This document shows positions 1 through 64,000 of a stretch of DNA of 64,000 nt, piece after piece. The number at the start of each line of letters is the position of its first letter. Position 1 is the first letter of the stretch. The notes under the pieces were generated by a model. It saw only the letters and a program-made list of their open reading frames with translations. It had not been told where the DNA came from and searched no databases. A program made the translations under genes and the position numbers. Location of the stretch: positions 15,561,201 to 15,625,200 of the forward strand of contig NC_092670.1 in the NCBI RefSeq assembly GCF_964355755.1, in the 5' to 3' direction. Origin of the DNA: Antedon mediterranea (taxonomy: Eukaryota > Echinodermata > Crinoidea > Comatulida > Antedonidae).

Positions 1-385
1 CTATGATTGTTTGCAATGTCCACATATTATTTCCGTGGGCATATCCATAGTGTATCACTCACAAAAAAGACGTGTGAGGTTCTTTCTTTAGATTTTGAAG
101 AATGATTTGTGTTACAGGTTGACACATGAGTCAAATGCTCAAGATATCGGCTAACGCCATGGGACCCTTGGCTTATCAATGAATAATAAATACAGTACTA
201 CTTTCGTTCAATTGAAATCAGAATCTGACCGTTTCATTAAATTGGGTGTGATTAGGCCTAAACATATAATAATTTATTAAAAAGGTACAATAAAAACAAA
301 TGCATCAGAGGCGTAAAGAACCCATGGTCAATATCATGTAAAATGTATATGGTATAAGCACTGTGGAAGGGGTCATTATTATTAA

Positions 386-602
386 ACTGGAAAATTCGGC
401 TTATCAACAAATAAATACTTTCGTTTAAAATGTAAAATAAGACTGCAAAATTGGGCTTATCAACAAATAAATACTTTCGTTCAAAATGTAAAATAAGACT
501 GCACAATTGGGCTTATCAACAAATAAAATACTTTTTTTTCAAAATGTAAAATTAAGACTGGAAAATTGGGCTTATAAACAAATAAATACTTTTTTTCAAA
601 AT
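386..602. repeat. Minisatellite, about 57-bp unit, about 4 copies
   Basis: Tandem copies of a unit containing GGCTTATCAACAAATAAATA, spaced 56 to 59 bp and progressively diverged. Open frames through it are by-products of the repeat. No gene is seen in 1-2200. Confidence 0.85.
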
Positions 603-630
603 GTAAGAAAACATTTTTTAAATATAATCC

Positions 631-786
631 TTAAGCTCTGTCTATACTATCAAACTAAATATGATGTGCCCATATTATATAGACATGACGATGTCATATC
701 ACTACGATATTCGGGCATATCACTACCATATTTGGGCACATCACACTTTTTTTGTTAAACTAGTTGGGACAGTGTAGACACAGAAC
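631..786. mobile_element. Small inverted-repeat element, family A (full copy)
   Basis: The ends are inverted copies of each other: TTAAGCTCTGTCTAYACTATCAA on the left and its complement near 760-786. The interior is AT-rich with repeated 'gatgtcatatcac'-like segments. The same ends recur at 43632-43780, 46054-46184 and 55801-55984, and as half copies at 23992-24053 and 28531-28573. No coding capacity. A non-autonomous DNA transposon (MITE) is the likely identity; superfamily not determined. Confidence 0.75.
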
Positions 787-1257
787 TATGTGATCGAAAC
801 ATAAGTCGGAATTGGACTGACGCGATTGATTTAATTGGGTGTTTTTATTAATGTAATGATTCATTAAAAACTATAATACCGATACGCGTTTGGTATTGAT
901 CAATGGTGCAAAAAACCCTGAGAAATAATGTTATAACGCGATTTGGTGATAGCTTAGCAATAATACAACCCATAATTATACTATTATTATAAATACCTAT
1001 ATTACAAATCCATTCATATAACTTTTCATCGCGAACCGAAAATGTATAAATGTTATTCTACAGACAGTAATTATATATTCAAAAGCCTTATTATTATTAT
1101 CAATACCTAAATGCGATAGTAATAACCACATAAACATACATTATTCCCAATACAAGTTTGTGCGTTTAATTCTAGAAAGAAACGACTGTGCTGACAGGCC
1201 AATGACAAATCACAAGTAAAGTCCCAATTGTTCACTTGCGTTTTGATTGGCCGACCT

Positions 1258-1885
1258 ATTTTTTTTTTTTCTTTTTTTCTTAGGTATATTTATTCATAAA
1301 AAGACATCAAAATACAACGGCAGCCAAAAGGCTGAAAAGTAGTATTTTACAAAATTTGATAAAAATATATAGGCCTAAATACAGTATGTATAAAAGGTAA
1401 AACTAGTTAAAAAAAATTAACACATTAAAATTGGTCCACCTGTAAGTTAAAATAGTGCCAGCCTATTCAATATTCATCATTAATGAGTCGGACTAAAAAA
1501 GGGACTGGTGAAGATCTAAATCTTTCTGTACGACCAAACGGGATTTCGAGTAGAGGCTTACTCGCAGACCTCAGGGTTCTGCTAATGTCACGAACAGGGG
1601 GAAGAATGCTTCTAAATGTATCAGACTTTATTATTCCTTTACCAAATTTCAGTAAGAGTTGGACTCTTCTGTTAACTAGCGGTGGAACGTCTGACAATTT
1701 AAGAGCAGACTCGTAGGATACATAGTTCATACCATAAATGATTCGTAGAGCTCTTTTTTGAACTCTTTCTATTGACTTAGTTTGGTCTTTCGTAATTGAA
1801 CTGTGCCACACAGGGCATGCATATTCAACTAAAGGACGTATATAGCAAGTATATACTTGTAGTAAATCTTTAGAAGGCGCCTTGG
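1258..1885 (-). mobile_element. 5'-truncated LINE (reverse-transcriptase C-terminal region)
   Basis: On the minus strand, an open frame ending at 1467 encodes a segment typical of the C-terminus of CR1/jockey-like LINE ORF2. It has RPLVEYACPVWHSS (around 1790-1850), then a basic IERVQKRALRIIYG stretch and a leucine-rich tail. The frame continues upstream of the first methionine to about 1885, where similarity to LINE protein stops. Downstream is a 3' region ending in a T-run (A-run on the minus strand) at about 1260-1280, which marks the insertion end. Only the last part of the element remains, so it is a dead copy. Confidence 0.85.
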
Positions 1886-2089
1886 CCTATTATATTAGAT
1901 TAATGAAGACTGTTCTTACAACTGTCCAGTCAAAAAGTTACGCGGCGTTTTTTGTAAGAAATATTTCTTGTTATAATTTCTTTATCGTTTCATGATGATT
2001 TATTCTATTGTTTTGCGACATCAATCATCACCGTTTGGCCACTCCTATCAACCTATGACCCTGGCGCGGCGCACCTTTACTCGTCACGT

Positions 2090-2221
2090 CCCTGGATAAA
2101 AGCATTCAAGCATATCGCCACACACCATCTTTTGTTGTCCTTTTTTTTTGTGGTGAGCTTGTGGAAAAGACACGTTCTTTCGTTTTGCAACGGTGTTAAA
2201 ATTTATCCTTAAGATTTAAAA
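2090..2221 (+). promoter_or_regulatory. Presumed promoter and 5'UTR of the ACBP gene
   Basis: This stretch directly precedes the first coding exon and has a pyrimidine-rich tract about 70 bp before the ATG. No clear TATA box. A cluster of TAGGCCTA palindromes lies just downstream in intron 1 (2336-2395). The role is inferred from position only. Confidence 0.35.
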
Positions 2222-4444
2222 ATGTCTGTAAGTAAGCAAGTTAACAAGTGTTTTATGTATAAACGTGTGTCTTAGGATAAAATAGAGTAGGACAGTCTAA
2301 TAATAAATAGTAAGGAGACTTGTTAATCTAGCCTTTAATTTAGAATAAGCCTATTAGGCCTATTTATAGGCTAGGCCTAGTAGGTAGGCCTAGACTCGCT
2401 AGAGTAAGTAAGTGAAGTGTGCATGATGATGCCGGCCGGATGGACTGGCTTCGGACACGCACACTGGCTGATTAAAGTTTGTTAGCCTATGCCTAGTATA
2501 TTATTGTTATTATAGTAGTTATTATATATTAGTAGTAATTGCATTATTTTTAAGGTAGGCCTAGAGTAGTAAGTAGGCTGTTTTTAAATGATATTTTATA
2601 TATTAATATTTACCTTTTATTTTTTTTATTCCACACAATACAATTACAACAAAACATGCACAGTAATGATATTATAATTTTATTTGCATTAGGAAGCATT
2701 TGTGAAAGCGGCTGAAGAAGTTAAGCAACTAAAGCAATCCCCAACAGATCAGGAAAAGCTAGCGATATACGCCCTGTACAAACAGGCAACAGTTGGTGAC
2801 ACAAACACTAGTAAGTCCAGCCCTTGTTTACCGATCTATGTATGTGTATTTTGATAAATATTGGAGATTGAGAACAGTCTTTATTTGTACAACATTTACT
2901 TCGCTTTGAACCATAATGTTATCAATCAAAATGAACTTCATAATCAATCATTAGTGAAGGAACAAATATTTGTCAAGCCTACATAGGCTTGTTGTTTGTA
3001 CACTTGACATGACCCTAGTACTACTAATCTTTTAAGTCTTACTCTCTATATCCACTCATTGTGCTGACAGAATAATATTCATGGAATATTGCACTGTGCT
3101 CTAAACTGAAGGTCAAAGGCCATAATCATCTAGAAAATAGAATCCATGCACTAATGAATTTATTTATATTATTTTGTTTGTTTGCCATCATCAATAATTT
3201 GCTGTTAATTCAAATTAACCTTGTATTGACTTGTATCAATACAGCTTGTATTCATTATTATCTTTCGTTAATTTTGGTTGATTTCCAGTGGCGCAACAGC
3301 TATCAGTGCTCACTGGCAAAACCCATGGTCCCAGAGCTTATGGGGGCCCTGAACAGTGCCCAGGGGAAAAACCAGGCATTCAAATATGTAGAGAAAGGCT
3401 AAAAATGCATGAGGACTCCAGTGTTAAAGGGCCACTTAGGGTTCCTAAACCTGCGTTACGCCACTGTTATTATTGTTAAAGGATTGCACTAAAGTAAAGT
3501 GAGGTTTACCATGTTTATGGTACACCATAGAGGAGAAAGTGTTGAGAATGTCATTTTGGTTGAGTAGTGCAAGGCAAGGCAAGTAAAGTTTACTTGTTAC
3601 TTATTATGGTTTTTTTATTCATTGTAGCTCGCCCTGGAATGATAGACTTTACAGGAAAAGCCAAGTGGGATGCATGGAATGCACTCAAAGGTATTTTGGT
3701 TCCAGTGTATGGGGACTAAGCGGACTTTATTTGTGGTCTTAACTTCATGAGATTAGAGACCACATTTATGAGTTATTAATTATGAGTATCATTATCAGAT
3801 TATGTCAATTTGACCTTTATTGGTCACTTGACTTATTTTATTGCTAATGTAACCTACGGTATGCATTTTTTGATATGGGTGTAATGGATAATAAAATGAT
3901 CAGTTTTGTATTCCCTATCTAATGACACCATCCATGGAAGGCCATTTTTAATTTTTTGCATGCATATTGAGATGAAAAATAGAAGAAACCTTTTTAATAG
4001 CTGTAATATTGTTAGCTTCCTTCACTTTCTGTAGTTATAAAACATGTATTTTTTTTTTTTTTTTTTTTTAACTATATTTAATGAGGGTGATCCATCCAGC
4101 TATTGCTGATCATTAGGGACCCTCAGAGGTTCACAAGACAACATATACACAAGATGCTCTACATAAACAAAGTCTTATTACAAGTCTTTGGGAGTGGAGT
4201 AATTTGGTCCTTAGAAAAAATCCTGACATGTGACGGGACTTGAACCCAGGACCCTTGGAGTGGTAGCAAAGCATCAAAACCACCAAGCCACAATATCCCA
4301 TGTCTTTCCCTTTAGTAAAAAATATATCGTGTCTTGGAACTAGTTATTCATTTTGTAATACTTTTTTTTACAGGAAAGTCAAAGGAAGAGGCTGAAACAG
4401 AATATATACAAAAAGTTGAAGAATTGAAGTCAAAGTATAACTAA
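2222..4444 (+). CDS. ACBP: Acyl-CoA-binding protein (4 exons, 85 aa)
   Basis: Cytosolic carrier of long-chain acyl-CoA esters, buffering them and delivering them to lipid synthesis and oxidation. Coding exons are 2222-2227, 2693-2810, 3628-3690 and 4374-4444, all with GT-AG borders and continuous frame. The first exon holds only Met-Ser before a strong GTAAGT donor. The 85 residues match the usual 86 to 90 of single-domain ACBPs. The signature [11 protein letters not shown] is at residues 28-38 and [14 protein letters not shown] at 52-65. Tyr28, Tyr31, Lys32, Lys54 and Tyr73 sit where the family's acyl-CoA contacts are. There is no signal peptide or membrane segment, as expected. A short repeat follows in the 3'UTR, and an AATAAA at 5160 is a plausible end signal. 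I am confident of family and exon structure; the tiny first exon is the least certain part. Confidence 0.93.
3287..3468 (+). mobile_element. hAT-type MITE, family B copy 1 (ACBP intron 2)
   Basis: Ends are CAGTGGCGCAAC and GTTACGCCACTG, an inverted pair. The interior matches, in reverse, the element at 8780-8978. The flanking duplication has decayed here. The open frames across it are not a gene. Confidence 0.75.
4049..4306 (-). mobile_element. tRNA-derived SINE with LINE-type 3' tail (ACBP intron 3)
   Basis: Read on the minus strand, the 5' part (4302 down to 4232) is tRNA-like. It has an A-box-like TGGCTTGGTGG and a B-box-like GGTTCAAGTCC (about 4236-4246), the internal promoter elements of RNA polymerase III. 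The body is unrelated, and the 3' end (4125-4081) contains an inverted GAGGGT/ACCCTC pair followed by an A-run at 4069-4049. The same 3' segment ends the LINE fragment at 38655-39014, which suggests that LINE mobilises this SINE. Confidence 0.75.
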
Positions 4445-4475
4445 AACAAATTTGTTTGACAATCTATTGCAAATA

Positions 4476-4549
4476 TTGTATGGTACCTAAATGTTGTATG
4501 GTACCTAAATGTTGTATGGTACCTAAATGTTGTATGGTACCTAAATGTT
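4476..4549. repeat. 18-bp tandem repeat x4 in ACBP 3'UTR
   Basis: Four copies of TTGTATGGTACCTAAATG in direct array starting about 30 bp after the stop codon, so probably transcribed. Confidence 0.9.
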
Positions 4550-5159
4550 GTGTGATTAGATGAAGTCCCCCCAAAAAAACTGTTATATGCCAATGATTTC
4601 TATCACTCACAGTGAGTCATTGTGGTTAACAGAGGTCAGTCAATCTAAATTTCCTCTTTGAAAATGTTTATTTTTAAACTGTTTACTTTAGCACCCACTC
4701 TAAGGTATGTTCAAGCTTATGGAACGGAGAAATGGTTTCGTATCGTAGAGCGAATTGACATTTTTAATTGGAGTTAATTTTTTATACTTGATTAACTTAT
4801 GATTTTTTTTTTTAAATGTAACCAATATAATGGGTATTTGGATATCAACAATGGGTACATAATGACTTTTGTATCCATTTGGTATATGCTAATCTGTTAC
4901 ATTGAATTTTCGTATTGAGCTCAGGTTAGTGTTGTAGCAGGTGGATTCCACTCATACCAGGTTTTAATATTTTAAAAATAATTATGATATAATTATATTG
5001 TAATTTTTTCGCACTGAATTTTAATATGAGGATGTGCATATTATAATTATTATTGGAGTAGGGCCTATTGATTGGTTTTATATCTGTGATACAGAAACAA
5101 ATGTATTCAATGTTCAGCTTAACTTTGAACGGTTTAGATTATGTTTATTGTAAATGCAT

Positions 5160-5165
5160 AATAAA
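5160..5165 (+). terminator. Polyadenylation signal, ACBP
   Basis: AATAAA about 716 bp past the stop codon, followed by a GT-rich stretch. It is the best end signal before the next gene. Confidence 0.5.
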
Positions 5166-5199
5166 TATTGGATCATTGACTGAAATGTTGTTTGTGTCA

Positions 5200-6417
5200 A
5201 TTTGTGAGTTTTTTCTTTGATCACTTTAAACGAAAGTTCTTCCAATCAATAATTATTGATGATATTTCACTTTATGCATACATGAAATATTATACTATCT
5301 TGTGCGCAATTTGATTGATTTGCGCAATTATATATTGTCTAATTTATTTATTTTATTCTTTTTTTAACATTCAGGTTTCCGAGACCTCGGCATTTTAAAA
5401 TGCAAGATTTAATGTATCTGTTAATTAGACGTTTTCCATAAAATTTAAATTAAATTACGCCCTCTCACAAGCACGACAAATCTGTGTCCGACTGGAAATG
5501 AGTAGGTTGCTCAAACATTCCACCGCACAACCTTCAGTACACAGAGAGGGACTGCTCAATAGTGAAGCAGTCGAATACGTTTGTTGCATAACAAAAATAA
5601 TCATGATGTCAACATAATTTCGCGAGTAGTCTAGTATTAGTCGACCAGAAAAATGAACATGAATTACTATAGTCTTAATCCATATACCAATTGAATTACT
5701 AATATTATGGAGCATGTTGTAAAATGTTAGCTGATTAATGACAAATGTAATCGGGTACGTATTTTTTATTGCATTGTCTTTCTTTAACAATAATACAGTA
5801 GTTGTTGTCCCACCATGCCATGCATGGATGGTAGGCCTACCACCACCTTTGTTTGGCCTTTCTTTTCAATTACAGAGGCACGGACACCGACCATAGACAG
5901 CCTATCCGGCCATTATAGACCACCAGACCGGTGCAATGTATTTCCGGCACTAGCTTGGCCTAGCTTTGTTATTAAAGTTTGGAGTAGTGTAAACTATACC
6001 CAGCCTAGATATTAATCTGGCTAGTTAAGCTAAATTGTTTTATTAATATTTAATGTAGAGACTAATTAATATAGTAAAAATAACGAAGATACAGTAGGCC
6101 TAATTAATATTTAATATTTATAACAATTATTAATACTCAACTGATTGGTGTAAATGATAATTATTAATAATGATATTCAAACTTTTATTTTAAACAAATC
6201 GAAAATTATGTATCATCATACTAAGTAATGTAGGTGGAGACCACTATAGAAATAATTTTATTGTTTACAGTTTTTCATTCCAAAAATTAAAACACGGCTC
6301 CATTTAATTATAACTTAATTTTGATAAATTTATTAACTGGAAATTATAATGTAACAAAATAAACTATATAAAACTTTGATTTACAAATCTTAAATCCACA
6401 GATATTTTTGGTTAAAA
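5200..6417. other. Intergenic region, no gene recognised
   Basis: AT-rich sequence between the ACBP and first transporter genes. Short open frames (5455-5790 minus, 5815-6015 plus) show no recognisable family motif. Confidence 0.5.
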
Positions 6418-6950
6418 CAGGGGCGGATTGCTATAAGCGGTCTATAACCAGTCTTAGCGCTTAGCCGGCTATAATTCGTGACGTAGCAAGTAGTCTTATA
6501 TTATAGACCATTGCTATACCGCGGTCTAACCTGTAAACGGTCTTTAAAAAAGCCTACTCGAAGGAGTCTTAAAACAGTCTTAAACCTCTCTTTTTGTTGC
6601 TTTTACGTATTATTTATCGTCAAAGACGACCAATTGAACGAGTTTTAAGTGTTAAATCAAATAATAACGGTGATTTTATTGTTATATAGGCCTAGAATGG
6701 ATTTTCTCGCGTAGAAATGTACGTACTGTTATGATTGTGAATTGAACAAGCGTGACGAACATTACCTTATTTGGTATTCTACGCGCAAAGTACGCCCTCA
6801 ATTTGTTACTTTACACGGTCTTATCTAAGACGGGTTTATAGCAATGGTCTATCAGGAGTGGCTTTAATAAGACCGTCTATCTGATAAAGCCGGCTTTAAT
6901 CGGGGAGTTAAGACCATCAGTTAAGACTGTTTTATAGCAATCCACCCCAG
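6418..6950. mobile_element. Long palindromic MITE, about 530 bp
   Basis: Left end CAGGGGCGGATTGCTATAA and right end TTATAGCAATCCACCCCAG are inverted copies. Further inside, segments around GACCATTGCTATA (about 6507) and TATAGCAATGGTC (about 6838) also pair, so most of the element could fold back on itself. No coding capacity. Confidence 0.75.
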
Positions 6951-7152
6951 CAGTTTACAGTATTTTGTCTTTTAAAAGTGAAATCATATTTGTTCGTTTT
7001 TTCAAGGCAATGAAGTGAATAATTGAAAATACAAAATTATTTAAATTTTTAATCAACTTTATTTGTCATGTTTTGGAGACTAAACAATTCACGTTGAATT
7101 AATTTTTTTTTAGAAATCTGATGTGAATGAATTAATTTTGCTCGTCAGCAAA

Positions 7153-10100
7153 ATGAAAATCAAGAAACAACCAATCAAGAAACTTGTAAAGAAGCCGCCT
7201 CCAAAATACTGGAAGTATGTGGTGCTATTTGGAGCACATGTCGGTCTTCTTCTTAGTGTTGGACCAGCCAAGATGCTTGGGGTGTTCTTGGTGGAATTCA
7301 AGGAGGAATTCAATGCTAATTCTGGAGTCATTGGAGCAATAACAACGTTAATATACTTTCTCTTAGCAATAGCAGGTAGGAATGGGCATTTTTACTGATT
7401 ACATATCAGGTCACTTGTATGATGTGAGGGTCGAAAAAAGCTGTTTGTTAAAAAAAGTAATTGTTACTGTTAATTTATCGGGGCAGTATGTTGGTCTAGG
7501 AAGGAACTTGTTTTTAGAAAAAGGCAATTTTATCGTTATAATCAATTCAATTGGGGTAGCCTATGGCACCAAAAAAAGCTGTGTTAATTGGAATCAATGC
7601 TTGTGATAGAGAACCACCTGGTCGAATATTATTTTTCTCTCTGAGTTTAAAACAGAAATTAACCTAATATAGGACATTATATCTCATGTCAACATGTTTT
7701 GCCAACCGAAATGGTTGGTTTTTTAGACAATTTTGTAAACATTTAAAAAAAATATTAAATAATTAGCAATCACCCTCGTAAAGCAAAAATGCGTCAACAA
7801 TGTGTTTATTGCATCAAAATACAGTACATGACAAATATAATATAATTTTATATAATTTAAAGTACAATTTCTAATCAATCAATCAATCGTTCGATTTATA
7901 TAGCGCCATTCTAATGTTAGGGTTTGGTTATAATTGATTGACTGGTTTTTAAGAGAGGACCCAAAAAATGTACAGTAACAACTACAGTAGATCAATTTTG
8001 ACAGGATCCCTAATATAACAACTTTACTTTTTTACTAATATTTCATTTTCACACAAAGAAATCATAGCACTGGAACAGTGCAAATGAAAAACTAATCACG
8101 ATTTAAAAAATGCAACCTTAACTTTTTCTGGGTTGACTGTACAAAGGATGATTGTGTTTCACCATAGGATTAAATAGTGTTTTTTATAATGGTCTCTCAC
8201 CTTCTAAAAGTTTATGCAATACAGCTTCAATCTTATAATTCCAAATACTGGGCCTACTTTTGTTCACATTTCCCCATACCAAGAAGTCTTAAGACCAATT
8301 TACACAGATGAGTGGTAATGGTGGTAAACTGAAAACCGCATAGCTTGTCCCGTGTAGAATGTGTATCTAACGTGAGTGGTAACCCCATCCACTCCGCGTT
8401 TCTGTAAATTGTCATAAGGCATATTAATATAGATTCTATGTTTTTATTACCGTTACGCTTGTCTGTGTAAATTGTGCTGCATACATTGGGATGTAGATAA
8501 ACTGGCAAAGACTACACCACATTGTGGTGCATACATTGGGATGTAGATAAACTGGCAAAGACTACACCACATGTTGTTAATGCATGTTTGATGTTTTTTA
8601 TAATTAATTTAGCACATTTCATGTTGATATAAAAATACAATACATTGTTAAATATTTTCAATTATATAAGTGCAAAATGTAACTTTTTATAAAGTCTTCT
8701 TTAGTATCTATACAATACATCTGCTCAGAAGTGCACTTCTACATTCTCTCTAAGCCTCAAATGGAATTTAGTTTATAAGCAGTTGCGTAATGCAGAGGCA
8801 TAAGGCACCTGGTTTAGGAACCCCAAGTGGCTCTCCAACGCTGGAGGCCTCGGGCATCTTTCGCTCTTTTCAACATATTTTAATGGCTGTTTTTTCCTCT
8901 GGGCACTGCTCAAGTGCCCTCGTAAGCTCCGGGGCCCCTGGGTTTGGCCAGTTAGCGCTCATAGCCATTATGCCACTGTTTATAAGCATGATAAATTATA
9001 AAATAGTTTATCAATTCTGTAATTGGCAAGTTTGTAACTGTTGGAAGTGTATGATATATAGCCTCGTATCCGGATATTCACCCCCTGGACATTTACCCCC
9101 CGGACAACTACCCCCCGGACAACCACCACCTGGACCACTACCCCCTTAGGACAACTACCCCTTTAGGACAACTACCCCCCGGACAAATACCCCCCGGACA
9201 ACTACCCCCTTAGGACAACAACCCCCTTAGGACAACTACCCCCTGGACAACTACCCCCCGGACAATTACCCCCTAGGAACAATTACCCCCCGGACAATTA
9301 CCACCCGGACAATTACCCCCCGGACAATTACCACCCAGAAAACTATCCCTTTAGAACACCCTAACCACCCAGACCATTCAACAACCTGACTCTGCAACAG
9401 TGTATAATAGGAATTAATAACTATATTTTAATTCGTTACTTTGACGAATTACTATTCATTATTGTAAACAAAAGTAAAAGATTGAACATAAATATAGCCT
9501 GGTATAAACTGAAGATCGTCACACATGATCATAGGATAGTCGAACGTATTATATAGTACTCCCTGTATTTACTGTAAAGACTGGGATCGCTAATAATAAT
9601 AATAATTTTTGCGTCAGGACAATGCTTCGATAACCACTGGTCTTAAAAGAATTAATATTTGTCTCAAATTTGTCATATATGTATTTTTGTACACTTGAAG
9701 AATAATATCACTTTTGATATTTGACCTCAATGTTCACTCACCGAATAAACGTCGATCTTTAAATAAATTCCCCTCAAATAAACGGTGACCATGTCACTCC
9801 CATGAAACATCATATGGAATAATCGGCGTCTATTTCCATTAGATTATACCCCCTCCCATTGAATAAACAACTTTCTTCCAATAAATGTCCACCTAAAAAC
9901 CACCTAAACAATAAACAGCCCAGGCCGTTTTTTCAATAAATACGGTACTTTAAATCTAGCACATCTAGGGTCTAGCGTGCTGTTAAACAGAATAATCGGT
10001 TAAAAACGGGTGTTTCGAAACTAGAGACCCGAGACCAGAGACCAGAGACCCAATACGAAAAGGGAGACCTAAATATACGAAAAGGGAGACCCACGTACGA

Positions 10101-13100
10101 AAAGGGAGACCCCACTATACGAAAAGGGAGACCCCACTATACGAAAAGGGAGACCCTAATATACGAAAAGGGAGACCTAAATATACGAAAAGGGAGACCC
10201 AATTATACGAAAGGGAGACCCAAATATACAAAATGGGAGGCCCAAATATACGAAAAGGGAGACCCACTATAAGAAAAGGGAGACCCACTATAAGAAAAGG
10301 GAGACCCCACTATACGAAAAGAGAGACCACACTATACGAAAAGGGAGACCCTAATAATATACGAAAAGGGAGACCCAAATATAGGTCTCCATTTTCGTAT
10401 TGGGTCTCGTTTCAGGTCTCTGGTCTCGGATCTCTAGTTTCGAAACACCCGTTAAAAACAATTTCATTTTTACAGAAACCGGTCCTATATATTTGTCTAC
10501 TTTTGGATGGGGGGGGGGGGTAGTTGACCGGGGGTAGTTGACCGGGGGGTAGTTGTCCGGGGGTTTGTTATCCTAAGGGGGTAGTTGTCCTAAGGGGGTA
10601 GTTGTCCGGGGGTAGTTGTCCTAAGGGGGTAGTTGTCCGGGTGGTAAACATCCGGGGGGTAACTGTCTAGGGGGTAGGTGTCCTAGAACCGAAAAGGGAG
10701 ACCCCCTATACGAAAAGGGAGACCCCACTATACGAAAAGGGAGACCCTAATATACGAAAAGGGAGACCTAAATATACGAAAAGGGAGACCCAATTATACG
10801 AAAGGGAGACCCAAATATACAAAATGGGAGACCCAAATATACGAAAAGGGAGACCCACTATAAGAAAAGGGAGACCCACTATAAGAAAAGGGAGACCCCA
10901 CTATACGAAAAGAGAGACCACACTATACGAAAAGGGAGACCCTAATAATATACGAAAAGGGAGACCCAAATATAGGTCTCCCTTTTCGTATTGGGTCTCG
11001 TTTCAGGTCTCTGGTCTCGGATCTCTAGTTTCGAAACACCCGTTAAAAACAGATGATTTCATTTTTACAGAAACCGGTCCTATATATTTGTCTACTTTTG
11101 GATGGGGGGGGGGGTAGTTGACCGGGGGGTAGTTGACCGGGGGGTAGTTGACCGGGGGGTAGTTATCCTAAGGGGGTAGTTGTCCTAAGGGGGTGGTTGT
11201 CCGGGGGGTAGTTGTCCGGGGGGTTGTTATCCTAAGGGGGTAGTTGTCCTAAGGGGGTAGTTGTCCGGGGGGTAGTTGTCCGGGGGGTAGTTGTCCTAAG
11301 GGGGTAGTTGTCCGGGTGGTAAACATCCGGGGGGTAACTGTCTAGGGGGTAGGTGTCCTAGAACCATATAGCCTATGTGCAGGCCTGTACTACACTGTGA
11401 TTGGACCATTCTGAGGGTCCAGCTAAGAAATACCCAGACAACCCCCCATCATAACAACCCAATGTACAGTACTACTGTACTCATCTTAAAACTCATCTCA
11501 AACCAACTCTAAACAAATCATTCACAAAGTAGTTGAAAAATATATATAAAGTAAGTATGATAATTTATTTAATATCCTGTAGGGCTGTTTGCCAGCATGC
11601 TTTATAAGCACTATAGCTGCAGATTGGTATCCATGGTTGGTGGATTGATAATTGGAATTGGCTTTATTCTAACGTCTGTTGCCAGAAACGTCTTCCATTT
11701 ATTTTTGTTCGTAGACATATTAGCGGGTACAGTATTCATTTATTTTTACCCTTAAATATCTTTCAAGAGAGTAATCCCTCCAGTTTGACCCATGTACTGT
11801 ACACCTTAACACACCCTGGAGGAGGGACGGGGTTACCCTGGGGTAGGGGCATTGGTTACCCTGATTTATTTTTTTCAGTCCCTGTCATTATGAACCGAAA
11901 ATTGAACGCCATGGCAGCTCAACACAAAAGGACCCTAGGGAAAAATGTTCACTTTGTTAGAACAAATTATGTTGTTGAAAAACATCAAAAAGGTTAACAT
12001 ATCAAATATATGGCAATAAATTACACACTTTACACTCAGATATTCAAAATGCATTAGGATTATGTGACATGTTTTTGGAAAGTTTCCATTTTTTTTTTTA
12101 GTTGACAGTATTTGTTTGAAATGTACTATTGTGATTTGTTTGTTCTAGGTATTGGTATTGGCCTCGCTGGTAACCCCATGGTAGTGGTAATAGCCCACTA
12201 TTTTGACAAGCAGTATGCGACCGCGAACGGTTTTGCGATGGCGGGAGTTGATGTCGGGCTAGTAGTTCTGCCACCTTTGACAGATTATATATCAAGCGCA
12301 TACGGTTGGAGAGGCGCACTTCTAATACTTGGTGCTGCCACTTTGAACGTTACTGCGATGGGAGCACTATTCCGTCCTATTCCTAAAATCAAAGAAGGGA
12401 TTCCTGATCAAGAATATGATGAATTAAATCCAGTTTCAGCAGATCTTCCTGATGATGCTGAAAATAATGATACAATCACAAAACATACGGAAGATCAAAC
12501 AGATGTTATATTAGATGATTCTGATCAAATAACAAAGGCACCCGTAACAGAAGCGGTGTTAGAAAATGAAAATTTTTTAAATTCAAGAACAACACCAAAT
12601 ATGGTAGCTTTTGACACGGAAGAGTTGGACACTGTATCTCGCATAAAAATTCCCGTTCTTCAAAAAGTTGTAAATACATTAGATCTACACATTTTTAAAA
12701 TACCAAAATTTTTAGTACTAATGCCTGTAACCATGATCGTGGCTTCAGCCAATTCCGCCATCTTGGCTCATATTGTAGCTAGGGCCATCTCCGATGGGAT
12801 TTCCCCGTTCTTTGGATCTTTACTCCTTTCTGGAATCGGTGCTACTAGTATGATAGCACGATGCACACATGGGTTTATTATTGACAAAGAAATAATGTCA
12901 GCGTCGCGGTTGTACACCATAGCTCTAATTCTTGGTGGTGTGTTCACATTTCTTTCCTTGTTTTGTAATAGCTTCCCAACCTTTTTGACATACACTTTGT
13001 TTTATGGAGCTGTGAGTGGGATATTTCAGTGTGCTTCTATACCTATAGTAAAGAGTACTGTGCCCTCCCGGATGCTGGGCGGAGCCGTTGCATGGTTGTT

Positions 13101-13707
13101 TATTTTTAGAGGACTTGGTGGATTCTTAGGTGGACTTATTGCAGGTAAGAGTAAACTGATTATTTATTAGCTTCTAGCATTGTACAATTGAAAGTAATTC
13201 ATATTTTTATAATGTATTGAATTTGTTATTTATTGTTTTTTAACCCTATTAGGGTCCCTTTAATAGGGCTGTTCCCTGAATAGTGGGTGGCCATTGGTTT
13301 CATTTCATATATTTTGCCTCAAATCATTTTGAGGCCAACCACCATTGCAAGAACCCTGCATGGACAAAAAATAAGAAACAAAAACCAACCAGACAGAGAA
13401 ATTGTCCATTAATTGAGGTGTCTAAATAGGCGTGTCCCAAATGTTATATATAACTGTGTATATGCTATATTTACTAAATACTAATAATGATTTTTTGATG
13501 TTTTATGATTGTTCTATTAATTTTATAGGTACATTGTTCGATGCTACAGGCAACTATACCTGTTCGTTTATAGTTATTGCTGGATCTTTTATGACGTCTG
13601 CCTTATTGATGATCTTATTCTCGTACTCGAAGGGACGTAAGAAGCGTCGTGATTCATTAATGCTAAGTCCGGTTGAACTTCACGTACGGGAATGTACAGG
13701 TCTTTGA
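7153..13707 (+). CDS. SLC16/monocarboxylate-transporter-like protein 1 (4 exons, 513 aa)
   Basis: Plasma-membrane major-facilitator protein of the monocarboxylate transporter (SLC16) family; the substrate cannot be read from sequence. Exons are 7153-7375, 11583-11726, 12149-13144 and 13529-13707, every intron in phase 1. The start is the first ATG in frame; a GTG 30 bp upstream is not a plausible start. The SLC16 hallmark around TM5 is clear: HYFDKQYATANGFAMAG followed by YGWRGALLILG and GALFRP. Residues 1-18 form a basic N-terminus. Lys40 aligns with the TM1 lysine of mammalian MCT1, and Arg360 in ATSMIARCTHG aligns with its TM8 arginine. The usual DGGWGWVV motif before TM1 is replaced by PPPKYWKYVV. 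A long acidic cytosolic loop (about 200-285) separates the two six-helix halves. The C-terminus is short and basic (SKGRKKRRDSLM). Intron 1 (4.2 kb) is crowded with repeats. The tandem paralogue lies at 18024-21283. Confidence 0.9.
7862..7915 (-). mobile_element. LINE/SINE 3' tail remnant (MCT-1 intron 1)
   Basis: On the minus strand, GCGCTATATAAATCGAACG runs into a (GATT)n tail, a common ending of L2/CR1-like retroelements. Confidence 0.5.
8291..8478. mobile_element. Small inverted-repeat element (MCT-1 intron 1)
   Basis: The left end has CAATTTACACAGATGAGTGG and the right end the inverted CTTGTCTGTGTAAATTG. About 188 bp, non-coding. A 50-bp direct duplication (8471-8570) overlaps its right end. 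Confidence 0.65.
8471..8570. repeat. 50-bp direct duplication
   Basis: Two copies of a 50-bp segment containing ATACATTGGGATGTAGATAA, spaced exactly 50 bp with a single visible mismatch, so the duplication is recent. Confidence 0.9.
8780..8978 (-). mobile_element. hAT-type MITE, family B copy 2, with 8-bp target duplication
   Basis: Ends CAGTTGCGTAATG and CATTATGCCACTG are inverted copies. The element is flanked by a perfect 8-bp duplication TTTATAAG (8772-8779 and 8979-8986), the hallmark of hAT transposition. The interior matches 3287-3468 in reverse orientation. Confidence 0.9.
9077..11365. repeat. Inverted composite satellite array (MCT-1 intron 1)
   Basis: The left arm (9077-9345) is an array of GGACAACTACCCCCC-type units. 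The right arms (10508-10685 and 11104-11365) are the reverse complement, GGGGGGTAGTTGTCC. Between them is a different minisatellite of about 21 bp (CGAAAAGGGAGACCC...) at 10050-10385, bounded by inverted arms at 9999-10078 and 10375-10459. A segment of about 590 bp including minisatellite, right arm and C/G-rich array is then duplicated in tandem (offset 591 bp) at about 10690-11365. Open frames across it are repeat artefacts. Confidence 0.85.
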
Positions 13708-13873
13708 AAGAACATTGCAGCTTAAATACCACAATAGATGTATCTACTGTGCTTGATTGTTTTTTAAATTTTTATTATGTTTAACATTTGCAAAGCACAA
13801 TGACTTAACCAATGTATTTTTTCATATCATAAACAATTTAAAACATGAAACTGTACTTATATCCAGGCTTTGC

Positions 13874-14290
13874 AGAACCTCTCACACCCCACTAGAAACC
13901 CCATGCCCCACTAGAAACCCCACACCCCACTAGAATCCCTTACACCCCTCTAGAACCCCTCACACCCCACTAGAATCCATCGCACCCCTCTAGAACCCCT
14001 CACACCGCACTAGAATCCATCACACCCACTAGAATCCATCTCGCCCCACTATAATCCATCGCACCCTCTGGAACCCCTCACAGCCCACTAGAATCCATCA
14101 CACCCACTAGAATCCATCACACCCCACTATAATCCATCACACCCCACTAGAATCCATCACACCCACTAGAATCCATCTCGCCCCACTATAATCCATCGCA
14201 CCCTCTGGAACCCCTCACAGCCCACTAGAATCCATCACACCCACTAGAACCCCTCACACCCCACTAGAATCCATCACACCCCACTAGAAT
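13874..14290. repeat. Minisatellite, units of about 20 bp, after the MCT-1 stop codon
   Basis: Degenerate array of CCCCACTAGAATCCATCACA-type units, about 20 copies, with higher-order repetition of longer blocks. It begins about 170 bp past the stop and may be in the 3'UTR. Confidence 0.9.
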
Positions 14291-14299
14291 CTCCCATGT

Positions 14300-17060
14300 C
14301 TCACGCACATCCCACCGGTACCCTAAAAAAGATTCATATAGTATTTAATTCTTGGGTTTACTGTTTTTTTTTCTGGTCATTTGCGTACCAGAAAGCATCA
14401 AAGACCTTTGCTTTTAGAATCCCATATAGCCCATCACAAAAGGATTGCTGTAGGCCCTCTGGGAGATCAGTCTTTGACTGAAGAGGTCACCCAGTATAAA
14501 GATAAAACAAACAAACAAAGGCCTGTGGCAGTCATGCTATTCACACAGAAGTCATTGAACAAAACCTTTGGAATAAGAGACAAAGAAAAAACCCAAAGAC
14601 TTTACTTAACATATTGTTATAACTAAGTATTTTTAAAAGAATTAAATAGAGTACATTCTAGTATACTATACTACTAACTACTACAGTTCATGAACTGTAA
14701 TATATTTTTATAATGACTATAATATTAAAATATTGTATTTTAGTAAAAATCTGTATTTTTGTTACAAAAAAATAAGACTATAAATATTTTATTTTTATTA
14801 TAGAATTATTTTTCTTTTTTCGTAAAAGTATTATTTTCTTTCATTACTTTCTGCAATAATTATGCTTCCGCAACTTAATAACTTTTGCACAATTATATAA
14901 GTTTAAATTGTATTCACTGTTCTGTTTACAAATATATTGTACAATGTATTCATCATGTCTATACACAAAACGGTAGTTAATTATCCTGAGTTGAAATACT
15001 TTTGTTTATAAGAACTATAGTAGAACCACTATTAACGGGACATCTTCAAAACAAAGTGTTGACTCTTGAATAGGATTGGCTCTAAGTGCCCCTCTTGCAT
15101 TTTATGGGGAATTTGGTTGGTTTGGTGTCCCAAAATAGAGGGTCTACTGTACTACTATGTATTTTTGTATTGATTGGTCGGTTATGGGTTAATAGTATTT
15201 GTTCTTGTTGGGCTCATGTATATTACTGAAAGCATTTATAGTGTTGTTTTATTATTAAACACTTTTGCCCTGGTTAAGGTGAACCTACTTTATTTTAGGT
15301 CATTATATACTTCCTGTAATATGCTTAATAACATGTTGTGTTTTTTAAATTAGCTTTAGATTTAATACTAATACTGTCTACAGTATATGTAATATTTATT
15401 GGGTCACATTTATGTCTTTTTATTTTGATGTATTATACATTGTAATACTGTATACATTTCTGCTCAGGTGTACTTTTCAGCCCTTTTATATTCTCATATA
15501 GGCCTAGGCCCATGTTTTTAATTCAATGTTTTTAAAAAAGTATTTCATTTTAAAAGTCATGCTAATATATTTTCAATAAAGAAATGCATAACCCAGAGCC
15601 GTCGTTGTTGTCGTAATTCGTAGGTCCTTCTAGGTCGTCAAAAATTGAAAGCTCCATATATTGACGAATGTTGTCGTAAGAAAACATGAGTTGGTATCTG
15701 AAAAGTGTGCCGGTCGAAGCCTAATTTACCGAAATGCAGTTTGCCGAAATTCGGTTTGCCGAAAGTAAACAAAATATATTTACTGCAGTAACTGTAGTAG
15801 AATAATTATTCAATTCAATTCAATTAAAACTTTATTATCCCCATGGGGAAACTCTGTTGGCCTTTTAAAAAATACAGTACATACAAATATAAAATGATTA
15901 CAGTACATAAAATATAAAATACGATAAAAAAAAAAAGCCATACAAAATATACATATAAAATCCTAAAAAGTCGATTAAAATACTACAAAAAATAAAACTA
16001 GCGCATGTCATTCATTATATAATCGTATTGCAGCAGGGACGAATGAATTGTTTTATATTTCATATAATTTTTCTTTGAAGGAGTCTGTCACTACGTTGAC
16101 TTTTGTTAAATTTATAGTGCAGAGGATGAGCGTGACATGATCCCTTATAATTTTGAATTTTCATTCTCAAATATCATTTCTGCATTGAATCATGCAGGGA
16201 TAAAATTGAAGTACAGTATTAAACTTACTTCGGTTTGTGTTCTAGTATGAACTTTTACCTCGCCCGTTTCCTTTTCCGAATCTTCCATCTTTAACCGATA
16301 ATAATAATATAATCTGTTGTTTGCTTAATCTCTATCAATCTGAGCACTATAGCGTATATAACAATGAAAACCAGTTTAATCGGTAAATCTCGCAGCATTG
16401 TTAGTATTTTGTACAAAACTGTTATTTGTGTCGTAAGAATTTAATTATAAAATCCTGCGGGGTCTGACAGAATATTACCCACTTAACAGAGTATAGTTGG
16501 CAACTCAATGAATAAATCATTATTCAACATAATATCTTATCTTTATTAGTTAAATATCCGAAATGTATTATGAAACAATTGCCTGAACTTTAGCATTTTT
16601 AAATGGCATTATTCAAACATTACTTTTAAGTGTACATTCAATCACACTCAAGCACTTAGGCCAGGTTAATGACATCGTTTTATTGCATCGGCTGGAAAAC
16701 TATGGCTAAACACACGTTTATGTCGTCGATGATCCATGTCTATAACTATTGGCCTCTAAGATTGAAATTGTTTCGATGTGGTTGTTGTAGAGATTACCTA
16801 AAAATAATCTAGTTAAGAAGTCTATGTTACATGTTTTTTGTTGAGGGCCCATAAAATCGGCTTACGCTGATTTGTCACCCTTTTTTGTAATTTCACTTAA
16901 AACTGAAATTATGAATACTGTATTAAAATTATGTTTAGGCTATAAGTAGGAATAACATATTTGAATAAATATTAATACTGTAAATGGTTTAGTGTATAGT
17001 GGGTGAAGGGTTATGGTTAGAACGAACCTACCAACGTACGAGAATCGAGTGTTTCTTATT
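14300..17060. other. Intergenic/3'UTR stretch with retroelement tail
   Basis: An AATAAA at 15575 could end the MCT-1 transcript. Around 15807-16150 a minus-strand LINE 3' end is suggested by (AATTG)n on the plus strand at 15807, followed by 'taaaactttattatccccat'. A short inverted-repeat end of family D lies at 15772-15810. No protein gene seen. Confidence 0.45.
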
Positions 17061-17062
17061 CC

Positions 17063-17342
17063 CGAATGACATTTCAAATGTCATGTTGGCTCAAGATGTC
17101 TCTTTGCCCGAATAACATTTCAAATGTCATGTTGGTGTCTAAATGTCCCTTTGCCCAAATGGCAGTTCAAATGTCATGTTGTCTAAATGTCTCTTTGCCT
17201 GAACGACAGTTCAAATGTCGTGCTGGTTTTTAAATGTCCCTTTGTCCGAATGACACTACAAATGTCATGTTGGACACTGCAAATGTAATTTTCCCGGAAT
17301 GACACTGGACATATCATATTGGTTTTTAAATGTTCCTGATGC
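17063..17342. repeat. Tandem repeat of about 57 bp with internal palindrome
   Basis: About five diverged units, each carrying TGACATTTCAAATGTCA or a variant, a near-perfect hairpin with a one-base centre. It lies about 0.7 kb upstream of the second transporter gene. Confidence 0.85.
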
Positions 17343-18023
17343 TCTAGAGATGACACTGCAATGTTTATTTGCCTTATCTCAACGAATTGCGTAATGTATT
17401 CAACCACTTTCCCCACATAAGGTATGATGTGTACTTTGAACCTTGTCAGTAAATTAAGTTCTCGAAATATGTGTACCGTACTATATACCACCAAAGAATT
17501 AGCCGTTGCAGGAAGCTTCAATGTGTTCTGTGTGTGAGTTCATTTTGCATTTTTTTATTTATTCATCTATTTTTCTTGTTTTAAAAGTTTCCTTTTAAAA
17601 TACAGTGTTTCTCTGTTTGTAATGATTTGAAGTCCACTGACAGATGTAGCAAAAGTTTGTAATTTGTAAGATTTTTAGAACGGTCGTTTTGGGCCTGGTA
17701 AAATCCTTGACTTAGGTCTATACAAACTTAATGTAAAATGTAGATGTGGGGGAATAGGCCTAACCTGTTTCTAGTATAATTGTGCTGATTGTGCTAAGTG
17801 TGTGGACGACACATCAACATTCGTGTCGTAAAGCAGCCATTAAAACGGTGTTTGTTTGTCCACAACGACAGGGGCTAAGATATAAAATACCCGTAATGTA
17901 TACCTCCGACCGGTGTAATTAACCCATAACTCTTCCGAAAGATGGACTGTTAATACTATATACTAATTGAATGATCTTTATAGATATTTTGAATGACGAA
18001 CATGACATAACACTAAAGAGAGC

Positions 18024-21000
18024 ATGAAGAAGTCTCACAGAAACGTTCCAAGTTATTGGAAATTCGCAGTTGTGTTCGGATCTCACGTGGGCCATCTTCT
18101 CAGCATCGGATTGCTCAGAAGTTTAGGTGTCTTTTTTGTTCGCTTCCAAGGCGAGTTTAAAGCGAGTTCAGGATTGATGGGAACGATCACAACACTGCCT
18201 TATCCATTTCTGTGTATAGCAGGTAAACACGTTATCATATCGGAAATTTAGATTGAGTGCAGTACATAATAATAATTATATTTATTAAATGCCGTGAATG
18301 ACGAAGGTGAGAGTTGGAGTAGGCCTACGTGGAAGTAAAGGGAGTCTGAGTGAAAAGTAGGTGATTCGTGGTGGCGGAACGATGAAACGGTTATAAGACC
18401 GTAGGCCACTACAGTCATTTTATATTAGGTATTCTATTATTAAGTATACACATCTTAAAAACTATTCACTTTCCTACACTATAGTCAGTTGCTTAACAGA
18501 TATATTTGGGAAATATGCTAAATTTCAGATTTCTCGTAGCTTTCAATATTTCGTCTAGAGGTAGGCCTATAGATTTTGTTCTCCGTTCTCGAAGACTGAT
18601 CGTACCTCTAAAAACAATGTGTTTGACATTGACAATGTTGTCTGAATCATACCATCATTGCTTACTACATTATTGATAACAATTTGTTCTCACTATCTGT
18701 TTCAGGACTAGCTGCGTCTATGTTATGTAAACGATATTCACACAGGAGTGTTTCCATGATTGGTGGGGTATTTATGACTGTTGGCTTGTTTCTAACATCC
18801 TTTTCCACCAACATCTTTCAACTGATTTTATGTATTGATGTTTTGACAGGTAGGTTTAATTTATATTTCATATGCCATGTGCCCAAATAAATTAAAACCG
18901 CGAATTCAGTTTTATAAAATTCTTGTCTTGTTTGTTTCATGACATTCGTGTTTTCGATAAATCTCTTTAGGGTTTTTGTAATGTTACGTCGCACTTTGCA
19001 ATACCTATCGAACTCCAAAACAAAATTGCCACACTGGCAGAGTGCAACGATTATTATAAGTGCGACGTAACAAACCGTACCGAATACAGTGTCATTCAGA
19101 AAAAAAGATACGATCTAATGCAGCCGATTCTTGTTCGTTATCATGTCTACCAACAATATTAACACACAGTCTGTAGTGGCCTATAGTTGATAACACTTGT
19201 GAAAAAGAGTGTCTGGTCAGGAAGCTATCCCATGGGATGAGGATTGCTGTCAGAAGATGCAATATGCCTACTGCATGCTGTGTTTTGTCGTAGACATGGA
19301 ACCGTATGTGCATCACCATAGTGTAATTATGTCAGTCAACGGGTAAGGAGCTTTTGATTTACGACGACCGACCAACCTGGATCGAAAATAGTTCACGTTC
19401 CAATCCCAATTAACATGACGTATGTAGCTTGGTCGTCGGTCGTCAAATCGAAAGCTCCCTATCCTTTCGTCACGTCCAGTTAGTGTGCGTTGCTTATTTT
19501 ATTTAAGGTGAAGATATTGTTACTTCAATTTGTGTCTGAATTGCAATTATTTTCGTAGGAATTGGTATTGGACTCGCAGTTAATCCTTGTCTTCTGGTGG
19601 TTGCACAATACTTTGATGAGAAGTATGCCACTGCCAATGGTCTTGCTATGGCTGGAGCAGACACTGGCATGTTTATTCTGCCGCCATTAGCTGAATATCT
19701 TTCTGTACGGTATGGATGGAGAGGCGCCATGGTTATTCTAAGCGGTATTTGCATGCATGTTATAGCAATGGGTGCATTATTCCGTCCCAATACCAAAACG
19801 AAAAACATTTCTAACAACATAGGCCTACAAGAACATAATCTGGAAGATATCAACACCGAAAATAAGATAAAAAATGACAACGATATATATAATACTAATG
19901 ATCGTTATGTTGACAATAGCTTAAATAATGGTAGCCCAACAGAATCTTGTACTGTGTATGATGCTGTTCCTTCTGAGGATGCCAAACAAGATGAGACTAT
20001 AGATTCTGTCACACAACAAAAGACGCATGTTTCAAATATACGAAGGTTTCTCAATTCTATGGATCTTCCAATATTTTCAATATCAAAATATCGTTTTCTT
20101 TTGCCGATCACCTTAATAGCTGGAGGAGCCAACACCGGGATGGTGTCGCATATTGTCGCAAGAGGTATCTCTGAAGGCGTCGATCCGTTTGCAGCCACAT
20201 TCCTGCTATCAGGTGTCGGTGTCACAAGCATGATAAGTCGAGCCACTCATGGCATGATCATCGATCGGGGGATAGTGTCAGCCGTGCGTCTCTACACACT
20301 GGCACTTGCCATCATTGGCATCTTGACGTTGCTTTCTTTGCTTTGTAATAGCTTCGCTACATTTCTCATCTACACTGTGTGCTTTGGGATGGTAAGCGGC
20401 ATATGCCAGTGTGCGTTTGTTCCGATCGTGAGGGCCAGTGTTCCTTCACGTATGCTGGGCGGGGCTATTGCATGGTTGAATCTCTTCAGAGGATTTGGTT
20501 CCTTATTAGGTGGATATATATCAGGTAAGAAACTCATAATAATATAGAGAGCTTTTGTAACGACCTATGACCGGACGGATGGATGTAATATCCACATTAT
20601 TACCGTAAGTTTCTTTGGCCAAGGCCGACCCTTTGGTTGACTGTGTCCAGATGATGACCTTTGGATGACTGTGTCCAGATGATGACCTTTGGATTTACAG
20701 AGCTAACGACCAACTGGACAATAATAACGGTATTAATGTATATACGTTATATTCCTCCAAATCGCGCGGCAGATTGAATGCTCTTAACTGTTTGGTGACC
20801 AGGCCATTTTAAGTGTGCACAGTGTATGGGGTGCAGTACACAAGTAATCCAACCCCAAAGAACTTTTGTGCAAATGCGCAATCGTGTTCAGAGTTATCAA
20901 GTTGTTTGCCATTTGGACGCAACAAGGACGCAAGCGCACCGCATTAATGTTAAATATTCAATAAATAAATCATTAAATTAAAGTATATTTTTGACCAATC

Positions 21001-21283
21001 CCAACGCTATGGACCATCCGAACTTCTGTCGCTTTGATCAACTCGCGTTGCGGCTAATAATTATACTTTTTTGTTTCTATTACACCTTGTGTTTTATTGT
21101 CTTCCAGGTGCGCTATATGATGCCACAGGAAATTATAATTGCTCATTTGCGGTGGTTGGTGGGGCATTTTTGATTTCTGCTGTTTTGATGATTGGTTTCT
21201 CGTACAGCAAAGGACGCAAAAAGCGCCGCGAGTCACTGATGGCAAGCCGCCTGGAACAACCCGTTATACTTTTGGAAATTTGA
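18024..21283 (+). CDS. SLC16/monocarboxylate-transporter-like protein 2 (4 exons, 494 aa)
   Basis: Tandem paralogue of the gene at 7153-13707 and predicted to be a similar membrane transporter with unknown substrate. Exons are 18024-18222, 18706-18849, 19559-20524 and 21108-21283. Introns are all phase 1 and at the same protein positions as in copy 1; exon 2 is exactly 144 bp in both. The SLC16 hallmark reads QYFDEKYATANGLAMAG with YGWRGAMVILS and GALFRP. The N-terminus is shorter and less basic, with VPSYWKFAVVFG in place of the family's DGGWGWVV motif. The residue aligned with MCT1's TM1 lysine is Arg32 (LLRSLGVFF), whereas copy 1 has lysine. The TM8 arginine is kept (Arg342). The basic C-terminal SKGRKKRRESLM is shared with copy 1. 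AATAAA at 21305, 22 bp after the stop, is a likely end signal. Confidence 0.92.
18983..19071. mobile_element. Tiny MITE, 89 bp (MCT-2 intron 2)
   Basis: Perfect 14-bp inverted ends, GTTACGTCGCACTT and AAGTGCGACGTAAC, enclose a non-coding core. Confidence 0.75.
19342..19464. mobile_element. Small MITE, about 123 bp (MCT-2 intron 2)
   Basis: Left end GGTAAGGAGCTTTTGATT and ACGACGACCGACCAA pair with the right end TTGGTCGTCGGTCGT and AATCGAAAGCTCCCTATCC. Nearly the whole element is palindromic. A related fragment may lie at about 15605-15690. Confidence 0.75.
20630..20693. repeat. 31-bp direct duplication (MCT-2 intron 3)
   Basis: Two copies of a segment containing TTGGATGACTGTGTCCAGAT-like sequence side by side. 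Confidence 0.85.
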
Positions 21284-21304
21284 AACTGTCGTCCATTTTT
21301 TTTA

Positions 21305-21310
21305 AATAAA
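21305..21310 (+). terminator. Polyadenylation signal, MCT-2
   Basis: AATAAA 22 bp downstream of the stop codon, the closest candidate. Confidence 0.5.
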
Positions 21311-22875
21311 AACATTGGGTACTTAAAAAACATAACATGATCCATATTGTATTTGTAAGCCCGAACCATTGGCTGCCACAAACAGTTCTTACCACGGACC
21401 GATTTTATACAGGAGGCCTGACCAGTTTTGGCACCAAAAATGGTTTGGCAGTTTTAGCAGAAGCTACGATTTGACCCTTGACCGACTAGGCGTGACATAA
21501 CCAAATTGGTAGGGCGGTTGGGTTTGAAAAAATGAAACACTTCCAAATGACTTTAAATATCGTCACATGTCGTTAGGTGAATTTTATATAGGCCCACCCG
21601 TGTTAAGGCTATTTTTCAAAATCACAGTGGAAATGTGATGGTTTTGCAAACTTAAATGTGATATATTCATTTACCATATACCACGTGAGTGTCTCTTCTT
21701 TCATTTTGTCGTCTAAAAATCTTTACATCATCTACGTGTATTATAGTGATGTCATGTAGGCGCTAATGCTCCTTTTATTCCCGGATCATCTGAAAAAGAC
21801 AGTAAGTGATGTCAGACTATTTCCTTATTGTAGTACGTACCGTAGTGTATAATGGGTCGTACTGTTTGAATGCCTTAGAAATACACAGTGAAAAGGGCAA
21901 TCAAATAGGAAGATAAAAATTCAATTTTATGTACCATATATAAGTTATACAGACAATAAAGATATCAATGCAACTCTTGACCAGGAGTCAAATCTTTTTA
22001 AACTGTTGACAATAAATGTAAATTTTAGGCCTACTGTCATCATAGTGAGGCTTAGAATAGATCCTCGTTGTGAATAAATAATGTACCCAATGGACAAATT
22101 AATAAGTGATTATATTGTATATATATGATTTACTATACTATTATAATATAACAATTAAAATTGTATCGGCCCGTTAATATAGGCCCGTTAATATAGGCCA
22201 TGCCAATGTATCGTGACAAAAATAGACTCACTATCCTACCTAACGCTAGAGGGGGTACTTTTAGTTTTGTTGTGTTGCTGGTTGCTGCTGTTTACAACTT
22301 TACAGTATTTATAAACAGTGGTGGTGTGTGTGTGGCGAAGAATCGTTTTTTAACTTGTTGAGGAGTAAGTAGGTGCTGTTCAAAATTTGGATCACTAAAT
22401 GTTAACAATTGCGTAGGTTAAATATCCGCATAGTAAAGGTTTGTTCATTTGCATCGATGCCTAGGCTAGTTTGATTAAAGTTGTTTTAGTTTAGGCCCTA
22501 GCTTCACGTCGAGGCGCAGGCCAGTTCTACCACATCACACCCGCCCCCACCACCACAGCAGGTAATTCACAACAGTTAAGGGATGGTACTACCTTCTACT
22601 ACTCTAGGCCTACTAGTAGTTTTGGCCCTATTTAGCCTAAATTTAGGCTGTCTTATAAAGCGCCTGCCCGGTTTCTTCTCTAGTTAGTAGGATAGGTCAA
22701 TACAGTTTACAAATACACAGTAGCATCTGATAATAATTTAAATTCAGACTCTGATCTGATCAATATTTTCTGCCTATTATTATTGGTGTAATATGATACT
22801 AAACAAGTATTTGTCTACGTCTCTCTATAATAATGCTTGACTGTATATACAGTATATGAAATGTATTGATGATTT

Positions 22876-23069
22876 AGGAACCATGTCAAAATTATTCTAC
22901 TATAATTACTGCAGTAACTACATTTTGTTTACTCTTTAACCTGTTTATACAAACACATTCTTTATTAATTATTGACTTGTACATTGGAAAAAAAAATATA
23001 AATCATTAATATTGTTGCAGTAAAAGGTATAGTTACTGCAGTACCTAACACAATTTTGACATGATCCCT
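22876..23069. mobile_element. Inverted-repeat element, family D
   Basis: Left end contains ATGTCAAAATTATT and TTACTGCAGTAACTAC; the right end is the inverted AATTTTGACATGATCCCT preceded by TTACTGCAGTA. Single ends recur at 15772-15810, 41915-41970 and 50987-51043, and a weaker one near 7973-8014. Confidence 0.65.
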
Positions 23070-23991
23070 CAGTGCCTTATTATGTAGCGCATGCTTGAGA
23101 TAATGCTTTATAGCCTCAAGGTACTGATCTCTACTAAAATTTTTTTAAATGCAATAAATTAAGAATAGATAATTACCATATAGTACTTAAATATTAGGTA
23201 TTATCTCATAAAGTTGTATTTCATTTTATCTCTATAGTATTTAAGAATTAACATCCATAAAGTAACAATGACAATATGGATATGTGTATGCCTACATCTA
23301 ACAGAACAGTACACTAGTTAATGCCTAATTAAACAAAGTTTATATGTTGTAAGAAGGCATCACTGCACTCTATCATTAGGAATAATCATGGAGGAAATAT
23401 ATATATATTTATCAAGTGTATTATACTATAATATGGAGTCTTCCTGATCATGACTAACAACAAACCTACAATTACTAGGTTGTTTGAGTACAATGTGCAT
23501 ACATTCTGTCCTTTGTATAATGTTAAGTTTCACCATATTTAGTAAATACCTTCCTTGACAGAAAAGAAAGACTAATCCACTTTCATAACCACAATATGAA
23601 ATTTGGTTTCCTGTTCCTGCTATATCCTTATAAAAAATATGTTATAAATTGACAGAATTTATTTATTTCAAGAGTGTAACCTAGCCAACATGAGCTGATT
23701 TTTGGGGCTCTCAACCAAAATATAAAATATAAGTATTTTAAAACTCCATAACAGATTACTATACTAATCTTGTGAGATTTCTTTAATACCAAAAGTGCCA
23801 TTCATATAAGACACAGAGATAGGGATATTTATAATTTTGTATGACATTTGCCATTGTCTCAAAATATACAGTATATTTAAGATGGCATTTCAAAATAGTG
23901 TTTGGCAGATTAGTACAATGTTTTATGACAACCACAAAATATACCTCTTTCATTTTGCCTCGTATAGCAAAACTGTACAGGTTACAGTGAG

Positions 23992-24053
23992 TTAAGTCTC
24001 CCTCCACTATCAAACTTTATGTGACAAAAAATGAATGATGGTGATGTGATATT
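23992..24053. mobile_element. Half copy of inverted-repeat family A
   Basis: Contains CACTATCAAACTTTATGTGAC followed by A-rich and 'gatggtgatgtgatat' sequence, matching one end of the family at 43632-43780 only. Confidence 0.5.
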
Positions 24054-24236
24054 ACTACTAGTACTATAGTCTATTTCATGTTCATTTCAACCAACACTGA
24101 TCCAGAGGTTTGCTACTGCAGCTTATGTGAAAGGAGTAACAGTAGACGAATAAACTAGTTCTAGACTTTTAAATTATTGTGCTGCAAAATACGTAATTCA
24201 GACAATAATATGGAATGTTTTTTTTTTTTTCAGATC

Positions 24237-27200
24237 ATGAAGTTACAACTATTTCAGATTATTCTCGACAAACCACAAAGTGTGTACGCACCAGGGGAAA
24301 TCGTGTCTGGTCGTGTGGACATTGCTGTCGAAAAAGATTATGAACTTCGTCTGTGTGAACTGCACTTTAAAGGTCTAGCCAATGTAAGATATTCAGCGTT
24401 ATTAGTAGTAGTTAGTGTGATGTTTGCCTCAAGGTGAAAATAGAGCAGTCTTGCAAATGTATCTAGTGTGAACCATGTTTATTTATAGTGTAAAATCTAA
24501 TTTTAAATGGTTCTAGTGTGAACCATTGCTGTCAGATTATAAACTTTGTCTGTGTCAACTGCACTTTAAAGTTTAGCCAATGTAAGATATTCAACGTTAT
24601 TAATAGTTGGTGTAATGTAAAACTAGAGCAATCTTGCAAATGTATCTAGTGTGAACCATGTTTATTTTAGCACAAAATTTTATATAAAATACATTTAGTG
24701 TGAACCATGTGTTTATTTATAGTTGCAACATCTAGAGTAATTTAAATGGTTCTATTCTAGTGTGAACCATGTTTATGTTAGCACAACATTTTATATAAAG
24801 TGCATCTAGTGTGAACCATGTTTAGTTATAGCACAACATTTTATATAAAATACATCTAGTGTGAACAGCCTTTATTTATAGTGCAACATCTATATTTAAA
24901 ATAGTTCTAGTATGAACCATGTTATGTATGCACAATATCTAATTCAAAATTAACCATGTTTATAGACTAGTGTGAACATTGCTAGTGTTTGCTTTATATC
25001 TCAGTTGTTATCATGTGTCTATTATATTCTGAAATAAACAGAAAGTGTTGTTTAAACTATGTATTTGAATTAATCATCCACAGGTTCATTGGTCTGAGCA
25101 GCACTCCAGCGGAAGCGGTAAAAACCGTACAACTCATACAGTCCACTATCGAGCCAATGAAGAATATTTTAATGTTTTGCAGCAACTGTTAGTGAAAGGT
25201 GCGTAGAAAAACACCCATGACACCCTTTTAGAAATAGATGGTCTCAAATTATTATTCAACCTGTTAGTGGCGGTTTCATTGGTGTTGGTTGTCAACTGAA
25301 TAAAATAAAATAAAAATATCAACCAGATATTTTCACATCGAAAAAGAGGTTTAAAATGAAATTCGCTTATAAAAAATCCTCAAGAAGTTGTATGGCTCTA
25401 CAAGAAACAAAGATATCCTTGATTGAAAATGTTCATCTGGTTTGTAGTAATACTTTATTTGGAAATGTTCTAAAGAAAGATATCCTTGGTTTAAATAAAT
25501 CTCATATATTTACTTTATTTGTATTTTCTTTTTCTGACAGGAGCCAATGATATGGTAACGTTAACCGCAGGTCATCATTGCTTTCCATTCAGTTTTCAAC
25601 TTCCTATCTCGTAAGTATTAACAAGTTTTCAATTTCAACCAATGCCAATTGACACCACCCAAAACAAAATAACATACAGGCGCGGATTTAAGGGGGAGCC
25701 ACGGGGGTTAAAAGGGCCAAAGCGTGTACAGTTACGCACTACCCTGGCGGTGTCCCTTTGTACGAATTAATTAAAGTTACAATTCTTCTATATTTAGAAG
25801 TTGGCGGGCGTCGATATCTGAGTCATGCTACATCCAGGGACCAATACGACTTTTTCACAAAACGGAAGACATCTTCGATCGATGACAAACAATGCCGTGC
25901 AACAAAGCGTAACCAACAGAAATAACAGAGTTTTCAGCCTATGCTTATACACTGTGGTGTTTTTTTCGATGGATTTTAAGCAGTGAAAAAAAATTTTCAA
26001 ATTGTTTTCAATCACACAGTGATGTAGGCAAATCTTTTAAGAACATTTTACAGTAATTTTTTTTCTCATACGATCCTCCGTTGAAGAGTTACGATTTTTT
26101 AATTAACATGGTGTCCTGAAATCCCCCGAAAACGTTATGTTATTTCTGTTGGTTAGGCTTCGTTGCACGGCATTGTTTGTCATCGATGGAAGACGTCTTC
26201 CGTTTCGTGAAAAAGGCATACGTAGTATTTGTAAGAATCGGCAATTCATTCGGAAAGCGCAGAGTATTAAAAATGTTCATTCAGAAGGCGAGCGCATGCA
26301 TATTCATAATAATGCTCCCCTAAAATGGGACGAAATAGGACGCCCTCTCTCGGATTTTCAGAGAAAGTCTTTGGGAAAAATACTTTCGCCACCCTGAAGT
26401 TCGGAACTGTGAACAGGTGTGCAAGACCCTTTACAGATGATCGAATCAGAGTGCGTTAGTGATCTCGAACACCATAAAATGCATTTTTTTTCTGGGCTTC
26501 CCCCAGTGTATTTTCTCTCTACGATCGCGTTTGCCCCCCCGCAAAAATAATCCTGGATCCGCCCCTGAACATAACTATTGCTTTAAGTAAATTATCCATT
26601 TTCAAAATAACCTAAGCAAATATTTGTATTTTGTTCCCTTAAATATTAGTCTGCGAAGGCTATTCTATAATATAATGTTGGTTTGATAAATAAAGCCTCA
26701 TTTTTTCACTTAAGTACTTTTTAATCATTAAGAAAAATGTGATAAATGCCAATCCAACTATGTACTGAGAACTTCTCGGTGTGTTGTGTAGTAATCACTT
26801 TTCTAAATGTATAACCCATACGTTAAGTGTTAATAACAGTATGTTTTGTCTATTTTTAGAAACATACCAACCACATTTGAGGGAGCTCATGGCTGGGTGC
26901 GTTACTACTTGGAAGCCGTCCTTGATGAGACATGGTGGAAATTCAACAAACGCTGTAAAGTTGGAATCACAGTCATTGCACCAGTAGACTGCAATGCTAA
27001 CCCTACGTTACTGGTGAGTATCCTCAGGTATACAGCTACAGTAGTGCTGTATCTCCACATATTTCAACGTTTTCCGTCATTCATATGTTACGCTTTCTAC
27101 GATTCGTTTCCATCTGATTTGGGTTTTTATTATTCTAAAGTCTACATTTTTTCCTTTTAAATCTTTTTTTATTTTATCTAGTTTTTTTTTGGTCTTCTTG

Positions 27201-29113
27201 GTGGTCTAAAATTTCTTTTCAGTGTTTGCTTAATTGCTGTATTATCTGGTCCACACATGAGAGGTTATAATTTATAGGTCCCAGCAGCTGGACCCAAAAA
27301 ACGTCTGGGAAAAGAGAGTCTATGAGGGCTCACGGTTGAATGATTTTGGATTCTCGCCCTTTGATTAGTTGACGCGAATCAACCAAGGAGCTAGGCCGAC
27401 CGTGGCAAGCACCACTCTGCTCGGCGACCAAATCACCGCCTAACCTAGTCTAAATTTATTAGACTGGGTACATGTACAAACATTACTAGAATTCCATAAT
27501 TAATTGAGGATGCCTACCTTAACTCAACCAGACTTGGTAAAAATAATTTCTATCAATTTTATTCATGTATTGTTTTTATAGAATGCAATGAGACGAGATC
27601 AGACTAAAGAAGTGTGTTGCTGCTGTTGTGCCACTCACATCAATGCATCGTTAGAGATTCAACGGCAAACTTATTGTGCAGGTAAACTTCTATATAATCT
27701 ACACATCTTTTTCATACACGTCTAACAGCATCTTGCCAATTACAGGATGGATATACTACTGTATATCATTCTTCTTGTCAAATTCCATGATACAGCATCA
27801 CATATGCCTCATTTGATTCTTTATCTTAGAAACAATGGCATATCTATTTACCCTAACATTTGAAATAATTTCTATGATAAGGAATTCACATTTGATGTAC
27901 AGTACATGTGAATTTGGCTATATACAATAGGAAATTCAACATACTGGTATGTTGACTATTTTGTTTAATAAATTTACTTTTTATCAGGTGAATCTATCGT
28001 ACACAGTGGTGAAGTAAACAACGGCAGTAGTCGTGATGTGACACCATACGTCGAGTTGTATCAGAGAGTGCTCTTCAAAGCAACTCGTAAAACCCGCACT
28101 GTGGACAAACTTGTAGCCAAAATCGGTGAACCACAAATTGGGGAGAGAAAGAGACACAACTGGAATCAGAAACCTCTGCTTATTCCTCCGATTGCTCCAA
28201 CACTGATAAACTGTAACATAATTGATTCGTCATATTTTGTCCGAGTAAGTTCAGTAAATAAAAGATTCTACAGTGTGTCCAATGAAGGGCTAAAAAAGCA
28301 ATAAAATATATATTTTTTTAATTCGAGGCAATCTAACAACAGGAGGCTGAGCTCCTGATATCAAAAGGTTTATCTGTGGCAGCGACATGATCAGTTCCAC
28401 ACCACTTAAGAGATCAAAAGGTTTATCTGTGGCTGCGACATGATCAGTTGCACACCACTTATCAGACACTGAGCATCACAGAGAATATGCACATAGTACA
28501 GTACTGTATTTGTTACAGCCAGACATAAGACTTTTTTTTGTCAAACTAGTTTGATAGTGTAGACAGAGCTTTATATTGATTTTGCTTTTCCTACAGTTGC
28601 ATGTTGATATTCCAATGGCTGTTGATTGCCGTATTGACATTCCGGTTGTTATTGGCACAATCCCAGTACAGAGCTACTCCCAGTTTGGGTTTGGGTACAA
28701 CCCTCCAACCCAATATGGTGTAATGACTCAGCAACCCACAGCGCCCCCTGCAGCTGACGTCTACCCAAACATTCGTGAGTTTGTTTTACCACTTTTTAGG
28801 CACAAATGTATTAATTGTAATGTGTAATTATCCATCCTGTAATTGGCGAGTTGCTCGCTGTTGGATGCGTATGAAGTTAAAAAACAAATTATAAAAATTT
28901 CACAAATTAAATAAATATAATTGTTCTTTTGATGATAATTTAATGTACTTCTATCATTTAACAGCGCCACCATCGTATGCGTCATGCATGTTCGGATCGG
29001 TACAGATGAAAGAAGATGGTGTATCGGATGACGCTTTTGTTGGGAACACTGGATTTGTGCCGATGTATACTTACTACGGACAACCGCCGCCAATAACTGC
29101 AGTCGAGGCCTAG
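24237..29113 (+). CDS. ARRDC: Arrestin domain-containing protein (alpha-arrestin, 8 exons, 389 aa)
   Basis: Adaptor that links membrane cargo to NEDD4-type ubiquitin ligases at the plasma membrane and endosomes. Exons are 24237-24383, 25084-25198, 25541-25610, 26860-27013, 27582-27681, 27988-28244, 28597-28774 and 28965-29113, in frame throughout. The arrestin-N fold covers about residues 1-150 (start MKLQLFQIILDKPQSVYAPG; HTVHYRANEEYFNV after it; GAHGWVRYYLEA in exon 4). The arrestin-C fold runs about 165-310 and ends in the typical NCNIIDSSYFVRLHVDIPM. The C-terminal tail holds PPSY at 342-345, a WW-domain ligand; alpha-arrestins commonly carry two PPxY motifs, but only one is evident. Five consecutive cysteines (174-178) open the second domain, where related proteins have a cysteine cluster. 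Length agrees with ARRDC2/3/4-type proteins (about 390-420). Which vertebrate paralogue is closest cannot be decided by eye. Confidence 0.93.
24440..24985. repeat. Degenerate tandem array with decayed exon-1 copy (ARRDC intron 1)
   Basis: Repeated TCTAGTGTGAACCATGTTTA units spaced about 60-75 bp. Embedded at 24524-24602 is a diverged copy of the 3' half of coding exon 1, including its GTAAGATATTC donor. The similarity continues into intron sequence to about 24660. Confidence 0.85.
24524..24602 (+). pseudogene. Decayed duplicate of ARRDC exon 1 (3' half)
   Basis: Matches 24321-24394 of the real exon and its donor, but has lost bases in the coding part, creating a frameshift and a TAG shortly before the donor. 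It has no acceptor-like tract directly upstream, so it is unlikely to be used. Confidence 0.8.
25259..25318 (+). mobile_element. SINE 3' tail fragment (ARRDC intron 2)
   Basis: CCTGTTAGTGGCGGT ... TTGGTT ... TGAATAAAATAAAATAAAA matches the 3' end of the 5S-derived SINE at 40333-40690. Confidence 0.75.
25677..26567. mobile_element. Fold-back DNA transposon, about 890 bp (ARRDC intron 3)
   Basis: Ends CAGGCGCGGATTTAAGG and CCTGGATCCGCCCCTG are imperfect inverted repeats, flanked on both sides by AACATA (25671-25676 and 26568-26573). Inside, 25851-25926 and 26139-26214 are 76-bp inverted copies at roughly 93% identity by eye. No transposase frame. The CAGGGGCGGATCC-type end resembles hAT MITEs, but the flanking duplication is 6 bp rather than 8. 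Confidence 0.8.
27285..27435 (-). other. Unrecognised GC-richer segment, possibly SINE-like (ARRDC intron 4)
   Basis: GC-rich sequence stands out from the AT-rich intron. On the minus strand, GTCGCCGAGCAGAGTGGTGC resembles a tRNA A-box and GGTTGATTCGCGTC is a weak B-box about 45 bp later. It could be a tRNA-derived SINE head or another structured RNA remnant. I could not match it to a known RNA. Confidence 0.3.
28531..28573. mobile_element. Half copy of inverted-repeat family A (ARRDC intron 6)
   Basis: Contains TTTGTCAAACTAGTTTGATA followed by GTGTAGACAGAGCTTTA, one family end only. Confidence 0.6.
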
Positions 29114-29470
29114 GCTGCTCTTATGTCACCACGATGAGGCACTAACCGCCTAGTAATTTAACATAACCATGCATTTTTTGAAAATTGTGGTTTAGTAGAG
29201 AGTTTCACAAAACACATAATTTTATCTTAAAGAAATTTGCATTTATATGTTTTATTTACATGCCTATAAAGCTAGACAATTCAGCTATTAAAAGGTGTCA
29301 TTTTATTGTAATCTTGTTTTTTTAAAAATAGTATGTTCAGGCTACACACTAGTGTCACTTCGTGAAAACACAAAATCCATTTCACATGCGTATTGTCTGT
29401 AGCCACATTAGTGTCACTTTGTGGCGTCACCGACGATATGAGAACTGAAAGTTTGCAATGTGTGTCCTTG

Positions 29471-29594
29471 TCGTCCTTATTTGTAGCTTGTCGTCCTTAT
29501 TTGTAGCTTGTCGTCCTTATTTGTAGCTTGTCGTCCTTATTTGTAGCTTGTCGTCCTTATTTGTAGCTTGTCGTCCTTATTTGTAGCTTGTCGT
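29471..29594. repeat. 20-bp perfect tandem repeat x6 in ARRDC 3'UTR
   Basis: Six consecutive identical copies of TCGTCCTTATTTGTAGCTTG about 360 bp after the stop codon, within the presumed 3'UTR. A run of 14 C follows at 29771. Confidence 0.95.
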
Positions 29595-29599
29595 CTTGT

Positions 29600-30890
29600 T
29601 GTTATTGTCATTTTCCTAAGTACTTTGTATACATCTACCTCTAGGATAAATTCATAACATTACGTACTGTAGTACCTGCTGTGTCACATTAATATAATTA
29701 TTACAAGACATTGACGATATTACTACGAGCCAGCTCTCCCCAACAGTCTGTTTTTCAGAGTGAAATTTAGCCCCCCCCCCCCCCTCCCCCACCTAAATTT
29801 TAGAAATTGCAATGCATAGGATGTTTGTCACTTTATTTTCAAAATCCTTGATTTGCTAATGATGTCAGACGCTTTTCTTGCAAACATATGTACAGTATTT
29901 ACTGATGGCCAAAGATTATTGGAAATTATTTCGAATCTAATACAATACTATTTGTAAATAGTTGCTATTAATTGTAGAATCTTACGTTGTTTTTAGTACT
30001 GTTTTAAAAATTCAATTAATGTACAATTTGTCAAAATTTATATATATATTTTTTATAAATGTTTTTTCTTTCTTGGAATGCTGTGTAAAGGGCTGATATC
30101 AATCAGTATTACCATTTCTATTATATATTTTAAACTGCATAAATAGGTTAACAATGTGTATTATACTAAGGTGACTAAATATCTTAATATGTTAGTATAA
30201 ACTGAAATAAATAATTATAAATAAATAGTAGAATTATTGTTAAACAAAAAAAAAATATTGTTTTCAAATTAAATGTTACCAGAAGGTCCACTAATAAGTT
30301 TGATATTGGGCCGAAAGTATATGATAATATAAAACAAACTAACTCCGAAAAAGTGATATTCTATATTTATAATAATCGTAATGAAATAAAATTTGAAAAA
30401 TTATATACCTACAGGGTTGACCGTGGGGCAATTATAACATGTATGTAATACATGATTTTTTACCCAAGCATTTTAATTATTGTAAAACTGAGATTAAATA
30501 TTAAATAACTTTAGTTATATTCTTCTTTATGTATATTATGGTGTTAATAAACAATTTAATATTATAATATATATTATGTATGGTAAGCTCTTTTTGTAGT
30601 ATTTAAAAAAATTTTTTTACAAATTTTATTTTATTTCATATTTAATTATTATCAATATCAATTATTTATAAGATAACAAAAAATAATAATTCTGATGATC
30701 TTGCACACAATTTTACATTCCTCAAATTTAATAATTGTGCATAAATTGCGTCGAAGTATAATATAATTTAAATGAATAAAATTCAAAACTTGTTTCGTCA
30801 TCAGTAAAAACCATGGAGTAAAATTCTTTACTCCATGGTAAAAACCCATAGTATACAGTATTACGCAAATTGCGACACACCTACGAAATA
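29600..30890. other. ARRDC 3' flank and intergenic AT-rich DNA
   Basis: Several AATAAA signals occur around 30207-30225, a plausible transcript end. No coding sequence recognised. An inverted ACCATGGAGTAAA/TTTACTCCATGGT pair lies near 30810-30840. Confidence 0.4.
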
Positions 30891-30899
30891 CATAATTCT

Positions 30900-31080
30900 A
30901 TTGGTCGTCGTTTCGATTTCCGGAAACTTTATTTCCGGTTCCTGGACGTACAAAGTACATGATGCGGGAAATTTCCACTGACTTTTGTTTGTAATTTTAA
31001 TTTTATGAATATTTGGTTGGCGCTGTTCGATGTAATTGTTTCGTTGTGATTATAATTTATAGTCTAGTAGTTGTGAAAGC
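30900..31080 (+). promoter_or_regulatory. Candidate promoter with two ETS-type sites, possibly for lipin
   Basis: Two TTTCCGG elements 15 bp apart (30917-30923 and 30932-30938; the first is within ATTTCCGGAAA) in the first non-repetitive GC-richer stretch after the ARRDC gene. The nearest downstream gene on this strand is lipin, whose first coding exon at 37575 begins with an acceptor and therefore needs an upstream non-coding exon. Assignment is inference. Confidence 0.3.
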
Positions 31081-31838
31081 TTTACATGGATTACAATTTT
31101 AATAGGAATCAATTACTATATATTTACACCTCTCTACCACGTGAAAAACACGGTCAAAATAATATCATTATCAGCGAATTGATTTTATTTGCTGTTCATA
31201 TGAAACGCTATATCAGGTGATCACGTGTTGTACACACACACACATCGTTCGACTGACGACGAATTTGTTTTGAATGGAGTGGTTGATGGTTTCATTCAGC
31301 TTGCGTAGCTCATAGAGTGGCCTACAGAAGTGTTCCTTGTTTTCCTGATTATTAAACTCAGTATAAACACCATTCTTCAATATTATATGAAGGTAATGAT
31401 AATATGTCACTTTGTTTTCATTATTAAATAGGCCTACCTAGGCCTCTATTTTCTAGGCCCTAATAGGCCTAGCTACTAGGCTAGGTAGGGGCTAGACTGT
31501 TCAGTTTTTTAAATATTTTAGCTTGGTGTGTGGCCGTCCAAAAAATACTATAGGAGCCAGTTTAGGTAGTAGTAGGCCTAAAAAGTGAAATAATATAATA
31601 CTAGGTAGAGGCCTAAAACTGTAGGCAATATATACTTTATAGTAGCTAGTAGTACTACTACTAGAGTAGTAGTAGTACATTACCTTTTTATTGGAGGCTA
31701 ATAATATTAATTAATATTAATAATAAATGAACTCCAGTTTACTTCTAACCTACAGGCTACATTATCGACACCTTAAAATTATTCAAATTCTTTCAAAGTC
31801 ATCAAACATACCGGTACTCACATGTCATCAACAATAAG

Positions 31839-32174
31839 GCACTTGTCAATTGTATGACCCACTATACGACCCCCGGGAGAGGTGCGTCATGGGTGCTTTA
31901 TTTACAAATAATTACTGACGCAGGGGTGCGTCAAAAAACCTAGATGGTACGTCACATCAATGAACAAGGTGTGTCAATGTCCGTCACTTTACCACCCACC
32001 ATATCATAAACAACATGGTCACAGTTCGTCAAAATGGGTGCGTCATGGTCACCTAAAGGTAAGTCACCTTTTTGACGCACGGGTGCGTCATGGTATTCAA
32101 AAGTATGACGCACATCGGACAAATGACACACCTCTCCCGGGGGTCGTATAGTGGGTCATACAATTGACAAGTGC
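31839..32174. mobile_element. MITE with perfect 46-bp terminal inverted repeats
   Basis: 31839-31884 and 32129-32174 are exact reverse complements over 46 bp, from GCACTTGTCAATTGTATGAC inward. The 244-bp core carries many copies of GGTGCGTCA in both orientations. The open frame across it is not a gene. The perfect ends imply recent activity. Confidence 0.9.
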
Positions 32175-32189
32175 ATAATTTTTGTAGGG

Positions 32190-35100
32190 GTGCGTACGAA
32201 AATTGACAGATCAACAGAACAGTAAATTAAAACAAATGTTGGACTCCTAATAAAATAGCCTTTTACAAACAAGTCTACATATGCTATCTCTAGCTACATT
32301 ACAATTTTCACATAGCTTTCTTTAATAAATCTAAATTGGATTCAATATTTGAATATTTTATTTATTACTTAAGCTAATGTGTATGTGCCAGTCAAATGGT
32401 CAAGAGATTGGAGGAAGTAACTGTAAATTGCGTGGTCTCACATTGATTAAATATTTTGTATTGGTATCCAATGATGTAATAATGTTTAAACATTTGAAAT
32501 GTAGGTTATCTTTATATATGGATACCATCTGATATTTGATGATGTCATAGTTGATAACTGATGATGTCATAGTTGATAACTAATGATGTCATTAATGAGT
32601 GAATGCCGTAATCAATAATCATTTTTGACCTGTTATTAACCTCATGTCACCTGATGGTTTAGAAATTCTTTGGCAAAGGTTTATTTACAACGTATATTCT
32701 TGGCAACGATTCAAAATTTTTTTTCAGTCAGTGCTCTTGAATAATTAATAATGCTTCAGTTTAGTAATTTTTTTTTAAAATTAATAAATATTAATATAAA
32801 TAAATAAATTTAATTATATTGAATAAAACATTATGTTGAATGGCATCATTAATGATTAGAAGAATCATTGTTAGTTACTGTACAACTAATTTACTGATTT
32901 TACTGATAATTAATTAAAGGTCTAAACTCCCCGCTGGTACAATGGTTTGATCCATTTAATAGTCATGTGAACTAAATGAATGCAATAAGTGACAGTTCTG
33001 CAATCAAATTTCACAACGTTGCAGTGTTATTGTTTATTGTGCCATATTACTATTAGGCCTGTTGCTTTTTGAATAGAATTTTCTACCAACCAGCTGAATG
33101 CTGCTACTTGTGGAGTAGTATAGAATGTATGATTTTCATTCAAATTACAGCATTATTGTGTATGTACTGTAGAAGTGGACCATATTGTAAAATTTGATAA
33201 CACTAGTAGTAGTAAGTGAATTTCTTTTGTTGTATGTGCGACTGTATTTTTTCACTTTAATGTACTGTGTATCTAAGTATGTTTTTATTCTTACTTAACT
33301 ATAGAAAATGGTCATACCAATCTATTCATGATGGTATGACACACCTGATAGGTTTTCATGTAAAAATTCTACCTTAAACATTGATAAAACAATGTTTATT
33401 ATTTGAAGTCTTGTCAATGTGATTGAGGTAACAACATCCAGGGGCCTGGAAATAATAAATTCTCTTGATAAATTACATTAGACATATTTCTATTGCAGAA
33501 GCCAGAAAAAGAAAATAAATAAATCTATTCCAAAATGCATTGCGTCTTTACCGAAATTCAGTGGCATTATTTAAAAGGCCCAATTAGTTAGAGTGAATAG
33601 TACTGTGTAAGACTATACTGAAATACTTTACAATTCATTGTAAAAATCTCAACAAGATTTATAGTGTTATACAACAGCAGGGTACATAAACTTGAGAATG
33701 AACTGAGGATGGATAAACAATACATTATTTCTCTTTAATCATATATAGTGGGGTGGCACTGCTTACTAAAAAATGTCAGCATTGAAAGGACTATTTAAAA
33801 CTCGTGAAAAATAGCCAGCCTTTTTAATTCATTAAAGTACTACAAGCCTCAGGACATAGTTTCCTTCTTACACAGTAACCTGTCCCATGTCATCGTTATT
33901 TACCCCTAGGCAAAATTCCAATATTATTGGTGAAATACGGTTAGATAGATCTGAAAATAATGTGTAATACTACTCCATGCAAGCTACTGTACCTAACTGT
34001 TTACGACCGAATGCCCTTTTTAATTGGACTTAATTAACCAAATAATGTTTGTCTAGATAAAATACTATGCTTAATTACTGTAGTATTAATTGCTAAAAAT
34101 AGTGAGTTGAAACACCTTCCCTTTAAATCAAATCATAGAAGAATCTGTAGTAAAATACAGGTATTATATTGTTAATTTTGGGGTGCATTTACAGAAGATC
34201 ATAAAAATAGAATATTATTTTAATGAACTGAGACTTATATTTAAAGGAGAAGATTAGTATATTTATACATTAAAACATTTTGGATAAATTTGGTTCCAAA
34301 CTAGGTTTTACAGTGTAATACTATTAAATCTAGTTTTGGAAATTTGATGACAACTATGCCTCATTTAAAACCACACTGTACCTGTTTAAACGCTTTACTG
34401 AACAATTTTACACAAAAAATTGACAATGGTTTTACAATTCTAAACAACATTGGAGGATTATTGTGTTTTGGCAGTAGTATAAATAAGGTAGTAATATATC
34501 AACAATAAATATGGTATTGTAGTTTGTACAATGTCCTAGTCACTGAAGAGAAGTTCTGGTTGAAAATGTTTGCCTTTTATGGTATAGTAGAAAAAGGATG
34601 TATTATCCTAAAAATTAGGAATATTTACTGTATACCTGGTTTGTTGTAGTTTATAATTTTAGAAGCCCATGGATTATGTAGTGCATGAATGACCCAGTAA
34701 ATCCCATGCTTTATTAATAGATAGAATGTATTTACAGTAACAAATCTGTTTGTACACAAGTTGCTATTTTTATTTCCTTCTGTATGTAAAATTGCATCAT
34801 CATCGTCATTTGTTATGAAATAATAATTGAAACTTGTTCAATAGAAAGTGATTCAAACCTATTTTTGTACAGTACACTATTATTAACCATTTCTCTTCAT
34901 TGAAAAGACCAGTATCACTGTCATATTCTATAGTAATTTAGTATTATTAGATTACTGTAGACTCTGGGTTCTGGAAAGTATTGAGAATGTTCCAATTTGG
35001 TTGGTTCTACCATAAGATTGGTCTGTTCTGCCATAAAGATATAATATAATATCTCTATGGTTCTGCTGACATTAGCCTCCCATTGTATTTTTTAATGAGT

Positions 35101-36300
35101 TTCTTGAATTTAAATTGTCTTCTGATAAACATCTGCAGTAGAGCATAGGTTTTAGTGGCCTACCGTACCACAAGCGTTGGGTCTAAAGTCCAAGTACTGT
35201 ACAATATTATCATTGTACATGTACTATAGGGCCTACTGGTCATATAAATGACAGCTGTTCTATCTTGTTGTCAGGAAGCAGGCTTTAGTTGATAGAAACT
35301 CATTGAAGGGGATTGAGGCCTGGCCCTATATAAAAATCATGAACTATTTTACAGTAGGTTTTTATTGATTTTTCTGTCAGCTTACAGTACTTATAAATGA
35401 AACCTAGTCTTATTTGTATGATCTTATCATCTACCTTTCGTGTACCTACCTGTTATATGACAACCTTACAGTGTGCATACAGCAGTTCTGTTGTGTATTG
35501 ATTTCATAGATTTTTTATGTTTTAATAATAAATTAATATTAAAGTGGATATTTTATTGCATACTGTACTACAGTACCACAAATACAATAGTGGCATTTAA
35601 TGCAGATATTGACAGGATCTAAAAATGTTATTGTTATCAAATACAATAACTGCTTTTCTTTCTATGATGTTTTCCTAGAAAAAATTGAATAAAATTAAAT
35701 ACAGTTAGACTATTATTTAAACAGTGAATAATCTTTAGGTATTATCTCAAGTGAAACTGTATTTGAAAGGCCGTATTGTGCTTACACAGTGCGAACAATG
35801 CATTTGGAGGCTCGTACTAGGAGTGTCTGTAATCTCATTGGTTTTTAATCGATCACATGATCAGATTCTACTATTGACAATTATCAGGCCACTACTTATT
35901 AATATAGATACAATAAAGTCTTTAAGGTCATTGCTGGCAAAATGCCAAATTTGGATTGTCATAAATATACTACTATTAGTTTGTTTTTGGATTTTAATGC
36001 CAGTTACAATAGAGTGACTTACCCGATAAGTACCTTAGAATCATAATTTTCTGAATAGCGGCCTGGTTTACAGTACTGTACATTTAGTAGCAAATCTATA
36101 TTTTTGATAACTCAATGTTATAATACTACTGTATGGATGGGTAGATACACAGCAGTGGTTATTTGGCTTAGATGTCAAGATTGAAGGTTTCAGCTAAACA
36201 CTTTGGGTAATAATATACTTTTTCAACAATAATTGTGAAAATTATTATATTAAACAACTTCTCTGATGATCTGCTGAACATTACATTTGAACTACTGTAC
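32190..36300. other. Upstream region or first intron of lipin; no gene recognised
   Basis: AT-rich with a short 22-bp triple repeat (GATGATGTCATAGTTGATAA) at 32528-32595. The open frame 35751-36017 has no recognisable family motif. No splice-flanked coding segment seen. Confidence 0.45.
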
Positions 36301-36325
36301 AGTGGTACCTTGTTTTTATACTTCA

Positions 36326-36632
36326 ATTATTGGATCTCTCTGCTGAACATACGTACATTCTGTACAGTACTGTATGTACCTCAATTATTGGATCTCTCTG
36401 CTGAACATACGTACATTCTGTACAGTACATTCTGTACAGTACATTCTGTACAGTACATTCTGTACAGTACATTCTGTACAGTACATTCTGTACAGTACAT
36501 TCTGTACAGTACATTCTGTACAGTACATTCTGTACAGTACATTCTGTACAGTACATTCTGTACAGTACATTCTGTACAGTACATTCTGTACAGTACATTC
36601 TGTACAGTACTGTATGTACCTCAATTATTGGA
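36326..36632. repeat. 14-bp satellite array (GTACATTCTGTACA)
   Basis: About 14 near-perfect copies of a 14-bp unit at 36406-36620, flanked on both sides by partial copies of a longer unit containing CTCAATTATTGGATC. The unit is partly palindromic (TGTACAGTACA), so long open frames on both strands are artefacts. Confidence 0.95.
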
Positions 36633-37599
36633 TCACGCTTAATTTTCTGTGTGATGTTTGCGATGTAACTCAATGTTAAACAATAGGAAAGAAATCTTCT
36701 ATGAATACAGAGCTCTATACTGTGTTATTTTTAGCCATATTCTTCAGAGTTTATTTGTTAACTCTACAGCTAGCCAGACAAAACCAACACTTGGTTGCAG
36801 ATTCAGGATCTTTTTTAGCCCACATTTCCTGGCTCTAGGTCAAGTATTGTAATCCTTCATGAAGAACAATACAAAATAACAGTTTAGATTGAAGTTTTAA
36901 AACACTGAATGGCAACATTTGAAGTTTTGAATTTACAATACAACTGCCATGACAGACTTCATTGAAATTAAAGATATACTGTAAATATTAGTGACATTGT
37001 TTTACCACATGTAATTTGGTTAACATGACAATGACATCAAGGAGTGATGTCCGATTTGAATATTACACAAATTTCTCCACTTTTGTAAGTATACATTTAG
37101 CTAACATTCATTCAGTCAGAACATAGTTGTTTGTCATACTGTACATCACGGAATACTTTAATTTTATTTTGTCATTTATTCACTGATGAATCTGAATTTG
37201 GAGTAGAAAACAAGTTTTGTATTTTGTTTTTGGCTATAAAATAACCTGATAAATTCGCTGGGAAAAAATTCATTTCAAAGTTTTGTTTAAAATCATTTCT
37301 AATCATATCAAATAATTTTGCATTTGATTTTTGTTATACTGTACAATTTGGTGTAGCCGGTAAGTTGCTAAGATAGTTTTGTATGCTTTTTGCTATGCTA
37401 TGTACACAGGTTAAATTATTTCTTGAATGCATGAGGTGGTACTATAGTGTGGTACTTGGTTAGTTCCCCTTAAGTAGCTAAAATGTTCCCGAATGGTACT
37501 TAGATTTCCATATAATTAAAAATCTTACTGTATGTAATTAAAAATGAATGTTGTGTGAATGTTTTATTTTTCAGAAGTTCACTTAAAGTTGGTGCAGTC

Positions 37600-40500
37600 A
37601 TGAACTATGTTGGTCGCTTCTTCTCCAACGTCAAGTATATGTACAATGAGATCAATCCTGCTACGCTAACCGGCGCCATCGATGTGATCGTTGTTGAGCA
37701 GGAAGATGGAAACTACCGCTGTTCACCATTTCACGTCCGCTTCGGCAAGATGGGTGTGTTGCGTAGCAAGGAGAAAGTGGTAAGATTTTGTTATCAAATC
37801 GAAGGTGTTTTTGCCCCACTATTTATTTCAGTTTTTTTGGGAATTTATATTTGTCCTCAAGCTTAACAATAACAGGAAACTGAGAAAATTTGGATTAGGC
37901 CCTCCAGGAACCCACAGCACCCAGCACTGTAATGCCTACCAGATCAGCACACTGAGAGACAATCCCCTACTCTATGCGAATAATGTACCATGTTCTTTAA
38001 CATGCACTATGTAGAAAGGACCAACGACCCATCCAAAGGACGAGGCAATCAAAATAAGGCATCTTGCCAAAGGATGATAATTTTGTGCAAATTATTCCAA
38101 ACTAAACATGTACGCTGTATACAGTAATAGGGAGGTTTCGCAACCTTACGAATACGATAACGAAAACGGATACGTCATACATTTGTGAAACTTTTGAGCT
38201 GATCCCCATTTCATATTCGTAAAGCGTATTCGTGTTGACGAATATCATCAGTCATATTCGTAACTACAAAACGAGTATAGTTTTTGATCTATTTGCACAT
38301 TTTGCATTTGAATTAGGAATGATTCATGATTATAATATAATTATGGATTTATTGAAAGTAATTTACTAAAGTAATTTACTAAAATGCCAAGTCAATTTTA
38401 ATAAATAGCAGTTTTTAAAGTCCTCACTCGCTTTGATGTTACGCTAGGCCTAGGCAGCCAAGCACCAAGCAACACGTACCTGCGCTTTGCTCAAATTTAC
38501 CGCAGTCATATTTTGGACGCGCCTCAATATTTCGTTGCCATGCGAAACAGATTTTTTTATGGCTTACGAAAACGAATACGTGTGCGTGACGTATCTGTTT
38601 TCGTTGCGAAACCTCTCTATTAACAGCTCTTCTCCACAGGCAAGTGGGTTGACAGATTTTTTTTATTTTTTTTTTTATTTCAACAATATTTTATGAGGGT
38701 GGTCCATCCAGCATCAGCTGATCATTAGGGACCCTCAAACAATACAAACAGTAAATACAAAATAAACTAAGATATAAAAAATAAATATATATATAAATAT
38801 AAAAATACAGTATGCCTACAATGAAAGATGGATAAAAAGAAATAAAATCAGAGAGAGAGAAACAGGTGTTTTTTCAAAAGAGATTTAAAGGAGGAGAAAT
38901 TGTAAGAGTTACGAATGCTTAAAGGTAGAGAATTAAAGAAAGAAGAAGCATTGAATCTAAAAGAAAGTTTAAAGATTGCAAGGTAAGGACGAGGGATAAG
39001 AAGGACTGGTTCATTTAAAGACACCTTCCCTACAATTTGTGACGTTCTGTAAAAATAATACATATATATTACTTTAAAAACATTAATCCAGTTCATTCCT
39101 TGTCTTAAATGTACGTTTTATGGTAAATTAGGATAAAAAGTGAGAAACAATGCACTACCTCTCGTGGACGGTCTTTAGGCCTACCCTAGCTAGGCTTAGT
39201 TTTGTAGGCCTAGCTGGTAAACATCGGTAACGTACGAACATCGTACGCTAGCTATATACCTAGCCTGACGTTGTATAGTCGCTCCATTAATTATCTTTCT
39301 ATTTTTGCCAGACTCCGTTGATACAAATTGGGGAAAACCCGGTATTTTCGCTGAAAAGTTAGGAGGTTTCCATTTGTTTTGGCCTCACGATCGATCGAAA
39401 AGTGGGTGATTTACAGAAGAAAAACAGAAATATCAATCCGCGCGCAATGCATTTTGGGATTTATAGCGGGCCGCTATAATTATTAGAATCGACTTATTTT
39501 TCACATTTTTTACCATTTAAAGACGAAAAAAGTTATCGCAATAGGACCATATAGTATTATTTTTTCATTAAATATAGTTTGTGATCTTAAAATAGATCTA
39601 AAAAACGTAGGGAAGGTGTCTTTAATAATGAGATAAAAGACCAACATAATGGGATAAAGGACTGGTTCATTTAAACCAGACAGACTTGAGTTAAATAAAC
39701 CAGGTCCATATTTCAACTCAACGAAAAGTTCTGTCCATATACTCATCCATAAGACATTGATTATTAAAGATTAGTCATATTATTTTTAACAGTTTACAGT
39801 TTTAACAATACATTTGAACTTTCAGTGCAAAGGTCATTGAATCAATATTTATTGTTTTCTGCTATTCTTTCTTATCATGCAATAATATGATGATAAATTC
39901 TAAAATTAATATTTCAATGATAATGCAAATAAACTGAGTGATATGGTTGTGCTTGTATACATATAGTATGTTATGCAATCCACTGGTATACTGTATATGA
40001 GGCAATTCCTACTTAACTTTTGTCATGTTTATATTATTGTTCATACAATGTTCATTGAACCAGGATATACTGTAATACTGTAGCAGGGTTTATGATAAGG
40101 CAGAGGTACAAAGAATGTTGTGGATATTTTGGTTTTGGACTTCTTTTTTTATCAATCTGTGTGGTTCAGTAATTCAACTGGCAATCAATCAAGCTCTTTT
40201 TATCAATCTGTGTGGTTCAGTAATTCAACTGGCAATCAATCAAGCTCTTTTTATCAATCTCAAAACAATACACATAACATAAAAGGAGGAAACCCGAAGG
40301 GGCTTGTGATAGGAGGCCCACTATTAACTAGTTAATACGGCTTTACCACGTGGAAACACCGGTTCTCGTCAGATCACCGAAGTTAAGCAACGTTGGGCCT
40401 GGTTAGAGCTTGGATGGGAGACCATCTGGGAATAGCGGGTGCTGTATACGGAGCTGGGGTCCCATTAGGCATTTGAAATCAGCACTGCTGACTCTTATGG

Positions 40501-43500
40501 CAGCCTCTGCATCTAGTATCTGCCACAGACCTCTGGTCAAGGTGGGCACTGGACGAGAGAAGCCCTTGATCAATATCAGGACCAATCAAGGTGCTTTAAA
40601 CAGTCCTGGCTTTGTTTGTATCAAACCTGTTAGTGGCGGTAATTATCGCTGTTGGTTTCGATTGAATAAAATAAAATAAAAAATAAAAAATTTAAAATAA
40701 GATAATAAATAAATAGCCTGTATAGTATAGACAATTAGACCATGACATACCAGTATACAAAAACTGGTCTTCCCTATTTTCCCCCAAAGTTTCTTTATAA
40801 GAAAAACCCCTGGGTAGTAAAATACTGATGTTAGTATCCATGGTCAGATTAATTTTAAAGGGAGACTCTTTGAAGTGCTCAGCAATACCATTTTCTGAAT
40901 TCAAAGAAGTGAAATGGTAACGATCATGAAAACATCAATCAGATTAAAAAGCATACAAGAAGATGCATACATCTATCTGATAAAAACACTAAATGACCCT
41001 GTGACATAAGACCACCAGTATCACTTTCCCCATGTACTACAGTAACAGTCAATTTTTGTTTTATTTGTTTCATTGATGCACCATACATAAATGATTCTAT
41101 CTTATCAACATCCAACAACATTAAGATATGACGCATATCAAAATAAATCCATACAAAATCAATAATGAATGCTAATGATTGATCCTGCTGAGTTACACAA
41201 TCTAGATTGTTATCGCAACCATATCAACAACATATGGCTTTTGCCCAGTGATGTTGAAACAATACTTTACTTAACATTATCAAACTTTAACAGATTCTTT
41301 CTCACTGTTCTATTATGACAAATTGTAAATGTTCAATATGCTGTAGATTTTTGTGTAATCAGTATTTTTTTGTATTTATATATTTTTGACCATCTTGTTG
41401 TTCTTAAATAGTACAGTAAATGTCTTAACACATTTTAAAATATTTTATTTATAGATGAAGTACAAGACAGTACTATTTTCCATTTTAAGATTTTGGACAA
41501 AACCTTGCAAAGCTATGATAATTTTCAGTACAGTACTTAAAGTCGAGAAACGTTATGATTAAAATATTTAACTTAAACCTATGCAACGAAATTATTAATT
41601 TTACAATGCTTTATTCATTTTAATGATGTTTAATTGTTTAAATAGGTTGATATTGAAGTGAATGGTGAACCGGTAGATTTACAAATGAAACTTGGTGAGA
41701 ATGGAGAAGCATTTTTTGTTGAAGAAACCTCTAGTGAGGTACGTTTACAAACTGTCTAATAATATTTATTTTTTATTTGTTTACAGTTAACTCCTTCAAC
41801 AAACTGGTTAAATTATATTATTAAAGTATATCATTTTGTACTCTTTTATTTTTGAGTCATCATAAACACTGACAGTATCTATAAACTGTAATCTTCTATA
41901 TGAAAAATCATAAAGGTTATTGCAGTAAAAAATGTAGTTACTGCAGTAACTGCAGTGTAATAATTTTTGTATAATTTCTAATAAGAATAACGTTTTAAAC
42001 TATTATATATTTCTTGGCTTCTAGGAGTTTCTTCCTGCCAACTTGGCAACATCGCCAATTCCTATGTCAACTGGAGAATTAATGGAAAAGGGATTGAAAA
42101 AAATGTATACACAAACAAAGAAATTAAGTACAGCCAACAGTATATCTACAAAGAGTGGTGGTTCACTCGAAAACAAATCACAGACTACTTTAAGTATATC
42201 ACCTAAAAGTGAAGGTTCACCAAAGCGTATCACAGACTCACCAGTCCGCGATGACACCCATTTAAAAAGGCTTGCCGCTAGTATAAAAGAACCAGCGCCT
42301 ATGTCTTATGTTGCTGAAGAAGAGATTGAAAAACCGATACAAATTACGGTTGAAACGGACACGGGAGTGGATGGGTTGAATAAAACCGAGTCGAGGGTAA
42401 TATCCATGATTGCACTTCATCAAAATGAATTAAGCGGTTCGAGTTTAGAAGATGAACCAATTCCGCAAGTGAGAACTGAAAATAAAATTTCACCATTAGT
42501 TAAAGTACCGGACAATTCAAGCACGAAAAGTCGTGTTCGCAGGAAACGAAGAAAAAGTGCTAACGAACGGAAAGCCGCATTAGAAAGCTTTCAACGTCGT
42601 AATACCGGCACGTCAGAATCGAGCGTATCACGGCATTCAGATGATGAGATCTTTCAAATGGAGGATGTTTCTGACATTGAAACGCCACCATCTACGAGAA
42701 AAAACACAATTAGTAGCTATACAGAGTCAGATGATTGGTCAGCATTTCTTGAGGAACCTCTGAGGTCGGAATTTCACCCCTTTTCAGATAATGATGCGAC
42801 CCCAATTGTCAGGTAATGCTTAGCTTATTCCAAAATTTATTTTCTTCAAAAAGAAAGAGAAATATAAATATATTATAATTTATTTTTTAAATAAATTCCT
42901 TATAGTCCACACCAAACAAGGCCACCAAGTCCAAAGAGTGACACAGAAGCAGAACTTCAAAGAGATGTGCAGGGGGAGGAAGTAGACAAACTAGAATGGA
43001 ACTGGGGTCAACTACCTGAGGTATGTCAAATGGATATTGTATAAATAAATACATCCCTCCTATTAAAGGACATTTTCCTGTTAAACGAACAAGGGGAAAT
43101 GTTTTTGGGTCCCAAAGGGGTTCACATAATGTTCTACTTTTCTTGGACTTGGAATACAGTATATTAGACTAACTAGCCTTTAATTGGTGTAAACAACCAT
43201 CAATTATAAGTGCCTTCTGTACTGGCCATCACAACACCAAAACCCCAACATCATTTACGTTCTTTAATTGGAGTGAACCATTGACCCAACGAGTGGTGTG
43301 TTTCCTATAATGGGTGTATAGATTTCCTATGTCATGTGCTATACATGTGAGTCTTGTGATGTGTTTACAATTACAGCTTCCTTAATGTAATGCTAAGATA
43401 TTGACAAGCCCGGCTGTGACATTAATAGTTAATTAGTAATGAACTACTTTAGACAAAGGGTGAGGAAGTATGTCTTTGATAAAGTGATGTAATAAATTAA

Positions 43501-46500
43501 GATCAGATTCTCAACTCTGCTTCAGACAATAACATTTTTTTTATATCATGAATCTGATGCATGATAATAAGAAATATTTGATAATATTAATTTTTTTAAA
43601 TTGTCAATGACTCCACAAATGTCAGACATAACCTGTCTACACTGTCAAACTAGTTTGACAAAAAAGTGTGATTTAACCAAATATGGTAGTGATATGCCCA
43701 AGTGATGACATCATCTTGTCCATATATGGGCAAATCTCATTTTTTGTCACATAAAGTTTGATAGTGTAGACAGAGCTTAAAGCTATAGAGATATGTTGCT
43801 TTGTTTTGTCATTTTTATCTGTAGTTGAAACCATCTCTGGATAAACAATTTTATGAGGTATTAAAACAAAAATCTGGGTAAAAAATTCATTGAATGGTAA
43901 TAATATAATACAGTAATGTTTTTGTTGATACTGTGGGATTCATTTTGAATGAATGGAAGTGTTCTGAAAAACATATCCAGTACTTGTTCTCCGTCCCTCC
44001 TCCACAAGGCAAAGTTGCCTTACATTAAAATGATCATCAAATCAAATTGGTTTGTTCCCCACCCACCCCACCCTCAGTATAAATATAAACATTATTTGTA
44101 ATATATTATTATACTTACTACTCAGGTCAAACTTTGCAAAATGTCGATATTTTAAAAAAATGTTTGTGCATGAAGTGATAAATAAATACAGCCATACTAA
44201 AAAACACTTTGAATGTTCTACATGAATAGGTACATTACAATTCATCAACAACAGTTTATCATATTCCATTAAAAAAATACATTTTTGTAGTCATTAATTA
44301 TTCATACACTGTACCAACTGTTTCAGTGGGTAATCATGTACTACTAGTTTTAGTAGCTTTTGTGTAGATGATTTTAGCGGCCTTAATATTTGACCTATGA
44401 CCTATATAATGGGGTGAGGGAAATACCAGTCAAACCAAAATTTAACTTTCCTGAAACATTCAATAATAGGCAAGAGAGTATAAGTTTTTTTACATTTACA
44501 TTTTTTACAACCTTCATTTTGAGTGTTCAAGTTCAATATTGTTCATTAACAACATAGAGGGGGATGTTCATTTTTTGTGTTTATTATTTTTCTCAGTACG
44601 ATATATTTATATTTTTATTCATCAGTTCCATCAGTCAATAGTGCAGACCTGATCCTCCCATGATCATGGCAACATTTGTATTCATTATTAATTTGGGTCA
44701 ACATCTTGAATAATGGACTTTGATTAATACTTCTATTCTACTTTTCAACTATGTTGATGTTAACCATTAACATTTCCATCATCATTACACAGTGCTCGCA
44801 GAATCCACAGGGCAACCAAGTTCTATGATTTGGTTCACCTACCAATTTTTTGGTTACCATGGTACCTCGGGCAACTGATTTTATGAGCACTGCATTATCA
44901 TATAAACTAAAAATAGGTGTTACTCAATCCATATGCTTGCTTTCAAAACTTGAATGACTTAATTGAATGAATAAAAATAATATCAAGAAAATTAATACAT
45001 TTGGAAGATGATTAAAATATAATACACATAATTCAAGCTTGGTCCCTACTAGGATGCAACACAAGGTCATCGCAAGTAATTTGACCAATCACAAGCAATG
45101 ATTCATCCAAGCTGTCAATTGTCATTGGTCAACTCGCTTACGTAGCACAATCCTAGTGGAAACCAAGCTTTAGCATGATAAGAATTATGTTACTGTATTA
45201 TTTTTTTTCATAGATACTAAGGCAATGCATCTGTAATAAAAAAAAAAAATTACTGTAAGTTTTATGTTTTTAACCTTATTTATACATTTTTTTAGCAAAT
45301 TCCTGACCATGAAAAGGACGTAGAAAAGGGAGAGGAAACCCCGAGTACAAGTGGCGCCAGTTCCGAGAAGCGTGGGTCAAAGTGGAGCATAATGAACTTC
45401 ATGAGGAGTACTAAGAAAATAAGGCATAGCAAGACCATAGAAGAAGGGATCTACTTAGACGACCTGGACTCGGAAGGACTTGACCCAGAGATTGCTGCCC
45501 TCTATCTCAAGTAATTTGCATAATTTTTTTAATAATCTGCTTAATAACAAGATTAGGAAATTATCTTCTTTATTTTTAATACTGACCATTATCCTAAAAT
45601 GTTTTGATTTTGAACTTTTTTTGGCCACCATCCCACACCTTAATTTAAACATGTTTGGGTAAATTTACTTATACATTATTGTACTTTTGTTTGTGGGGAG
45701 TAAACAATACATAAACAAACAAATTATGAGTTCATGAGTTAAAAAACAACGTCCTAGTGTGAACCTAACCTTAGAATTTTAATCACTCTTTCTACTTACA
45801 GTGCAAATCCTTCAAACAGAATACGAACGATACAAGAGGTAAAGGATGACGATAAGTCGTCAGACCTCGGCAACTCCCTGCCTCAGTCACCTAGTTCTGT
45901 GGAAGGTCTACCAGTAGCTAGAGAGTATTCCCAGATGCCCATGGATGGTGTTGATATGTCTCTGTGTGGTTGGCCCAATGAGTCTGAAGAGATAGCACAA
46001 GGTGAGATTCATGGAAACAAAGCATAGTTGATCAAGTAAATTGGTTTTTAGTCTAAAGCTCTGTCTACACTATCAAACTAGTTTGACAAAAAAAGTGTGA
46101 TATGTCCATGTAAGGACACGATGACATCAATCACTACCATATGTGAACACATCAAACTAGTTTGATAAAGTAGAAGAGCTTAAGAGGGTATAAAGCTTTG
46201 GAATTTATTTCTGGCTGTTTCACTCTTTTCTTAAATGTTATTTGTATCTACAGCAACAAATATATTTTTTTCAGTAACTTTAGATTGTTATGTAATATTC
46301 ATACCTGTGTAACAGGGTAACAGGTATGCTTATACCCAAATACTTGAATGATTTATCTGCTGAATCTGACTTGAATCTGAGAAACCTTGTGGGACCCATT
46401 AAAGTAAAAGCTGGAATGATAAGTGACCATGCTATAAATAGATGAGTCACCTCATCCAAGTGGCGGGAAAATGGTCATGAATATTTAGTGTATAATGTTT

Positions 46501-49500
46501 CAGTATGGGTCAGTTCATAAATGGACAAGGGATTTTGTTAATTGATTTGCATTTTTAATAGTTTCTTTTTTTGTATAACCGAACTTTAAATTGATAATTA
46601 CATGTGTATGACTCGAGTTACAATACAATCGTTCTGTAAACTACGAAATAACGTTATGGTAAATGTATGTACCATCGGTTAAAAATTGTCATAGTACCCA
46701 ACTGGGAATGGATGACACTTACTAGTGCCTAGCCCAAAGTGAAGGTTTTCATCTCCTTCCGACTGGTTACTAGCTTCAATAAAAGAATTTAACTTTTCCA
46801 AACCAAGAACTGTCTCTGTGGATGATTTTATTGTGTTTGTGCCAGTGCTGCAGCTCCTGAAAATACTACGCGATAAAGCTACGACGCTAGTAGTACGAAC
46901 CTGTTACACCTGTACATTGAACATATCAAAATGGTCCTCTTATCCTGTTTATTTCCATTAACAAATTGAGTTTCAGTTTTGCTAGTGAGCCCTCTAGTGA
47001 CTGATTTATCCTCTTTGCACAATATATTGTGGACACAATGTGTTATGTCACTCAAATGAAATATATTGTAAGCTTTTAGATATTTTGGACTACCAAAATG
47101 TCATTTGGGCTAGTTACCGTACATCTAAATAGCCAAGTTTCTTGCGAGAAAACTAATTAACCAAAAATTTATTTTTCATTTCAGATGACTTTGTACAATC
47201 TATAATAAACTATGATGAATTCATAAAGAATCCAGCAATACTTGAAAACCCAAACCTTGTAGTGAGAATACGGGGCAAGTACTATCCCTGGGCAACGGCG
47301 GGACCGCTACTCATATCATACCTCGCATTCCAACGCCCTCTACCAGAGATGAAAATCGAAAGCATGATGAAGGAACAGCTCACAAAGGGTAAAGGAGGAC
47401 TTTCTTCGTGGTTTTCATGGCGACGAGGGTCAGAGCCACCACCAATGACAAAGAAAGTTAGTATCTGACATGATCTTTTTCCAATTCATTACACATTTAC
47501 AAGCACAAAATACCATAAAAAGATTTTTATTGACAGAATAGCAACATAATAAATTGTTTTCATTATTTTAGGTATTTGCTTTTTTGTAGGGAGTGGGCGG
47601 GGGGTCTAAAGTTAAATCATGTGTACCAAATATTCTCCCCTATTTTATAAAATCTCCTTTATCTGTATTTGGTGGGTAAGTGCATTAGTAAATAAATTAC
47701 TTGGATGTAAAGAAAGAAATGATTAGATTAATGGATTGTTTTTACTTGATACTTCTTCAGGTAACATCTTTTTATGTTCTAAATAATTATGTACTTTTAT
47801 TTCAGCTGGAGAATATAGATGAAACTATCAAAATAGAAGACAAAATTCCAGAAGAGAAACCAGAAGAAAAGTAAGAACAATGTCTATTAGCTATGCATCT
47901 ATCCACAAACCAATGCCTGACATACCTTGCACTCTTACAATAACAATATCACTCTCGCATTGTGATTGTTAACGTACTATGCTCATCTTTATGTTTGGCT
48001 ATAAGCGGCAGCCCTGTTAAAAAGTAGTTCATCATTTTACCTGTCAAAAGGTTGGTTGGTGGTGCGTGACCCAAGCACAAAATTAAACGCAACCACCCCA
48101 ACAACGCTCCCCACATCCCCTTGATCTGCTTCTAAAACACTTCAAATTCAAATTCTTTATTCATCTCGCATTGAGCAGTAGTAGTAGATAATAGTTGAAT
48201 TGGATTCTTCTGCTTTTCCAGTTAACAATAAAATGTCCAATACTTTTATAATGTGGGCAATAAAATCTATGTTTACTTTTCGTTAGATTACCGACTGAGT
48301 CTCCGGTACAAGAAGATCTGGAAGGAAGCAGTCAACACTCGTCATCCAGTGAATATTACAAGAAGTCTATACGACTGACACACGAGCAATTAGTAAGTTA
48401 TTCATTCAATTCTTTATTTCGAATAGTACATCCATATAACAAAACATACAAAAAATGAAAAAATTCAACCTTAAAATAATAACCTAAAATATTATTTTAA
48501 ACTAATGTTGGTGAATTTATACTGTATGGTGTAGGAGCTGGACTATTATAATTTTTTGGTTAATATGTAACGTTCTTTTGTTTTTCTATTTTAGTCGTGT
48601 TTGAATTTAAGGCCTGGACCAAATGAGATCACCTACTCTGTCACCACCAGATATCAAGGAACATGCCTATGCAAAAGTACGATTTACCTTTGGAAACATG
48701 ATAGTAAGATTGTGGTGTCTGATATCGATGGTACAATAACTAAGTAAGTTAATAGCAGTTAGGATAATTGCCTACCTATCCTGGGGTCCCAGGTTCAAAT
48801 CATTTCTGATGCAAATTTTCTTCTTCCAACTGGTGCAACCAATTTTTTTTATTGATATATTTTACCCTTGATGTATATTTTAATTGTTTAATTTCTGATT
48901 TTTTTTTTTTTTAAAGAATATGTCAATTGCTGCCTTTGTATTTTGATATGTCATTGTATTTTTTAAGATACTGAGATATAACTAAATATAAACTTATTAT
49001 TCTATTAGGATAGAGGTAAAATTTTCTTTTGGTAAATAGTACAAAAATTGATTTTGCCAGTAATATCCTTTCCTAACATAGTTTCTATGATAAATAAATC
49101 ATTATATACTGTTAATCCAACTATAATCATTTACTGTATCATTACTAAATTTTTACAGATCGGATGTTATAGGACAGATTCTACCAGTACTCGGCCGTGA
49201 TTGGACACATTCAGGAGTCGCCCATCTTTATAGTACCATCGCAGATAATGGTTACGATTTCCTCTTCTTGTCTTCGCGTGCCATTGGACAAGCTGGATAC
49301 ACAAAGGGCTACCTGAAAAGTGTTAATCAGAATAGTGTAGGTCTTCCTGATGGGCCTCTTCTACTTAATCCCAGTTCACTCATCTCTGCTTTCCATAAGT
49401 AAGTACTCGTGCTTAGTTTTAATTTGACCATGTAACCCCATAAACCTTATGCCCTACTGTTTAATTGATAATGTGATAGCTTCGGCAACTAAACCAATTA

Positions 49501-51990
49501 GAACATAATAAACATCTGCATATGCTCATAAACCTTCCTGATTAACTGATGCTGTTAAAGCTTCTGTGATTACCCCGATTATGGTGCCCACAAACACTAC
49601 TGCCTAATTATAAAATAATAGTTGTGAGAGCTAGATTTTAATGTTTGTAATGTTTGTATTTACTTTGTTTAAAACAGTAAGCTATATCATGGATTAAAGA
49701 ATAGAAGGATATGCATCACGCCACTGCTGAGTATAATGTTTATTGAAAACATTGTACGTTATTGTGAAGACCCTATAGTGTAGGCTTACTTCATCAATAT
49801 ACCAGATAAAATACTATATATATGTTATTGGCTTAGAATTATAGATGCTATAATTGTAATTAGTATAGGTTTCTGCCGCGATTGATCTACGCTAATGTTT
49901 TTATGACATTAAAGTAGCATTTTATGACCTGTAGTAGCCCTACATCTGAGACAATAACTATTTTTTGTCTCAGCCTACATGTAAAATTACAAAATCAGCA
50001 AGGATACTAGACCTAGGCCTTCTAGGCTTACTAGAAAACCATATGATTTGCCGACATTGATACTGCCTAGGTAGGCCTAGGCTAATATTAAGTGTAGTAG
50101 ATACAACGTGTAATCATGATCTATATACTCACCGTTGTCTTACTTCTTGTGTGAATAATAATAGGTACTTCGTTTGTTCGTGATTAAGTTTGCCATGCGT
50201 GTACTTTTCAAAACGACCGCTAGGTAACTTATCGCAACTATACATAGCCAGCCAATCCCGGATCAGGGATCGCTGTTTTCATTCAATTAGGCCCGGTGAT
50301 TGGATGTGATGTGGATGACATAACCACTAGCCAATCACCAGGCACTAAAATTTAAATATAATTACATCGACAATTAAGGAGATTTATGAAGAAACCACTG
50401 CTTAGCCATATATTAAAAACACGATTGTTCTATGTGTGGACACCGGACACGCTAACAACATACATGGTCAAATGCGTAATTTAATATTCTATAGATTAAC
50501 GCAATTTTTAATGACAGAAGATGGCAGGCAAATAATGATAATTCAAATATAAAAATTGCATATTTTATTAATATTACCGACTACTTAAAATTACCAGTCG
50601 TAAGAAAGTGAACTTTTCGTAGTCCGATTGTTATGAAACTAAAACAGAATTGTTCAGCAATACATTTATGTTGTCAATTAATCATCGACGCAGACATGTC
50701 AATAGAACATTCAGACTGCGCATACGATTTCTACATGGTTACGTTTTGGTCTAAAAAAATGTAGCAGTTGATTCGCAGCGTTCTACAGAGGGCCGCGGTT
50801 AAAGACACGGAGTTCAATGTTTGATTGGCAGCAGTGCTTTAGTATAGGCAAGCGCGTTGTAAAATCGTTTGATGTTGCCGTCGATGCATATCCTTCTAAT
50901 TCTTTTATCCATGGCTATATTAACATTATACAATAAGACTGCCTCATAAACTTCCATTCTGCATTTAAACGAAATAAAACCATACGCTATTGCAGTAAAG
51001 AATGTAGTTACTGCAGTACCAGAATAATTTTGACATGATCCCTAAAAACTTTTGATTTCATTAGATAGCATAATATTTTCTTCTTGTAGAGAGGTGATTG
51101 TCAGAAAGCCTGAGGAATTTAAGATTGGCTGCTTAAAGGACATTGCCTCCTTGTTTCCGAATAATCCATTTTATGCTGGATTTGGCAACAGAATTAATGT
51201 AAGTATTTTGTTATTTAAATTTTGGAGAGTTTTATTCTGCAATACTCTTGCATCTGGGAATGAAATCTTTGAACTTTGGAAGCAATGCAGATAAAACTAT
51301 ACATATTTAAATTGCATATTGTTGTCCATAGGATGTGTGGTCTTACAGAGCTGTTGGCGTCCCCACTACTCGTATCTTCACTATCAATCCAAAGGGACAA
51401 GTGTCGCAAGAAATATCCAAGACATTTAAATCCTCGTAAGTTTGCATGTGAATTCATCTCCAAGTACTCTCAATTGCACTGATGAATCTCCATTGGGATC
51501 CAGCCACTGATATCCACACTATTTTCATATTTTCAGTGCTTCTTGTATTTGTATCTCCATTCAGCTTGTCATTTTGTATGCAATTTGCCTTTTGATATAT
51601 TCATTACGTGGTAATGCATTTGAACTCATTAATACATAGATAAAATGTGTTAATATACCATGTTCTGAAGACTTTGAAATATTGCTATCAAATAATAGAG
51701 ACAGTAAATGGCAACATTCTTTAAAACATTATTAAAAACATTCAGCTTGTTCTGCTGCTGTATACCAAATAAGTAATTTAAATAAAATATTTTCTATTCT
51801 TGTTAGATACAACAAACTACAAGATTTGGCTGATCATGTGTTCCCACCACTAAATTCACGCAAGTCGGTCGCATTTGAAGAATCCTCTGACTATAGTTCA
51901 TACACTTACTGGCGCCCTCTCATGCCAGAATTACCTTCAGATGACGAGTTGGCAGGATTAGAACCTACACCCGTCACAGTCAAGAAGTAG
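37600..51990 (+). CDS. LPIN: Lipin, phosphatidate phosphatase (14 exons, 939 aa)
   Basis: Mg2+-dependent phosphatidate phosphatase making diacylglycerol for triglyceride and phospholipid synthesis at the ER, with a nuclear coactivator role in vertebrates. Coding exons: 37600-37779, 41646-41738, 42025-42812, 42906-43020, 45296-45510, 45802-46001, 47185-47456, 47806-47870, 48287-48392, 48595-48743, 49159-49398, 51090-51198, 51332-51435, 51807-51990; phases agree throughout. The start [20 protein letters not shown] is the classic N-LIP opening. A basic RRKRRK (263-268) fits the nuclear-localisation/phosphatidate-binding segment. WNWGQLP (385-391) is the conserved mid-protein motif. C-LIP starts near [12 protein letters not shown], and the catalytic DIDGT is at 721-725, followed by IGQIL (732-736) where vertebrates have LxxIL. 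The exon after it holds [11 protein letters not shown] and [15 protein letters not shown]. The 939 residues compare with about 890 in vertebrates. The 5' noncoding part begins by 37575. Confidence 0.95.
38125..38622. mobile_element. MITE, about 500 bp (lipin intron 1)
   Basis: Left end TAATAGGGAGGTTTCGCAAC pairs with right end GTTGCGAAACCTCTCTATTA, one mismatch. Subterminal 'acgaatacg' motifs occur at both ends. Non-coding. Confidence 0.8.
38655..39014 (-). mobile_element. LINE 3' end (lipin intron 1)
   Basis: On the minus strand, a frame ending at 38848 encodes a LINE ORF2-type C-terminus ([17 protein letters not shown], then [10 protein letters not shown]). It is followed by a 3'UTR with the GAGGGT...ACCCTC hairpin at 38693-38737 and an A-rich tail at 38655-38680. 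The hairpin is shared with the SINE at 4049-4306. The copy is 5'-truncated and interrupted by the TTAA element that follows. Confidence 0.8.
39019..39621. mobile_element. TTAA-flanked DNA element inserted in a LINE
   Basis: Inverted ends AGACACCTTCCCTAC and GTAGGGAAGGTGTCT lie between TTAA at 39015-39018 and TTAA at 39622-39625. A TTAA target duplication is typical of piggyBac and Kolobok transposons. No transposase frame, so it is non-autonomous. Sequence resembling the interrupted LINE (GGACTGGTTCATTTAAA) occurs on both sides. Confidence 0.75.
40147..40262. repeat. 51-bp tandem repeat, about 2.3 copies (lipin intron 1)
   Basis: Units contain ATCAATCTGTGTGGTTCAGT and recur every 51 bp. Confidence 0.9.
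40333..40690 (+). mobile_element. 5S-rRNA-derived SINE (SINE3-like), lipin intron 1
   Basis: The first about 117 bp (40333-40449) is 5S-rRNA-like: TCGTCAGATCACCGAAGTTA, AGCAACGTTGGGCCTGGTTA, CTTGGATGGGAGACCATCTG and GAATAGCGGGTGCTGTA appear in the order and spacing of animal 5S rRNA, including the internal-promoter A box and C box. It then continues into an unrelated body and ends in a (AATAAA)n-type tail at about 40665-40690. A matching tail at 25259-25318 shows dispersal. It is therefore a retroposon rather than a functional 5S gene, and several 5S positions differ from the usual sequence. Confidence 0.8.
41915..41970. mobile_element. Solo end of inverted-repeat family D (lipin intron 2)
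   Basis: Contains TTGCAGTAAAAAATGTAGTT then ACTGCAGTAACTGCAG, matching the right half of 22876-23069. Confidence 0.55.
43632..43780. mobile_element. Inverted-repeat family A, full copy (lipin intron 4)
   Basis: Ends CTGTCTACACTGTCAAACTA and AGTTTGATAGTGTAGACAG are inverted copies. Both arms carry a TTTTTTGTC/GACAAAAAA segment and the core repeats ATATGG. About 149 bp, non-coding. Confidence 0.8.
45035..45170. mobile_element. Inverted-repeat family C copy (lipin intron 4)
   Basis: Ends AAGCTTGGTCCCTACTAGGA and TCCTAGTGGAAACCAAGCTT are inverted copies; the core contains TTGACCAATCACAAGC and its approximate inverse. Confidence 0.8.
46054..46184. mobile_element. Inverted-repeat family A, full copy (lipin intron 6)
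   Basis: Left end AAAGCTCTGTCTACACTATC; the right end TTTGATAAAGTAGAAGAGCTTA has diverged. The core has 'gatgacatcaatcactaccat' type sequence shared with the other copies. Confidence 0.7.
46308..46908 (+). mobile_element. Solo LTR, 601 bp (lipin intron 6)
   Basis: Starts TGTAACAGG and ends CCTGTTACA, flanked by a 4-bp duplication CCTG (46304-46307 and 46909-46912). An internal AATAAA (46778) fits an LTR's R region and gives the orientation. The 4-bp duplication suggests a Ty3/Gypsy-type retrotransposon. No internal viral-type coding region remains, so it is a recombination remnant. Confidence 0.75.
49760..50350. other. Part of lipin intron 11 with palindrome cluster and CCAAT-like elements
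   Basis: TAGGCCTAGG-type palindromes at about 50010-50100, then three CCAAT/ATTGG elements (50251-50335) partly arranged as an inverted pair GGTGATTGG/CCAATCACC. It could be an internal promoter or a repeat remnant; nothing decides between them. Confidence 0.25.
50987..51043. mobile_element. Solo end of inverted-repeat family D (lipin intron 11)
   Basis: TTGCAGTAAAGAATGTAGTT then ACTGCAGTA and AATTTTGACATGATCCCT, the same order as in 23011-23068. Confidence 0.65.
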
Positions 51991-52079
51991 CTGCACCATC
52001 CATATCTACCACATTCATGAAGTCATTCTGCTTTGGTTTCACAGATACTAGCAATTTTTTAAGAAGTTAAAAAGTATTT

Positions 52080-52490
52080 TAGACACATCTAGATGATCTG
52101 TAGATGTCTAAACATATCACAATAGACACATTTTATGGTAGACTTTACACATTTCATGGTAGACATATCTAGAAGTCTACACATGTTGTGGTAGACATAT
52201 CTAGATGTCTACACATGTCGTGGTAGACATATCTAGATGTTCTCTAGATGCCTAAACATGTCATGATAGACACATCTAAATGTCTACACATGTCATGGTA
52301 GCCATATCTAGATGTTCTTCTCTAGATGCCTAAACATGTCATGATAGACACATCTAAATGTCTACACATGTCATGGTAGCCATATCTAGATGTTCTTCTC
52401 TAGATGCCTAAACATGTCATGATAGACACATCTAGATGTCTAATATATCTAAAGAAGGGTAGACACATGGCTAGACATGTCAAATACATC
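52080..52490. repeat. Degenerate tandem repeat in lipin 3'UTR
   Basis: Units built from GGTAGACATATCTAGATG and CTACACATGTCATGGTAG recur every 40 to 80 bp, beginning about 90 bp past the stop codon. Longer blocks are themselves duplicated. Confidence 0.9.
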
Positions 52491-52499
52491 AGGCTTATC

Positions 52500-53540
52500 A
52501 ATTTTTTTTTTTATCAAAATAATGTTTAGTATGAAATAAATTTGACAGCTAGATTGTACTGAAATAATATTATCAAGAACTTCCGTTGAACCTCTGGTTA
52601 AATCTTGCCATTTTCCAAGATTAGTATTAGTAAAGTTTTACTAGCTGCCAACGATTGAAAGGTTCAGTGTCTCTTACACCCAATACTGTATGTATATAGA
52701 AGATTTTCAGCCCATCATCCATACCTGTTACTGTATGTGTAAATATAGAATTATGTAGATTTTATATAATGATGTAAAAGAACATCTAACATATAACATT
52801 TTAAATTATTAAAATTATTCATTAGAAGAATTCCCTCCCTTTGAAATTTGTACTATTTTTGTTGCAACAATACCAACACTCAGGAAAATGTGTAAACATT
52901 GAATCCAGAACAATTATTACTTTATAAATGAAGTATAGTAAACCCTAAACATGTATAAGTGTGTGTGCTAATTGTTTTAAAATTTATTCAGAGTGACAGG
53001 GTCATTTTAGGAAAATGGCACAATCGTATTATTATTATTATTAATAATAATAATATTATCACCTCATATTTGCATTATTTTCAAAAACTTTTTTTTTATT
53101 TCTTATATTTACTAATGGCCCTTAAAGTACCATTTTCTATACACTGTAAATTATTAGTACAGTATATTAACAAAATCTGTTTTTTTAGTTAGCAAAAGCA
53201 AATAAATGTCCTTAATTTATTTTGAAAATCAGACAAAACCCATGGATTGAATACAATACATAAAATAATTCAATCAAAAAAGTGTGCACTGCTAACTTTT
53301 TTTAACTTGATAAATAGTGGTTTACATTTTTTTACTTAAGCAAAATTGCCTTTTTTTATTGGTATAAGATATCATAAGTTACCACCAAGATGGTTTTAGC
53401 TTCTTTTACTCATATGCAATTTTGTGTGCTACATTTTAGTAATGTATAGATTAAATGCCAAAGGCACAGAACAAATTCTAAACCTCCCGGTGATATACTG
53501 CATGGATTATATGGTTATATTTACATGGTTTATTGTACCA
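52500..53540. other. Lipin 3' flank, no gene recognised
   Basis: AT-rich. Several AATAAA-like signals (for example about 52536 and 53199) could end the lipin transcript. Open frames are short and unremarkable. Confidence 0.4.
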
Positions 53541-53543
53541 TTA

Positions 53544-53670
53544 AACCTTGTGTCCCACTTCCAATGACCAATCACAACACATGGATTGTCCGAACTGTCG
53601 CTTGTGATTGGTCAACTCACTTGCGTTGCACCTACGTTGTTGCATTGAGTCCAAGTGGGAACAAATGCTT
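53544..53670. mobile_element. Inverted-repeat family C copy
   Basis: Ends AACCTTGTGTCCCACTT and AAGTGGGAACAAATGCTT are inverted copies with TA on each side. The core has GACCAATCACAA and its inverse TTGTGATTGGTC. Confidence 0.7.
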
Positions 53671-53870
53671 TAAAGATCTTTTTAACGGCAGTTTTTTAAC
53701 AGACTATTGATTGTGCTATGTTAGTTATACTGCAGTTAGTATTATTTGTATCTTCTGAAAAGATAAATATAGGCTATAAAAAAAATGAAAAAGTAACAAT
53801 TTAAAGTTTTTGCTACCTCCCACCACCACCGTATGCACCGTTATTTCTGATCAATTATTTATAAAAGATA

Positions 53871-54221
53871 AGTAATATTTACATGTAATACAGATTAGTA
53901 ATATTTACATGTAATACAGATTAGTAATATTTACATGTAATACAGATTAGTAATATTTACATGTAATACAGATTAGTAATATTTACATGTAATACAGATT
54001 AGTAATATTTACATGTAATACAGATTAGTAATATTTACATGTAATACAGATTAGTAATATTTACATGTAATACAGATTAGTAATATTTACATGTAATACA
54101 GATTAGTAATATTTACATGTAATACAGATTAGTAATATTTACATGTAATACAGATTAGTAATATTTACATGTAATACAGATTAGTAATATTTCCATGTAA
54201 TACAGATTAGTAATATTTACA
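53871..54221. repeat. 26-bp tandem repeat, about 13.5 copies
   Basis: Near-perfect direct repeats containing AGTAATATTTACATGTAATA. There are no spacers, so this is a minisatellite and not a CRISPR. Confidence 0.95.
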
Positions 54222-54229
54222 TACAAAAC

Positions 54230-56390
54230 GGATTTAGTAGTAATATTTAACTTTATAAAGAATTTAATAGTTCAGTTTTTTTAAAGTTTTATTTTAGTTT
54301 GTTGATGTAGGCCTTATTTGACGTTTGTTTAGTAGTTTGTAATGGCACTGATAATTTTGTTTAGTTTTTAATGAAGGCATTGTTAGTTATATTTAGTTAT
54401 TAGTCATCTCGCTTTACATGACGTCACCTTGTTAGTACGTTTTTGACATCAGTTATGTTATCAAAAATTCATTTTAAGCAAATCCCTTTTACACAGAAAT
54501 ATACGATATACATTTTAAAGTAGTAATATTGCCGAATATAGATATATTATTCACTGGAAGAATAAATGGGTGCTTTTAAAATACATGTACAAGGAGTATG
54601 TTAATATTGTCATAGATAAATATCAAAGTTTATTATTATAGATATTTGTAAATCAAGATTATGCAGGTGAATTTATTTTTGTATGCATTTATAATATGTT
54701 ATATTACGGTATTCAAAGATGGACATAGCTTAAGTTAGAGTGAAGGAAAATGTTATATAGAGTATGTTAGTAGGACTTTAACGTTCTGATAATGGTATGA
54801 TCATTTTATTGATCAATTGGTTGGTAAATTGATTGATCGAGTAATTGATTGTAAAGAAACCCTTGATCTCTGCACAAGACGGTTAGGGTGTGCCCGCTGG
54901 TTGATATGATGAATATTTTGATTCATTTTCCTTAATTACTAATTTATTCTTTTAGTAATTTGTTAAAATGTCTGTGACAGACAAACAGTAATATTGTCAA
55001 CGTGGTTACAACTGCTTTTTGTGGTTTATTAATTTGATTTAAGGAGAAAATAATTTATAAATGAACTGTCCCTGTATTCTACTAATGTTATGTTATTTGC
55101 TAAGTTAATGTGTGTGCCAAATGATGAGTAAATTATTTTTAATGTCAATTTAAATAAAAAACATAAATAAAAAATACAATATAAATTTTCAAATTAATTA
55201 TTCTTTTAAAACATAATTCTATTGTGTATATTAGTTGTTATATTTTGCTATTTTTCTGAAAAAGTTGTATTCAATAATGTGTTATTTTTACACGATTCAA
55301 AGTTATATAACACCCCTCCCTTTAATATAATTCTTTAGTCAAATCTATTTCCGTAACTCATTCGCGATACCTTATCTATATTTTGTCCAGTTCATAGGCA
55401 CATTCTGTGATGCGGTGTCACATATCTATCACATGTTACAATTGTATCATGCCAAACCCTTCACCTTAGCATTATACTGGCCCACATGTGATGCATATGT
55501 GACGCTGTACTACAGATTGTGCCAATGATATTAACCAGATAAATACAATATGTAGACTGGTGATTTCCATACAATTCAAAATTATTTAGTGCAATAACTG
55601 TTTTAAAGATTATTCTAAATATTGATTTTGTCACGTTTGTAGTTTCTGTTTTACATTCAGTTAAAGTACTTTAAAGTGCTTTTTAAACGTTATCTTGTAC
55701 TAGTATTCTCTTTAAGAGTTTATGGAAATCAAATTTCTTCATTTTATTGATGAAAAACAGAGCTCAGCAACAAATACAGCTTTGTTAGTTTATTTAGTAT
55801 TACTACACTATCAAACTACAGTACTGTTTGACTAAAAATAAATGGTAGTGATATGACATCATCCTGTCCACATGGCATCATCCTGTCCATATGGCATCAT
55901 CCTGTCCATATGACATCATCCTGTTTACATGGCATATTATATTTTGTTGTCGCATAAAGTTTGATAGTATGGACAGAGCTTAAGAATTAGTATCATTTTT
56001 TTGTTCAATAGTCCTTATCATTAGTGTATATCGGTCAAAAGTAGTCCATTGCTAATATTTTGTTAATTGTTATTGCACAAAATAATAATATGATGCGTGT
56101 GTGATTATTATTTTTTTAATCTTTAAAAAACAATAGACCTACGTACTGACAAGTTGAATAATCATAATAATTTTTGTATGAGGCAGAAATTTCATGCAAT
56201 AAAATAACACACAATTTGATACAGGTGTTTTGGTTTTTTTTTTTTTTTTGTAATTAAAACAATGGAGGTAATTAACATTATACTTTATAATAGAGATAAT
56301 AATAGATAAAAAAAGTTAATTAGTTTGTGGATGCATGTATAATATTAATATAATTCTTTATGAGGTAATCACAAAAACACTTTGACTACA
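54230..56390. other. Intergenic AT-rich DNA between lipin and the acetyltransferase gene
   Basis: No coding sequence recognised. It contains inverted-repeat family A (55801-55984). I looked here for an SGNH-type catalytic domain (GDS motif with downstream DxxH) that might join the next gene and found none. Confidence 0.5.
55801..55984. mobile_element. Inverted-repeat family A, copy with expanded core
   Basis: Ends CTACACTATCAAACT and AGTTTGATAGTATGGACAGA are inverted copies. The core carries four copies of CATGGCATCATCCTGTCCA-like sequence. Confidence 0.75.
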
Positions 56391-56395
56391 GAATA

Positions 56396-56491
56396 CAGGA
56401 GAACAAGCGATGATTTTATTAGTCGAATAATGGTGATAACCGCGCGTCGTATCCTCAATCGGCTTAGTGATACTACGCGCAACTTCATTTT
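56396..56491 (+). promoter_or_regulatory. Candidate non-coding first exon of acetyltransferase 1
   Basis: A CpG-containing stretch ends in TTT followed by GTAAGT at 56492, with a TAGGCCTA motif just after. It would splice to the acceptor just before 56876. Inferred from position and donor quality. Confidence 0.3.
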
Positions 56492-56875
56492 GTAAGTAGG
56501 CCTACAGGGCTGGCATTAGACATCTTTTACTTAATGTCAAGATAATAGCTTAAGTGTAAACTGAGGCCGGCTTTATTTATCAAACCAGTTCATTTTTATC
56601 TTATGGAATAGACTTTGTTATCTAAGATTAGTGAGAAAAAAAACATTAATTTTGCTTAGCTTCAATTCAATTCAATAATACATTTATTTAAGCTTGTTTT
56701 GAAAAATGACTTAAAAGAATTATGAAGATGATTTTCCTTTGCGTTTTTGTGCATATGATAAATTTGACTCGTGTGTACCATCAATAGGAATTAATTATTT
56801 ATAAACTATATTTCGTATTGTAATATTAAATGTGTTTTGTTACAAAGGTTTTGGACAAAACTTGCAGAGCAGAAG

Positions 56876-59800
56876 ATGGAAGGATATCACCATTGGTTGC
56901 GACATTCGAACGGGCAAGTAAATGTTTGTCAAATCACCCTCTTTCTTATATGGATTACCATCATTTGTTTATGGACATTCAGGCGGTTGTTTAATCGGAA
57001 ACCTGTACAGAAAACGACCGACGATATTGAAACGGGTAAAATCAAATATCAACGAAAATTACCGAATGAGCAGTGTTTGGAACAGTGGAGCGCAGACGTA
57101 GAATCTATCATAGATGATAATAAACCAACAACATCGTTAGAAGAAAAAATTGAAAAACAATTTTCCAAATTTAAACCACCACCGACGTTTGATGACTTTC
57201 TGTTTTACTGCATTGTTTTTGGTGCGTTTATGATGTTCTTTTACCTGTGTTATTGCAAACGTGTTTTTCCGGCTGGAGAACGTGAATATTCCAGAGATTT
57301 GTTTGTTTTTCTTTGTCTTATTTTGTTTGGTGTTGGATGTTATTTTACAGTTCAGGTGAACGAGGATAAGATTCTAAACAGGTAGGTAAATATGAATTTG
57401 GTTGGGGTAGGCCTATCACTGTATCACTTTTGTGACAGCACGCTCAGATTAATATGCATCTGTGTACAGATACAGGTGACAATCCATGTTTTTTTGGTAG
57501 CTAACCATTAACTGCAACCACCAGGGGATCTGTTTTACCGTCACTTCATTAAAATGAAACAGTTTCGCAGACCATATATTATTTTCGACACACTGCACGC
57601 GCGTAACCAAGTTGGGGCTTGTTTTAAGCAACAACATAATTCTTTTAATTGAATGGAAGTTGCTTATTACTTCTTTTTATTTAATTGCGGTGCATACCAG
57701 TTTTTTTTTATTGCGTTTCACCACTCACTTATTCTTCATTCTCTCCACCAGAGATCAAACTGAAGAATGGAAAGGATGGATGCAAGTGATGTTTGTGTGG
57801 TACCATTACTATGATGCAGTGGAAATATACAATATAATCAGAGTATTTATTGCTTGCTACATTTGGATGACGGGATTCGGTAATTATTTGACGTAATGTA
57901 GACGTTAAAGGCGGAGGACCTAAAGCTTGATTGCCACTAGGACGCAACGCAATGGCGTAACGCAACGCAAAGTAATTTGACGAATCTCAAGCGATGGATT
58001 ATTTGAACAGTCATGTGAAGTTGCGTTCTTTCAAGTACCTTCTGTTTTGCGTCTAGAGTGGGAACCAAGCTTTAAAGGCCCATTTACACTAGGACGATAA
58101 CGATCGACGATAAATAGACAAGTATGCATTTTTCATACATAAAACAAAAGAAATATAAAAACCTTTCATTCTAGAACTATAGAATAACCATATATGCTTT
58201 CTTTGATGAAAATTATATTTTTACACATCCAATCAAATGTCATGATTAATAAGAGCAAAAATATCGTGACAATACAACGATGTTATGGTTATTATTTATC
58301 ATGACATCATTTGATGGAAATTTGAAAATTAATATTTGTATCAAAGACAGCATAAATGATTATCCTAAAGTTCTAGAACGAAATCCTTTCTAATTTAATT
58401 TTTTTTATGTAAAAAAAAATGCATGCTTATATATTTGTCGTCGATCGTTATAGTCCTAGTGTAAATGGATCTCCTTTAACCTTGTGGATGACGTCGCGTT
58501 AGAGACATCAGAGTCGTAATATTGAATACAGTACTGTATTATGATAAATTATGATGGTTCGGTGATAGTGATATTTATGAGCTTTAATATTATGAAACAG
58601 CTAAATAAAGGGATCAGACGATAGGTGCAGGTTTCCCACTTAGACGCAACAGAAACGACGTAGCTTGGCAAATCACAAGCAACTCAGATGATCCATCGCG
58701 CCGTAATTGGTCAAATTGCATGCGAGGGTGCGCGCGCTTATGTCCTGGCGTTGCGTGTCTGGGTGGGCACCAAGTTTGATGGCGAAGATGATGTTAGTGA
58801 TGATGATGTCGGTGACGTTTGAGCATGTTATGTGGGGCATCAGTGGATTTTGGCAAAGTCAGTGGAAGGAAGGATTATCGATTTATAAATCTGTCTTTAG
58901 TTACAAGGAGTCTACTTGGACAAGGAGTTACGACAGAACGAGAACGGATGGGGACCCTCCAAAGAAATTGCATTTTATTTGTCAGGCATTTGTATGATTT
59001 ATTTATTTTTTTTTTTTTTAATGCGCCTTGAGCACTCTTGAGTGGTATGTGCGCTATAAAAATCCTTTTATTATTATTATTATTACTTACACACCCATGA
59101 TCAGTTTTAATATAATAACGCCTTTGTAATATTCGTTTTCATAGGTAACTTTTCTTTCTTCTGGATTCGTCAAGACTTTTCCATATGGCGTATATGCAAA
59201 ATGATTTTTCGTTTAAACTTTCTCGTTGTTTTTGTTGCCGTGGTTACAAATAACCAATACATGCTGTATTACATATGTGCCATGCACACGTACTGGTTCA
59301 TCACCGTTTACGTGTTCATGCGTGTATTATCGTCATGGAACACGCAACCAAAACTTATGGCTATTAAATTTGCCGCTTATTTCATTTGTAATACGGTGAT
59401 TTTTGATTTGCCATACGTTGCTGACGTCGTTTTTACGCCGTTTTGGCCAATTTTCTCGATGAACAACAGTCTTTACGAGTGGAAGTATCGTGCTAAGCTA
59501 GACCATTATGCCGCGTTGGTAGGGATGATATCTGCTTACAATTACCCTAATTACGAACGACTTATGAAATACCTGGATCAGAAGCATATTGATAAACGAG
59601 ATAGGATAATGTTGATGGGTGTAAAAATAATGTCTTTAGGTGTTTTAGGCATCCTTTTAGGGGTGTGGTGCTACCTTTTTATGTCGATGGAACGGGACGA
59701 ATACAATCAGTACCACCCGTACATATCATGGTTTCCTATCCTATCATATATTTTCGTGCGCAATTTGTTTCCCTTCTTTCGCACTCATCACATCGGGTTA

Positions 59801-60103
59801 TTTACTTGGCTTGGAAAAATCACATTGGAAACGTACATCACTCAGTTTCATATATACCTGGCGCATGGTAAACGTATCATTTTCATCCTCATCGATGGAT
59901 ATCCACTGATAAATGTCATTTTTTCAACTGCGGTCTACCTCATCGTGTCGTTGTACCTTCTTAGATTAACAACAGAATTCAGTGCTTTTCTTTTACCAAA
60001 AGACATGAAAAAGGTTTTGTATCATTTTATTGGTATTACTTTAATTGTTTGTATTCATTTTTGTTTTGCGTTTCTGCTTCGTGATATAATAGGATTAATG
60101 TAA
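56876..60103 (+). CDS. Cas1p-type O-acetyltransferase 1, lacking SGNH domain (3 exons, 530 aa)
   Basis: Multi-membrane acyltransferase, presumably in the Golgi, moving acetyl groups onto sugars; the substrate is unknown. Exons are 56876-57381, 57752-57879 and 59145-60103, phases matching. Start MEGYHHW is also the start of the neighbouring paralogue. TM1 is about residues 18-37; a hydrophilic linker (38-110) precedes a run of membrane segments. Family-conserved stretches are [25 protein letters not shown] (169-180), [23 protein letters not shown] (207-213), [11 protein letters not shown] (250-260, with His259) and [12 protein letters not shown]. Animal CASD1 (sialic acid O-acetyltransferase) carries a luminal SGNH domain before these helices; here nothing of it is present. 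The architecture and about 530-residue length match plant RWA (reduced wall acetylation) proteins. An unseen SGNH partner encoded elsewhere is possible. Confidence 0.88.
57923..58072. mobile_element. TA-flanked inverted-repeat family C copy (intron 2 of acetyltransferase 1)
   Basis: AAGCTTGATTGCCACTAGGA and GTGGGAACCAAGCTT are inverted ends, with TA at 57921-57922 and 58073-58074. The left arm repeats CGCAACGCAA. Directly followed by another element. Confidence 0.8.
58076..58475. mobile_element. TTAA-flanked, fully palindromic MITE, 400 bp (intron 2 of acetyltransferase 1)
   Basis: Starts AGGCCCATTTACACTAGGAC and ends with its inverse (GTCCTAGTGTAAATGG, then CCT), with TTAA at 58072-58075 and 58476-58479. 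Further pairs (CGATCGACGA/TCGTCGATCG; TTCTAGAACT/AGTTCTAGAA) show that the whole element folds on itself. Confidence 0.85.
58626..58777. mobile_element. Inverted-repeat family C copy (diverged)
   Basis: Left GGTTTCCCACTTAGACGCAA and right TTGCGTGTCTGGGTGGGCACC are inverted ends; core GCAAATCACAAGC and TAATTGGTCAAATTGC. The open frame 58707-58997 across it is not a gene. Confidence 0.7.
59010..59092 (+). mobile_element. L2/SINE-type 3' tail (intron 2 of acetyltransferase 1)
   Basis: GCGCCTTGAGCACTCTTGAG, then GTGCGCTATAAAAATCC and a (TTA)n tail, the usual 3' end of L2-like elements and their SINEs. Confidence 0.7.
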
Positions 60104-60221
60104 GCTTTTTACCCGTAATGACGGCGCGCTATCCGATTGGTTCTGCTCACAGCAACGCGTAGGTCGCGCGACAAAACTTCTGACCAATCATGTTACGAGT
60201 TTTCTAGCAATTGATCAAATC

Positions 60222-60227
60222 AATAAA
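60222..60227 (+). terminator. Polyadenylation signal, acetyltransferase 1
   Basis: AATAAA 119 bp past the stop codon; a second one lies at 60327. Confidence 0.45.
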
Positions 60228-60639
60228 ACACGCTAACGCAGAGACTCACAAAAGTGCGCACAAGAAGCAAGAGAGAAAAGGACGAATGTCTTTTATTTTG
60301 GAGTAGGTTGCATCACATGTACACTAAATAAAGTAATGCAAAATAGGTATCTCAAATATGAAAAATAAAATCTAGGTAGGTAGCCTATCGTTTGCCCATT
60401 ATGCTAGGCCCATGCGTAATTATTTTTTCTGCATTATGAATCTCAAATATAACTAGGCCTATTGTATTCAAAACTCACATGAAATACATCCGTAATTCAA
60501 GCAATGATTTGTGTTTGTGCTTTATTTTAAATATAAACAATCTATGTATAAATTAATTACTGGATATTGGATATTAATGAGGAGACGTAAAAGAAAAAGA
60601 TAGAGGGCACTCGACTCGACTCACGGCCAGCAACAAATT

Positions 60640-60751
60640 ACACGTTGTTTGTGTTTACGACGTGACGTACGCACCTGTTGTTGATTGATGAGTGTGTCGG
60701 TGGTGTGCCGGTTGACAGAACGGAAAGACAGTTTGTTAATGTTAGTTATGT
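60640..60751 (+). promoter_or_regulatory. Candidate promoter and non-coding first exon of acetyltransferase 2
   Basis: CpG-containing stretch ending in a GTAAGT donor at 60752; TAGGCCTA-type palindromes cluster in the following intron (60840-61090). It would splice to the CGACAG acceptor at about 61489. Confidence 0.35.
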
Positions 60752-61500
60752 GTAAGTACAAAAGTTTAATATACTGACATTTTATAAGATTTTCTGTTTG
60801 ATTTAAGAGGATAAAAGCTACTCTATTTACTGAACTAACTTAGGCCTAATATTAAACTTAGTAGGCCTATATCCTACACTACAGTATAGGCAGTTTAGCC
60901 ATTTCTACTGACTTGGGCCTTCTTGGCTAGTCCCGTGGCTAGTACACAGTAGTAAGGCCCAGGCCTAGCCACCCAGCCAGATATTTAGTGTGTCTAGTGT
61001 ACAGTAGAGCGGATCACCCCCTTTCATTTCATTTCTACCACCAGCAAGGCCTTGAGTGTAGGTTAGGCCTAGCTAGCCTACTACTAACTAGACCGAACGA
61101 TGTAGCTGAGCCTAATATTATTAATAACGATGCTGCCGAAGCCGTGAGTTCGAAAAACTTTTTTTTCCCACATTTTTTTATTTTATTTTTTCTTTTGCTC
61201 ACTATCGACCACCATGGCATCGTCTTTTTCTTACCATTGCTTAGACTAGTTAGATAGAGTAGAGGAATGGGTTTTCTTTAGGTTTCCAGGGCCCAGATAA
61301 AAATGCAAGGGACGATCGGGCCAAACACACAAGATTATTGAGACCGCTAAAAGTACCTGTCCTGATTGTCTGTGTGATCTCATTTGTTCCCACAGGCTTG
61401 TGAGGTCTGCAATCAGCATGCCTACTTTAGACTGAGCCATTTGAGAGTAAACTTATTTTGAACATTTTTTTCAAACACTGTATCGACAGACTAGCAAAGA

Positions 61501-62123
61501 ATGGAAGCATATCACCATTGGTTTCACCACTCATCTTCCATTGGAAAGCGTGATGTCCCTGTCAATTACACGAGTGTATTTTCTACAAACGATGGACAAG
61601 CAAATATTTGCCAATTGACACTTTTTCTCATATGGGTCACTATTATCTCTTTCTGGACCTTCAGACGATTTTTTCATCGTAAGCCCTTACCAGAAACTTC
61701 GGCTTATGACAATAAACCTGTTGAAGATGGCGTCGTTCAGAAAACGGAAGATGAAATTACACATCAACGAAAATTACAGAATGGACATTTGAAAAAACCG
61801 CTTTTAACAAATGAAGAAACCGCAAATATAGACGAATCGGCAGAAGTATTAGAAGATAAATCACCAACCCAACCAGAAGAAACTACCAATACAAAAAGTC
61901 AATTTTCAAAAATTAAACCACCCCCTACATTTGATACATTTCTGTTTTACTGCATTGTTTTCGGTGCGTTTATGGTGTTCTTCTATCTTTGCGATTCTAA
62001 ACATGTCTTTCCTGCCGGAGAACGTGAATATTCCAGAGATTTGTTTGTTTTCCTTTGTTTCATCTTGTTTGGTGTTGGATGCTATTTTACAGTTCAAGTG
62101 AACGAGGATAAGATTCTAAACAG
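61501..62123 (+). CDS. Cas1p-type O-acetyltransferase 2, first coding exon (partial gene, 207 codons seen)
   Basis: Tandem paralogue of the gene at 56876-60103, cut by the window end. The exon runs from ATG (MEAYHHWFHHSSS) to a GTAGGT donor in the same phase and at the same protein position as copy 1. An in-frame TAG sits 9 bp before the ATG (61492-61494), inside the presumed exon, so no upstream SGNH domain can be fused through this frame. The N-terminal part is longer than in copy 1 and has an NYT glycosylation sequon (about residues 23-25) before the first membrane segment. The hydrophilic linker differs strongly. From KPPPTFD to KILNR the two copies are almost identical, including [13 protein letters not shown]. 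The counterparts of exons 2 and 3 were not found in 62124-64000, so they lie beyond the window or are missing. Confidence 0.85.
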
Positions 62124-62741
62124 GTAGGTATAATTCATTACTTACAAGCAAAGCAATGGATTTATGTGTTTAGCTTTTTTAATGTTCAATGTTCAACTAC
62201 TCTACTACTATACTATCATACAGTATCCCTATCTTGGCTAATTTCTGATTTACTGAGTACTAACAGTAATTTACAGTTAACCCCTTTTCACACTGCATAA
62301 AAATTGTAACAATAACATTATTATTTTGATCTTGATTTATTAAACATTTTCATACACGCACATTCTCAAAGTATAGCTGGGCGCTATTTTATAATTATTC
62401 ACAGGTTCACTGGTTCACTCGGAACAGAAATTGGCCTCTCCCGAAATATCATAGGCCCCCTTTTCCGAAAAATTGCCTTCACACTATGAGAACTTTTTAT
62501 CAAACAGATTAAAAGGGTACAGTATACAAATCATTATTCTCTGATAACAATAAATCATGGAGCTATAATATAGCTCCATGAATAAATCGATAGAAAAGTC
62601 TAATACCCATTCATGCATGTTGTTGTCTTTAGAATCTGTGAGGTGTGTACAGTGTCTTTTGTATTGTAGTACAGATTCTATTGTATAGTACTGTACCATG
62701 ACTGTACTACATCACTACACATCAAGTATTTTAACGCCCAA

Positions 62742-63519
62742 TTGTCAAGGTTATTGCTGTTAATTATGTGGACTTATTATATAAATAATTTAAATAAGTT
62801 TCGCAAACTCACTTTTACCAGCAAAATAATACATAAAAAGAACCTGTACAATTATACACAAAAAAATGATCTACAGTGGGACACCCCTATTAACTCACTC
62901 ACTTCTCCCTTGCCATCTAAACGACCTTTTCGCTCCTAATAATACCGTTCATAAATATTATACTAGAACAAGAAATAACATATATATCCCTAACCATAAC
63001 ACCAATTATTTTCAACATAGCATTAGATATTCTGGACCTCTATTGTTTAACAATTTACCCCCCTCAATTTCCTGTGCTGCCAACCGCTATTCATTTAATA
63101 ATAACATAAAAAATTACCTTTTGTCTCATTACTGATCGATCTGTTTGATATGGTCGTTTTTTCCATGTTCCGTGACTTGCTATCTTTATTATTCAATTGT
63201 CATCATATTCGCTATATGCCATGCAGCTGTACTTTTTTCTGTTCTTTTTTTATTTTTTATTCCAACTTTTATCTACTGGTTTTATATATATTTTGTATTT
63301 CTTTATTGTTTAATTAATTTATTTTCTTTATTTATATATTTTTTTTTTTTTTTCTTCTCTTATTTAAATATTTTGTAAAGGCAATCCCGTCACAAGATTG
63401 TAATCTTTTTGGGATTTGCCTTCGTCCATTTTCTTGTTTTATCACTTGCCATTTTGTTTTTGTTACTTTTGTCTTTTGGACGTGAATAAATGTTCCTTGA
63501 ATTGAATTGAATTGAAATT
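62742..63519 (+). mobile_element. LINE 3' end (in presumed intron 1 of acetyltransferase 2)
   Basis: The frame ending at 63135 encodes a LINE ORF2 C-terminus: HKYYTRTRNNIYIP, then IRYSGPLLFNNLPPSI and a basic terminal segment. A T-rich 3'UTR and a (TTGAA)n tail at 63497-63519 follow. The upstream part is in another frame, so the copy is broken and 5'-truncated. Confidence 0.8.
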
Positions 63520-63759
63520 AAGGGGACACTTTTTTTGTGAAATGAATTAGAAGTTTAGTAAAACATTAAGACTATTTAGGGAACTAGTCTGTGTTCTCGA
63601 CATGATAATCTTTTAATCTTTAGATTTATGGATGTATAGTATAAAGTATTATTTGTATTATTTGTTATAATATGGCGTGAGTGCAGACTACATTACTGTA
63701 TGTTATTAGTAGTTTAGTGCAATCTGTTGTCTTTAAAAAAAAAAGATTAGAGTTCTTCC

Positions 63760-64000
63760 TAAATACCAAAGCCCTCAGTAACCAAGTCCTACGAGCCTTT
63801 CCATAACCAGGCCCTCCATCACCACGCCCTACGAGCCCTTCCACCACTAGACCCTACAAGCCTGTCCATAACCAGACCCTTCCATAACCAGGAGGCCCTC
63901 CATCACCACGCCCTACGAGCCCTTCCACCACTAGGCCCTACAAGCCTGTCCATAACCAGGCCCTTCCATAACCAAGCCCTACGAGCCATTCGATAATCAG
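63760..64000. repeat. Tandem repeat, 84-bp unit, running off the window
   Basis: Units contain CCATCACCACGCCCTACGAG and TTCCACCACTAG, recurring every 84 bp, with internal CCATAACCAGG sub-repeats. The array continues past the end. Confidence 0.85.

Follow-up and report, generated by a model that had tools for sequence, protein, structure and literature searches.

A tandem array of RWA-like Cas1p-type genes beside a canonical CASD1 in the crinoid Antedon mediterranea

The genome of the crinoid Antedon mediterranea carries, next to a normal CASD1 gene on another contig, a head-to-tail array of four intact Cas1_AcylT genes (T1 to T4) that encode no SGNH domain, an RWA-like array in a sialic-acid-rich animal. 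Judging from the sequences, we consider it probable, at odds of roughly 60%, that T1-T4 encode stand-alone Cas1p-type transmembrane O-acetyltransferases of RWA architecture that act on luminal glycans and belong to a lineage distinct from the local CASD1.

Animal CASD1 fuses a luminal SGNH domain to a set of membrane helices, whereas plant RWA proteins have the helices only and work with separate partners. Reviews describe glycan O-acetylation as divided among separate proteins in plants and as carried out by a single fused protein in animals and fungi. Should an animal indeed combine a fused CASD1 with an RWA-type array, the plant-type component would extend beyond plants and algae, and the array would make it possible to test in a natural setting if the transmembrane domain is a self-sufficient enzyme or an acetyl supplier, a question that concerns RWA and CASD1 alike. 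In the partial library of literature that we consulted, no paper reports such an array from an animal and none makes a statement either way on RWA-type genes in animals, for which uncharacterised database entries may exist.

Gene structure and protein architecture

The window is the whole stretch of 64,000 nucleotides that was analysed, C1:15561201-15625200, where C1 denotes contig NC_092670.1; window coordinates given below for the array run past its end. All four genes lie on the plus strand in C1:15618076-15640787, are intact and consist of three exons each, encoding proteins of 530 to 572 residues. Their GT-AG splice sites fall at two common positions, LN-R|DQ and GFG|NF, and the third exon is an intronless stretch of about 319 codons. 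The initial annotation had described a tandem pair in the interval 56876-62123; the tandem arrangement is real, but a genome-wide Cas1_AcylT search combined with gene reading raised the count to four, and the interval holds all of T1 but only exon 1 of T2.

T1 is fully inside the window and encodes 530 residues. Its exon 1 (56876..57381, plus strand) covers the short N-terminus, the first membrane segment, the hydrophilic linker and the first two CTMR helices, and ends at the splice donor CAG|GTAGGT with R169, the equivalent of CASD1 R428, whose codon is split by the intron. Exon 2 (57752..57879, plus strand) encodes K176 (57771) and H187 (57804), equivalent to CASD1 K435 and the catalytic H446, respectively. 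The remainder of the Cas1_AcylT domain and the stop codon lie in exon 3 (59145..60103, plus strand), which on its own matches the PF07779 profile at E=2.3e-55 and contains R227 (59189), R234 (59210) and Q445 (59843) as equivalents of R489, R496 and Q714. The 1.4 kb between T1 and T2 (60104..61500, plus strand) were found to contain no SGNH or PC-esterase coding sequence.

T2 (568 residues; exons 61501-62123, 67131-67258 and 67773-68728, plus strand) has only its first exon inside the window, so that position 62123 closes this exon while the gene itself continues, with its other two exons at C1:15628331-15628458 and C1:15628973-15629928. T3 (560 residues; exons 70786-71384, 73462-73589 and 74137-75092, plus strand) spans C1:15631986-15636292, and T4 (572 residues; exons 77223-77860, 78167-78297 and 78638-79587, plus strand) spans C1:15638423-15640787. 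Neighbouring genes are separated by gaps of 1.4 kb, 2.1 kb and 2.1 kb. A genome-wide search for all Cas1p-domain genes, proposed in the initial annotation, was carried out with the PF07779 profile and gave matches at two places only, this array at C1 15.618-15.641 Mb and CASD1 near 16.51 Mb on contig C2, while in a search of the genome with the protein sequence of the array itself, exon 3 was matched four times and never outside the C1 cluster.

The protein architecture agrees with what had been read from the first two genes, namely a start of the form ME[GA]YHHW, one membrane segment, a hydrophilic linker and then the Cas1p helices. T1 begins with MEGYHHW (ATG at 56876), T2 with MEAYHHW (ATG at 61501), and T3 and T4 with MEAHYHW; in T2 and T4 the ATG is preceded by an in-frame stop no more than three codons away, and the frame upstream of T1 and T3 is open without a further methionine. 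Hydropathy places one membrane segment between residues 17 and 69 of each protein, followed by the linker and the helices. The array proteins cover positions 46-49 to 480 of the 482 positions of PF07779 at E of about 1e-90 (T1, E=1.3e-89, 302 bits, profile positions 46-480; T2, E=2.2e-90). About ten hydrophobic segments were seen by hydropathy, as compared with the 10-helix TmAT fold, and a model of exon 3 alone had a mean pLDDT of 40, too low for folds to be compared. No solved structure was close, the only match covering 20 residues at E=0.49.

The reported absence of an SGNH domain also stood. None of the four proteins contains a GDS motif. When the 80.8 kb around the array were compared with the six SGNH-side exons of the local CASD1, only chance-level matches were obtained (E of 0.35 or worse), and 19 NXPE domains found no match there at E 0.1. 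As a positive control, the same CASD1 exons matched their own locus at E of about 1e-18 or better. The PC-Esterase profile PF13839 had no match, but it had none in any control either and is therefore uninformative. A distant 5' exon that would join an SGNH domain to T1-T4 appears unlikely from the genomic sequence.

A separate CASD1 and the relationship to plant RWA

The canonical CASD1 of this genome lies near 16.51 Mb of C2, in minus orientation; it has many exons and can be matched to human CASD1 exon by exon. Its SGNH exons encode GDSRMRQL (C2:16528476), GAATW and DGLHFP (C2:16517773). Its introns, many more than in the array genes, interrupt it ahead of PTVLNR, behind GAS, within VCQ|VMF and at several points further on; none of the CTMR intron positions is common to CASD1 and the array. 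The initial annotation had named recent truncated CASD1 pseudogenes as one outcome that would overturn its reading. This candidate was rejected on the basis of the open frames of T1-T4, their dN/dS of 0.17-0.28, their different introns and the presence of a separate, normal CASD1.

Two sequences used for comparison are provisional: one that we take to be Arabidopsis RWA2, drawn up with the window already known, and one that is presumably human CASD1, the numbering of which agrees with the six residues printed in PMC13043746. To the latter, the CTMR of the local CASD1 is 58% identical. Core identity of T1-T4 amounts to 42-46% with the provisional RWA2, 36-37% with the local CASD1 and 31-34% with its human counterpart, while the provisional RWA2 is 35% identical to both the local and the human CASD1. 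Among 141 columns that are fixed within T1-T4 and within CASD1, 34 are shared by the array and the provisional RWA2, 14 by the array and CASD1, and eight by RWA2 and CASD1. The motif YHYxxAxExYNxIRVFIAxYVWMTGFGNFS is common to the array and the provisional RWA2, and the Cas1_AcylT profile scores T1, T2 and this RWA2 at 302-305 bits, compared with 571 bits for the local CASD1. A tree with CASD1, fungal Cas1 and RWA had been suggested as a check; the one built has seven rows, T1-T4, RWA2 and the two CASD1s, and no outgroup, and splits the array plus RWA2 from the two CASD1s at 100/100, albeit with long branches and a single, provisional RWA2.

In architecture, T1-T4 correspond to RWA as it is defined, by a CTMR without SGNH domain (PMC6110886, PMC13043746): they consist of the Cas1_AcylT domain only, preceded by one N-terminal membrane segment and a linker, and they occur in multiple copies. 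Unlike plant RWA genes, the array resides in an animal without plant walls whose genome also encodes a fused CASD1. T1-T4 differ from CASD1, with which they share the transmembrane acetyltransferase domain itself, in lacking its fused luminal SGNH domain, in being only 36-37% identical to the local CASD1, so that their closest sequence affinity is probably not to CASD1, and in having none of its CTMR introns. The description of these genes as built like plant RWA holds for their architecture and is indicated at the level of sequence (34 versus 14 shared sites) with a provisional RWA2; because of this provisional sequence and of a tree with long branches and no outgroup, we regard the RWA affinity of T1-T4 as probable, not proven.

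These comparisons also bear on the idea that the array genes are CASD1 copies that shed their SGNH part within animals and then diverged quickly. One genome carries both types, they have the Pfam family and the CTMR in common, and the unrooted tree leaves room for a fast CASD1 stem. We nevertheless consider this course of events quite unlikely, given that no intron position is shared with the local CASD1, that the array shares 34 sites with RWA2 but 14 with CASD1, and that it is closer to the provisional RWA2 than to either CASD1.

More distant systems share parts of this design. Fungal Cas1p of Cryptococcus has the multi-helix domain in common with the array and is set apart by its description, which includes an N-terminal PC-esterase (PMC2824669). 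Bacterial AT3 proteins and HGSNAT of the TmAT superfamily are proposed to have the same chemistry and fold class as Cas1_AcylT (PMC12423673) and are distant in sequence.

Active-site residues and possible function

Six residues of CASD1 (R428, K435, H446, R489, R496 and Q714) are needed for transmembrane acetyl transfer (PMC13043746), and all six are identical in each of T1-T4 (in T1, in this order, R169, K176, H187, R227, R234 and Q445). Among themselves, the four copies share 77-90% identity in the core and 79-91% across the CTMR. Their dN/dS of 0.17-0.28 (from NG86 values) marks them as constrained genes and not pseudogenes. A 4-base insertion alters the last residues of T4 and could hint at degenerate or non-enzymatic paralogs, but as every copy is under constraint and none has lost any of the six active-site residues, we find this interpretation very improbable.

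The simplest reading of six residues identical in T1-T4 is a stand-alone enzyme that would use cytosolic acetyl-CoA and a luminal acceptor. By analogy to its family, the array protein would reside in the Golgi membrane. Acetyl-CoA would enter from the cytosol into a membrane tunnel lined by the equivalents of CASD1 R428, K435, R489 and R496, and the histidine equivalent to H446, aided by the equivalent of Q714, would hand the acetyl group to a hydroxyl of the luminal glycan. Sialic acid, CMP-linked or on glycans, would be the most likely acceptor because about 150 exons in the genome match sialyltransferases (GT29; exons being counted here, not genes).

The initial annotation had proposed a split acetylation system with a separate, acceptor-specific partner or, failing that, another role of these copies. 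Candidate partners do exist: NXPE_C has 25 matches in the genome, at least 19 of which are full-length stand-alone open reading frames, and one of these lies on C1, some 200 kb away from the array. Expanded in this genome, the NXPE proteins have no helices and are not homologous to the array genes. All 19 NXPE frames examined have a GDSTxxQW-type motif and a histidine, with the exact DxxH in three only. RWA is proposed to supply the plant TBL and AXY9 transferases (PMC6110886), and human NXPE1 uses the serine of its GDS motif to acetylate CMP-Neu5Ac (PMC12216134), so that RWA-type array proteins feeding stand-alone NXPE transferases are a possible arrangement. It is one that we hold to be doubtful, as the Asp of DxxH is missing in most NXPE frames, soluble acetyl-CoA alone suffices for the recombinant NXPE1 ectodomain in vitro, and SLC33A1-like acetyl-CoA transporter genes, which are present in the genome, could supply luminal acetyl-CoA. 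Vertebrates have NXPE and are not known to have RWA-type genes, which we likewise count against it.

Furthermore, the transmembrane region of CASD1 acetylates without the SGNH domain (PMC13043746). A separate partner is therefore not required for the array proteins either, and this part of the proposal loses its necessity; the claim that the lineage has a split system is overstated, since a fused CASD1 was also kept, even with the NXPE frames as candidate partners. If both routes were in use, the animal might possess two parallel machineries for glycan O-acetylation, the fused CASD1 and, alongside it, four RWA-type membrane proteins that feed an expanded NXPE set, with varied acetylation patterns and an unusually rich sialoglycome, a scenario that we put forward tentatively and do not expect to be the likelier one.

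Origin of the array

The array is not contamination, since its genes have introns, a host-like GC3 (0.37-0.42, similar to CASD1 and NXPE of the same genome) and a place on a contig of 41 Mb; these features do not fix a date of arrival. Relatives were found neither in viral contigs, by protein scans and a DNA pattern scan, nor in prokaryote contigs, and four bacterial contigs with an EEWKGWMQ-type DNA pattern proved to be chance matches.

T1-T4 may descend from an ancient eukaryotic paralog that some animals have retained, or may go back to a lateral gain. The latter would mean that an RWA-type gene was acquired from an alga or another eukaryote and then duplicated in tandem, which concerns origin only and is compatible with the favored reading of T1-T4 as O-acetyltransferases. 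We judge it unlikely in view of the two introns, the host-like GC3 and the chromosome-scale contig. Nevertheless, the array is close to a plant protein (the provisional RWA2), and there is a precedent in the protist Trypanosoma cruzi marinkellei, which is reported to have received a gene of RWA type from a photosynthetic donor (PMC3507753).

NXPE-like and sialyltransferase families

A genome-wide search of the assembly returned 25 matches to NXPE_C, the family of stand-alone SGNH-like proteins regarded as candidate partners of the four tandem Cas1_AcylT genes (T1–T4). NXPE_C ORFs are clustered in tandem at C3:8975969-9012752, where several copies score equally, which suggests that copies arose by very recent duplication. 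The GT29 sialyltransferase family is unusually large in this genome, with approximately 150 exon matches spread over many contigs; they include dense clusters, for example at C9:6.93-7.21 Mb, C7:20.77-20.89 Mb, and C1:25.4-25.5 Mb.

Transporter genes

For the SLC33A1-type acetyl-CoA transporter family, a second, weaker match lies at C9:8341152-8341910, the other being on C3. Within the window, two large plus-strand ORFs with sequence matches to MFS transporters (12106-13167 and 19540-20544) probably form a tandem pair.

Repeats and local features of the window and the Cas1_AcylT array

T1 is preceded, about 2.6 kb upstream, by a tandem repeat of a 26-base unit (window 53866-54222; 13.7 copies, 99% matches), and a palindromic-looking 14-base unit, GTACATTCTGTACA, is repeated 14 times with zero mismatches at window 36411-36610. 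Short ORFs resembling, by eye only, the end of a non-LTR retrotransposon protein are found at window 1470-1886 (minus strand) and, inside intron 1 of T2, at 62830-63135 (plus strand). At the C-terminus of T4 (C1:15640763-15640787), a 4-base insertion relative to T3 shifts the frame across the last few residues.
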